From Diadema setosum (Eukaryota; Echinodermata; Echinoidea; Diadematoida; Diadematidae), in contig NC_092704.1 in the NCBI RefSeq assembly GCF_964275005.1, positions 34,124,416 to 34,188,415 on the forward strand: DNA of 64,000 nucleotides. Direction: 5' to 3'. The stretch's first letter is position 1; each line of letters opens with the position of its first letter. Positions 1 to 64,000 of this stretch are shown piece after piece. The notes under the pieces are model-generated. The model made no database searches and had not been told where the DNA came from. It was given only the letters and a program-made list of their open reading frames with translations. The translations under genes and the position numbers were made by a program.

Positions 1-600
1 TGAAATCGAACTTGTTTGAATTTGTAAAGATTTAGGGTTTTAAAGTTGTCCTAGAAAGCCACTAGGTCAAACTGCAAGAGACTGACTGTCTGGAAATCTA
101 CATTAAATGAGACAAAGTAAAAGTAAAAGAATAAACTGGCATAGCAACAGCATGTCTAGATTAGTCAAATTTAGGCAGGGCAGTCACATGAAATGAGACA
201 AAGTAAGAGTTAAAGAAATAGCATGGCAACAGCATGCCCGGTTTGCAGTATTATGTATTAACTCAGACTATAGAAATTGAGTGAATAGAGGTGTTATGTA
301 ATAGCTCCCATCCAGGTGGAGGCTAGGAATGTTCTTTAGATGTTGGTTGTAATTTATTGTTCACAAGTTCATGAGTAAAGATGTTATGTAACAGCAGTCT
401 AGACGATGGCTAGACATATTGTGTACAGTTTCAATAGGGCAATATTTAAGCATGATGATTGGATGATTTCTCTAGTGTAGGAAAGGCATGAAAAAGCAAG
501 TGTATGGGAGTGTAAGGGACTAAGTGTGAACATCTATGGTTAGGGAAGCTAATAAAAAGCTGAGTATTGTAGAGGATCGAGGAGAAACACTTTAATCAGA
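1..600 (+). repeat. Unidentified interspersed repeat with internal direct repeat
   Basis: No gene is visible. Two related stretches lie about 86 bp apart (about 105-160 and 190-240). Both start AAATGAGACAAAGTAA and end near GCAACAGCATG. Further right there is a TATTTAAG box (about 446) and an AATAAAAAG signal (about 550). That layout resembles a long terminal repeat cut by the window edge, but no partner copy or coding part is seen, so the class is uncertain. Confidence 0.3.
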
Positions 601-1842
601 CATCCAGCGTAGATCTCCGCTTAGGCAGCAGTCGTTTTTTTTTTTTTTCTGGGGGTTTTCCACGTCGGTGAGATGCGAGCTCCAGCTGCTGATCTAAACT
701 GAACCTGGACAGTTATGATCCGAACTTTGGTACGGGGCTCAATCTCTATTTGCCTGCTCGTCGTCGCTTGAGCTCGGGCATCGCGGGTCAAGGCAGGAGT
801 CTGTGTGGTTGCAGGGACTAGTGAAGGCCGAGGAGCTGAGAGGACCGCCGATAGGGTAGCGTCTAACTGAGTGGCCAAGTCAAAGGGGTGCTTCCAAGAG
901 ACAAGCCAAGCGACTGTGCCGAGGTCGACGACGAGTGTATCCGACATCGAGAACGACTGAGCCAAGTTGAGGGGATCACCAGTTCGGGTCATCCAAGAAA
1001 ACCCAGTTATGTATTTGTGATTTGTTTCATACTATCTTTTATGCCCAATGTATTGTGAACGAGAAAGCTACAAAGATTTGAAAGATTAAACTCGAACATA
1101 ACTGCATGCAAACAGTTTGAATTTCCGTTCTTTCGGTGTCAGAGTAGCAGAAAAAAAAAAAGTCACTCACGTGACACCCACAGTTTCAAAAAAAAACATT
1201 ATCAGAGTATAGTAAAGTTACTGACGATGCACATGGTGGGTAACGTTTAGCGCACACACACACACACACAAACACATACACACACATACACTATCACACA
1301 CATACACTATCACAATTATGCCACAGCGATTATCAACACTCTTCCAACTCATCTTTAAAAAAAAAAAGTGAGGATTACGTGTACTTTTCTCTATAGTTAT
1401 CGTGTGTATCCACTTCAAAAACTGTGTTTGAAGAGAATTTTACAGATTTTATTTTCTCCTAGCTATCAAAAGAAAATGTAATGCCAAGCATAGAAGAGTA
1501 ATATACTTCTATCTTGATAAACGTTCCTATTTCTAAAGGTGCTATGATTATCATTGGAGCTCATCAGTCGAAAAGAAAGAAAAAAAAAGATACTTTGCGC
1601 TAATGATTCACATGAAAAATGGGACACAAAGAGAAAATCGGATAAATACAGTGTATATTCCAATGTGAAATGTACAGATTGACTACTACTATATGCATAC
1701 ATATAACATACAAAATATAGACAAACACATAATTATGTCGTTTAGACAGATGGGTGAAAGGATAGATAGATAGATAAGAAAGAAATATAAAGATAAATAC
1801 TAGTAAATAGACAGATAGATTACGAGTGACAGAAAGAGAGAT

Positions 1843-1945
1843 GGATAGGTTGATTGACTGATTGATTGATTAATTTGATTGAATAATTGATTGACTGATT
1901 AATTGATTGATCGATTGATTGATCGATTGACTGATTGATTGACAG
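1843..1945. repeat. GATT-type microsatellite
   Basis: Repeated TTGA/GATT units run almost to the donor site of the last visible exon of the receptor-like gene, which ends at 1952. Confidence 0.9.
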
Positions 1946-1951
1946 ACCCAC

Positions 1952-2078
1952 CTTCACCAAACCGGGAAAATCTTTCCAAAATCCATAATTGGGAATAACT
2001 TCAGTCCCGGACGCGCCCCTTTGGTACTTCATGAACAGCACTCCCCCTACCAGATAGAGGACTACCGTTACGGTGAAC
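1952..2078 (-). CDS. Receptor-like gene, exon 6 (membrane helix and tail)
   Basis: The acceptor is GCCTGTCACAG and the donor GTGGGT. The exon codes FTVTVVLYLVGGVLF, then MKYQRGASGTEVIPNYGFW and KDFPGLVK. It ends in phase 0, so at least one more coding exon is expected. None was found between here and position 1. Confidence 0.82.
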
Positions 2079-5000
2079 CTGTGACAGGCAGGGCACAACA
2101 ACATTACAACATTCCCGCCTCCATATCTAGCGATTCAGTGGAAAAATCATACAATGACTGGTGAATAATGATATCCTGCCATACGTTGTGTTCTATTGGA
2201 AGGGCAAATTGTGCTTTCGTTAAGACGTCAAGAATTCGAACCCCGCCGCAGTTCCTTAAAGTATGACATAATTGGTCTGTTAGTATAAGTATCCAGTGAG
2301 AGGCTGAATTGTGTGTGCGCCGCGTGGCGGCGGTCTGGCTGCAGCATACGCTACGGGGAGCGTTTGCGGTGCGTCTGCAGGTTTGATTGCACTGACCGAA
2401 GTTTCATGTAGGTGGTCTAAGCATGTTGACAACGCTAAAGATAAACTATTACTATTATTATTATTATTATTATTATTACTATTATCATTATTATTATTGT
2501 TACTATTATTGTTATCTCTATCTTCACAAGATATCTCTTGGAGATTAATATCACGTCAAGTTCCATCCTGGAACCTTAGACTTCCGGTACTTTTCTCAGG
2601 ATTCGTGCCGTCCCCAGTAATGCTGCTTTTTGGAGCGTTTGCACTCGATCTGGTTACTAGTATTATTATTTTTATCACTATTGTTACTATTATTATTATT
2701 GTCGCCATTATTATTATCATTATTATTACTATTTTGTTTGTTTTTTATCATCTCGATTACTATTGTTGTCTTTTTTCATATCCCTGCAATCGCTCTGTAA
2801 TTATTGTGGGTAACTTGAGGGTGAACAATTTTCAATTTAATGATATAATCCTGAATGTATAAATGGAACACAGGAGAACGTGAGAGAGGTAAATAATTAT
2901 AATCACAACTTGAAGGACTATCTTATCTTCGACGGCACAACTTGCAACAGTGCGCATTGGTTAAAGATTGAAGACGAAGATTTAATGTAGAGGAAAAAAA
3001 TCACCTCGCTGCCTAGTCGGTCATTGGTGTGACAAAAAAAAAAAAGAAATGTAGAATACACAGACTGAATGGTCTTAAATCATCCTTGATTCCTCACAGG
3101 AGGGAGCCAAATAATGTCAAACTTTTACAAGGAGGTTATGACGTCATACTTACACAATGCACAAGATTCCGCCCACTGTGATTTTGTTCGAAGAAGAAGA
3201 CTTGACGGGGCAATTCGCCACACGCGGCCTACACGCCTGACATGTGGTGACGGTGAAATCCTGTAGCAAAGGTAAACATTAATGAAACGATGGTATAATG
3301 TATAATTTCGGGAGAATCGAGGGAGTAAAACCATAGCGCAACGACTGCTAAAAGGGAAAAAATGAATAAATAGGGTTCGTATACAGTGCACTCGTGTTAT
3401 AACAAACACGGTGACATCAAATTCCGGTTACAACGAAGTAAAAATTCAGGCACATCATTATCCACTCTATGTATTTCTATTGTTTATTTGTTCCGTTATA
3501 ACGAAATTTCGAAATAACGAGAAAAAATTGCCGGTCCCGAGAACTTCGTTAAAACGGGAGTCTACGGTAGTTGGGAATTAACGAAGGTTCAATAATCTAA
3601 CAATAAAAGAAAACGCTTTGTTAATCGGTAAATGAAATGAGACTCGCTAATTTCAAACTAGTCTGTGGCATGAGGGTGGGGGCATCTTTGCCGTCTACAT
3701 AATAATGGGCGATAGAGGAACAGGACGATTTATCATGTCCCTATCGTTACGTCACAGTCCTGTTGAGAGTGGATATTATACCAGAGAGGTCTCTCTTCCA
3801 CCTACCTGATTTTACTGAAGTGCCTTCTCACCTTCAAAGTTAAATGATGACATTGTCAGAGCTTCAAATTAACGTGTCTATCGTTTTGCAAATGGAGGAA
3901 GGACGTTTTGTAAAGGGAGGATTGTCGAAGGACGGAGAAGAAAAGAAAATACATAAATGTAATCACCACAACAATTACAAATTACTATCGTTTTCTCTTT
4001 GGTTTCCAATTCAATAATGCGTGTGTGTGTGTGTGTGTAAATCTGTAAAGGGGGTAATAAGGCATCCTCCTTGTCACTTCTGAACTTTGTCTCTTGATCA
4101 CAATGTTATCATTATGCTGGAATGCAAAAGTGACGCTGTATAGATCCAGATGACTGGGTCAGGGATGACCGGGCAGAAAGGCAGCCAACCGTTCAGGGGG
4201 AACCTCTAAATGTTAAACTCTAACTGATTTTGAAATGATATCTAATAGGATTCAATATATTTCGTATTCTAAACTTAGCTCAAAACTTGCGAAACGTCAG
4301 TCCTGACATTCTATGAGAGGTTCAGGTCGACTCACATGTCACTGACGGGAAACAACAGTCTCATCACAAGCAACTATTCTCTCTCTTTACTATAAGACAA
4401 GCATTTCTTTGACTTCAAAAGGATGGAAATCGTATAGATGACCTCTGCCTCATCCACTTCCTATATCAATTTTATATGGCGATAGTATTCCTTGTTGTGC
4501 ATCAAGTTGTCTTTGTTTTTGTTTTGTTTGTTTGCTTGTTTATCTATTTTTCAATATACTGTATGGTATATGGCATCTTGAATATATACCAAAGACCTGG
4601 AATGTTCCATTTCATTTGCGGGTGTGCGACCTACAGTATCTGCCGTGTACATTGTACTCACGTATTTGCTGTCTCCCACAGAATCCAGCGATAGCGTAGG
4701 ATCTAACGCAGTCGCCAAGCACCTGTATGTTACAGTCGAGGTCCTACGACAGGGAAAGGAAAGAGAAAGTTTGCATCAGTAAGGCCTCGATGGGCACTTC
4801 CTTTCAAACTGGAGAAAAGAAAATCTCCTCATAGTATAGAGATGAATAGAAAAAGTGTCAGGAATTAGTTACATCATAATCATCGACTGAGATTGCGTAC
4901 TCAGTCGAGGACTACAGAAGGGAATGGATAGGTGAAGTGTGGATTTTTTTAGTGTAAAGCTGTTATTGTTTCATGCTGTTATCATATGTGTATAGAAAAA

Positions 5001-8000
5001 GAGAAAACGTCACGTGGAAATGCGAGAATACGTCCTTAAGTCATCTCCTTCAGTGTTTGCTTTATGTATCCTGTGCTGGTGAATGCGCTTGAGATGATTT
5101 ATGCGTTCATTTTTTATTGTGTCTGTAATACCTGGCTGTTATTCATGTTAATGATTTTGTGTATTTTTATATGTTTTGGGTCCCTTTGACTTTCATCGTT
5201 TGAAAGTGGAAATTCCTATGTAAGCCACAAACTACAAGGGACAGTTTTGAAGGTTTTCTAGTACACTCCCACCACAAAGTATATCATGTATATGGCGTAT
5301 ACTCTGTTGCAAGTGCCTAGACATTTAGAAGAAGGTTCTTGACCTTCCACCTAACATAAAATATAAATAACTAGAAATGTCGCTATGGCGACTGGTATGC
5401 CTCCGCCATAATGCATGATTCTCCTAATAGGTCTATAGTACATGTGGACAATGTGTGATTACATTTTCACAAAATTGGCAACATATTAAAATGACATGTT
5501 TGTCACAATCGAATGTTCACCTTCCTTGACCTATGTTTAATTGGATGAATAGGAGAGCATGTATTTGGGGATTTAAGAACTTTAACTTCGACTTTGACCC
5601 TTTCATAAGTTCACACACTTGCGTAATTTTCAAGGTATGGAGTAAAAGTGCAATTTCTGTATTGCACAGTAAATTGTTATCATTTTCATCTGGCCTTTGA
5701 TTCATAAAAGAATCACTGTCAGGCAGAACATACATAAATATGTACTAAGTTTAAAGATAACTTGAGCCACTTCCGAGATATGGAGAAAGGAGTAAGTTCA
5801 GCACTTTCACTTGATCTTTGACCTTTTGACCTTTGGCCTTCTTGGCAAAAAGAAAAAATCCCAGAGAAAATCTAGTGGGTTATACATGCATACATCAAGT
5901 TAAAAAAAAATAATCCTGCTGGCATTGCATAAATATAAGGAAAATAGTAAAATTGTGAAGTATTGCCCTTGACCTCTGACCCACAAACCCCAAATTCCCT
6001 AGATAACCACTGCCAGTCAGTATATGCATATATACTTTGTTCCATAAAGATACCTTGAACAATTTCCAAGATAGAGAGAAAAAAGTGAAATTTTAACACT
6101 TTACTTGACCTTTTGACCTTTTACCTTTTGACCTCATGACCCCAAACTTTTACCAGAGAATCTTAATTGGGTAATACATGTATACACTAAGTTTCAAGAA
6201 AATATCTTCAGGCATTGCATAGATATGGGGGAAATAGTGAAATTTTAAGCATTTGACCTTGACCTTTTGACCTTTGACCTTGAGCACGTGTGCACCCAAA
6301 AGTTGATAGGCACAACTTCACCCCCTAATACACATACATGCCAAGTTTCATTAGGATACCTCAAAAGGTTTTGATAGTTACCCTGTCCACAAAATTCATT
6401 ACGGACGGACGGAAGGACGGACAGAAGGACGGACGGACGGACGGACGGGAGGACGGACGGACGGACAACCCGAAAACATAATGCCTCCGGCACCACTTCG
6501 TGGCGGAGGCATAAAAACAAAAACAGACTCACCGTATGACGCCGTCTTGGGTGGAGTCGTAGACAACTTGGATCGACTCGTCCGCTGCCGTGGTCCATGA
6601 CTTCGGGGCGGGGTCACCGATCTTGTAATACTTAGGATCGGGCTTGTACTCTTGGCATGCCTGTAAATGTTTATATTGTTTATTTCCCCTCTAAAAGAAC
6701 ATCAAATTATCATGACAAAGCTCGTGCAATCCTGCACACATAAGTCACGTATATATGTAAGTATTATATTAATTATCATAATTATTATTCTAATTATTAT
6801 TATTAGTGTTATCGCAAAACGAGCTCACTCCATTCTTGTGAAGCTGAGATGTATATGATAAAGCTGCTAAAAAAAGAAAACAATAAGAAAATATGGAGTA
6901 TTATTAATCATAACTTTTATAAAAAAAAAAAAAGTCAATCAAACGTTTAACACAGACATGAAGAAAGTATATTTTTGGTTTGTAGCAAATCGCCTAGTAT
7001 CAAACATAGAAAAACATGTTACATGATCTTTAAAACAAAGAATAAGGTAAAAGATGAAAATGTTTTACAAATACATGTAGGAAATGCCAAAATCAAACAA
7101 GTGAATAATATCAAATTTCTTGGTGTGATAATTGATGATGGTTTAACATGGAAAGACCATATAATATAATATATAATGTTTGCATCAAAATAAGCAGAAT
7201 TGTAGGTGTTATGAGATATTTGAAATATGCACTTCCTTCAGAGATTCTTTCAACCATATATCACACAATGATTTTCCCCCATCTAACTTATCGTGCAATA
7301 GTATGGGGTCACACTTCATTGTATTTATTAAACCATGTGTTATTATTACAAAAGCGTGCAATAAGAAAAGTCTGTGACGTAAGCCCTTTTGAGCACACTG
7401 CAACATTATTAAAAAAAACTAGAAATTAAAAATTGATCAAATAGTGCAATTACAAGTGGTCATATTTATGTTTTCATATTTTAAAGGCGTTTTACCTTTC
7501 ACCTTCCGCAAGTTATTCGTTCAAAATTGTGCAGTCCATAGTTAGAACACAAGATGTGCTAATAACATACATGTTTACCCTTTTTCCAATATAAGTTTTC
7601 AAAGACTACAATTAGATAATCATATTGGAGCTAAGTCATGGAATGAGTTACCTGCTTTTATCAAAGAATATCCTACATTATCATCTTTTAAACGTAGATA
7701 CAGAATGTTTTTAATCCAAAGTGCAGCTGAATAATTCTTGGGATATTTGCCTTTTTGTTTTCTTTTGTTTGTCTTTTAGGTGTATTTTGTCCTTTTTTGT
7801 TGCAATTTTGTGTATAATTTCTAATGGTTTAGATTTAGTCTAAAAATGTATATCTTTGATCGCAATTTGCAGCCTCTTCATTTGTAAGGGAATCGGCCTT
7901 GATAAGTCCTATTTGGTCTTTATCTGATTCCCACACATGCTAACTATAGCTGTTTGCATCATTCCTTTTGTTTCCTATGTAAACGTTATGTGCAGTATGT

Positions 8001-8325
8001 TATGTCCGTGTACATGTATTTGTGTTGTTTATACTTTTTAGCATGTGGAATAAAAAAAAAATGCTTTAAAATTGAATTGAATTGAATGAAATATTCCTTG
8101 TTATGTTACAAGTAAGGTATTACTGACAAGGTTAAATTTGCTTTGTTTCTGATACTGGACTTTCTTTAAAGTGTTCATTTTGCAATGAAACTCTATTACT
8201 AGTATTGATCCGTGTATTGACAGTATAGTGGTAGAAGAAGGACGCCTCCAAATATTTTGATTTTTAATAGATACCAATTGACATTCAATACATTTCTTTA
8301 TCGTGGCATTTATTCTATTCGTGGA

Positions 8326-8378
<53 letters not shown>

Positions 8379-11300
8379 GTATGTATTCGTGGGTGTGGGG
8401 TGTGTGTATAATATTAAACATTCTTTGCCACATAAAGGTTACTTAGGATTATCTAGACCTATTTGCCATTAAGTTGTTGTCATTGTTTATAAAAATATAA
8501 TCATCATCATTATCATTATTATCATTATCATTTACATATTACAGCTTGTATTTTTCGACAAGACTAGGAAGTGGTCAGACCTTGAGTCACCCCAATACTT
8601 CACATTATCATTGTTTTTACAAATATCATCACCATCGAAAGCAAGAGATTAAGCAGAGGGTTAAAAATTGAGATGTGAGGGTTTTTTTTTTTAATTTGTC
8701 TCCCTCTACAAATGAAATTTGTGAGATCAGAGCTTTGGTATTTGTTCCACGTTCATCGGGTCACTGCCGACAGCCAGGGATAGCCTAGCGGTTGTGGTGT
8801 CGCGGCCCGGAAATTAGTAGACGACACTCACTATTGACAGGTTCGAGTCCCGTGGTTCCTTTTTGCCGACATGGTTGTTGAATTAAAGCAGTTGCGATCT
8901 TGCACTTGTAGAGGGAGACAAATTGAAGAGAACCTCACACCTCATGATCACTATCATTACCATCATCATCATCATCATCATTACATTTTATTCGACAGGA
9001 CTCGATAGTACCCCCTGTAGGCTTATCGAAATCGGTCCGACATTGAGTCATTCCAATAGTTCATAAAATTCACTAAATGGACTTCACTATAACTTGCAGA
9101 CTCTGGGATATTCCTTACAGTTACTATAGGGCTGCCAAAAATCATACGCTATAGTTAGGTATCAACAAGCAACACTTTTCAATGAATCCCTCTATTTTTC
9201 ACATACCATCATCACTGACACAAAGTAATTCAGTTCAGATTTAATTGATGTAAGTTCTGGTTAATGCAGAAAACATTCAATGAAGAAACAAGAAATCTAT
9301 AATCAATGAATCCGATCTTACCGAAAACGGTTTCACGTCAGACGAGCCGATGAAGCATACAGGATCGGACGTGAAATCGTTTTCCAACCATAGTTTAATA
9401 TTTAGTCCAGATGCAGTGATTTAGTTCTTGTTTCTTGATTAGATACAGATTACCCAAGCATATTTTTAAATAAAATTGGGGAATTATGTTTGGGGAATTG
9501 TGGTATTTTTGATACATTCTCTGTTATATTTGACATAAGATATTATGCACTCAGGACCTACTAGAATAAAAATGGAATGACACATTCCAATATGTTCTGC
9601 TGAAAATATGAAACATGAGGTGAATCTGAATTTAAATAGCCTATCAAATGTGTGTTGGCCGATGCATTTCTGTCCGAAGGTCTGCCATAATACTGAGCAG
9701 GCCGATACTTTTCATTTGATTTGGAAAGCAGGTCGTCGGTTATACCAGGTCAAGCTCAACGAAACATGTTTTGTTCTTGATACATTGCAGATAAGTTGCA
9801 GAAAGTATAGAAGGACCAATGTTCTCATATGTGTTACATTTTCCCAGTGTTATAGCGGATATGTTCTTTGGCACAACTTCAACCCCAATGTCCCCTTTTA
9901 TTTCATAAATTTAGAAATACAATGTACAAGACTGACGTACAATAATGATACCGCAGTCAAAGGTGTCAGTTGTAATTTTCGTCATGTTATGTCCGCCTTA
10001 CATCATTCTAACCACTTACAAACCCGGGGCAAGTTCTGTCTGCTATGAACACCTCGCTTAAATATGGTAGTTATACTTCCGAGAATGTCTCTTTTCCAAA
10101 GCACCCGTAAATGTCTTTACTACCACCCTGGTATATTCAATTGCATTCAATTCTATTCAAAATGATTCTATTTCGATATAAAGTACTATACATAACGCTT
10201 ACATGAGTACATAAAGGAATTTTGAATCACGTAGACTGAATGCAAGTGTAATGCAAGGTATGTCACTACTGTGTGCGTAATTGAAAGATGGCCATTAAAC
10301 AAAAAAAAAAATGATTAAGAATTGCCATACGCAAAAGAAAAGCAGTAAATTTACCTACCACTACATTCTCACAGACCCCATCTGAGAATGGATAGCAGGG
10401 GTTGAAAGCGTACTCAAAATCACCTGCCGCCTGATACCCGTACGTTCCAAAGGTGAACCTGACAAAAAGACACACGAACGAAATGAGGGAGAGATAAATC
10501 ATAGACGGAACTTCAACTCGGAGTGTGGTGTTCAAAGGTCAAGGATGACTTTCTAAAGATAGCAGTTGTTTCATGGTGTATGTTTTCGAAACGCTGAGCT
10601 CGATCATCACAGGCAAATATCTTACACGAGATATTCGTCTGTCACGCAGAAGAGAGCATAAGGTATATGGCCACTGGCGAGTATGCCTATTCGCACGGTA
10701 TGTTAACATGCTGTGCACAGCTTTTTATAAAGGCTGTGTGGTGGAATTAGTTTACGACTCGATACTGATAACGAAAGTAGCTACTACACGATTTCCGTCT
10801 GTTTTGTTGTCATGGAGATTGACTGAATCGTCCTCCATTTCTGCTAATCGTTTATGAGAAGCCACATATAAAACAGCGCCATCGCCTCACTTTCTTGCAT
10901 GTTACTGTGTATTTCTGTTCCACGTAAAAGTGTAGGTATATGGGGATAATAAACTGGTAATTGTTTATCTGTTCACTGTATTGTGAGTATATGATTGCAT
11001 GTATATTGAAAGCTGCCATTAGAGGCCTATATAATGTCCTTATGTGTGTATGTATGATAGTATAGATATCCCCATTTGTATAAAATATCAACATAAAGAA
11101 TTTCCTATATGGACAATAAAATGAAATTTGAATCTGAATCTGAATTTGAATGATAGAGTATATCTGGATTACGCGGAATCTAATTTTTGATATACCGGTA
11201 TATAGGCCCTATTATACATAACTCTTCCTATTCTGTCGCTTACCAAGATAATACCTTTCTATACAAGAATATACATTCAACAGTAATACAACATTTTTGT

Positions 11301-12082
11301 ACCGACACTGGATAGCTATACATGTATATGGCAACCCCCTCCCCCTCCCCTCCCCACATATTTTGGAATCTTCTAAACAATATAACAAAATAAAGAATAG
11401 AAAACTCGCGACTTTCCTAGGGTTCTGTTGTCCCGAGATCCACAGCTGATCTTTAAGGGGAGAAGGGACTTAGATCCTTGACAGCGAGCCAACCAACTGC
11501 ACTCCCCCTACGTGTCCGCTTGATGTACTAGGCCTACTGTGATATTAGTACGTGCATTGTATTACACTAAGTTGTATTAGTAAAATTTAACTACATAGGA
11601 AAGGGAGACTAGGCCTGGTACACAAAGATGGGGCGCGGTGCGTACGATATTCTTGAATAAGATCATGATAAGCAAAACAAACCCCCTCCCCTCCCTCCCC
11701 AAGTAAAAACTTTTACAGGTCAACTTTATAATATGGCGCAACACAAACAGTATAGGACAGCACAACTCATTCGGGCAACCAATAGTGTTGCAGTTGGAAC
11801 AAGGAAGAATGATATACACTTAAGAATACGTAATGTCGTTACATAGGGTCTACATTACAGTCATTCCTACACTTACTTCGGTTTTCCAGAATTCAGCCCA
11901 ATGGTTGAAAAGTCCACATGAGTCTTGGCATCGTCATTAAAAGTGCACTCGCAGTTGGAATTGGTGTCTCGAGTGCAGATATGCTGAGCGCTTGTCTTGC
12001 CCGTCATGTGCACAAAACACACTAAGGCCAGGGCCAACTTCATTCCATGGCTCAACATGTGGTAGATACTCCAAGGCGCCAT
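1952..12082 (-). CDS. Cation-dependent mannose-6-phosphate receptor-like protein (six exons, 3' end not found)
   Basis: Joined exons: 12082-11877, 10458-10359, 6660-6533, 4743-4662, 3260-3154, 2078-1952. They give 250 codons with consistent intron phases (2,0,2,0,2,0). The protein starts with a signal peptide (MAPWSIYHMLSHG, then a Leu/Ala/Val stretch ending near TSA). A cysteine-rich lumenal region follows, with NPCYPFSDGVCE, TVTYRC and YDFTVTTCQAC, as in mannose-6-phosphate-receptor-homology domains. One membrane helix (ITVGGILCIVF to YLVGGVLF) follows, then a tail starting MKYQRGASG and containing NYGFWKDFPGLV. This matches the layout of vertebrate M6PR, whose tail has AFWQDLGNLV; that Phe-Trp pair is known to drive endosome-to-Golgi retrieval. 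Likely role: binding glycans on lysosomal enzymes in the Golgi and endosomes. The family's Arg and Tyr ligand residues have candidates (YRC and SKYDF), but no clear Glu counterpart is seen. The final tail exon is not visible and probably lies left of the window. A paralogue of the M6PR family cannot be excluded. Confidence 0.8.
2230..2850 (+). repeat. ATT-type microsatellite region
   Basis: Long (TTA)n/(ATT)n tracts lie at about 2448-2520 and 2661-2735, within the intron between receptor-like exons 5 and 6. The open frame here is only a run of Leu and Ile codons from the repeat. Confidence 0.85.
3154..3260 (-). CDS. Receptor-like gene, exon 5 (end of lumenal domain, start of membrane helix)
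   Basis: The acceptor is CTTTGCTACAG and the donor GTAAGT. The exon codes DFTVTTCQACRPRVANCP, a short serine run, and ITVGGILCIV, which begins the transmembrane helix. The phase (2) matches exon 6. Confidence 0.78.
3384..3567. mobile_element. Tigger-like MITE
   Basis: Ends are inverted: CAGTGCACTCGTGTTATAAC on the left, and CGTTTTAACGGGAG-type sequence read back from the right. The ends are flanked by TA on both sides. Internal CCGTTATAACGAAATT motifs are typical of Tigger-derived MITEs in marine animals. It lies in the intron upstream of exon 5. Confidence 0.6.
4662..4743 (-). CDS. Receptor-like gene, exon 4
   Basis: The acceptor is CCCTGTCGTAG and the donor GTGAGT. The exon codes TSTVTYRCLATALDPTLS followed by LDSVGDSKY. 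The Arg before Cys and the final Tyr sit where MRH domains carry ligand-contact residues. Confidence 0.8.
5371..6513. repeat. Dispersed tandem-repeat element rich in TGACCTTTGACC, ending in a GACG satellite
   Basis: Roughly five degenerate units of about 150 bp each carry a TGACCTT-type cluster (near 5585, 5815, 5970, 6108, 6255) and related TAATACATGTATACA and CAGGCATTGCATAGATATG blocks. A (GACG)n satellite (about 6402-6465) follows. The edges carry related motifs, ATGCCTCCGCCATA on the left and TGGCGGAGGCAT on the right. No transposase is seen. Confidence 0.75.
6533..6660 (-). CDS. Receptor-like gene, exon 3
   Basis: The acceptor is AACATTTACAG and the donor GTGAGTC. The exon codes ACQEYKPDPKYYKIGDPA through DSTQDGVI. 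It starts in phase 0 and ends in phase 2. A dispersed repeat (5371-6513) ends only about 20 bp beyond the donor. Confidence 0.8.
6970..8092 (+). mobile_element. LINE 3' end (CR1/jockey-like reverse transcriptase C-terminus)
   Basis: Two overlapping frames carry typical non-LTR reverse-transcriptase C-terminal motifs: NNIKFLGVIIDDGLTWKDHI, then FPHLTYRAIVWGHT and LLLQKRAIRKVCD. Further on there is AKSWNELPAFIKEYPTLSSF. The frame is broken between 7150 and 7430 and again downstream. The 3' end is an A-run followed by repeated ATTGA (about 8072-8090), as in CR1/Crack-type LINEs. It is 5'-truncated and inactive, lying sense to + in an intron of the minus-strand receptor-like gene. Confidence 0.8.
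8323..8404. repeat. GT microsatellite
   Basis: Nearly continuous (GT)n in an intron of the receptor-like gene. Confidence 0.95.
8669..8946 (+). mobile_element. SINE-like element with tRNA promoter boxes inside inverted repeats
   Basis: The centre holds an A-box-like TAGCCTAGCGGTTGTGG (about 8783) and a perfect B box GGTTCGAGTCC (8840). The spacing (about 55 bp) suits a tRNA-derived promoter, but a full tRNA cloverleaf does not form. Arms at about 8669-8710 and 8907-8946 are inverted copies sharing AATTTGTCTCCCTCTACAA and a GAGATGTGAGG-type outer end. Confidence 0.6.
9281..9440. mobile_element. Possible short inverted-repeat element
   Basis: GAAAACGGTTTCACGTC (about 9328) is matched in reverse by GACGTGAAATCGTTTTCC (about 9368). 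Outer AAACAAGAA and TTCTTGTTTC also match. The arms are imperfect and no target duplication is clear. Confidence 0.35.
10359..10458 (-). CDS. Receptor-like gene, exon 2
   Basis: The acceptor is TTTTTGTCAG and the donor GTAGGT. The exon codes FTFGTYGYQAAGDFEYAF followed by NPCYPFSDGVCENVV, the cysteine-rich start of the lectin-type domain. It opens by completing a Lys codon from exon 1 and ends in phase 0. Confidence 0.8.
11040..11152 (+). mobile_element. Retroposon 3' tail
   Basis: An AATAAAATG signal is followed by repeated TTGAATC/TTGAATT units (about 11122-11152), a common tail of LINEs or their SINEs. The 5' part is not recognisable. Confidence 0.45.
11877..12082 (-). CDS. Receptor-like gene, exon 1 (signal peptide)
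   Basis: ATG at 12082 opens MAPWSIYHM; a second in-frame ATG (MKLALALVCF) could also serve. The exon codes the signal peptide and CTRDTNSNCECTF, and ends in phase 2 at GTAAGTG. A possible acceptor (CCCTTTTAG) sits just upstream, so a 5' UTR exon may exist. Confidence 0.78.
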
Positions 12083-12365
12083 GTTGTACAATTTTGCTGC
12101 TAAAAGGGAGAAATTCGAAACTGTGGATCAACAAGCTGGCCGGTCGGTGTACACATCGAATGGTCTAGTACAATGTCTACGTGCAACGACGGGTCACATG
12201 GTCTGTGGGTGTTTCCCGTGAACAGGGGTCGTTATCTCTTAGTGTGTAGTTAGCTGAAAGGCGACACTCGAGGGAAGCACTCCGGAAAGTTTACCCAGTG
12301 AAGTACTTTAGAGCATTACATGGTTCTCAGATGACCTACTCACGTTCAGATCCACTTCTCGATCG

Positions 12366-12731
12366 TAGAATAATATTAAAGGTTTTTTGTTTTTTGTTTT
12401 TCTTATTGCTAAGATGAAACATTATGATATCGACATATGAGTTTTACCTTACTCATATCTATATTATGATTTGTGATTTTGCTCTTTAATTATAATTGTT
12501 TTCTCTTCCACCCCCTTACACTTCTTTTCTTTGAAAACTTTGTATGTTCATATGTATTACATTGTTTTGTACGATTATAATTGTACAAAAGAATGTCATA
12601 TGAACATACAAAATCGTCATAGAACAGAAATATATCATCGTATTTTTTTTTCACAGATCACATGCTCTGAAGAAGAGTAATGGCTGAAGTTTGTCCTGTC
12701 CTGAATTAAAATAAATGAATGAATGAATGAC
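12366..12731 (+). mobile_element. Retroposon 3' tail ending in AATG repeats
   Basis: This non-coding stretch ends in AAAATAAATGAATGAATGAA, typical of a LINE/SINE 3' end. It also contains an inverted pair around 12538-12612 (TGTATGTTCATATG and CATATGAACATACA). It lies upstream of the receptor-like gene. Confidence 0.45.
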
Positions 12732-13261
12732 ATAAGCAGATTACAAAGAAGTGACTCGGCTAGTTACAGTGCATACATAAACAATATTACTCGTTTTCTG
12801 GACTTCTCTCTTTCAGTATAATCATGGTTCTCGTATGAACGAGGAGACTTAATTCCCATATAATGAGTTGCGTACACACGTTCTCTTTAATTATTTCTGA
12901 TTTTTTGCCTCGATCGCTTTGACTTTCTTATCCTCACTCGCTTCTGTAATAAGTATTGTCTTTCGATCTCCCTCCGTATCTCCATCTTCCCCGCCTCTCC
13001 CTCATTCTCTGTAAACCGGTCAGTCTGTGTCTATTGATTCTCTTTCTTAATTTTTCCCCCTCTCTTTTTCTCGTTCTCTGTCCTCCTGTCTGTCTTTCTC
13101 TTTCTGTACCCCCCCCCCTCTCTCTCTCCATCTCCATATCTATTCAATGTCAATGATTGTTCATCTCCCAAATGATGATGACGATGTAATAACATGTATA
13201 CTTGGCTTTGTCTTTATCGCCCTAGAAGCTAATTGTTTTTCATGAATTTCCGGACGGTATA

Positions 13262-13646
13262 AAGGGATTGTATAGTTTTGGTTGAGACCTAACTTCAGGT
13301 TTCTAACATTTTTGGGTGAGATAATGAGAAACCTTGTATGAAATGTGAAAGCGCATGTAATTCCAATTGGAAATCAGCATTCATTTAATTAAAATTGGTT
13401 TTGAAATAGCTGTGGTACCCAAAACAGAGCAATTCTAATAAAAGGTGGGGCCCATCTTCTATTAGGATCGCTTTGTTTTACTTTGTTTTTGGATATTTCA
13501 GTCATTCCAAAACCAATTTCTATCAAATAAACTTTGAATTCCTCTTAAAATGGTATGCTCTGTACCGTCTTCCACAAGTGTTTTCTTGATATCTCCCCAA
13601 AATTTAAAAGCCCAATTCTCATCTCCACCAATACTGTACCTTCCCT
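13262..13646. mobile_element. Foldback-type MITE, family B copy 1
   Basis: The ends are inverted AAGGGATTG / CTTCCCTT, and the right side abuts TTAA. Inner blocks shared in inverted order with 60836-61219 include GAGACCTAACTTCAGG and ATGGTATGCTCTGTAC. Confidence 0.65.
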
Positions 13647-13650
13647 TTAA

Positions 13651-14083
13651 AGGAAACCAAACCCACAAAGAAATGTAGATTGAGTGAAAACAGCAACATC
13701 AGTAGAGCACATCAGTGAAAGTTTGAGGAAAATCGGACAATCGATGCAAAAGTTATGAATTTTAAAAGTTTTTGTATTAGAACCACTGTATAAGAAGACT
13801 ACTCGAGTTTATGACATCATTTGTGGACAACAATGTAAAGAAAATATAAAGAAAATTCAACATGCTTTCACTTTTCCAGCGTAATGAAAGAGCACTTCAC
13901 TAACCAATTGTTGTCCACACATGACGGCATGAACTGGTAGTCTCCTTATCAAGTCATTACAACACCAAAACTTTAAAAATTCACAACTTTGCATCGATTG
14001 TCCGACTTTCATTGATGTGAACTACTATTGTTGCTGTTTTCACTCAATCCATGACATTGCTCTTTTGGTTTTGGTTTCCTTTG
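13651..14083. mobile_element. Foldback MITE, family A copy 1, TTAA-flanked
   Basis: Both ends read AGGAAACCAAA inward, and TTAA flanks each side (13647 and 14084). The arms share blocks such as TGAAAGTTTGAGGAAAATCG and TGCAAAAGTTATGAATTTT with their reverse complements. The same blocks recur at 47594-48158. Confidence 0.75.
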
Positions 14084-15463
14084 TTAAAAGCTGATGAACA
14101 CAATGAAAACCGACTGTCATTGAAAGTTTTATCTCACAAAATTTAATCGTTATTTTCATATCAAGTCAATCACGGTAAGGATGGAAGACATTGGGTGAAA
14201 GAATGCGAAACCATGTACATTCAGTTTCTCATCCATCATGTCCATTGAAAAGAAAAAGTAAAATACAATAGAACTACAAGTAGGGCCCTATACTGATAAT
14301 GGAATTGGGTCATGTCGAAGTAACTGTCGATTGTATTACTATATACTCACTCTCATATTCGCTGCTATTAAAGTGATTACTTTTCGTGTGCTTTGTGTGC
14401 TGTGGTGGCACATCACAGACATTAACTTCCATCCAGTCTTTGTCGCCTCTCGTGCCTCGTACAGTAATCATCTTTTCATTTGCTCAATGTGTCTCCTTAT
14501 TACAGCACAAAATATTCCTTATGATATCAATTACTACTCTATACAGCTTCGCTCAGGTATTGCAATTTATGTCGTTTACTAGAATAGATTTGAAAACGTT
14601 CTGATAAAGGTCTCTAAATAAGGCTCAAATTGCAAATTGCAAGTTTCTTTTCTGAGATTCATTGAAGACGTTAGTTGAACTCTGAACCCTTCATGATGTG
14701 TGCCGTCCGTTTTGAGAGAAAAAAAAGAAGTGCAGTGCAGAGAAGGTCGTCGAGGTTGAATCAAGTTCACATTTGTTGTTCATCAAAATGAATTATGCCT
14801 GGGGAGAGAATTATGTATAAGCATATGAACATATGAGCATATGAACATATTATGAACATAATATGAACATATGAACATATGAATAGATGAATATGTTACA
14901 CTGTCAGGCGAAATTTATAGAACAATGGGGTTGGGGGTTTCGGCTACACAGCTGTAAATCTGATAAAAGAACCTCGGTGTCTGATGCAAATATTGTTCTT
15001 ATGTAGCACAAGGGGATACTTTCACATGCGGGGAAAAAAAGAAATTGATCATTTTAACTGTTTACCATTGAATCCCTGGGAATACGTGTGCCGATTAAAG
15101 CAGATGATTTGACAAAAACCCCGTCATCGTAATGATAGTATGAGTGCTGTAAATCTGTCGGCCGCTAGGCATTAGTGATATTTTTCGCTAATGAAAGAGA
15201 CGATGTCCTTGCTCACAAAGCAAAGAATCTCGCAGTGAAAGAGCCATTATCTACACGATAATAGGTTGTCATTCATGTATTTCCAATGCCCATCCCGGGC
15301 CCATGTAGTTTTATACGTATACCAAAGATAGATCGGCTATGTTCCTAAATACATACGTATGTACATAACAAGCAATGCTAGCATGATAAGAACCGATAAG
15401 CTAAGTGATTGCTTCAACACGGATATTACTTATTCCTTTTAAAAGTTGATGCATTCAGAGTGG
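14084..15463. other. Intergenic, no gene seen
   Basis: There is no convincing exon on either strand. It includes a run of repeated ATGAACATAT units (about 14822-14890). Confidence 0.6.
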
Positions 15464-15505
15464 TCAAGACTGCAAGGGTTTCCGTATGAACAAGGGCGCC
15501 GGAAG

Positions 15506-15507
<2 letters not shown>

Positions 15508-15543
<36 letters not shown>

Positions 15544-15620
15544 TTGCCCCCCCCCCCCCAAACAAAATGTTGGGGGGGGGGCAAAACGAGTTTTTGCCCC
15601 CCCCCCCAAGTGCCCCCTGT
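15508..15620. repeat. Poly-G and poly-C tracts
   Basis: A G run of over 30 bases is followed by C, G and C runs. The palindromic layout resembles the GC core of the tandem array at 16075-17290. Run lengths in such tracts are often wrong in assemblies. Confidence 0.8.
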
Positions 15621-16074
15621 AACAAATAATTAATCACTGATTTAAAGACCAAAATGAACAATAAAGGCATATTTCTTGTCTAAATGTTGTAATTTCATAA
15701 CTGAAAATGCAAAAATGTTCGCCCCTTACGGGGCGAACACTAACAACATACATTATTGTATCTATACACTAATAGTAACTTATGAGTAAATTTAGTGTAT
15801 AGATGGTAGCCTCGTGTCCTCGAGTGTGCCCACTGAAACATACCTTTAGTAAACCTTACATTTTTCATTTTCTTCTTTGCTTTCTAGCAGTATAAGAATA
15901 TGTTTTATTGTTCGAACGATGCGATCACGTTTAAGCTTTTAATGAATACATTTCAGATAAATTGCAAAGTGAAAGTGGCTCGCTCGTTCTGCCCGTACTT
16001 AAAGTAAAATGAAAAGTTTTCAAAAGTTATTATCATAGTCCTTCGCAGTGATTTCTTTTACTATTCTTTTACTC

Positions 16075-17290
16075 AGAAATTTAATTTAAAATGCTCTATA
16101 AAAGCGACTTTTATAGTCTGTATTTACAAAAAGTCCCTACCCTGGGAGGGGGTATCCCCCTCCCACACCCTCCCCCGCTCGGTCGCTTCGCTCCCTCGAC
16201 GAGGATCTCACACCATCACATAATATACCTCCGTATGTTAAGATCATGGTCCTTCCAACTGATTTTTTTCAATATCTTAAATCCCTAGAAATTTGCTTTT
16301 AAATGTTCTATAAACGCAACTTTTATACTCTGTTTTTACAAAAAGTCCCTACCGTGGGAGGGGGTATCCCCCTCCCACACCCTCCCCCCCCCCCCACTCG
16401 CTCGCTTCGCTCCCTCGCCGAGGATCTCGCACCATCACATTATTAATGTACTCCCGTTCGTTATGATCATAGTCCTTCCAACTGATTTTTTCAATATGTT
16501 AATTCCCTAGAAATTTGCTTTAAATTCTCTATAAACGCGACTTTTATAGTCTGTTTTTACAAAAAGTCCCTACCGTGGGATCCCCCCTCCCACACCCTCC
16601 CCCCGCTCGGTCGCTTCGCTCCCTCGCCGAGGATGTCACAGCATCACATAATTATGTACTCCCGTATGTAATAATCATAGTCCTTTGCACTGATTATATT
16701 TCACTTTGTTTAATTCCTTAGAAATTTGCTTTTAAAGGGGATGGCTAGTAACTGATCAGTGGGAATCAGTGGGAATGCTGAGGGATGATTGTTCCAATCC
16801 TGGTGGGATTCATTTAAGAGTACATTATATATCTATTGTTGTGTGAAAATTATTTGCTTCAGAACGGTCTCATATTCAAGTAATGTGCAGTTTAATGCTT
16901 CCAGGTAAGCGTCCCTGGTCAGTGACGGGGCATTAATCTGCACATTTCTTGAATATGAGACCGTTCTGAAGCAAATAATTTTCACACAACAGTAGATATA
17001 TAATGTACTCTTAAATGAATCCCACAAGGATTGGAACAATCATCCCTCAGCATTCCCACTGATCGGTTACTAGCCATCCCCTTTCTATGGTCTATAAACG
17101 CGACTTTTGTACCCCGTTTTACAACAGCTCCCTACAGTGTGTGTGTGTGTGTGTGGGGGGGGGGGGTATCCCCCTTTCCACCCCCCCTCCCCACCCCCCC
17201 CCCCCCCCCCCGCTCACTCGCTTCTCTCCCGCGCCGAGGATCTCACATCGTCACAATGTGCCCCCGGTGAGATTTTGCCCCCCCAAAACC
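16075..17290. repeat. Tandem array of a unit of about 210 bp with a GC palindrome, four copies
   Basis: Copies start near 16075, 16287, 16500 and 17090. Each has GAAATTTGCTTTTAAA, CTATAAACGCGACTTTTATA, CAAAAAGTCCCTACC, a palindromic GGGAGGGGGTATCCCCCTCC, then CTCGGTCGCTTCGCTCCCTC and GAGGATCTCAC. The fourth copy is separated by the foldback at 16737-17081 and has gained a GT run and longer C runs. Related fragments occur near 36450 and 46206. Confidence 0.85.
16737..17081. mobile_element. Foldback MITE of 345 bp inserted in the tandem array
   Basis: Arms 16737-16897 and 16931-17081 are near-perfect inverted copies, with outer end GGGGATGGCTAGTAAC and inner GAACGGTCTCATATTC. The loop is about 33 bases. 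The array unit is cut between GCTTTTAAA and TCTATAAACGCG, so the insertion came after the array formed. Confidence 0.85.
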
Positions 17291-17580
17291 GGAAGTGTTC
17301 CGGCGCGCTTGCGTATGAAGCAGATGCAGTACATTGAACACCTAGCTCTGCCACAACTTTGATCCCACCCCACTCAAAACTCCTCCTCAATCAACTCCCA
17401 GAGCTCCTGTCGTATACAGGGAGGTGCAATGTACAAAAACTTCGAGTATATTGATATATAGGGTCTTCATATCGTCTTCTTAATACCACACTCCACACTG
17501 GGAGGACTAATTAGCAAAAATGAGATATAGCATAAGAATATGATATGACGGAAACATTTTATGTCTTATTTCGTGGACAT

Positions 17581-17808
17581 CTACGAAAAAGAGGTGTCAC
17601 TTTTTCGATAATAAATGTGTATGTAGTTCAACGAGGCCTTGCAGTCTTGAGGGTCTATACGGGGTACCTTTGCACTGATTTCGTCCGGAAAAGAGCTCAT
17701 TAGCAGTTCGTGCACGTGGTCGAAGTCTGACTGGAGGTCTCGCTTCTCTTGCTCGGACTCGGCCAGCTGCGCGGCGAGGGATTGCTTCTCGTCGTTTGCT
17801 GTCTGCAG
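17581..17808 (-). CDS. Coiled-coil gene, exon 12 (last visible)
   Basis: The acceptor is TTGTTTTTCCAG. The exon codes LQTANDEKQSLAAQLAESEQ and on to a stop at 17581. The first 40 residues are coiled coil and the last 25 are not. An internal GTACC after SAK might be a donor, in which case the true C-terminus lies further left. Confidence 0.72.
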   Translation of the reverse strand: MQTANDEKQSLAAQLAESEQEKRDLQSDFDHVHELLMSSFPDEISAKVPRIDPQDCKASLNYIHIYYRKSDTSFS

Positions 17809-18542
17809 CTGGAAAAACAACAACAGCGACATCCGAATGGTAGAAGAGGAGGAAGATAAAGTCGCTGCGGTAGAACTGTAGCACAATCAAACCTGTCTTA
17901 GCGACCACCTGTCTATAGCGGCCACTTTCCGTATACTATCATTAAAAAGAAAAATTTCTCCGAGAGAGAAGGCATATTAAAGAACTTGTCTGCAGCGACC
18001 ACCTGTTTACAACAGTCACGTTTCCTCCCCTAGGTGGCCACTGTAGACAGGTTTGACTGTGATAACAGCTTATAGAAGCGGCACTGATGCTGATAACGTT
18101 AATGAAAATGATAGGCTCCTATATAGCAATGGTGTTAATGATGGTAAGAACAGTGACATGATTAGTGCGATAATGATGTTAATACCAGCTACTTGATAAG
18201 TGTGAAAATGATGATGTTAACAACAACGTAATGGTACTTATGAAAAAAAAAAATAAGCCTTAATTCAATGTAACCACTACCACCCTTCCAGAAGGCCTCG
18301 CGATACTCCAGTATCGGCATGTTCCCCGTGATTTCTACACTCAAGGCAAGGATACAGTCGGTGATACGTCTTGTCCCACGATTTAGTCTTACGATCTCGT
18401 CTGGAGAGGAGCTTCTGATCATTATACCACTCCTTTATTACCAGAGAAATAAAACAAGAAGACACTACAAAGTGGCTAAGAGCTGGGCAATAACGGACTA
18501 ACGAGGGCCTGCTTCACCCAAGTGCAGTTTGTTTTTGTGTGG

Positions 18543-18603
<61 letters not shown>

Positions 18604-21600
18604 CGTTGTTATTGTTGCTTTTTGTATGTCACTATGATACTTGCATGGTGGATGTCATTAAGACGGACTTTCGTCACACTTTCGTCAGCTCCGGAATATT
18701 CAGGCTCAGGAATGATATCACAGATAATTCTATATCGAATAATTCGTTATCGATTGTCTCTGTGCTGTTTCTGTCTTGGTGGCATGAAAATGATATGAAT
18801 ATCTAAACGAATGCTGCTTTTGAACTACATCGAAACAAACAGAATGTTTGTAGTTTCTAGCAAGGGAACGGAAATATAATAAGGAAAGTTACAGACTCTC
18901 AGGGTTTCACATGTGCTCATGGAGCAGCATGTCATCACGTTCCATCACTGACGGAATTTTACAGATTAGTTGAGATAATTATGCAATTGCCTCACTTGCC
19001 TGCCATCTTATTTACCTGCACAGTACGTAATAATGATTATGGCTATCGTATGTTACATTGTAATCATTACTGTCACCGTTGGTATTATCATAAAATCATT
19101 TATCGCTATAAATTATGTTAATCTTTCGGCCTCTCTAGCTCTGCTGCATCTGTCTGTAACATTCGTAGGGCGCAGTAACAGATATTTTTGATATTTCTCA
19201 CTCACCAGCATAGAGAGTTGTTCGATATGAGTCTCTTGTTCTCTCTTCTGCCTGGACAGAGTGGTGATTTCTGACCGTAAGTTCCTGATACTCGTGTCAC
19301 TTCGCTGCTTACGACAGTCTTGCAGCGACAGATTATCGTCTCGGTAGTTCTGTGATATAGTATGTGGACAAGATTTTGGATAGACGCCACAACTACTTAT
19401 ACTGCTGCAACTCTATAATCAGAATGATTATTAGTGTATTAAGTGTACTACTCATACTTTTTCATTCGGATCTATTAAGAAGCAACAAATTGGTAATTGA
19501 CCGAGATATTAAAATATCTCGGAACAGCTTGTGGGCGCCATTATCATCATTCTATCCGTGCATCCAGTGAATCTTTGTGCTGTTGTCTGCTTAAGTATGA
19601 GTTATCGTCATTCCCGTATGATTACTTGCATCGACCTTTGATTATAGGTGACCGATATTCGTCAACGAGAAGCGTTACTTCATAGTTCATACCATAAGAC
19701 TGAAAAAAATGGAAACATTAACAAGATTAAATGAAGCATAAAATAAAGCTTTTAATTCCATACCTCGCAATTTTGTTTCAGGTGAATAGTTTAATGCTCG
19801 CAACTGACATCATGGTTAAATACACGATTCACCTGTTCACATAACTTCTTGAAAATGCTCCTTTTTGCAACTCATGTATCTTTAACACTATACACTCTAA
19901 AAAAAATCCGAGTCAGAACTGATCCGGAACTGGTTCCGTTGGGGTCACACACCGTTCCGGGTCAAAAATGACTTGGAATTTGGTCATGAAGACCCCGAAT
20001 GGGGTCACCCTTACCCAATTTATGACTCTGAATGGGTCATATCTGACCCCATTCCTTGTCATTTCTCCGGAACGGTGTGTGACCCCAACGGACCTAGTTC
20101 CGGGTCAGTTCTGACCCGGGTGTTCTAAGAGTGTAAAGACAAACAAAAAGTAAATTGATTTCTTCATCTGTTGCTTCAGGGGAACCAGTTGTGCCATACA
20201 ATATTAATTAATGTTCTGGGAAATACACTTCTAGGACACAAAAGGGTGGAGTTGTTGAGCGGAGTGCAAATGCAGGAGAGCTGTGTACTGCCGCTGCCCC
20301 AGCTTCTGTGTAAAAATGCCGTTTGTAGCCTAAGGGGATTGTCGTAGAGGTCGCTCTTACCCTAGACGCGTTGCAGCTCCGATCACTGTGAGGGTTGCAG
20401 CTCTCTCTTCTCATCGTCCACGTACTTGTCCGTTCCAGACGACCCACCTGTCGCCGCAGAAAAGGAGACTGATGGACAACACGTAAACTACTTTCATAGT
20501 ACAAAACTCGTGGCGTCAAATATCCCAAATCACATAACTTGAGATGAATTGAAGAGAGAAATCTTCTTCGCAATGGATGATAATAATAAGCATTTTAAAG
20601 TGGCGACGTACGGTAATAGCAGTAAACTAATGCCGTAATAATGAAAACGATTATGATGTCGGTATATTGACTGCGATAACGTCCGCAATCATAATAAAAA
20701 CGGGTACAAGGATGAGAAAAAAAAAGGCTCATACAATCTTATTCGGTAAATTTCAGCCTTATAAAGACACCATTAATTCAGAAAGTTATGATGCGCACGA
20801 ATCCACAAAAACTTGATTCGGCCATTACTACCTTTTAAGCATGGTTATATGAGCTGCTTTGAAGGCAGATTGACAATGCTCCAATTCTTTCATGTTTCAT
20901 CTTCTCCCGGTTAAAAGCAGTTTTATGTTAAGTGATCTCAATTTTGAGCAAAGTGTGAAGGAGTAAGGCCTGTACGAATACTCGAGAATCGTTTTAACAC
21001 AGTGGAGATCTTTTACCGCAAAGTACCGCTTCTTCCAGCACCCACCTTATTCGTAATGTCTTCCATCCTGTCGAGAAGAGCGATGCGGCCTTTTCTCACT
21101 TCCATTACTGTCTCCATCCACGCCTCTACCTCGCCCTCCAACTTGACCTTCTTCGCCTCCAACTCGGCCACCTTTCGCTGCCACTCGCCCACCACAGTCT
21201 GAGGAGAGCGAAATACTATAGATATTATAAGAGTTGTTTGCTTATCACAACTGATTGACAAAGTGACAAGGAGTTGTTTTTGTTACATCTTTTCTGTTAT
21301 CTCACAAAAGCGAGGAATACTCCCGAGTGGAAATTTCGATATCTGTTGTGAAATGACTAGGTCTACAACCTACTTCCTACCGGGGAGGTGGAAAGTAGAC
21401 TCTTTCCACCTTCCTGGATGATTATACATTGTTATAACGTGTGTGATTAACATGACCATTATTTTCTACGTCATTTATACACATGTACGTAGTTGCAGAG
21501 TCTTTTACGTAAAGAAAGTCTGATTTTGAAACCGGCACGTTTGGTTATAAGTTTTGATACTGCAACGTGAAAATACATTAGCGGCAATCGCTTAATTGGA

Positions 21601-24600
21601 GCTTCATTTGAGAGAATCATCTATCTAACCGGAGTACGGTGAGACGCTTTAGAGAGACATAATGTAGAGGGCAGGACATACTCTCAGCTTTATCTTGGAG
21701 GACTCTTCCGTTTGAAGTCGCTCTTCGGTCTCTTGAAGCTGCTCCGATAATTTTGCGATCTCCTTCTGCAGGGAAGCGATATTATCGATATTCCGCTGCC
21801 TGATGAACACCGAATCGCTCGCAGACTTGGCCAGCTCGCGATTGGCCGCATCCAGCCGGCTGGAAATCTCTTCCTTGCTCGCTGCCAGGGCCTGCTCGTT
21901 GTCCGCAAGAGCCTGGATGTGAAGACGGAGAATACAAGCGCTATTTCCGTTGCATAGACCAAAGTTATCAATAGAGGCGAGCATCTGTCACTGCCTTACG
22001 TCACGATTTACACAGCTAGTTGATTGTAAATTGAATTTTAGTCGTGTGCTATCTCACTTTTGCAGATCTTATAGTCACGCGAAACGTCAAGGCGCGAGAC
22101 AATTGGTATAAGAGAATGCACCAAAGACGCACAATGTCCATTGGTATGGACAAAAAAAAAAGAAAGAAAGCATAATTCAGTTTGCCATTCCGGGATTTTC
22201 CGAAGGAGTAGGTCTTATATCATTAAATTCATGAGAGCTCACATGATTAATGATAATATTGCTATCGATATTGATGAAAGTAATTAAAAAAAAAACTGGA
22301 ACTATACATGCGTTTGTTCGTTCTTCTTTTTTCCACTTTGGTATTATGCTCTTTCTTTTCGGACAATTTCGTTCGGTTACACCATCATTTTCCGAGCATT
22401 GTCCCGATGGCGTTTTTGATTGCTGAGTAATCAAGAAAATGAAAGAGTGGCGACTGTGACAATCAAAATGAAAAAAAAGAAAGAAATGATTTTGTCTGTG
22501 TTTTCAGTTAGGTGTGAATTGAATCATGGCGCCTGCAGGAATTAACGAATAACATCACTTTTTCGTCACCCAAACAACATGTTACTCTTACCTTCACCTG
22601 TCCCTCCAAGCACCATTTATCGACCAAAAGGTCAGATACTCGCTGAATGACTTCAAGACTGTTCTCCATTCTAGAGCCTTCTGATATTTTCCCTCCCACG
22701 TCTTTGCCTATCTCCTTCACTGACACTTCTCTCGGAGATGACGTCTCCCTCACAATGGCAGTAGTTAGGTCCGTTGTTTCCATGGTTTTTCTCACCGTCA
22801 ATGGGAAGTCTACCCCCTTCCGCACATTTAAAGCACTTATCTCATTTCCCTTCACCTCCTTTTCCATTCCTACTCTTCTTTCACATTCTTTCATGTTGTC
22901 TTCGCTGGTACGATCCGCGTTCGATTCTCTTCTGGGTACACGCCCTACAACCACGCCTCGCATCGTACCAAGCGCATCGCCGTGACGAGGAGCTCCTCTC
23001 AGCTGCGGATTCGAGATGCTTCCTTGAGGTCTATCACCGCGGACCTTGGCGGCTGTGCGGGAGCAGCATCGTCTGGTCGTAAAGGCCCTGTCGGCTTCCT
23101 TCTGTCGCGACTCCCACATTCTGATTTTGTCGGAGAGCGGGACAGTATTTTGCGCATCACCGACATCCGCTCGTGTCGTAGTCTTTTCTTGGTCTGACGT
23201 CTTTTCTCGCCGAATCTTAACCTGAACGAACAGTCAATAGATTTATCAATCCCAGCTGCAAGGTAAGCAACTCATCATCGAAACCATGAGAAGAGTTGTG
23301 CAGATTTATCGAACACACCAATACAATCTCAGACTACTTTTCAAGCGAGAATAAGGCAGTTTGATTTGAATTACACAAGGAGTTTAGAGATCCAAGCATC
23401 AAGTTAGGGTAAAGCCCTCGCTGTGGCTACAAAAATATCATTGGCACGTAAACTACATGTCAACATCTAACAAAAATTGTCCTACAACGCGTCTTTTAAC
23501 ATAATTATGATAACGACAAACCTTTAGATGTTTAGATTTCATTTCAATTTATGGTGCAGTTCAAACAACGAATCAAAGACTGGAAGTACACAAAGCATCC
23601 TCTAAAGAATAATGATCAGACCCAGAACTGGCTTCGCGTATCACTGACTCTCAGCCTTGAAGTCACTGGTTCGAGTCCCGTTGACACCTGCACCGGATGA
23701 ACCCCTTGACCTGTTCCCCACTGTCTAGTCCTACTGAGGATAGTTCATGCTGTATACCGCTTCCGTCCTGGCTCGCTCATAAGCAATAAAGTGCTTCCGC
23801 AGCGGCAAAATCCAAACACACACATGAAAATCGATACTGGTGTTAATGTTTTTTTAAATGTCAAAATAACTTTATCTCCGGAATTTTCAGCTGTCAACAC
23901 TACAGCCTTCATCAGTGGACTGACTCATCTTCACCTAGATCACGTGACGGTCGATTGAAAAAAAAAATCTTATTCTATCATGTCGCAAAGATGAATCGAC
24001 TTGTTTGAGCATACCTTTGTAACGATCTCACACGACTTGTCGTCGTTGCTAAGGAAACCTTCTAGCTCCTCGATGACCCTCATCATCTTGCTCATCTCCT
24101 CCAGTAACAGCGGAGATGCCGTCGAGTGAATCTTGGTGTAGAAAGCCCTTTCGTTCTTTTGAGGAGTAGTGGATGTGCCGCTAGCCATCGTTTTCCGAAC
24201 TGGTCCCGATTCGCCGTTGAAACAGACGCCAACAATGGCTTCGGCCCTCTGTCGAGCGTTCGCTAGAAACAGCCGTGCGCGTGCCCGGTCGTCCAGAAGT
24301 GTCTGAATTCTATAGACAGCATATGTTTTAAGTTTAGAAGGAAAACGTGTCAAAAAATGAAAACCCATGCTCTGAAAAAGGATAAAGGCGGTGTGATATG
24401 AAAGGTTCATCAGAAAGAATTCACCAGTGAAATAAGAGAGCATTTTTTAGAGCATTGTTTTGTGCTATTTCTAATCATTGCTTCATTTCATATCATCATC
24501 TAATCATGGTGCATGTACAACTTTGTTATATTTTCGTGCTTTTATGCAGCAACGTCATGATTGAGAACGTGAGGTAAAAAGTAAAAGTAAACTGAAATTG

Positions 24601-27600
24601 GAGCTTATGTAGCCATCAGCATGATCGTGACCTTTAACTCACTGCCAGGGTCACTGTCTTTGAGAGATGCCGAAGAAAGACGCAAAAAGACAATGAAAGA
24701 TGTAAGTACCGTTGAGCCATGCCTTTGACATCTTTTCTTAGGGAGGCATTCCTTGCTCGCTGTTGCTTCAGTCTTATGGACGAGGCTGTGATACCTCGGC
24801 TGACTTTCACCAGACGTGTCACTGTCTTGGACTTTGTTGTTCCGCCTCTTCTCCAGACATGGGTCCGGGAATGCTGTCGTACAGATGCAGTCTGGGAAAG
24901 GGAACAGGGAGAGATCCCATTCCCGTGGAACTAATGGAAGCCTTGGTTACACTGATATACAACCGACAACAGTGTACAAGGTTTGTCGGCGTTTCGGCGC
25001 ACATAAAACTTGAGATAATAATTTTTGGTTCCCTTGGACGGCACACAAACGCCCGAAAGCTCAGGTTATACTAGTTATCAAAATGATGGCTACATTAGTA
25101 TCTTAATCCACGTGTATGTTCATTTGGCATCATTTGATGTTTTAATTGACCCACTATCTGCTGGTTTGGAGAAATATTTCCTTATCATGGTTGTATGAAC
25201 ATGGTGCGCACGCTATATAAATTTGATCAAAGGGCACATGAGTTTAGCAACAGAAAGACGTGAGAAAGATAAAATCGTTCATTTACGGAGACCTTTTGAC
25301 ATCAGTTTGCCATCCGACTTTCCAATACCTTTCTATTAGGGGTGACATTACATCATCATGGAGAGGCCATCAGAGGCCTGGTGTATATCAGACTTTATGT
25401 AAAATATACGGAAAGCTTTGTAATTATCACATCATAAGGGGTGGTATCACTTTAACCTGAAGGAAAGATGTAATATTTGTGGCTGTTCCATCACCTGCCA
25501 ATATAGATGTCATCCCCGCTAATACCATTGAATACCTTTCGGCTTGATTCAGAAAGACGGATGTATGGTCTGCTCATTGGTTGCTATAGTCAGTTTGTCG
25601 GCTTCGATTTCTCTTGTTCGATTTAATATAGGTAGGTTTGCACATCTATCTCCATCGTTAGATCGATTGATGAGATCCTGAGATGGTGAGCTCACTTTCT
25701 CCTGGATCAATTGAGGTGTATACCACCTGCAAGAATTCCTCGATTTCTTTACTGATCGTTATTGCTCTTCTGTCGAGAAGGAGACGATAATTACCTGGTT
25801 CCCATTGTGATCTCCCTCCCTCGTTATATCCACGGCTTGTCTAGAACTGATGATGACAGGGAGACCAACCCGATTCTCAGCCTCCCCAGCCTGGATGAGT
25901 TCCGATCCTGGATGTTCAGCTGTGTTCTCACATCTGTTTTTGTTGCCATGGTAACCGTTCTCGGCTTCCTTAAAGGCATAATTTAGCATTTGTAGATGAA
26001 ACAAAAACCCAGCACTAGTGCTTTAAATTAGTTCTAAATGTGAGTTAGGGGTAGAAACAACCATTGTAAAAATTGGAATCCATATATTTGATGTTAAATG
26101 TTGTCAAATACACAAAATGTGAACAATAGTTATGATAAAAATGTTTCCAGACTAAACCGTCTACAGTTACGGTTTATTGAGAGAAACACTGATATCTCCT
26201 TATGTTTTAGGTTTTATTGTCAATATTTTATATAGTATGATGTTTTGTGATACAACAGACCTGCACATATTCATCAAATATGACATTTTGAACATTTTTG
26301 AAATCACTGCTCCCAAAGGTAAACTGGACCTTTGTTAAAAGTGGATCGTGTTGGTGAAAGAAAATAAGGGATGGTTAAAAAACACGTCCTCTGAAATGGT
26401 TTTAAATCCAAATGTTTCCATAAACTAGCTGCTCCTTAATTTTTGTCTTCGATGTGATGTTAATGAAATGTGACACAAGCATAGTTAATACAAAGCAACA
26501 TCTGACCGATTTTACCAGTTATCCATCATATTATCTAATTAAGCATGCCTAATTAAGGGAGACAGGGGAAACGAGGATTCAAGACACACGTCAACGTTGA
26601 TCCCTAGGTTCTCTGATATCTGATTCAGCATGTGTATTGACATCCATTTATAAGGCATTTCGAAAATGGTTATCAAGAAAGAGCAGATTCAAGACGTATA
26701 TTGCATGAAATAATACAGACACTGTGTACAGTATATTGTCGACTGCATCCATGAGCTTTGCAGGCTTACATTTTATATCGTCATAATGATATGAGGTTCA
26801 GATGAGAAGTGGAAGTAGGTTGACTTCAAGTAACTCCTTTTTTTTGGGGGGGGGGGTAGAATACCTTGTTCTCCAGTGTCTCGATAGTTAGCTTCAGCTT
26901 TCTGATCTGCTCGCGGAGCTCCGCCTGTCGGACAGCCATCTTGATGACGTCATCTTGCTTGCTGTCCACCACCTCTTGCTGGGCGCGGCCCTGGATTTTG
27001 GCCAGACTGAGGACCCAGTTGAGCCGGGCCGATTCCCGTCTAGCTGCCGTCAGTCTCAGCTGCACACATTCTGCAAAGAACAGGACGTGATGTTAACTTT
27101 CACGTTATTCAGTACTAGTAGTTGTCGCAGACTATATTTCCCTGTTCTCAGTTAATATTCATGACTTTCCAAGAAAGAAAGTTCTGCCCTGACTTACCAA
27201 GTTTCCTACTGTCTTTGGCGATGCATTCATCCCTACTTCTTACGTCGTCCTGTAGTTTCCTAATTCTGTCTTGCAGTTCGCAGCGACGAGTTTCAAACAG
27301 TCTGCTCTGTCTCTTCATTTCCCGCTCCATCTTCAGGAAGAGCAAAGCTTTCCTAAACGCAAGTGAGTGAGGAGAAGAATGGTATAGGACAAACATTTAA
27401 GATAAATAGACGTTTTCCATGGATCCACATTTAAAACACAAGTTCTTCGCTGTAACTCTCTCAACTCAGTATCTGCAGTTCAGTTCTGATCTGAAGTGTG
27501 TGTGAGTGTGTGTGGGGAGGGGTACGACAAAAAATGTAAGAATATCGTGATTATAACACATTTGTACGACAAAGATCTTATCACATGTACCTCTTATTAC

Positions 27601-29347
27601 ATCACAAGACTTTGACTTTCTTTTTCTAAAAGTTCTGCACGCAATCTCAGTCTCTACTTTTTTTTTTCAATCTGGTCATCATGATATGATTTAGTATTGG
27701 ATCAAATATATTTTATTTGCTGAGAGTGTCTCCCACAGGATTTTGTTGCGGTTTAGTGCATCTTATTTTGTGTGCGTGTGTGTGTGTGTGTGTGTGAGCG
27801 AATTACCATGAGCTTGTTCAATCATGCCATCGACGAAATAGGAGAAGGACCTACTATCATTCCAATCAAGAGTAATTTATTCAAAGAGAAGAGCTACAAT
27901 AAATAATAAACATGACTTTTATGGAAATTCCTCTCTGCACGCGCAATTCCTTTAAATTCAGGTAATCTCGTTTTGGGGATCTTTATCTGTGATATATACA
28001 TGCACGTCGCGCGGACATACACACATACACTTAACAGCAATATACGCAAAAGACCAAAGCGATAACAACATAAAATTGAGCGGGAGATGATGCCTAGATC
28101 GAAACCTTAAAATGTGTGCAAGGAAACATACTCGTCGAGTTTGTGAGTCTGCCTTCTGCATCTGCGCATGCGTCCCAGTGTTAACGCGCTCGATCCGTCA
28201 CTGCTCCCCTACGAAACAAAACATAAGAAGTGACAAAATAATCATGTGACGTTTGGGACAAAAGCAAACTCATCTTAAACTGAGAGCGGGTCACAGGGGA
28301 ATCTTTATGCTTTCAATGAGTTAGCTATGAAATTGATTTACTCATAGCATGAGAGCTAAAGAACAAAAAAAAAAAATCCTTTGTCTTGAAAGATGGACTA
28401 CAAAAATCTTAATGCTCAAGAATTCGCCGAGGCTCCATTAAAACTTAGTGATGGGCATGATTTTATGTTTCTTTCTTTGTTTTTGTTTTTTTCAATAGTG
28501 CAAATAAATGGGAAAGAACAAAAACAAGAATAATACGTTCGAAGTATATGGACAAATGTCCACAGCTTTACATAATCTTAATATCATTCTCCAGTGATCA
28601 CCATATCAAGGAGTGAAAAATGCTGCAATCCAATTCCTTCTCGGATTTAGTGTGCACTGATATAAACGCCTTTTTATTCAATGTATTAATAGTAAATTAA
28701 TGGCCACTTTGGTTTCTTCTGAAAAAAAAATAGATTAACTCTCCGTCTTTTGCAGGAACTTAAAATATATCAAATGAGTGTAGAAGTTCTTGTCAAGCGA
28801 AAACTCTCAACAACACAAGAAAACAAGATAATATGAGCTCCCTCGTGGAGACAATATGAGCTCCCTTGTGGAGACTTGGTATATATTTAATATTCTTGTT
28901 TATATCTCTATAAGATTTATAATGTTTGTTTTATGTTAAGTGCTGTCTGGGGCAAATTATTTGTATAGGACCCCATTTTCTTTCTCTCTCCTTTCGTTCT
29001 TTAAAACAACAACACACAAGAAAACGAATGATTTAAAGTAATGGGTGTAATCATAAAATCACATGGAGGGCAAACAATGTATAACCGACCTGTCTGATTC
29101 GGCCAACTCCATTAGCCCGATCTGTAGCCAGAGAAAGCGTCTTCATACGACACCACAGTCCATGCCGCTTTGTCCAGTTTGTGTTTACTTCACCAGTATC
29201 CGAAATACAGGCACTTCCACTTAATCGAGCTTCGTCATCCCATTGCTTGTCATAGGAAGAAACTTCAATGTCGCCCTCAACGGTTTCCTTGAGAGTAGTG
29301 GCTCGACAGCTTGACTCTGTGAGCGTATGTTCTCGTTCTTCTGCCAT
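17581..29347 (-). CDS. Coiled-coil protein of unknown family, about 910 residues, 12 exons
   Basis: Joined exons: 29347-29090, 28208-28132, 27352-27198, 27070-26865, 25968-25795, 24891-24710, 24309-24015, 23221-22592, 21912-21682, 21198-21046, 19349-19206, 17808-17581. All phases match. The N-terminus is acidic and not helical-looking. Exons 3-4 and 9-12 are rich in Glu, Lys, Arg, Gln and Leu in heptad-like order (for example AELREQIRKLKLTIETLENK and LQKEIAKLSEQLQETEERLQ), so long coiled coils are expected. Exon 8 (210 codons) has a basic, low-complexity first half. No signal peptide, membrane helix or catalytic motif is seen. The general look fits a cytoskeletal or ciliary scaffold, but this is only an impression. 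The first intron's donor (GTCGGT) is weak, exon 5 is the least coiled-coil-like, and the final exon may instead splice at an internal AAAG/GTACC. Confidence 0.72.
17884..18059. mobile_element. Short MITE with CAATCAAACCTGTC ends
   Basis: Left CAATCAAACCTGTC and right GACAGGTTTGACTG are inverted. Inner copies of GCGACCACCTGT and AGGTGGCCACTG also pair. It lies in the intron before the last visible coiled-coil exon. Confidence 0.65.
18538..18610. repeat. GTT microsatellite
   Basis: Over 20 units of TTG/GTT in an intron of the coiled-coil gene. Confidence 0.97.
19206..19349 (-). CDS. Coiled-coil gene, exon 11
   Basis: The acceptor is CTATATCACAG and the donor GTGAGT. The exon codes NYRDDNLSLQDCRKQRSDT through ETHIEQLSML. 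It is 48 codons, phase 0 on both sides. Confidence 0.78.
19893..20133. mobile_element. MITE with CACTCTA ends, TA-flanked
   Basis: The ends are CACTCTAA and TTCTAAGAGTG, each flanked by TA. Arms of about 65 bp pair (CCGTTGGGGTCACACACCG with its reverse complement). The middle repeats GGGTCA/TGACCC motifs. Confidence 0.85.
21046..21198 (-). CDS. Coiled-coil gene, exon 10
   Basis: The acceptor is CGCTCTCCTCAG and the donor GTGGGT. The exon codes TVVGEWQRKVAELEAKKVK through RMEDITNK. It is 51 codons, phase 0 on both sides. Confidence 0.82.
21682..21912 (-). CDS. Coiled-coil gene, exon 9
   Basis: The acceptor is TTCACATCCAG and the donor GTATGT. The exon codes ALADNEQALAASKEEISSR through EESSKIKLR, a clear coiled coil of 77 residues. 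Phase 0 on both sides. Confidence 0.82.
22592..23221 (-). CDS. Coiled-coil gene, exon 8 (630 bp)
   Basis: The acceptor is CTGTTCGTTCAG and the donor GTAAGA. It is open for all 210 codons, phase 0 on both sides. The first half is basic and disorder-prone (CCSRTAAKVRGDRPQG). The second half turns acidic and helical and ends LLVDKWCLEGQVK. Confidence 0.75.
23620..23830 (+). mobile_element. Possible tRNA-derived SINE
   Basis: A perfect B box (GGTTCGAGTCCC, about 23668) sits in non-coding intron sequence, followed by a tRNA-unrelated body. The A box is unclear. Confidence 0.4.
24015..24309 (-). CDS. Coiled-coil gene, exon 7
   Basis: The acceptor is GCTGTCTATAG and the donor GTATGC. The exon codes IQTLLDDRARARLFLANAR through SNDDKSCEIVTK. 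It is mostly helical, with a linker rich in Gly, Ser and Thr. Confidence 0.78.
24710..24891 (-). CDS. Coiled-coil gene, exon 6
   Basis: The acceptor is CCTTTCCCAG and the donor GTACTT. The exon codes TASVRQHSRTHVWRRGG through RKDVKGMAQ, strongly basic. It ends in phase 2, which exon 7 completes as Arg. Confidence 0.68.
25795..25968 (-). CDS. Coiled-coil gene, possible exon 5
   Basis: The acceptor is ATGCCTTTAAG (poor pyrimidine tract) and the donor GTAATT. It is open for 58 codons, phase 0 on both sides, coding EAENGYHGNKNRCENTAE through GDHNGNQ. It differs in character from its neighbours and could be an alternatively used exon or not coding. Leaving it out keeps the frame. Confidence 0.45.
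26865..27070 (-). CDS. Coiled-coil gene, exon 4
   Basis: The acceptor is TTCTTTGCAG and the donor GTATTC. The exon codes CVQLRLTAARRESARLNWV through LTIETLENK. Just past the donor is a C run (minus strand) followed by an A run. Confidence 0.78.
27198..27352 (-). CDS. Coiled-coil gene, exon 3
   Basis: The acceptor is CTTGCGTTTAG and the donor GTAAGTC. The exon codes KALLFLKMEREMKRQSRLF through CIAKDSRKL, highly charged and helical in character. Confidence 0.78.
28132..28208 (-). CDS. Coiled-coil gene, exon 2
   Basis: The acceptor is TTTGTTTCGTAG and the donor GTATGT. The exon codes GSSDGSSALTLGRMRR and CRRQTHKLDE. Only this frame is open. Confidence 0.7.
29090..29347 (-). CDS. Coiled-coil gene, exon 1
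   Basis: ATG at 29347 (context AATTATGGCAG) lies 16 bases after an acceptor (TGCTTTATTTAG), so a 5' UTR exon probably precedes it. The exon codes MAEEREHTLTESSCR through GVGRIRQ. The donor is GTCGGT, a weak site, but the phase matches exon 2. Confidence 0.62.
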
Positions 29348-29920
29348 AATTATTGGTTGAACCTAAATAAAGCAAATTGTAGATCTTAGAAAAATAATGC
29401 CATAATTATTGAAAATACACATCAATTATTATGAATGGCAGTGTGCTATTCACAATGAATGAACATGAAGTCACTCCCAAGGACTGCAGACATTTAAATA
29501 GGATGACAGATCTTAAACTTTTTATCCCTGTTTGAATTACTTTGTGATCAAGTCGCTTCTTCCTTTGATGTTATAATGTTCTTGTTCGATCATACATTAA
29601 ACAGTCAGCCCAAGAAGTTATCTCACTAAATCTTTGGTCAGCCAAAACCTGTATGGTAACCCGTTGTAATGACGAGAGACAACTGATATACGCACTCAAG
29701 ACTTAGAAAAAAAAAAAGTTTGCCATGTTGAGCCCAAATCAACAAATTATATAATCTCATGCGCCTTATGTTAACATGACTGAAAACGACCTCCGACGTA
29801 CGTCAAAATGCTGTCAAAAATATATGAACGCAATGAGACGACGTTAGATGGACTTCAGTGCTCCTGTTTATTGATAAACAAAGTACATCGTAAGTGCTCT
29901 TTTAACTATACTTACTATAC

Positions 29921-29968
29921 AAAGTCGTTTGTTTGTTTGTTTGTTTGTTTGTTTGTTTGTTTGTTTGG
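29921..29968. repeat. GTTT microsatellite
   Basis: About 11 units of TTTG in the 5' flank of the coiled-coil gene. Confidence 0.95.
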
Positions 29969-30469
29969 TTAAAATTCATGGTTTTGAAAGAGAAAGCTAA
30001 TTACAGGTTGTTATCACCATGATTTGGTCATGATTTTAGTCTGCATTTCATCGCAGTAGCTTAGAAAGACCAAGAAGGCACTGGACAAACTCGCCACGTA
30101 TATCTCCTCGGCAAGACCCCATTTTAGCTGCCTTGCTGAACCACTGCCTTGACTGAACTTTAGATTTGCTCTGTTGTACATTAATTTGGGGTACAGTGAT
30201 AAGACTGAACCATCCTGGCTCATTTTAACTCATAGCCAATAGTTACGGTTACGACATGTATACAATGCAATCATTAGCCAAGAAGATACCTTAATTCAAT
30301 TACATGTTTTATCTCATTTATGGTGATAGTCAATAGATGTTTAGTTTTGGTGGTGTTTTTTTTTTTCTTGCTGAAGTAAAGGAATGCAATAATATTAGAT
30401 CAAGCAGCACATAAAGATGCAACACAGCAAACGGCCAAGTGTGCACAGGTTATACAAATCATTTGGTGC

Positions 30470-30610
30470 ATTGAATTCAAATTCAAATTGAAATTCAAAC
30501 TTTATTTTCACTTTTTTCTTTCCAACAGAATGTACAAGAAACAATATTATGAGTTTGACATGGGAGTAACAAAATATACATAAATGTAAAACAAAAGTGA
30601 TAAATATTGG
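30470..30610 (-). mobile_element. Retroposon 3' tail, antisense
   Basis: Repeated AATTCAAATTC units followed by TTTATTTTCAC read on the minus strand as an AATAAA signal with a TTGAATT-type tail. Confidence 0.4.
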
Positions 30611-30890
30611 ACATCATACCTTCACTGATCTGCTGCAAATCACTCGTGATGAATTTCTCCCATCTTCAATAAGACTAGTTTACCACTAAATCCCACTGAC
30701 TCCAGTTACCAGACTGTGTCTCGTGGATACAGGCGTATTTTATTCCTGCTCATTTCGCGCAGTCAGTGTGAGCATCACAAGAGTACTGTACAGTTGCATT
30801 GTTACGTCACATATCAAGTTCGAACCAATATCCGTGACGTAACAATGATCATAGCAATTACTTCGCGCACGATAGCTTACAGCTGCTCAC

Positions 30891-30942
30891 AACAACAACA
30901 ACAACGACAACAACAACAACAGCAACAACAACAACAACAAAT
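30891..30942. repeat. CAA microsatellite
   Basis: (CAA)n with interruptions, in the intergenic region between the divergent coiled-coil and YBEY genes. The poly-Gln open frame around it is a repeat artefact. Confidence 0.9.
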
Positions 30943-31149
30943 CCTTACGCAATATACAAGGGACCGTGTAAACAGTTATATTTGTTACGTTACAGCTCGA
31001 ATTCTTGTCCTGAAGTTACAGTCTCTACTCAATCCTTAAAAGGCAAGTGAGCATGTCCACTTGATGATGAGCCACTTCAAATTCCTAGAAATAGGCATGT
31101 ATTCATATCCATTTGCTTCATGTCCACTCTTTACTGTGACTATGTCTGG

Positions 31150-31195
31150 TTTTCAATCAATTGAATTGAATTGAAATGGAAATAAACTGTTTCAA
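31150..31195 (+). mobile_element. Retroposon tail remnant
   Basis: Repeated ATTGA units followed by AATAAA, like the tail of the LINE at 6970-8092, with no recognisable body. Confidence 0.35.
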
Positions 31196-31659
31196 TTTAC
31201 TCCAAACAAAACTGCGATAAGAGGTCTGCAAACAAAAATTTGCGACTGGTCAATTTCCCCATTTTCGGATGACTATGAAAAAACGACATGCATGAAACAA
31301 AAGAATGGAGTTCGGTCGGGTCATGTGAACTACACGTTTTCTTACATTTTGTACGGAAGCAAAAACTTTGTGCTCCAATCATGGACTACAGTAGCTCCAT
31401 GCATGTTCTTATCTTGACAGAATGAATTACCACTGATTTAATGTTCAAGCTCCATATCATTCATTTATTTGTAAAACTTTCAAGAACAGTATATTCTATC
31501 GTGATAGACAGTCACCCGCGGCCAGTTTCGTACGCAATACACGCGAGGAGTTTATTACGCAATACACGGCGTATTGTAAACACATGTTTTTCACAAGCTC
31601 CACCCACATGTTTGCATCGGATTATGCAGGTCAGCTGCATAGCAGCTCCAACGCAGATT

Positions 31660-31712
31660 TGTGTGTACGGACTGCTGTACGTACGGACTGCTGTACGTAC
31701 GTACGTGGGCTC
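31660..31712. promoter_or_regulatory. GTACGT palindromic repeats upstream of YBEY
   Basis: GTACGGACTGCT occurs twice in tandem, followed by repeated GTAC/ACGT palindromes, about 100 bp before the YBEY start codon. Position suggests a promoter or 5' UTR. No known factor site is claimed. Confidence 0.35.
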
Positions 31713-31806
31713 ACATCCCCGTACATTCCCGCCCAGTTGTAACGTGGCATTCACACCGTCGCAGCGCTTCTACCTTCTACGAGTTTTTCTAAGAATAATT
31801 CTTAAA

Positions 31807-32016
31807 ATGTCTGCTGTGGTAAGAAACTTGCAGAAAGCCGTCGATTTGAACCTGCCAAAGCTGAAGGCAGATGTTAAAGCGATCCGTCGAATCCTACGGG
31901 TCGAAAGATTTGATGTCAGCGTGGTGTGTGTTGATAACAAGGAGGTTCAGAAAATGAACCGAATATACCGCGGCATCGACGAACCAACAGACGTGCTGTC
32001 TTTTCCAGCTCACGAG
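31807..32016 (+). CDS. YBEY: YBEY exon 1
   Basis: 70 codons, MSAVVRNLQK to SFPAHE, donor GTACGT. The start is placed by alignment with human YBEY (MSLVIRNLQR). Confidence 0.93.
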
Positions 32017-35000
32017 GTACGTACTGTCACGGGCATTACCCCGAACTCTTCCCGTGGTTTTCCCAGCGAGTCTCCGTGCTCCTGGCAGAAGAGCCGCTGC
32101 CTCCATCTTCAAAATGATCTTGCTATTTTCAAGTACTGTGGTAGACTGTAAGTACGCCATTGTGGTTCAAATAATACGTGGCGTCAATTTCAGTGTGAAG
32201 TTCAGTAAACTGAGCGTGCGTATGCGTGTCTTCTGTCAATTTTCCAGTTTTATTGGGGCGGAATTAATTTACATGTGGGTCAATCCATGTCAAATCATCC
32301 AGTGCTTGTCACCCGACCCCCTCCGATTTTCTTAAAAATCGCACCAAATGTTCCCCAAAGTGTCTGACGGAAAATCCCAAAATATTTTGCCCTAAGGTCA
32401 ATTGGTTGCTAAGATACAGCCTCACATAGCAACCGGTGCGCATTCCAAAAAATTAGTTAAAAGAAAATTAGGCATTTTTGATTGACTGTTTTAGCTTGGA
32501 TATTTATGCAAAAGTGTTCATTATCTGGAAATTGAGAAAACTTTATAGTCTTTACAAGAAAAACTGACTGTGACGCGAAATTGACTTTTCGTTAACGTGC
32601 ACGAGGTCACCGAAAATGGTGTTAAATGTTAATTTTGAAAATTTTAATGCATATTTAGAAGCTAATATCTTCCACATTTCATCACCTTAGGTTCTAAAAT
32701 ATTATGCTGTTGAAGGCTTTGACTTGCTCAGTAATTTTGAAAAAAATCGGTGCATTCATGATGACCGTTTTTACGGAGAGCGCCCTCAAAGTTGACAAAA
32801 ATGAAAAATGTGCCAAATTCAAGGTCACGGATCACCCTTCGTCCCACCTAGGAATAGCATCAATTTTTGTATATTGATAGACATTTACCTATATTATCTT
32901 GGGTTACCAAAGAAATTTTGCTCCCGAAATGTTCAATGGCAAATTTACCCCACCGAAAATGGTCGTAAACGGCCAAATTCCCATGTAATATCACATATTG
33001 GGTTTAGAGGACATTTCAAATGTCCACGCTTTCAAAATGAAAAGCACTAGCCCTGTGATATTTGCATTAGGGATAGTCTGTTATACGTATTTTAGTAATA
33101 TATACCACAAAACACTTTTATTACATAATAATGACCTTGAAATTTAATCCAAAATTTGATAAAAAACAATAAATCGCTCATTTTCCTCATTGCACTGCAT
33201 GTAAATGCATGTGTTTTGAAAGACTTTTCACAGAGCAATATTTCAAGAATTGTGAAAGCTGACATTCTACCATATTAGGGTGCTAAACTATTTCTGCTCA
33301 TCTTCCAGATTTAGTGTCAATTTGATCATGAATGTTATATCTTTGACCTTGAAGTGCTTCTAAAAATAGCTGTAAATTTGTTAACTACAAATTACACACA
33401 CAACAGGTGTTTTATGGCAGGATATGCTTGTTATTCTTCCACAAACACACAAGCTTTTTATGATGTAAATGTTATATACTGGAATTAATCTATACGTGTT
33501 TGCGAGATATGTTACAATTAATTACTCTGTTCTGACAATGACCCTCAATTTCAATCAAAAATGGGGATGGTAATATTTTGTGATTTTGTGTGCATTTTCT
33601 ATGGAAAACAGTGCTTTTTGTGTTGAAACTCATAAAAACTTGACCATTTTTACTATCTATCACTTTGATTGGTTAATTCTGTTCTAGTTATGGTAGAAAA
33701 GTGGGCTGTGACAATTTCCAATAAAAAAAACATGGTTATGCTGCAGAAAATAAAAACAAAGAAATACATAAGAAATTCCCAAAACAAGAAAATACATAAA
33801 AAATTGAAATGATTTTGAAAGTTTTCATTAGGTACAGAACAAAAAGACTCCTCTCAGTCCTTTTAATGTGCGTTTCACAGGCTAGAATACAAATTGTTTA
33901 ATGTCCATAATTATCAATTATTATTACGTACTTTAATACAGGTCTTTATGGAGAGGAATAGGCATTTCTCATGATTTTGAAGGTCATAAATTGAGGGTCA
34001 TTGTCAGAACAAAGCAATTGATTGGAACATATCTTGCAAGCATGTATAGATTAATTTTAGTATATAACATTTACACTATAAAAAGCTTTTGTGTTTGTGG
34101 AAGAATCACAAGTGTATCATGCCATAAAACACCTGTCGTGTGTGTACTTTGTAGTTTACAAATTCACAGCTATTTTTAGAAGTACTTCAAGGTCAAGGGT
34201 ATAACATTCATGATCAAATTGACACAAAATCTGAAAGAAGAGCACAAATACTTTAGAAACTTAATATTGTAGGCTGTCAGCTTTCATAATTCTTGAAATA
34301 TTGCTCTGTGAAAAGTCTTTCAAAACACATTTACATGCAGTGCAATGAGGAAAATGGAGCGATTTATTGTTTTTTTATCAAATTTTGTGTTAAATTTCAA
34401 GGTCATTATGATGTAATAAAAGTGTTTTGTGGTATATATTACTAAAATATGTATAACAGACTATCCCTAATGCAAATATCACAGGGCTAGTGCTTTTCAT
34501 TTTGAAAGCGTGGACATTTGAAATGTCCTCTAAACCCAATATGTGATATTACGTGGGAATTTGGCCGTTTACAACCATTTTCGGTGGGGTAAATTTGCCA
34601 TTGAACATTTCGGGAGCAAAATTTCTTTGGTAACCCAAGATAATATAGGTAAACGTCTATCAATATACAAAAATTGATGCTATTCCTAGGTGGGACGAAG
34701 GGTGATCCGTGACCTTGAATTTGGCACATTTTTAATTTTTGTCAACTTTGAGGGCGCTCTCCGTAAAAACGGTGATCATGAATGCGCCGATTTTTTTCAA
34801 AATTACTGAGCAAGTCAAAGCCTTCAACAGCATAATATTTTAGAACCTAAGGTGATGAAATGTGGAAGATATTAGCTTCTAAATATGCATTAAAATTTTC
34901 AAAATTAACATTTAACACCATTTTCGGTGACCTCGTGCACGTTAACGAAAAGTCAATTTCGCGTCACAGTCAGTTTTTCTTGTAAAGACTATAAAGTTTT

Positions 35001-37742
35001 CTCAATTTCCAGATAATGAACACTTTTGCATAAATATCCAAGCTAAAACAGTCAATCAAAAATGCCTAATTTTCTTTTAACTAATTTTTTGGAATGCGCA
35101 TCGGTTGCTATGTGAGGCTGTATCTTAGCAACCAATTGACCTTGGGGCAAAATATTTTGGGATTTTCCGTCAGACACTTTGGGGAACATTTGGTGCGATT
35201 TTTAAGAAAATCGGAGGGGGTCGGGTGACAACTTTTCTGAAAATTGGATGATTTGACGTGGATTGACCCATGTATGGGTGATGAGGGTGTGATGACCAGA
35301 CCTCCAGCTCTGTGTGGTTGTGCCTTGTGGACATGGTGTGGCATGTGGAAATGGTTGAGTTATAGACTCATTGTGATGTAGGTACAATTCTATAAGCATT
35401 GCAGTTTTGTCAATGCTATGTGGTGGATGAAGTTTGCCAAATGCAAACTGAAAAATTCAATGTAGAATTTGGTTATGCTGATCACTTTGGCAGTGGAATT
35501 CAGGCGCACATCAATATGTTAAACTAAATAACTGGCACGATCCCCCCCCCCCCCCTCCCCCCAGTAGAACATAGTATCTATAGGGCCCCATAATTTTCTG
35601 GCATTTATCCACTTTCTGTCTGTGCTGTGTGTGTGTGTGTATGCTAGCTGGTGGGGCTGGGCTGCAGGATGTATCAATCGATTCTGTTTTCAATCAACTA
35701 CAGTGTATTATGAAATCAAAGTGAATATGAAATTGAAAGACGGTTTGTGATCGAGCTCACATGCACATTTTTCACATGATCTTTCTTTACATTTCATTTA
35801 GGAACTTCACCCATTTTCAGAGCAATATAATTCATAAGCCAATTGCCTGGCATGACAGTAGAATTCATGGTCAAACAAAGAATAAACCAGCATGGATCAG
35901 GTGACCACATGGCCTGTCAAGTCACACTTTGCCAAGCATCCATTTCATTGTTTTGCATTGAATGTATTTGAGCAAACTTTTCCAATCACCCTGGCATTTA
36001 TTGCCAATTACTAGGCTGTAATGAATGTTATGTTGCTGTCAGGTGAATGTGCTGGCAGATAATGCACCATTTACCACAAAATTGGAAATTTTGGGCATGT
36101 CATGTGATGTAAAATTATCACGAAAATAAAAGCAAGGACTTTTTTTGCGTGTCATATGTGATATTATTTTGAATTTTGATTCTACAGAATTAAAAACGTG
36201 AAGTTCATCTTAGGAAGCCTATCATAGAAATTTTTTAAACTAAAATTCCCACTTTTACCGTATGAAGATACACCTCAGATGCTTATCTCCATGAATTTAT
36301 AGGCCAGCCTGCCTTTCATGACAAATGGCCTTTTTTTTTCTGCTCACGTGCAAAGTTGAACTACAAACTGAATTATAGTATAGTGTACATGAAACATGCG
36401 GCTTTTGTATGACACACACACTGTGACACACACAATATACGGTATTACACTTTATGGGGGGCCAGGGGGAGGGGGGATATCCCCGTAAAGACTTTTTCCA
36501 TTGTGTTAGTGATCTGTATAATTCTCCAAATTTTGATGTATACCTTTGAAAACTTCTGTAAGATAAATTTGTATAATTCTCCAAATTTGGATGTGAGAAA
36601 TGATTAATATACCTTTGAAAACTTGTGTTAAGATGAATTCCACAAGCTACACAGTTTGTAGGACCACTAAATGAGTTGATCAAAGGATGATGTATGTGGA
36701 AATGGAAGTCAGAATTATGTTTTCACGTGCTTGCTTGGAGGAGATGTGAAACACTGTATTTTTCTGCAAATTATTAGCATGGGGTCACTGTGTACACTAG
36801 GTGTTTGTTGTTGTTTTCCCCATTTTTTCCTCACTATATATATATATAATGTACCATGAACAACAATATGTCATGCACTTGCAGTACAACACATACCGAA
36901 CTCACACACTGAATACAAACTTGTCTAGATAGAATACATGCCCTTGTGTTGACCTTCAGGCCCCAAGCAGGGGCCTGAAAGGGTGTGTCAGTAATGCTGC
37001 AATTTGATTGGACAGCTGTGAGAACACACCTCCTTCTTTTACAATGTGTGTTTACTGTGTGTGCATAGCACTTGCTGTCTTCTCTTTGTTAGGATAGGAT
37101 GCTTGATGGGTTAACTTTGCATTGTAGCTTTTAGAGTGATGCAATTTACAGAGCAGGGTTGTGTTATTCAGAGTGGGCAGTGATCCTATTACTGGTTGCT
37201 CTTTTCTTCCCCTTTTTTGGAATCAAAACACAAGTACATTGCAGTTACATGTAGGCTAAAAATACATTCAGAAACTATACAACACATAATGTCACATGTC
37301 ATCATGTTTACACTGCTAAACCACAAAAATGTATGTAATGTTATATACATGTGTATATGCTCAGTCTGTGTTCACTGCCATGGGAATGCCAGCACAATAT
37401 TGACAGAGTTCAATAAGGATGTAGAGTCGAGATATTTTTGGCCACTTTTACATGGGTATGGCTTGTAAAGTGTAAGACACTGAGTGCGTGTGATATATTT
37501 ATGCCAACACAGCTCTTCAGTGTGCAGTATCAGCTCGTCTCCAATGTGACTTGATATGGTATGGTGATAGCATACTAACAGAATGGAAGATGTTTCACCA
37601 GCATTATCTACATGAAAAGTCAGTGTGTTTTCAAATAAGTTCAATAATATTTTTAGTGGCTACAATGTAGAGTAGGTGAGTAATGATGTCATTACATGAC
37701 AACTCTTTCATTTGCTACACTGTAATATAAAAATCATGTTTG

Positions 37743-37773
<31 letters not shown>

Positions 37774-40700
37774 ATGACTCAGCAACTTTAATTTCCGTGA
37801 TTCCCTAGCCTCTTGCCAAGGCAGCTCGCAATGGACTCGTTAGTGAGCAGTGGACTCGTATGCATATACAGCGATCGGATTGGTACTCTCGCAGCTCGCC
37901 GGTCGCTCGCTGTGTGTGAGAGTCCATTGCTCTCTGTGTGCGTGTGCTGAAATTATAGAGAGCTGCCTTGATTCCTGAAAGTCATTGTACAATCCAACAA
38001 TGAATGGATGCAAATGATACTTTTTAGTTCACTATTTAAGCAACAATTCTCAGATGATTCAGTGGAGATTTGTGTGCTGGGCAACAAAAGGACTTTTACG
38101 GGACAACATTGTCACTGCATTTCATTTGATTATTCTGGTAGTAACCAGTAACACTGGTTCATGAAAACATGAGAAACTATCGAAGTTGACTAAATCATAA
38201 TTGCATTGTAATTGTCATGCCATGTATTTAATTTAGCTAAATTTCTACTGCCATATTCAACTTGAGCATGGAGTAGACTTGCACTTTAATTTTTCACAAC
38301 AAAGCAAGTATTTCTCCTTTAATTTAACATAAGTTGTACAAAATACATTAGAGGTCAAATAATAAATTAGTGTAGGATGCAGTGATCTCTCATGGCATGA
38401 AATAAAAAGACACTTGGTATGTTATTTGTAGGAGGACATGAGACAATCAGTTATGTCCAGGAGCCATCAGGAGGAAATTTAGCTCACAATATTTTCATCG
38501 CCTGTCACAGCATAAATTTCAGTCAACAGCCCAAGTGGAAATTGTGCCAGCAAGCATGTTGCCGAATTTGCTCAGTGGATACTTACAATATCAGTGATCC
38601 AGTTATGTGAGAAAATTTATGAAACTGATAGACAGTAGATTACAATAATGTTACATGCTGCGTACGCTTAAAAATGAGATCCTGGCCATATGACTGTAAA
38701 GAAGGAGAAGAAGAAGAAAAAAAAAACTCCTTCAAATTCTAGAAACTCCATCTTGTCGTTCGTGCATTTGGCATTTATGTTGTTGCTACTAGTATAATTA
38801 TTGCAGTTGTGGTGGTCTAATCATCTCCACTGTAATCAGTCAGGAGAAGTTGGTTGCAGAGTTCACTTCAAGAGAATGAGCACTTTAAATTTTGGTTACT
38901 TTAAATTTTGGTTACCATGGCTACTGACAGGATGCCTTCTACCCTTTTTTCTCCCCCCCCCCCCCCCCCTGCAGAATCTGAAGCCGGGTCGGCTTCCAGA
39001 TCCATGGAGTGATCTGGCCGACCTGGGAGATATGTTCCTTGGTGTAGAGTACATCCTAGCGGACTGTCAGAGGTATAAGACAGACCTCGATGACATTCTA
39101 CCGGTGAGTTGACCCAGTGATGTGGGTATGTGGGGGGGGGGGGGAAGGGGCCTCCGACCAACCCCAGAGAGTGGAAGAAGCAGCTGATCAAACTCATCAA
39201 TCCGAGCTCACACACACTCACACACGTAGACAGTGCATCTGCATAGTAATTATTTCTGGCATGATTGAAGAGCTTGCAACCTATATCCTTTGGGTGGTAG
39301 GGAGAATAATATTACCCTCAGCATTTTATCAGTATTATTAGAAGATGAGGAAATGTGTACTTTTCATTAGATATTAAATGCTATAGATTTCTCTCTATAC
39401 ACATTTATTAAATCTTTGTGCTATTTTGACAGGACATGATTTTGTTGTAGCCTTTCCACTTCAATTCATGTAAGTAATACAAATGGATATGCTTAAACAA
39501 CTTTTTGTCGGCTTATTTCTTTTTTTTTTTTTTTATTTCATTTATATGTTTTATTGATTTTCTTGATTACAAACAATACAAATTACACAATAATTATGAA
39601 CATATGGAACAAAAAATAAAAATGAAAATAAGATCATCAATAAGACATAAAAACGCAGTATCATTTTGATCAATACACAAATTATTGTGGTAGTCACAAG
39701 TATAACATCTTGAAGGTTCTACCCTAACAAATAGAGTCTATGTTAAACATCTACGTGGTTTTACAACTCAAATTTCCATTTCTTAAAGTGAAGATGAAGT
39801 TTACCTCGTTTCTTAGCCACATAATACTCTGTTTCTTTCTTAATTTTCAAGTGTAACTTTAAAAATTCAAAATTGGGTCTAATGTTTTTAAATTTACATA
39901 TATAAATGAAATATTTTAACGACAAAAACGAAAAAGATAAGAATCTTATTTCTATCTAAATAACAGCAAACTTCACTGAACTGTTCTACTGAAATTTCTG
40001 CATTCACTGAATCCATTCAAATGTATTGATTAAAATGCCCCTTTCAGTGGGAAACAAAAAGAAGAGAAAACTTGTGCATTTTGGTGTAAATACAGTGTTC
40101 ATGTACAAATCTTCTTGTAAATACCCCTAATGGCCCTAAGCATCATTGTTATTATGAAGGGTGTGGAAGAGTAGGAATGATGGCAGTAGATCGTGTGTGT
40201 AACCAAAGAGCTAAGTAGCTCTTTGGTGTAACCCAGGAAAAATGCACTTTTGAGAGCATCAAATGCCTATTAAACATGTGTCATGTCTTGTTCATTGACA
40301 GGTTATTGTGACCCATGGGTTCTGTCATCTGATTGGCTACAATCACAAGACACAGGAACAGTGGCAGCTGGTTAGTACTTCTTTCATATTCAATAATTTT
40401 GTTTTTACAGACAATTTGTGAGCATTTTTTAAACATGAGTGGAAATCATCTGGATTTTGACCATGTAATGTAGTATTGTAAGATCCCAGTATACTCTTAA
40501 GAAAGCAGCAAATAGCTGATTTTGTTGTTGTTGTTGTTGTCGTCGTCATTGTTGATGTTGTTTTTATGGCTGTTATCGATTCTACAGATTGGATATTTTG
40601 AGAGGTTTACTATATCGTCGCTGGGGTGACAAGACCTTGTATCTGCAATTTTGGTGAAAATGACTTCTTTTTTTTAGATTAATGGTCAAATAATGGGTTA

Positions 40701-41121
40701 AGTAATGTCCTTTCCAAATCCTAACTGTTTGACTCCAAAAATGAAGCCACCACGGCATGTCAAAGGAAAGGCTATCCCATTCGCCACAGTGCTTTGGCCG
40801 CCATGTTTTTTGGCTCTCCTGAACATTTGACATTTTGTAGATACGAGGTCTTTATGCTAAAAGTATGGCATACCCGATAAATTCCATTTTTTCTCATCCT
40901 CCTTCTTCTTCCTCTTCTTCTGCTGCAAGTACTTTTTTTTCTTCTTCTTCTTTGTGTCATTGTTTTTGCTGTTTTTTTTATTGTTGCCATCATCAGTATT
41001 ATTCCACTCATTCTCCATTGTGTAGATGCATGAAAGAGAACTCAATATTCTGGAGCAATTCAACAAGCTGACGGGTCAGAATCTCAGGCCGCTGACGGGG
41101 CAGTCACAGTTTGCCCGCTGA
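31807..41121 (+). CDS. YBEY: YBEY endoribonuclease
   Basis: Joined exons 31807-32016, 38975-39103, 40302-40370 and 41026-41121 give 167 residues, all junctions phase 0. The human protein is also 167 residues. It starts MSAVVRNLQKAVDLNLPKLK and carries the family's CVDNKEVQKMNRIYRG, PTDVLSFPAHE, LGDMFLGVEYIL and the metal-binding motif HGFCHLIGYNH (His-x3-His-x5-His). It ends LRPLTGQSQFAR. YbeY proteins are metal-dependent single-strand endoribonucleases; the animal form acts in mitochondria, in ribosomal RNA and small-subunit maturation. The frame stays open upstream of the chosen ATG, with another ATG at 31624, so a longer form with a targeting peptide is possible. Intron 1 (about 7 kb) holds a 3-kb palindrome. 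The gene faces away from the coiled-coil gene and towards the kinesin gene. Confidence 0.95.
32277..35269. mobile_element. Palindromic (foldback) element of about 3 kb in YBEY intron 1
   Basis: Inverted arms of about 1.27 kb (32277-33550 and 33991-35269) surround a spacer of about 440 bp. Both outer ends read GGGTCAATCCA inward and are flanked by ATGT on both sides, a likely 4-bp target duplication. Outer parts of the arms are nearly identical; inner parts differ more. Short open frames of 80 codons occur in both arms (32808-33050 and 34487-34729) but have no recognised motif. No transposase is seen, so it is non-autonomous. Superfamily unassigned. Confidence 0.9.
35270..38974. other. Rest of YBEY intron 1, no other gene seen
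   Basis: It holds a C run (about 35540), a GC-palindrome fragment related to the 16-17 kb array (about 36450-36510), a TTTTG run (about 37740) and a short stretch of related CAATGGACTC motifs (about 37830-37930). No exon is supported on either strand. Confidence 0.6.
38975..39103 (+). CDS. YBEY: YBEY exon 2
   Basis: 43 codons, NLKPGRLPDPWSDLADLGD to TDLDDILP, donor GTGAGT. The acceptor tract is TTTTTTCT followed by a C run of about 18 and TGCAG. Confidence 0.94.
40302..40370 (+). CDS. YBEY: YBEY exon 3 (catalytic motif)
   Basis: 23 codons, VIVTHGFCHLIGYNHKTQ to WQL, carrying all three metal-binding histidines. The acceptor is TTCATTGACAG and the donor GTTAGT. Confidence 0.94.
41026..41121 (+). 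CDS. YBEY: YBEY exon 4
   Basis: 31 codons plus TGA, MHERELNILEQFNKLTG to QSQFAR. The acceptor is CATTGTGTAG, preceded by a long CTT/T-rich tract. Confidence 0.93.
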   Translation: MHERELNILEQFNKLTGQNLRPLTGQSQFAR

Positions 41122-41944
41122 CCGCCGTCCTTGACCTTCCAAAGTCCGAGACGAGTCTTCCAGCAGCTCTGGGGAGGCGAGAAGGGTTGGAACCAGCCCC
41201 CAAACCATTGCAGCGTGATTAACGTCTCTTTGATGGCAAATCTTGGAGGTGGGAGGGGGTCGGGTGTTCAATATGAAAATTGCAAATGAAATTGTTTTTC
41301 ACAAACAGGTGAGTTGCATGGCAGGATTTGCCCCCATATACTTTGATGCCAATTATTCATAAAGTTACTTTGAAATGGATGATTTTAAAGGTAACCTTTA
41401 TCAACTCTAAAAAAAGAAGTATCTAATCATGTCCAGTGTACCTTAAAGATTTATGATGAATCATGTATGTTTTTAACATGTATATTATGATATATGTGCA
41501 AGAAGAACTGTTATTGTATTCCATGATCTTGAAGTATTACTTTAATGAGACTGTATATGACTGTGCATTTTAAATTAGTGTGAAATATTTTTGTAATCGT
41601 TATGGCTTGTAAATATTTAGTTTCGCACAGAAAACTTTTTGAAAACATTTATTGTGGTGTATCTGCCAGGATGATCCTACACCACTGTGCCTGAATTTGC
41701 TTTAAATACGAGGACAGCCAACAGCCAAACACAAATTTGAAGGTCTCACTATCAGAAAACATGTGTCAAAGCTGGCTTTTTCCTTACAAGACAAGCCGCT
41801 CCTCAGACATTTTGTATATTTAAGGGTGCATTTTTTTGTTGGCTATACATTATATGTGACTTGTTAATAACACAAAAATGTAATGAAATTCCAGTACAAT
41901 ATTCACAATTTTTCTGGACTAAAAGCTGTTCGATGATGTATTTC

Positions 41945-41976
<32 letters not shown>

Positions 41977-42987
41977 AAACCGACGCAGGAACAAGAAGAA
42001 ACTAAAGAGCCAGATAAAAACATGTTTTGAAAAACTGTCTTGATTTTAACACAGATACAATTGAGTTATCAGATTATAAATGGGAAAAAGTTGGCTGGAA
42101 TTCTCAGGCTGAGGTAGTTTAGATCAAATCTATTTTCAACATTTAGTCCATGGACTTAAATGAGTGTGAAATGGGCGTACATGTACCTTGGTCATGCTTG
42201 TGTCGAGGTGTATTCATTATGGGGTGTCTGATTTACATCTTCCACAGCATGATAGTTAAGCACATCTTGCAATTAGATTTACTTCGTGAGCATGTTTGTA
42301 TCAACTGTGGAAGAATTTGGATATTTATCATGCATGGGTGTGCTTTCAATGTGCCTTCTTCAATGTTTTGTGCTGCTGAGTTTGTAGTCAATTGCTCTTG
42401 AATCAACTGTCTGCAAACTGCATTTTATCACCACAGGATGACTTTGAGATACTGTGGTTCAAAGGTCAACACACAATCTTAGTTTACATGGCTACATTAT
42501 GTCATTATAAGTGCAGGAGTTGTCTCATCAGCTCAGAATTGTGTGTGTGTGCTATTTGTAGTAATTAAGCATCATTATGCTGAGACACATCTTTAGGCTA
42601 GAACCACTCAAGTGTTAATGCAGTACAAAGTCTAGAATTGTGGCTGGTCTGTTGTTTCTAACACTTTGAACTTGATATTATATAAATGTATATAAATTTG
42701 AATAATACTCTACTTACACTATTGTCAGATATTTATATTGACACACACAAGAAAAAAAAAAAACAACAACAACAACTGTGTAATGGAAAGATGGTAATTT
42801 GATTCAGAAAAGTTTTGGCACAGTGAAAAAATGAAACACTGTGATTCAGCCAGCGTAAAGCTGTGTTTTTTACCGGAAGGTAACATATACATGTACACAT
42901 TTTGTAACTGTGAAAGTCTCCTCACCAATGTACACGATGGGTGAGAGCAAACAGTCTGGTACAATCCTGCTCCTATTGTGGTGAATA
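41122..42987. other. YBEY 3' UTR and flank
   Basis: No coding exon. A poly-A tract lies at about 41949-41974. The polyadenylation site cannot be placed with confidence. Confidence 0.5.
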
Positions 42988-43196
42988 CTGTAAAACCAGA
43001 ATCATTCATGGCCTGAAACTTTCTCGAATTGGAGCGACAGCCTTTTTTGAGTCATGAAATTTTCGCCAATTGGTAAACTGACATTCAATGCATTGTGTAG
43101 ACTGAAAACTTTCGCATGCGTTAAATACTTTTGTGAATCTTGGCTCCTCACGAAATTTACAAAAGTTTATGCACAGGAAAGTTCCTGGTTTTACAG
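42988..43196. mobile_element. TA-flanked MITE, family C copy 1
   Basis: Ends CTGTAAAACC and GGTTTTACAG are perfectly inverted and flanked by TA. It shares GCGAATTGGAG-type and CATTCAATGCAT blocks with 58592-58798 in the same order. Confidence 0.85.
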
Positions 43197-44909
43197 TAGA
43201 TGAAGCTTCCCAATTAAAAACCAGCTCAATAATGGTCTGCATGAAATGTATACAAGAGTGCAATAGTGATTATGTTATACACTCACACCATGCAATTTAT
43301 AGTATAGTGAACATTTGTGGGGCTGGGTAAGCATTTTCTGTATTCTTCAGTGTCCCATAAACACAAATGTAGATAATAGCCTCATCAATAATAGATTGCC
43401 ATCATGGTAATCTTTATTTTATCAAGAAGATGATGATTTTTTGGGGTTGTCATCCTCGTCATATTCATGTTACATGGTAATATTACGTGTCAGATTTGCA
43501 AGAGTAACCACAATATACGTCATGCTTGTTGTGATATGAAGAGCAATTTAATATTTTTATCAAAGCTGGTTAAAAGGGCTTAAACTTGAGTATTCTTGAC
43601 ATAATGATAATGATAATACATTCTGCTCATAAATATACTTGTAAACATACTTGTAAATATTTAATCCATTATTATTGCTCATGAATATTTTGTGAATATG
43701 AGGTGTAAAATCTTTGTAACTTATTCTAATACTTCCATGAGGGATTCGATGCAATGTAGGTCGGTGTACTTAGCATGTCATCTGCACTGCTGATATTCTT
43801 TCTGGGAACTCTTTCTTGTCAAAAATGTTAATCCAACTCTTGTTTCTGGCCTGCAAGTTTGGGAGACCCGTATCCCAGTTTCTACCCCTTGTAGTGACTA
43901 ATGGCGTGAAATACATGAACATGAAATAGACTTCCCACTCATCCATAGTAGATAAATTCCCATTTTGTAAACCTGTCTGCTACCTCCTAACTATTAAACA
44001 GTCTTTTTACACCAGTTCTTTCTCCGCAAATTTCCACTATATGACTTTATCGAAAAGGCTTTTTCTCTCTTTGAACAGAATTTTGCCATATGCCCACTAA
44101 TTGCTAGGGTCAGCCTGTGATCACAGTGTGATCTGTGTTTCACAAACAAACAAAAATCATTAGAAATATACATTAATCTTTAGATTATGATATTCACCAT
44201 TACAGCAGTACCTCCCCCCTCCCACTCTCTTTGATAGTTGCTTGAGTCAGACTATGTCTTTGTAATTTGGAACCCATAACCTTATAGTTGAATTGTATGG
44301 GAAAGATAATCAGTTTTTCAGTCAAAACAAAGAATTTTCATGATTTTGTTTTCTTCTTTTTTGAAGATAGCCCTGTTATGTAATGGGTAAGGAAATTATG
44401 TGTCAAAAAGAAATAGTTTACATTCATTCTGACTGATTGATGATGTGGCATAACCTAATTGTCTATCCTCCAATGTAATGGGCTTTGATGAATCAACCAT
44501 AGAAAAATGACAAACCATAGAAAGACTGAATACTGTGTGATCTAAAAGCAGCATACGTTGTGACTACATAACATGATCTCAGATCATGTGTTGTTCACAA
44601 ACGAACAAAAAAGCATTAAGAATATGCAGTAGTCTTTTCATTATGAAGTTCATCAGTACAGTAGTATCCCCCACTCCCACTTTTGTTGGAACGTTGCTGG
44701 AGTTTGACTGTTTGTAATTTAAATGTCAAGCTACTGAAGCTTGCATTCTATTCTCTTGCACCGGTAGCATTCTGTGATTTTATGGTGTATAATTTCTGTA
44801 TTTGCCACTCGTGAGACAAGAGTGTATCACATGATTCTTTGATACTGAAAAGAAATGCAGACTGTGTATTGTTCTGAAGGAGACAGGAATTTTGTTGACA
44901 TTCATGTTA

Positions 44910-45118
44910 CTGTAAAAGTGGATATTTTCGCGCGACTAATTTTTTGCGCTCGACCGGGCTTGAAGAAGATGGCATGTTCTTAATTCCGCGGAATCAAGAC
45001 ATCGACTACTGAAACATACAGCAAGCAAAAATATTTGCGTGTTTTTATTTTCGTGCTAGTTTCTGGTAGCACGAAACGTGCAAAAATTTCAGCACCACGA
45101 AAACTTCCACTTTTAGAG
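44910..45118. mobile_element. TA-flanked MITE, relative of family C
   Basis: Ends CTGTAAAAGTGGA and TCCACTTTTAGAG are inverted and flanked by TA. The core has TTTTCGCGCGA and TTTCGTGC motifs that pair. Length is like family C but the interior differs. Confidence 0.75.
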
Positions 45119-45854
45119 TATGAAAGAGTACATGTACCATGTCCGTGTTGCCATTCAGTCATGGTGTAGGCCTGCTAATTGTGATAGATTGTATGTTGTG
45201 CATGACTTTTTATGTTGTTTTTGTTAATCCCTAGAGCCTCAGTTTTACCTCTTTTTCTGTTGATTGGTCTTGTGCGGCAGCCAACTACTTAAAGTTGATC
45301 TTTTTGTTAAGATTCTATCGATATCTGGCCCTGGAGGATTAACACTTTCACACTGGCTGAAAGTTTAGCAGGCACATTAATGGACAATTGCAGGATATAC
45401 ATTCTAAATCTGCCACTTATTTAAGGCATTCTAGGGAATGGTGTGATTGTTATGTCAATGTCTTATATTCCTTTTTTTAACTCTACTTCATTTTTCTATA
45501 CAGCCTACTGAAATTCCGTACAATGTGTGTGACTTTTATCCTACTTTCCTTCATTTTGTAAATTTGCTATTTATAATTTTCGGTACGTAAGACTCGTAGC
45601 TGTATCATATGTTGAGTATCTTCTCCATCTGTAGATATGAGAAGAATCTATTTGTAACTTAGAAAAAAAATATACTGAAATAATACACTAATGACAAAAT
45701 AGATTAATGTTTGCTTCAAAGTAATTTGTTTGTTTGCTTGTTTGTTTTAATGCCCGCAGTGCACTGATACGCCCCTTGAGCTGTTATTGACCAGTGACAT
45801 CCTTGTTTACCGGAAATGAAACTTTTCTTATCATTTGCCTATCTTTTTTTTTTC

Positions 45855-45856
<2 letters not shown>

Positions 45857-45937
<81 letters not shown>

Positions 45938-45938
45938 T
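45857..45938. repeat. GA then GT microsatellite
   Basis: (GA)n runs directly into a long (GT)n tract. Confidence 0.97.
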
Positions 45939-46561
45939 GTATAATATGTCGGGGCTGCCAACTCACAGACAATCAATATGAGACTTGAGAAATTTCCCCA
46001 TTTTAACTACAGTTGTACCTTACTCTGAGAAACAAATTCTTATGCTGAACCCCAAAAACTGAAAGTAAACAAAGACAATGTCTTCAAAATCATTGATAGC
46101 CAAAATGTTCAATATACCCAAATCTGCATGCACACCCGCTTTATGTATGAGTTGAAATCTTGACAAAAGTATGCACCAAATTGCACCATTCAAAATGTAA
46201 CATTGTCAAAGCTCCCTATCGTGAAGGGGGAAGTAACCCTACCCCCCCCCCCCCCCCCCCCTTGGTGGCTTCACTCCCTTGCAGTGTCTTACTAAACTCT
46301 CACACAGGGTTGGCAGCCTTGGTATATGTGCTGTGCATACTGGTTTATAGTACTATATAATCTTCATGCACAGTGGGTTGTGTCTCCTCCCACCTCCCCT
46401 GGTCTTACTACGCCCGCCGCACAGTACACAACCTCAGTTTGTATGACCTTCCGGTGTGACGGAGTTTGTATGACCTAAGTGTCCGGTCGTAGGACTAGGT
46501 CGCATGAACTAATCAGAAAGTTTTTGCATGTTGATTTTTTGTTCAGTGATTCATTATCAGA

Positions 46562-46679
46562 ACACTAAGGCCCGAATTCACAAAGGTGGTTTCAAATGAA
46601 ACTACGGTTTCTAGAAACCATGGTTTTTAGAAACCGTGGTTTCGAGCGAAACCACCTTTGTGAATTCGGGCCTAAGTGT
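46562..46679. mobile_element. Hairpin element of 118 bp
   Basis: A near-perfect palindrome along its whole length. The ends are ACACTAAGGCCCGAATTCAC and its reverse complement, and the centre carries alternating GGTTTC/GAAACC boxes. No coding content. It looks like a miniature DNA element or decayed foldback. Confidence 0.75.
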
Positions 46680-47293
46680 TTCATTTGGAATAAAGTGAGC
46701 TGAATTATCATGCTTATCATTAAGATGCACATCCACTTGAAAAATTCAACATGCCAAAACCTTCCAATCAGGTCGTGCGACCTAGTCTTACAACCTGACA
46801 CTTGAGAGTTCCTCCAGGTTGAATCAATATAGAAGCTACACCTGCTCTGACATGCATCATAATACACTTACCACAGCAAAGCATTAGCTTCTTCAGTGCA
46901 CATAAGGCAGTTCTCCAATCAATTCTCAATAAGGTGTGAGGTGTACTTCTTTATCTATTAACCTATATGGTCATGAAACACTAGCTTGTGTCAGCCATGA
47001 TAATGGGGGGGGGGGGGGGGCGGCTTCCAATATAAGAAAAGAAGATAATTCAATGGGTTATGTAATGAGTCATAGATGCATTGCTTTGTTGCATGGTGTA
47101 TGAATTAACTGTTGTTGAAGAGACATACTGAACCCCTCCCCCACCTGAAATAGATATCAACATAAAATACAGTGCCCAAAATGGAAGGTCCATCTTTTAC
47201 ACAAATCCATGTTTGCTTTTTCAAACTCTGTGCCTTTTCATGGTTGATATAGGTGTGTGCTGAGCATTGACCAGCTTCTAAAAAGCAACCATA

Positions 47294-48204
47294 AAAGCCC
47301 GCCACACACAATATGATCAGACCAGTCACATGACTCTAGGGCATACGACCAGTCACATGACTCAACACCGTACACTATACGATCAGACTACACAACTAAG
47401 TTTACGACCGTTCCGGCCTCAGGTCATTTTGGTAAGTATAGAAGCACACGCAGAACTCACTGTGTGCGCTTCTATACTCTTTGCATAATACTGTATCGCA
47501 ATTGGCTGAAAGCCCACGACTGGATATGGAAATTTGACGTGTTAATCTCAACTGAAACTGGCAAGGCTGGTGACGTCACACTTCTGGTCTTAAAGGACAA
47601 GTTCACCTTCATTAACACAAGGATTGAGAGAATGTAGCAATATTAGTAGAACACATCATTGAAAGTTTGAAGAAAATCAGAAAATCCGTTCAAAAGTTAT
47701 GAATTTTTGAAGTTTTTGTGCAGTCACCGCTGGATGAGAAGACTACTGCAGTGTATGATGTCACATGCGTACAACAATACAAGTATAAGGAAAATATAAA
47801 GAGAATTTCACAAAATTTCATCTTTTGAAAAAAGTACACATTCCCTTGACTCGCTACTGACATATGTTATGGGTAATATTATTCCCATTGCCTTTAGAAA
47901 GAGGCAAGTCAAGTGCTCTTTAATTATGCGAAAAAAGTGAAAATATGTTGAATTTTCTTTACATTTTCTTTATACTGTTGTACTCGTATGACATCACGAG
48001 CCTTAGTAGTCTCCTCATCCAGCGGTTCCAACACAAAAATTGTAAAAATTCATAACTTTTGCATCGCTTGTCCAATTTTCCTCAAACTTTCACTAATGTG
48101 TTCTACTAATATTGCTGCATTCTCTCAATCCTTATGTTAATGAAGGTGAACTTGTCTTTTAAGGTCGTACGACCGGTCTGATCATATAGTGTGCGGCGGG
48201 CTTT
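47294..48204. mobile_element. Outer MITE interrupted by a family A foldback
   Basis: Ends AAAGCCCGCCACACAC and GTGTGCGGCGGGCTTT are inverted. TATGATCAGACC and GGTCTGATCATA also pair, with further GTCACATGACT motifs on the left. It is split at a TTAA by the element at 47594-48158. Confidence 0.75.
47594..48158. mobile_element. Foldback MITE, family A copy 2, TTAA-flanked
   Basis: Ends AGGACAAGTTCACC and GGTGAACTTGTCTT are inverted, with TTAA on each side. The arms of about 210 bp share TTGAGAGAATGTAGCAATAT and AAGTTATGAATTTTTGAAG blocks with their partner and with 13651-14083. Confidence 0.88.
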
Positions 48205-49837
48205 AGACGAACGTGTAACATGTCTGCATCACTGACAAGACAGCCAAGCCCTTTTTTTTTCACATGTTGTAATTGCTTTATTTCTGTATTCAGCTGTGTA
48301 CAGACATTGAATTTCACATAAAACGAATGCACACCTCTTACACATCGAAAGTAGTTTTTCTTCTTAAGATATTTTTAAGATCTCTACAGCCTTGTAGTGG
48401 ACATCTCGTACTGGTGACAGTCATGGGTTTTCTCACTTTACAGCTAGTATATGCACTTTGTACACATGTGTCGCAACTTATATACTTATTAAATGAAGTT
48501 TCTGGTGATAGATGCATAAATATCAACTTGTCAATCATTTGTACAGTGATTCACTCATGTGTATATAAAGTGCCACACACACTATGTTTCCTTTCTATTT
48601 CTTATGTTACAAAGCACGCATGCAAGTAAATATTCCAAATGTGGTGCATGCACACACAGTGCATTAAAAGGAAAGAAGCTGAAATAGATGATGCACATTA
48701 ATTTGCCAAAAGCACCGTAAATACATGCAGAACTTTTAAAATAAGCTTTGCCAAACAAGTTGTGAGCTTATTTTAAGAATGCGCAATTTGTATGGTAATT
48801 GTGCTCTGACGTGTGGCATCAAATAATTTGAGGAGCTTAGATATTGCACAACCATTTATTGACCACGTCGATGTGTGTAAGCATTTCTACTGAAGCCTAC
48901 ACATACTGAGGCATGAAAACCCAACTCTGTATTTTCAGTACAGTCTCACGACCATAAACTGACATAGGACCTTAGTGTACCTGACGCAGCAAATATAGCT
49001 TCTGCCCATCTGCTGGAAATACTTGTATGTAAATAAACCATTGGCTCGTCCTGCCTTACTTCAAACAGCAGTAGATTGTCATTGTTTTTTTGTTTTTTTC
49101 TGAATGCTCATTCTCTGTCCCATCCTCCCCCCCCCCCCCAACAGCTGACACTTTACCTGTAGCTGTAATTGAGGATTGAAATGGAACAGGTTGTAATTGG
49201 GTTGAAATCCCTAAGAGTTAACCGAGTGTCTGTGGTCTCCTACCTCTTGGTTGTGAAATCAACCCAAAAAATTACCATAATCACTGACAGTCATCGTGCA
49301 AAATTTTCTCGGTCACTCTTTGTCTTCTGTGTCATAGCATTAGGACTGCATTGACTTCTACTTGAGTTTGCCCTTGTCAAAGTGAAATAAATCCTGCACA
49401 CTTTTTCTTTTTCATGCACAGACATGAAATATTGTTGAGAATTACTGCTCATCTCTCCCTCGCTCTTTTCATTTCTCTATTTAGCAAATCAGAATAATAA
49501 AAATATATTATTACAAAACTGAGAAACCAACCAACATCCATTACTGAAGGTAATGTGATGCAAAGGTCACACAACACTAAACAATGTACAGATTCTTAAG
49601 TGTAGCCTATATGAAGTTACGGCTCAAATATACACATGGGGTGGTATTTGTAGATTTCATAACTGAAATACATGTATGCCAATGATTAAGGCTGAAACTA
49701 AAGCACGACTAAGATTTTTAAGCTGTATGCCATAACACTGGAATTGAGAACTACTCCGGAAACCTAAGAATCCAGTCCACAGCTCTTTCAATGGCTGGTG
49801 ACAGAATGTCTCAGATAACACTGTTGCCCTGAATAAA

Positions 49838-50325
49838 TGTCACCGCCCAGCTCAAAACCTACAAAAAGTGGGCCAAAATGAATTTCCACTTTTCTACATG
49901 ATTTACCAGAGTAAGCTCTACGCTTTGAAATGCATAACTTGTTAATACTGGATCATTCTAACCCATTCAAAAAGTAATTGAAATAAGAGAAAGTTAGGAG
50001 GTGCAGTTTCATAGAAAGGTGAGAAAAGAGGTTTTAAAGAGTAGGGCTACTCAAGAGTGCTCTGCAGAAGCATCAATGAAAATCATAGTGAAAGCAGCGC
50101 CTGTCTGAAAAAAAAAAATAAATATGGTCCAGAAAAACTGCTAATATCTTGATTTAGGTTTTGTTTTAAGCTACCAAATTTGAACAGTAGGTAGAGAAAA
50201 GATTACTCTCCCAGGTAAGACAAACTGTAAAAATTTGAGTTGGTCAACCCAGACGACATATTTTGGTCCATTACAGAGAATCCAAATCTTCTGACTTTTT
50301 ACGGGTTTTGAGCTGGGCGGTCACA
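49838..50325. mobile_element. MITE of about 490 bp with TGTCACCGCCCAGCTC ends
   Basis: Left CCGCCCAGCTCAAAACC and right GGTTTTGAGCTGGGCGG are perfect inverted repeats of about 20 bp. The interior shows no coding content. Confidence 0.8.
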
Positions 50326-50773
50326 CATGTGAATAATGTCTAAATTTACTCTTAATCCAATGCAAAGGACATGATGCATCCAAATGACCCAACAGAAGAC
50401 AAACAGGCCTTGGAAGGATGGAATTTAAATCGGAAAGAAAGACAAAAGAGTATTTTAGGAAGAAGAGTCAGGGTATAAACATGCCAGCAATGTGCTGACA
50501 CACTGTATAGCTACACTGATCATTTTAGTATTGGCCTTCAATATAGTTGGCATATAAAATTGGCTGGTTTGAGAATAATACCAGGATTGCCTTGCATTTC
50601 TTGGGCAGTAATTTCTGCTTGTGATTGAAGCCTTCTTGCACTAAACAAAGATGTTTACGGAAACATGGGTCACCTATGAAAGTACACCATACAGATGCCG
50701 TGTGCTTGGTGTCACTTGGGTATGGTCCCTTTGGTGGCCTGGGGTAAGTAACTTCATGCTCAAGCTGTGAAAT

Positions 50774-51008
50774 CCGGATCGTAACACCTGTAATTGTTAC
50801 AGGGGGAATTCCGGACCAGCTAAAAGTTGATCTGAGAAAAAAAAAGAGTACTAACATTGATATTTTAACAAAAAAAAATTTACAACAATGACAATTTGAT
50901 CAAAACTAAATTAAAATACTGTGCTTGTAGAATTTTACTCTTTCATTCCACACTAACTTTCAACTGGTCTGAAATTCCCCTTTAACAGTCACAGGTGTTG
51001 CGCTCCGG
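50774..51008. mobile_element. MITE with CCGGA ends
   Basis: The left arm (CCGGATCGTAACACCTG to CAGCTAAAAGTTG) and the right arm pair over about 58 bp with few mismatches. The neighbouring minus-strand open frame (50525-50857) runs partly through it. Confidence 0.8.
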
Positions 51009-54000
51009 GTTCCACAGCATGAACCTGAAGAACTAGACAGTTCTTTGTATGTGTGTTATTTGCTTGACCAAAGACTCTTCTTGTGTGCAAGCCTAACGGA
51101 AGCAGCAGTGGCTAACAAACTACACGCCTCGCAAACATACAACCACTGGTAATCGAGGGTGCTGAAACACTATAAGGAGACCTGCTCATTCCACATGCAA
51201 ATAGCCAGCACAACTATTGCACTGAAAAATATCTGTTCCTCCATGCTGCATGCAGCCAGGCAGAATACACACACTCACTGAGGAAAACAAATTATGGCAT
51301 GCGAACAGAAAAGAAACAAAAACAAAAACAGGGGAACACATCTGGCACACATGTAACACATTGCAAAATAAGATGAAACAAAAAATAATCAGCAAACAGA
51401 CAAGGAATATCCAATATTCATTCAGTTCTCTGGTCGGAACTGATTTTTTGTTTTATTGGTTTTGGTCTAGCCTGACTGTTTCCAGTCAAATCAAAACGAC
51501 AACAAAGCAAATGACATCCAGATCAATCTTGATTTCTTCAAAGTTTTGTTCTTGCCTGCTTTGACACAATGTGGAACATGATAGGTTTGCTGTAGGAGCT
51601 CTCTCCAGCCTTAGTTTCCATGGCAACAGTCAATCAATGACTTTCTGCAATCCCTCTACGACTGTGGCATTACCATACAAATCATAGAATCTTGGGATTT
51701 TGCATGCTTGAAATAAAAACTGAAAGGGTTGACATGCACTGGACTGCAAAAAGAGTGGCAAACAAAATATTAAAAAAAAAAAAATTCCACAGAAAAATCA
51801 CTTCAATGAGAGACTGGTCCACATCAATTTGAACTCCAGTATTCCAAGAAAGAAAGAAAAGCAATCTGTGCTAAAGACGCGTCTGTGAAGCATAATCACA
51901 AACATTTCTAAATATACTCTCCCTAAAGTTTACAATCTTCACCACATTGCAAGAAGTAAACCAAATCCTACCACATGTAGGTCCTTAAACGACCCTCATA
52001 TGCATGGACTTCAACACTAGGACTCCGCTGCTGAAAGCAAGCGGGTGTTCATGATACTGAAACATAAGCGCGACATGTTCAACTGAAAATGGATTATGTA
52101 AGTGTACTAGTGTTTGGTTCTTTAAAGAATTTCACATTTTTATACTTCTCCTATCTCCTGCTCTTACACAAAAATCATAAAAACATGAACAAAATAAACA
52201 ATAAATGAGCACTAGTCATCATATTTTCTACTTTTGAAATAGAACTTCAACTTAACATGACATACAGATATGGCTGGCATAAGTGTATGCAGCACATTAA
52301 AACACCTTTGGTGCGTGATGTTGCATGTCGCTAGGATAGGATTAGTGTGAACGTTACATCTGACAAAACCAATATATAATGTTCCCATACTGGAAAGTCT
52401 CCAATGCAGTCTGCAATGAAAGCAGAAGCTGTACATCTGCTGCACAATCATTCGGTCCAACGATTTGCACACACCTGGCTACAGAGCAAACGAAACGAGC
52501 AGATAGTGTTTTTACTCAAACATGATAAACATACAGTACATCAAACGTTTAAATATAATGCAATTAGAATTCTCAAATTTAACCACTGAGCAGAAGTTGG
52601 CAGTAATTTACACAATGACTGTACACATACTTGAAGCTCGAGGCTGCACATCAGATGACAAAATTCTTGTCCTACTTACATACTCAACTTTGACTATAGA
52701 GCATTATATCTAAACTAATATGCTTTTGTACAATGCACTTTCAATAGACTCCTACAATATAGGAGGGGCATTACTGAAGGGGCAATGGTATACACCATGA
52801 AATATTCATAACATAGTATTTCACAATTTTCTTATTTTACATAAGCACTTTTCGAAACAGTTTACTGTTTAGTTGTGCCATAACATGATAATTAAAAATT
52901 CAACGCATTAAAAAAGGAAAAAAAAAATATTGAGATAGAAAGAACAATCAACGATTTGATTGGTTAGCAGGGGAAGCATAATTCACAAGCAACAGTGTAT
53001 GTGTGTGTGTGGAATTTCATTCTCATAAATATACATCAGACTCATGAATATACATGCTCATTATCTATGTATGACATTAATCACCGGGCAATCAGTTCAA
53101 CAAACTCACTCCTTGTTCGCTCTCCCTCTCTCTCTAACATGCACACACACACACACACATTGGCATACAACACACAGAAACACACAGAAACACACGCACA
53201 CACACATACATCCACACAGTATGCATTATCATGAAGTACATTTGCAAACATTTTCCATGACTGAGTGAAAGCCTTGCGTCGGTCATTGACCCCTGTACAG
53301 CGGTATCCACATCTCTACTACCGTTCAAACACATCTGTCACAGTATTATCGGTTGCTATGCAATGAGCATAACATGTAGTACATTTTGCTAGACTGATTT
53401 ACCCAAAGCGTTATTAAATATATTTACAAAATACAAGTTATCATTCCCTGGGGCTCCAAACAACCGGACAATACTCTGCACGGAGATAGACCAGCACAAA
53501 CTCACTGGATATACATAGGTGTGGATAGCACAACTCTTGTATGAAACATTCAAGTACATGTTACAACGGTGAAATCCCAAGATCACGTTTGAAGATAAAT
53601 GGCAAACGATCAATAATCTAGACATAATGTGCTGACAAATATAACGTAGATATTAGTCAATTTTGCATGTATGTACATGTGCAACTCTATCATCTAACTC
53701 ATTAGTGCCTAATTTTCATCTACAGGTGTTTCCACACCAGGCCTATCCTTCTTTTTTTTTGCATCCTGCTTTGTAAACAGCCAGGAGAGTCCAGGCTCTA
53801 AATAAGTGTAAGTTTTATGACTCTTTTCAGACAAGCATGATTCTGTAAAATTTGATTTGAAATTTTTTGTTTCCTCAGAATTTCAGTCAACTCAAAAGAA
53901 ATCAGGCTTGTGATATTCCACAAAAACAGCTATGGAAAGCTTGCAATACATACTGCTAATCTGCCTAATATTTATGCCAAGGCAGTTGCGGACTTCTACA

Positions 54001-57000
54001 GCACTCTGCAACTCTACATGTGTTGCATGGTAAACCTTCCAAACCGGTTCAAGTTTCTTGTTTCAGCCACTCAACAATCATCACACTTTCTGTCACACAC
54101 CTTGCCAATGTATCCACCCAAAATTCTTTCTCATCTTTGCTCCTGGACATCTGAAAGAGTTTGTACAAAGTGATGACAACGCTACAATGTACTTATGGCT
54201 TGCTCAAGCAGGACAAATGGTTTTCCACAGAAGATTTTTGCATGCATAGTTATCCCCACAACCCAACAACAAAATCTGCATACCAGACAGACTCCCCTAT
54301 ATACAGACACACATTGCTACATCTAGAATACACACAACTGGCCACCTCCCAGAGATATGGAGTCGTAGGCCTTTAATGACCTTTGACCTCCTGTATATGT
54401 CTTTGCACTGTAAATGTTTTTAATATACATATATATGCTATCTTCCACACAACAAAAGAACAGCTACAGAGCATACAGCTGTAATACTTTGTATACGATA
54501 TAATTTTGGACTGAAATGAATCCACACACACATACACACAAGTATGTACAACATTTTACGACGATGACGACAATGTTTAATATCTGGCTTTTGTTGTTTT
54601 GTTTTCAGGTCTTTGTGACCAACAGATGAACACACATTTCTGTATTTAAATGACAACTCATGGAGCTGCTCTTACTATAATACCATGCTATATGAGGGAA
54701 GGCCTACCAGTGCTCTAGTCTACACTTCAGACCCACATTACATCCTAATGCTAGGGTATGACAACAGCCATTGATTTCACAACTATTTTTATCAGATTTT
54801 CCTGGAGGTTGCTATACAAGACTATAGAAATGTCCTCCAATGTGCATACCACATTGAGAAACCTGCAAATCATACAAAGAGTGTGCTCTATTCATCCAAA
54901 AACTCCTTGCCTGTTACATGTGTATCTCCACGCATAGGGCATAGACCAGTGAAGCAGTATTTTTATACGTTTAAGATATTGAGAATGTGGGTAGAGGAGA
55001 TTGCAGTACATATTAATACTCCCTAAAGGACCTGTACTGTGGGGATTTATAAAGTGGCAATGTGGGCCCAGTTTGCGTATATTCCAGAATCCCGTAACGA
55101 ACTGTGTACGGTTTTCAAGTTGTCACTGATCTCAATGTCTGTACACAGACACCTGAAGAATCTTGACTCGAGTTGACCGTGACCGATGAACGTGCACTTC
55201 GATGCACATATTCGCTGACTCGTGGCAGGAGGGCGCTATTTGTGATTTTTGAATGTACCCCGGTGAGCAGCGAATGAAGACCAGTTCCATCAGATCACCA
55301 ATGCTTCCCCACGCTACAGGATCTTTTAAGTGTACCCCCTTATTCCAACAGGGAGGGCGTGCTTTGGATTGCAAATGTGATAAATCCAAATAATTGGGTC
55401 CAAATATGAGCACAGTATGAGAAAATTGGAGGAATACCTCCCTTCGCTGTCAAGATTGGGCTCGAAAGGTTTGACACCTGCTAATTACGTCCATCTGCTT
55501 AAAGGCATCTGCTGGCAAAACCTTTTTAAAGGCAGTACAACTATCCAATGCTAAGGAGTGTCATGGAGTCTCTCTGTGCTGTGAATCATGAAATGGATGT
55601 TATGATAATAATTCTAGGTATACATTCATTTGCATCTCCACAAGAGGTTAAGCCCTGGCTTTCAAATTGCTTACTAAAGTAGAATGTAGATGGGACTAAT
55701 TTAAGAAATACTGATAACTCAACTTTACAATGCACACTGTCTGAATATCACAACTTACCAGGTTGTTATAGAGAGAACATACAAGCTCAAAAGTGGTTGA
55801 TCTATTGTTTATCCATACTTTTTAGACACGAATGTCTTGTAGGCTGTGAAAGCTATACTTGATAGTTGTTGTCAACCATCATAAACAATATCCCACAATA
55901 TATGTAGATTATTTGAAATTTTACAATAATTGAGTATTCAATCGTGTGTTGGCTTTTTCCATTTTTGTTTTCCTTTATAGGGTCGTATATATGCAGCTGT
56001 CATTCATAAAATGATATAAAATGGCATTATCATTCTCACAAATTGTCAGATTGGAAACTGAGGAGTGGGAGGTTAGTCTCGATTCCAGGCTCTGGCACGA
56101 CGCACTCCAAACGCAGGAGTGATTCACCTGAACACTGGAAGTGAGCCACAACCTCCCAGCCCTCTGGTGTACCAAAACGGAAAAGATCTTTTCTCCGCAG
56201 TCACAATGTTTAGGACAGATCGTTAGAATTTACTGAACAACGTTGACACAGAGTCAATTAATTCTATTTTTTGTGTCTAATCCAAGAAATGAAAATTGTA
56301 ACCCAGAATCTAAAGACAGGATATTCAGACAGTGAGCATAGGGCTGATGTGAACAATGTCTACGAGGGCTATATGTTTATTCTTTAGGATAAACTCTGTC
56401 ATATGAACACTGTAAAGATTATATCATTCACTTGATAACCGTATGCATTGAACGGGTCAATAAAATCCATTATGTCACCTCCTGAATCTGAATTTGGAAT
56501 AAAGGGGTATCAAGTTTGCATATTTGGTTTTCATGTATTATTCTGAATTGTCTTTATAAAGTTTCCATTTCCATCGTTTTGCAAGCACTCTGAGCCTTAT
56601 GGGAAGAGCGCACTAAACTTTTACTGTATTGTATTGTATTGTATATTGTTATGGCAGCTTACATGCTGTATCGCATATAAAGATCACCGTCATGAAGAGA
56701 TAAACCTGACTATGTGTATGATTAGAATGACCACAACTCTATACCAGTAAGATGACAGACACCATTCTGACACAGACAATATCTAAGTGAGATGTTCTAA
56801 TGTGCAATAGCCTTACTTGCTAACAATCTACATGTAATTTCTAAAACCACATAGGCAATTTTGTCTTCACAAATTTTCATACATGTACATATGTTTATAG
56901 AGTGCACTACCCCCAACATTAGTCTCAGTGCAAGGCTTGTATTTCTCAAGTTACCTTGCTCAAATGAATCAGTTTTTATCAGACATACACACCTACACTC

Positions 57001-58591
57001 ATATACTGATACCATTCCAACACAATTTATAAGTCATTACCTGTGGTATATGTTCACCACAAATCAGTTACTGTGCTACAGCTAGGCAAGTCATGTATCA
57101 GTACAATGGATCAAATAATCAAGCGGATCAATTATCTTATGCGCATTCTAAATTTGTATGCAAATCATTTCAACGATCATCATCATCATCATCTTAGCAT
57201 TATCGTCATCATTAAACATATTACTGACACACATAAAACATAAAAGAAATCATCTTTTGCTTAACATTCGTATTGCACTACTACGATGTAATACCCCAAG
57301 AAATCTAAAATATTACTCCACATTCAACATTTTTTGACCTAGAATGAGAAAGTTTTTACAACTGTTTGATACACTTCAGCTGACGCTCATTCTCTTTGTC
57401 TCCTGTGGTGACATTTGAACTTTTAACATTCACACTCAGGTCATGTATGCTGAACCCTATACACAAACACTCATCTCATATTACATTTTACATCCAAATA
57501 ATTTAAGTAGCAGGCCTGGCAAAAGTACAATTTGTGAACAACTTTACAATGATGATGTAACTCCTGGGCTGACAGCAGTTCATCCGCTGGGTTAAAACTA
57601 CATCCTCTTCTTGCATCAGCACGACAAATAAGTATCTCTCGCTAGTACAAATTTTACAGATATTTTTTTAGGAAGATTTGAAAGGTATAAGAGACTTTAA
57701 ACATTTGATGTTGTATAAGTTAGACACGTTTCTCACATGGGATACATGATATTGATATAAAAGACATACCAAATCAGTGCTAAACGCACCACAGAAACTA
57801 GTTATGATTATAAAGTTAAAGTGACTGCGCAGTATTCACACCCTACCCCTACAAGTCATTGTTATTGAAAAAAGAAAGAAGAAAATTAATTATACTTAGT
57901 ATTAGAATTATATATTTTTTTTTTTTGCTCTAAGTCGTACTATCTTTACAAGTTGCACACCCGGGTTCAGTTTGAGTTCTTACATGTTAAACTCCTAAGC
58001 TACGTTTCTTTCTTTCTTACATTATTCCATAGGTAGCTCCACCAGGGCATTAACTTGCTTGTTCACCGCTAGCTGCACAGTGATAAGAGAGTGGGGAAAA
58101 AAAGTATGAATGAAAATGAGTAAAACAGACTGAAGATGGCAGAGTTATTACATGGTTACATAATTGGTAGGTCTGAGGATTCTTTGTCTTCTTTAGTGCA
58201 CAAGACTAGCTCTCTACACCTCTGCCTAATCCAACATAATTTTTGTCTTTGAAGACCGCCACTTCATGTCTGAATTGGTCATGAGAAATTGAAGTTATTC
58301 ATGATATTTCTTTTTGATATCTTTACTGGCTCATACTTTAGATGGGGTTAATATAAAATGCTCACATTACAATATGTTAAGTTGAGCTTGCTCATTTTTT
58401 CCATTTTAAATACTTGTTAGGATTGTAAAGATACCAAGTCATCAAAATATTTTGTTTTGTACCGACAGGCTGTAATAGGCTCCCTATTATCACCAACACA
58501 GGATCACTTCAAACAAAATTTGAAGACCTACTTATTAGAAATCCCTTCATGTGCACTGGACTTGTACTGTCGCTGCCTGGTATTTTGTATA
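51009..58591. other. Intergenic or long 3' UTR, no gene seen
   Basis: No exon-like frame with good splice sites was found. It holds CA microsatellites (about 53142-53220), a retroposon-like tail of repeated TGTAT (about 56620-56645) and AT-rich sequence. Part may be the 3' UTR of the kinesin gene on the minus strand. Confidence 0.5.
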
Positions 58592-58798
58592 CTGTAAAAC
58601 ATGATATATTCGCGGCATGAAATTCTTGCGAATTGGAGCCGATAGCCTTTTTTGTGGCAAGAAATTTGTGTGAATTGCCACTGGTATTCAATGCATGTAG
58701 TGTAGTGTAGAACTTTGGCGTGCATTTTAATTTTGCGAATCTTGGCGCTCGCGAAATTTGCAAAATTAAAATACACACAAACATTCCTCGTTTTACAG
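58592..58798. mobile_element. TA-flanked MITE, family C copy 2
   Basis: Ends CTGTAAAACATG and CTCGTTTTACAG, flanked by TA. Internal blocks GCGAATTGGAGC, ATTCAATGCAT and GCGAATCTTGGC match 42988-43196. Confidence 0.85.
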
Positions 58799-58926
58799 TA
58801 TATCTTATCTCAACGACCAGGGATGACATCTCATAGCACTTTGTATCCAGTGGAAAAGGTGCTATCAAAATATTAGCTATCATCACTATCACAGGTCTGC
58901 CAACATTCCTACATCCAAATCAGGGA

Positions 58927-59144
58927 GATTCCACACAGCAATCACGGAGATATCTGTGTGTTACATGCATTACAATGGACGAAAATAAATCCCAAATCAG
59001 GGAGATTTTAATATTCTCTTTTTTGACATTATCATTAGATTCCACACAGCAATCACGGAGATATCTGTGTGTTACATGCATTACAATGGACGAAAATAAA
59101 TCCCAAATCAGGGAGATTTTAATATTCTCTTTTTTGACATTATC
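58927..59144. repeat. Tandem duplication of 111 bp
   Basis: Two essentially identical copies, starting at 58927 and 59038, lie 105 bp past the kinesin stop codon, so probably in its 3' UTR. Confidence 0.95.
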
Positions 59145-59248
59145 AGGGAGACTCCTGCAGAGTCAGGAAGACTTGGCCGCTCTGCTATCATTATCTATCA
59201 GAGTTCCTGTTTAGTGTAAGGTGATGATAAAATGAATGATAAAGGCAG

Positions 59249-59349
59249 CTACATGAACTCACTGGTGAAGGGGACCTTGCCACTGGAGTTACTCTGTGTC
59301 TTACGTCTGGCTTTCATTGCCGCGATATCAGATTCTGTCAGCTTGTTAC
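59249..59349 (-). CDS. KIF5: Kinesin heavy chain last coding exon
   Basis: The acceptor is CTCTGCACTAG. The exon codes [18 protein letters not shown] through KVPFTSEFM and a TAG stop. Phase fits the previous exon. GTGAGT inside TSEF could be a donor in another isoform. Confidence 0.82.
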
Positions 59350-61140
59350 CTAGTGCAGAGAATGACAAAATCACAGGCTTTTATTAAAAAGACACTTCAC
59401 AACATAGGATTGTTTGTGACTGTTATAAAATTACTTTCAATTGTCACTAAAGCAGGATATATAAATCATTGAGGACGAATACAGTCAACAATCGATTAGT
59501 ATTAAAGAGGCCCACTGTAATCATTTGGTGAACATGGTTCAACGAAATGACAAGAAACATTTTAAACATGAAGGAGACACTACAACCTTTCTGGACAGAG
59601 TGAAGAATAACCTTGTGGTGTGTTTAAATGATTTTTTATCTCTGTGATATTTGTATGAACTACTCAATTGCATCTCTCTCTATTTGGATGAATATAAAAA
59701 GTATGACCTTTTCCTTAGAAAAGTAGAATTGTAATTAATCTCTAAACACATTTCAACAAATGTCAAAGAACGAACAATGCATGCTAACTGTCATTCGTGC
59801 TCACAAACCTGTTATTTAGTGAGAGAAAGACAAAGCAAGTCAAAACAAGAAAACAAAAAAACAAAAAAATATTGACAACTAGGGGTACTCTGCCGATTGA
59901 CTAAAGAGGCAATTGTCTTGTCACAGCTACTAAAGAGGCAATTGTCTTGTCACAGCTACTACATACTTTTAACAGTCCCTTCACCCTCTCTGGCAGGACT
60001 TCTGAATACACTTGATCCAAACAATAGGAAGAAAAATGTCCCTAAATGACAATTCTGTGTTTCTCTATCACAGCTAGCCTTGCCATATTAACATTATTCC
60101 ATCAAAAGATCACACTAATATTACATTTCTTTCCAAATATGCAGTGCACATACTATATATTCCTAAAGAATTTAAAAAAAAAAATCATATGTATCTTTGT
60201 ATTCATAATCTAGAGCATTTATAGGCAGAGGCAGTGTACAAACATGAATCATTTTCCTCCTAAAACAGCCTCACAAGTCAAAGCATGTATACTAATTACT
60301 GATTGCTTGTGTAATAGTATCATACAAATCATGAGCAAACAAATTCCTGCTATAGCAGATTAGAAGTCACTCGGGGAAAGGCTTCTAATACATCAAGAAT
60401 GCCGTTGATACAATTTGGAATGTCCTGCATAACAGTGACCATGTGAGGTTACTTGTGGCCCAAGCTATCTATCATCTTCCATCAGTGTATCGGTTGCCAT
60501 AGTTACCTCCTGGTGGCAGCTTTGGCAAGCGCTTGGACTTCTTCTCCATGTTTTCCACATCGTTGGAGTTCATCCTAACAGGACAGGGGGGAGAAAAATG
60601 GTTTGAAAGTGGTGCAAACCTGACATGTGTCACAAGATTCAGCGGATGCACAGGCTTGAATGCATCTTGAGATATTTAGAACGGTACCAAAAAAGTCACA
60701 GCATGGCGATTAAAATGATTAAAAGGATGACCTTGCACTTATGACCCAAGATGAACACTTCACAAAACAGAAATATCAATCCCACCACACTACATAGCAA
60801 AAAATTGTGCAAGCACACACATACACACACTTTAAAGGGATGGCATAGTATTGGTGGAGATGAGGATTGGACTTCTAACTTTTGGGGAGATACCAAGAAA
60901 CCACTTACGAAATAGTACAGAGCATACCATTCTAAGAGGAATTCAACATTTATTTGATGAAAATCGGTTTTGGGATGGCCGAGACATCCTAAAACAAAGT
61001 AAAGCGATCGTAATAAAACGTGGGATCCCTCTCCTTTGGATTTATCGGCAGTTTCAAAGCCAATTTTCATCAAGTAACCAGTGAATTCCTCTTGGAATTA
61101 AATGCTCCTTCATATTTCATAAGAGGTTTCTTGTTATCTC

Positions 61141-61175
<35 letters not shown>

Positions 61176-64000
61176 TTACAAACGTGAAGTTAGGTCTTAA
61201 CCAGAACTATCATGATCCTTATAATACACAAACATGCACCTGGATCAAAAGGCTGGCAATGGCTCTCCCAATCATACAAAATATACAGACATATCATGCT
61301 CCAAATTCACTGAGCACTTTGTACAGGCATTAATAACCAAATGACGATGAAAAAAAAAAAAAAAAGAACAAACAAACTCAATTTTTTTTTTCAGATTCAA
61401 ACATACCACACAAGGTACTTGCATTGGAGTCTATAATATTCCTTCATTACACACTATGAGTGAAGTCCAAACAATCTTTTAATCCACACATTAATATCCA
61501 TTGATAAAACATCTACGTAAAAAAAAAAGGACAAAAATCCTGTAAAATCATTCAATCCATGAGGCAGAGTTCATGAAGTAGTGTACATTGATTGTACCAA
61601 GCCTATGTTAAAAAAGGAAACACTTACGACTTCTCCATGTTGTTGTACTGTGCAATGGGCTCTGGGCTGCCCTGTGAGAGGGGTCGCATGCCAGGCGAGT
61701 GACCACCTCCTCCCCGGATACCACCGCCTCCCCTGATGGAGACTGGCCCACCCGGTGACATCGGAGGGTGCCCCGCCCTAATGGCCTTGGCTGCAAGACA
61801 AACACAAATAAAATCCATTAAAGCTTACAGCTCAACTATGAGATACTCCTGCTGCTGTGAATACAAGGATGTCAGTTTCATTTTACAAAGTAGCATAATC
61901 AAAGGTCATTGTCCTGCTGCAAAAGCAGGTGCAAACAACAACAAGATATGTGGATGATATTGATATTAGGATATGGTAGCCAAATAAGCATCACAACTTT
62001 TATGACATCATCCAATAAATGATTCAATTTCTCATCAGCACACTATTCAACACAGATATCTGTGTGCAGACAGACACATCCCAAATTTTCTGAATCAAAA
62101 TTGAAGACTTCAACACACATGAGTAAGGACTGAGATTTACTAAAAAGACTGGTAAATAAGCATAAAACCTTCAATAAACATAGCCTGCTCCTCTGCATAT
62201 TCATACTGCTACAGACTGCACTAATATCTCTGAGGTCTTGCTTTGAAAAGAACAGTCATTACTGATTCATAACTCTTGCTTGAGTCACTTTGGTTGTTCA
62301 CTTAATACATGAGTGCATTCAGTATCACTGTTCCTCAAAGCAAATTTTCCCCAAACAGGTTAGACAGATGAGCGAGTATCAGTGATAAAAACTTGGATTC
62401 TCTCTTCCTACCAATCTGGGCTGAGTTTCCTTTTCTGGCATAGTTCCTCTGCCTGACAGCCTCACGGATCCTGTCCACTTCTTGCTGGTACCTGTCACAA
62501 AAACCAAACAAAATCTTGGTTATAGGCACAGGCTCTCTCATGACAGCACAGAAATTATTGAATTTGTTGTTTAACTTTGAGAAAGCCTTCATGGCTCTTT
62601 GCTTTGAATCGCTATATTGATTATGTGGTGAGACTTACATATGACATTTTGTAGCCTCAATCCAAGACTGTACTGTTTTCTCTCAGTATTGGCCCTCCAG
62701 TTTTAACAAAGAAAACTTGAGCAATTCTTTACATTCTCCAGAAATCAATGCATTTTGTGTTTATATAAAGCACAGAGATACTTTCTTCAAAATAATTACA
62801 CTTATACATTTAGAAACAATCCTATCAAATTTTTTGTGTGTATTGCATCTAAAATTCTGGCAAAAAGCAGACAGACAAAGGGGCAATTATACAATCTCTG
62901 CTCTGCTCCAACTATATCAAATCACTAAGAATGTGCAAGGCTTAGACGACATAGCAGTAGACTAAACAAACAGGAAGAGCTAGTCACACAACTAGCAGGA
63001 AAATGTCTTACCTCTTGCGGTCACGCATAGCGCCCTCTTTGGTCTCCTTCAGAGACATCTCCAGGGCCTTGACGCGCTCGGACGTCGCTCGGAGACGCTT
63101 CTCAAGCTTGGGCAGCTCGCATCGCAGGTCAGCGTTGTCTCGCACCAGCTGTGAGGTATTGGCAAATTGTAAGAAAATACATTTACATCTTGTAGCTTAG
63201 ACAGCGGCGAACAGGTATAGTAAAGAGAGATATGATTTGGAGCTTCATTTGTAAAATGTTCTTTGATAATTTCAGATATGATTACAAGTGCCAAAAGCCC
63301 AAGGCATTTGGTCACAGAGAAATGAAAAGTCAAATTTTATATGACATCTTAACATGGTCTCTAATGAAAACAGATGGGGAAAGAATCCCTTTGCCACATT
63401 ACAGGATGATTTATACACCTATGATTTCTTTTGTGTATAACCCTTGCAACCACTTAATTTAAATGGAATAAAGTTACCAAATGAGATTCTCGCTACAGTT
63501 GGATTCTCCTGTGGGCTCTGCATGCATGGCAAAGCACACATACAGACTTTTGATTAGTCCCGATGATACTTGGGCAGGTGTCTAAGGGAAATGTGTGTAA
63601 TAGCAATATCAGCTCGCCCTAAAAAGGTTAAAGTCTATAAAGAATCGACAAAGTTACCATCATCTTCCCCCCGCTACCACCCCTCATCCCACCCCTCTCC
63701 AATACCAATGTTGAGGGAGGGTACTTCACCCCTCCTCCTCTAGCCACACCCATCCTTCATCCCACCCCTCTCTGATGCCAAGGTTGAGGGAGGGTAATTC
63801 CCCCTCCTCTTCCTAGCCACACCCTTCCCTCATCCCACTGGTCTCTGATACCAATGTTCCTCCTCCAGCAACAACCACCCCTCATCCCACTCCTCTCCAA
63901 TACCAATGTTGAGGGAGGGAACTTCCCCCTCCTCCTCCGGCCACACCCACCTGTTTGTGGACTTTGGTCAGCTGCTCCAGGTTGTTCTCCAGGAAGGAGA
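59249..64000 (-). CDS. KIF5: Kinesin-1 heavy chain, C-terminal part (5' end outside window)
   Basis: Exons 64000-63951, 63148-63012, 62491-62412, 61790-61628, 60574-60507 and 59349-59249 give the last 198 residues in frame. The sequence runs [68 protein letters not shown], as in KIF5 proteins. The first part is the stalk/tail coiled coil. QIAKAIR is the conserved autoinhibitory IAK motif that folds back on the motor, next to the tail microtubule-binding region. Downstream comes a Gly-Arg-rich segment ([14 protein letters not shown]) and a tail extending about 100 residues past IAK. Kinesin-1 carries vesicles and mitochondria towards microtubule plus ends. The stop chosen is TAG at 59251-59249; a strong donor-like GTGAGT overlaps the final codons, so a different last exon is possible. 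Confidence 0.95.
59901..59959. repeat. 29-bp tandem duplication
   Basis: Two perfect copies beginning CTAAAGAGGCAATTG, in a kinesin intron. Confidence 0.95.
60507..60574 (-). CDS. KIF5: Kinesin heavy chain exon
   Basis: The acceptor is CCTGTCCTGTTAG and the donor GTAACT. The exon codes [20 protein letters not shown] followed by PG. It lies beyond the part conserved across all kinesin-1 tails. Confidence 0.85.
60836..61219. mobile_element. Foldback-type MITE, family B copy 2 (inverted relative to copy 1)
   Basis: The left end AGGGATGGCATAG follows a TTAA. GTATTGGTGGAGATGAG, TTTGGGGAGATA and, near the right end, GAAGTTAGGTCT match 13262-13646 read in reverse. An A run (about 61142-61173) interrupts it. 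It lies in a kinesin intron. Confidence 0.75.
61628..61790 (-). CDS. KIF5: Kinesin heavy chain exon (IAK and Gly-rich tail)
   Basis: The acceptor is GTTTGTCTTGCAG and the donor GTAAGTG. The exon codes [20 protein letters not shown] through AQYNNMEK. Confidence 0.94.
62412..62491 (-). CDS. KIF5: Kinesin heavy chain exon
   Basis: The acceptor is TTTTTGTGACAG and the donor GTAGGA. The exon codes [20 protein letters not shown] and GNSAQI; the IAK alanine codon is split across the next intron. Confidence 0.94.
63012..63148 (-). CDS. KIF5: Kinesin heavy chain exon
   Basis: The acceptor is AATACCTCACAG and the donor GTAAGA. The exon codes [19 protein letters not shown] through GAMRDRK. This is the most conserved tail stretch in the window. 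Confidence 0.95.
63670..63945. repeat. Tandem repeat in a kinesin intron
   Basis: Three to four degenerate units of roughly 100 bp or less share CCCCTCATCCCAC, CAATGTTGAGGGAGGG and CCCCTCCTCCTC. The array runs to within a few bases of the donor of the exon at 63951. Confidence 0.8.
63951..64000 (-). CDS. KIF5: Kinesin heavy chain exon (partial at window edge)
   Basis: Codes [16 protein letters not shown], then donor GTGGGT, phase 0. The upstream part lies outside the window. Confidence 0.93.

Follow-up and report, generated by a model that had tools for sequence, protein, structure and literature searches.

The window analysed here is a stretch of 64,000 nucleotides from the sea urchin Diadema setosum (contig NC_092704.1, positions 34,124,416 to 34,188,415 of the forward strand). 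It contains the start of YBEY, whose exons 1 to 3, when joined, match the Pfam YbeY family with E=1.2e-26. Intron 1 of this gene is 6,958 bp long, with GT and AG at its borders, and contains a near-palindromic inverted repeat of 2,993 bp (32277-35269). The position inside the intron follows from the two flanking coding exons (Table 1). An earlier note had placed a foldback element here, with arms of about 1.27 kb, a short spacer and a direct repeat of ATGT on each side; all of these features are present, and its coordinates were exact.

Table 1. Features of the YBEY locus and its intronic element, in window positions
Feature	Position	Strand	Description	Basis
YBEY first coding exon	31807..32016	+	Pfam YbeY E=2.8e-11 alone; GT donor at 32017	
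Left target-site duplication	32273..32276	.	ATGT	
Left (L) arm	32277..33551	+	1,275 bp; no coding capacity detected	Arm alignment, change-point, Pfam scans of stop-to-stop segments
Left terminal 25-mer	32277..32301	+	GGGTCAATCCATGTCAAATCATCCA, then short (L) subterminal type GTGCTTGTCACC	
Left arm, inner part	33252..33551	+	Diverged from right-arm partner: 35/300 mismatches, against 14 in the outer 970 aligned bases	
Spacer	33552..33987	.	436 bp, A+T-rich, CpG-poor	
Right (R) arm	33988..35269	-	1,282 bp; inverse copy of the left arm	Arm alignment
Right terminal 25-mer	35245..35269	-	GGGTCAATCCACGTCAAATCATCCA, then long (R) subterminal type ATTTTCAGAAAAGTTGTCACC	
Right target-site duplication	35270..35273	.	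ATGT	
YBEY second coding exon	38975..39103	+	No Pfam match alone; part of the joined-exon match; AG and GT borders	

The element starts with GGGTCAATCCA and ends with TGGATTGACCC. When its arms are aligned (32277-33551 against 35269-33988) they give 1221 identities, 49 mismatches and 17 gap columns. The identity is patchy, and the best break divides the arms into the similar outer and diverged inner parts of Table 1, with a log-likelihood gain of 26.2 against 7.8 for the largest of 300 shuffles. This patchiness, and the difference between the two ends described below, were missed in the earlier note.

The 25-base end pattern, allowing up to three mismatches, occurs in the window only at the two ends of the element (shuffled sequences, n=100, average 0), and the whole element contains only two short tandem arrays (scores 33 and 32). 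Neither Rfam nor tRNA searches gave anything over the window. MITEs measure a few hundred bp in all, and the element, at about 3.0 kb, is outside that size. Most probably it is a mere passenger of the intron, with no evident role in YBEY.

Dispersed copies, target duplications and empty sites

The end motif, with up to three mismatches, is found at 262 sites in the 912.7-Mb genome (128 forward and 134 reverse), while the reversed motif used as a control gave none on either strand. Of these sites, 158 are exact and 104 carry one to three mismatches. The exact ends form 68 facing pairs, a count built on exact ends, with mismatched ends being met by chance only; in 55 of the 68 the two ends are 2,950-3,050 bp apart. 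A similarity search of the genome with a 1,324-base query gave at least 42 matches, and outside the window at least 26 places match all 1,324 bases at 96-98% (both from the 40 of 278 candidates that were scored). The nearest two among 21 compared copies differ by 0.5%. Searches with the spacer (40 of 1228 candidates scored) gave 36 matches within foldback copies that had been paired or read, and the remaining four adjoin a single exact end, so that no scored match is outside a foldback context. The 22-base end pattern has no exact match in viral contigs.

Both ends were read in 72 copies, which are separate loci by their coordinates. Because these were picked for likeness to the window copy or for exact ends, degraded copies are under-represented among them. 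A perfect 4-bp target duplication flanks 63 of the 72 (29/33 and 34/39) and is absent in nine. The symmetrised consensus of the 63 duplications is ATAT; 13 are strictly AWWT and 26 consist wholly of A and T.

Copy L029 is inserted in a LINE. When the element (together with an insert nested in it) and one TTTG are removed, the reading frame of the LINE is restored, and the joined sequence is matched exactly, over 568/568 bases, at C14:35491346 and C10:20425054. These are two exact empty sites, and they concern this one copy and not the site of the window copy.

The earlier note had proposed a foldback transposon, to be checked by looking for further copies and empty sites, and had named as fatal to it a lack of other copies, a lack of 4-bp duplications at them, or an assembly artefact. 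None of these three outcomes occurred, because the copies, their duplications and the L029 empty sites exist. The family is a true foldback transposon, non-autonomous and mobile until recently.

Concerted evolution of the arms and asymmetry of the ends

The arms were compared in 19 young copies, these being the closest to the window copy, and five old ones, the two classes being set by us from divergence. Nested or truncated copies, and those fetched by their ends only, were left out, and two of the arms used, the right one of L033 and the left one of L034, are incomplete. In the old copies left and right arms were assigned by spacer orientation or best score, consistently with the end types.

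At arm positions 40-960, 22 differences between young and old copies are common to both arms, one is confined to the right arm and none to the left (11 positions skipped). At positions 961-1270 only seven are in both arms, with 18 in the left only, nine in the right only and one of another kind (four skipped). The young consensus has just two differences between left and right at positions 30-988, at 824 and 872. The inner arms of the 19 young copies differ between left and right by 9.9% on average, at the same positions in each copy apart from 30 of 646 cells.

There is also a trace of more recent events. Derived states found in exactly two of the 38 arms number 41, and 12 of these are in both arms of one copy, against 1.1 expected. 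Within-copy coincidences total 36, compared with a mean of 4.6 and a largest value of 15 in 2,000 re-pairings. The 12 double changes are spread over six of the 19 copies, although five come from copy L028 and two sit in a run of A. L028 also has an arm-shared private change confined to a short tract, positions 1037-1080, and the window copy carries private changes common to its two arms at positions 278 and 791.

The outer arms thus evolve in concert. Exchange from arm to arm, by gene conversion or hairpin-templated repair, would keep the outer 0.95 kb or so nearly identical, while in the young subfamily the inner 0.3 kb or so would no longer have taken part. The pattern suggests that conversion is what homogenises the arms. 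It is unlikely, though deserving of real weight, that the palindrome was instead re-formed from one arm in the founder of each subfamily, by one large hairpin-templated duplication. The near-complete homogeneity of the young consensus at 30-988 could stem from such a single event, but the private changes shared by the arms, in six of 19 copies, and the short tract in L028 suggest that smaller events followed. Variants could also be carried from arm to arm when an assembly is polished with reads, which would look like recent conversion.

The ends behave differently from the arms. In 71 of 72 copies (32/33 and 39/39) one end is of the short L type and the other of the long R type. In the exception, L037, the left arm is cut off just after the end, which is therefore unclassified, although its start resembles the short end. 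Positions 1-25 show three changes in 950 cells, while other arm segments show about 0.8-1.2%. The asymmetry may be kept by a transposase that needs one end of each type; alternatively, exchange may halt at the 10-bp length difference between them.

A more ambitious proposal, which we regard as possible but put forward only tentatively, is that this is a self-correcting palindromic transposon, in which continual mutual repair of the arms is opposed by selection for a transposase complex requiring one short and one long end, so that the last 40 bp or so are kept different. If it is true, outer-arm mutations that make the arms diverge would be erased or shared, and there would be a sharp boundary between the homogenised arm and the protected, asymmetric ends. 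The transposase involved may come from a superfamily in which foldbacks have not been known to date.

Coding capacity and the search for a transposase-bearing partner

The claim that the element holds no recognisable transposase is borne out by Pfam scans of ten element-derived segments (two from the window, one from L040 and seven from the family consensus), none of which matched above the family cut-off. The only match with E of 0.1 or better among them was a sub-threshold one to DUF2689. The consensus has 12 segments of at least 50 codons, of which three near-duplicates of scanned segments were left out. An 81-codon stretch of the arm has no Pfam match. Between the young and old consensus it has six non-synonymous changes and one synonymous (ratio about 1.5), so that no coding constraint is apparent in the arm, the changes being too few for more to be said.

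No partner bearing a transposase was found among the exact-end pairs looked at and 18 of the 22 unpaired exact ends. Eight of the 68 exact pairs are more than 3.1 kb apart. The six that exceed 4 kb appear to be interrupted foldbacks; L029, L030/31, L032, L040 and L049 were covered whole, and a 10.2-kb pair by 4,001 bases (L050) and its ends. In L029 (8.6 kb) the foldback is interrupted by another element, which has a frame of 1,483 codons. L049 (9.4 kb) holds a 6.4-kb insert, whose inverted ends were recognised by eye only, and L030/31 (10.0 kb) a 7.0-kb insert with inverted ends found by BLAST. These last two inserts have no mutual BLAST similarity, and the insert of the 10.2-kb pair is 78-80% like that of L049. 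The cases of 3.4-4.6 kb (L033, L034, L032 and L040) are likewise interrupted copies.

Unpaired ends make up 22 of the 158 exact ends. The 18 that were read, which are all but those at C9:23.83, C13:17.06, C17:23.74 and C20:6.43 Mb, are foldbacks with a mutated or interrupted other end, or single or partial arms. The exception is L057, where no match was found in the stretch read. For L042, L043, L044, L045 and L047, one open frame each was compared with Pfam, and none matched above the cut-off. A divergent relative, L041, is 80% similar over 289 bp, and the 40 of 1265 candidates that were scored include no further copy of its kind. An end variant identical over the first 17 bases but departing at base 18 gave four matches.

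Origin, known relatives and significance

On the basis of these observations we consider it very probable that the element is a non-autonomous foldback DNA transposon that is mobilised from elsewhere, whose arms exchange sequence and whose short and long ends are both kept. A transposase made elsewhere would recognise the two 25-bp ends and excise the whole palindrome, and reinsertion at an A+T-rich 4-bp target would then duplicate that target. Such a cut-and-paste mechanism, with the transposase acting in trans, is inferred.

The transcript of the window copy is predicted to fold with -2170 kcal/mol, including an uninterrupted helix of 457 pairs (G-U pairs counted). RNA editing of the hairpin or small RNAs from it, raised in the earlier note as candidates only, are plausible and would agree with this fold and with the editing of palindromic DNA transposons published for the frog. 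In the relevant part of PMC5625713, the family edited most in the frog is that of the palindromic Harbinger repeats, and 83,594 hyper-edited sites are given for the purple sea urchin, with a footnote on quality. The predicted helix and these reports speak for a hairpin kept by the host as a functional source of dsRNA or small RNAs, for example to regulate YBEY or to silence the family. We think this improbable: the dispersed copies and target duplications resemble ordinary transposon spread, and nothing singles out YBEY.

Artificial inverted repeats are a known error of long-read data, and a missed adapter or mis-join could generate a palindrome. There is no sign of this here, because differences between left and right arms that run through the whole family are not expected of such a palindrome; with the paired ends common to 72 separate loci, the 9.9% inner-arm difference at the same positions in 19 young copies, the 4-bp duplications and the exact empty sites of one copy, an artefact has next to no probability. 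The more different inner arms might suggest two separate insertions, side by side and inverted, of a 1.3-kb element, which can equally be dismissed given that 55/68 exact pairs span 2,950-3,050 bp, as expected of something that moves as one unit, and that the duplications are at the outer ends.

Foldbacks are already known as a class, to which the present non-autonomous transposon adds another family. It has long near-identical inverted arms, a short middle domain, target duplications with empty sites, and no transposase gene. Many foldbacks belong to the Mutator (MULE) superfamily, which makes target duplications of 8-11 bp; the 4-bp duplication here argues against membership. The TU elements of sea urchin are foldbacks that share the long inverted arms, but their outer arm carries 15-bp repeats in tandem and their duplications are 8 bp long.

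TU elements are mentioned in PMC4079207, which, in the sections used here, describes Tetris of Drosophila virilis. Tetris is likewise non-coding; its inverted arms are long (up to 1,735 bp), its middle is variable and no autonomous partner was found for it, but it has 8-10-bp duplications and arm domains with internal tandem repeats, where the window element has 4-bp duplications and just two short arrays. Galileo of Drosophila, from the P superfamily, also has long inverted arms, and many of its copies consist of two arms and a non-coding spacer. As far as the passages cited go (PMC4168063, PMC2775673), its duplications are 7-8 bp (consensus GTATTAC) and one nearly complete copy is known to carry a transposase; the 4-bp duplications here speak against the P superfamily, and no transposase was found. 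Tm1 of root-knot nematodes (Mutator/Foldback) resembles our family in that two elements have asymmetric motifs at their outer ends, but, according to the account in PMC3169594, it makes 9-bp duplications, has 13-15-bp tandem repeats in its arms, and has a known Mutator-type transposase. Such internal repeats, a trait of Tetris and Tm1, are not required of every foldback.

In target site, going by description, the family resembles Sola2. Sola was reportedly described by Bao et al. in 2009. The part of PMC3627910 considered here gives Sola2 4-bp A+T-rich duplications, AWWT in amoebozoan elements (strictly so in 13/63 here), with 12-21-bp inverted repeats and an encoded transposase, compared with the non-coding arms of about 1.3 kb in the present family. 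No foldback with 4-bp duplications was found among the papers listed from open-licence PubMed Central, and of 31 papers matching the end motif as text, the ten listed bear titles on other subjects; the family may already be named in Repbase or Dfam.

Long inverted repeats provoke breaks and rearrangements, as stated in the portion of PMC2775673 consulted, and yet in this genome 55 copies of about 3 kb with exact ends have spread. With many copies and two subfamilies, the family offers natural replicates in which to study the homogenisation of palindromes, and it carries its own internal contrast, between inner arms in which exchange has stopped and ends that stay different. Copies within genes, such as that in YBEY, would offer hairpins of kilobase size for measuring RNA editing and the output of small RNAs.

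The element in YBEY and neighbouring repeats

The window corresponds to C20:34124416-34188415 of a 912.7 Mb genome in 102 contigs. The earlier note, written from the sequence alone, described a palindromic transposon at 32277-35269 in intron 1 of YBEY, and these coordinates are exact to the base. In inverse alignment the two arms agree at 1221 positions and show 49 mismatches and 17 gap columns, they enclose a spacer of 436 bp, and ATGT flanks the element on the left and on the right. The placement in YBEY also holds: exons 1 to 3 joined match Pfam YbeY at 1.2e-26 (exon 2 by itself has no Pfam match), and the foldback occupies 2,993 bases of intron 1, whose length is 6,958 bases. Upstream of YBEY, between 17584 and 27396 on the minus strand, lie a number of open frames whose sequence is coiled-coil-like and which perhaps belong to one gene as exons. 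When two were joined and compared with solved structures, the matches were weak, the best being vimentin (E 0.04).

Coordinates of the foldback, YBEY exon 1 and other repeats in the window
Feature	Position	Strand	Basis or description
YBEY exon 1	31807-32016	+	Pfam YbeY 2.8e-11 with exon 1 alone
Left arm of foldback	32277-33551	+	Inverse alignment with right arm
Right arm of foldback	33988-35269	-	Inverse alignment with left arm
Dispersed repeat, inverted pair	13477-13652 and 60830-61003		87-88% complementary
Single arm	13644-13901		Related to the family at 47589-48163, 34 kb away
Compact hairpin	16765-17063		134-nt arms, 97% complementary, 31 nt between; surrounded by direct repeats rich in GC (16075-17259); resembles a further short inverted-repeat element
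Palindrome	46561-46680		120 bp without spacer; 60-nt arms, 88%; MITE-like
Second inverted-repeat family	47589-47799 / 47953-48163		Two arms, 81%
Tandem duplication	58926-59145		109 bases duplicated exactly

The arm mismatches in this copy are uneven (14 of 970 aligned positions in the outer part, 35 of 300 in the inner), a break that far exceeds any of 300 shuffles. CpG changes account for 6 of the 14 mismatches lying before position 33209. The observed/expected CpG ratio is 0.89 in the arm's outer 900 bp, and falls to 0.23 in the inner left arm and 0.21 in the spacer; this depletion (33209-33987) perhaps indicates a different origin for the inner part.

A family dispersed by transposition

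The element is one of many. Searching with its first 1,324 bases gave 42 matches from the 40 scored of 278 candidates, among which the full length was matched at 96-98% identity in 26 places besides the window. Genome-wide, with up to 3 mismatches allowed, the 25-base end motif has 128 forward and 134 reverse occurrences; the reversed-motif control has none. The exact ends number 158 (82 + 76) and form 68 facing pairs, 55 of which span 2,950-3,050 bp, leaving 22 ends without a partner. Of the spacer's matches (40 scored of 1228 candidates), 36 fall within copies that were paired or read, and the remaining 4 adjoin a lone exact end. Divergence from the majority sequence of 21 copies is 0.6-1.4% in 19 young copies and 4.75-4.91% in two older ones. 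A single fragment elsewhere (L041:441-729) matches the arm's first 289 bp at 80% identity and carries the same 25-bp end with a short-type subterminal; it is the remnant of an older relative.

Both ends were read in 72 copies at distinct places, 33 from longer loci and 39 as 68-base ends. The 4-bp duplication noted at the window copy is perfect in 63 of them (29/33 and 34/39) and not in the other 9; the 63 duplications, symmetrised, have the consensus ATAT. Empty sites also exist, two exact ones for another copy. This copy, L029, sits within a LINE frame that, on our reading, would be the endonuclease part. Removing the element, nested insert included, together with one TTTG restores the frame, and the resulting 568-base join is matched without any difference at C14:35491346 and C10:20425054. 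Identity of these LINE copies across the 568 bases makes a recent insertion probable. We conclude that the family moved by target-duplicating transposition, dispersing as one unit.

Locus L029 has three insertion layers: a LINE holds a foldback copy, and nested in that copy is an element (L029:2451-8072) whose frame stays open over 1,483 codons and which we read as Gypsy-like.

Homogenised arms and differing ends

Comparison of the young and old consensus sequences at arm positions 40-960 gives 22 differences shared by the two arms, 1 confined to the right arm and 0 to the left, with 11 positions skipped. At positions 961-1270, 7 are shared, 18 are confined to the left arm, 9 to the right, and 1 is classed as other, with 4 positions skipped. 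The outer arms thus evolve in concert. In the inner arms, left and right diverge by a mean of 9.9% in the 19 young copies, as against 1.3-3.1% in five old copies, and homogenisation there has therefore ended in the young lineage.

Arm-to-arm exchange has left recent marks too. Derived states found in exactly 2 of 38 arms number 41, of which 12 fall in both arms of one copy (expected 1.1), these 12 coming from 6 copies, with five from L028 alone and two within a run of A. Within copies, 36 changes coincide, against 4.6 on average and 15 at most in 2,000 re-pairings. A short stretch of copy L028, at arm positions 1037-1080, is converted, and in the window copy positions 262, 278 and 791 are changed alike in both arms.

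The two ends stay different while the arms homogenise. Over the last ~40 bases, the sequence is CCAGTGCTTGTCACC at one end and CCAATTTTCAGAAAAGTTGTCACC at the other, with single changes in a few copies. Of 33 copies, 32 have ends that differ in this way, and so do all 39 further copies; the 33rd is truncated, and its start resembles the short type. The difference is present in young and old subfamilies alike. The outermost 25 bases are the least variable, with 3 changes in 950 cells against ~0.8-1.2% in other arm segments, a modest contrast in copies partly found by these very ends.

Mechanism, related systems and RNA

In the mechanism we propose, a transposase would act in trans on the 25-bp ends, and arm-to-arm conversion or hairpin-templated repair would homogenise the arms; the asymmetry may reflect selection for one short and one long end, or a conversion barrier at the 10-bp length difference. 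No transposase-bearing partner was found among the six exact end pairs longer than 4 kb, one of them read in part, and these pairs resemble interrupted foldback copies.

Large inserts interrupt three foldback copies (L030/31, L049 and L050). That of L030/31 is 7.0 kb with 38-bp inverted ends (CGTCGGCGTTTTCACGAAC...). That of L049 is 6.4 kb, its ends are similar by eye, and BLAST between the two inserts found no similarity; the insert sequence common to L049 and L050 is 78-80% alike. L030 and L031 contain no open frame of at least 110 codons, and the longest within the L049 insert has 113.

The A+T-rich 4-bp duplication fits Sola2, for which four such bases are reported (PMC3627910), and not Mutator or P, although duplication length alone does not establish membership. 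Foldback transposons are known from flies, plants, sea urchin and midge (PMC4079207) and from nematodes (PMC3169594). Three such elements have duplications longer than the 4 bp here: 8-10 bp in Tetris (PMC4079207), 7-8 bp in Galileo (PMC4168063; cf. PMC2775673) and 9 bp in Tm1 (PMC3169594). Tetris and Tm1 have repeated arms (PMC4079207, PMC3169594), unlike the element in the window. For Galileo, transfer between the arms has been proposed (PMC4168063), and Tm1 is reported to have asymmetric outer motifs (PMC3169594), paralleling the arms and ends here, so that neither feature is new singly. No counterpart to the measured contrast of homogenised arms with ends that stay different appears in the portions of the foldback descriptions compared.

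The predicted fold of the window-copy transcript has 92% of its bases paired, with a longest uninterrupted helix of 457 pairs (G-U counted). In the frog, palindromic Harbinger repeats are described as the most edited family, and the same account lists many hyper-edited sites in the purple sea urchin (PMC5625713). Double-stranded RNA was the consequence suggested by the earlier note, and an intronic hairpin of this predicted size would be a good candidate substrate for editing.
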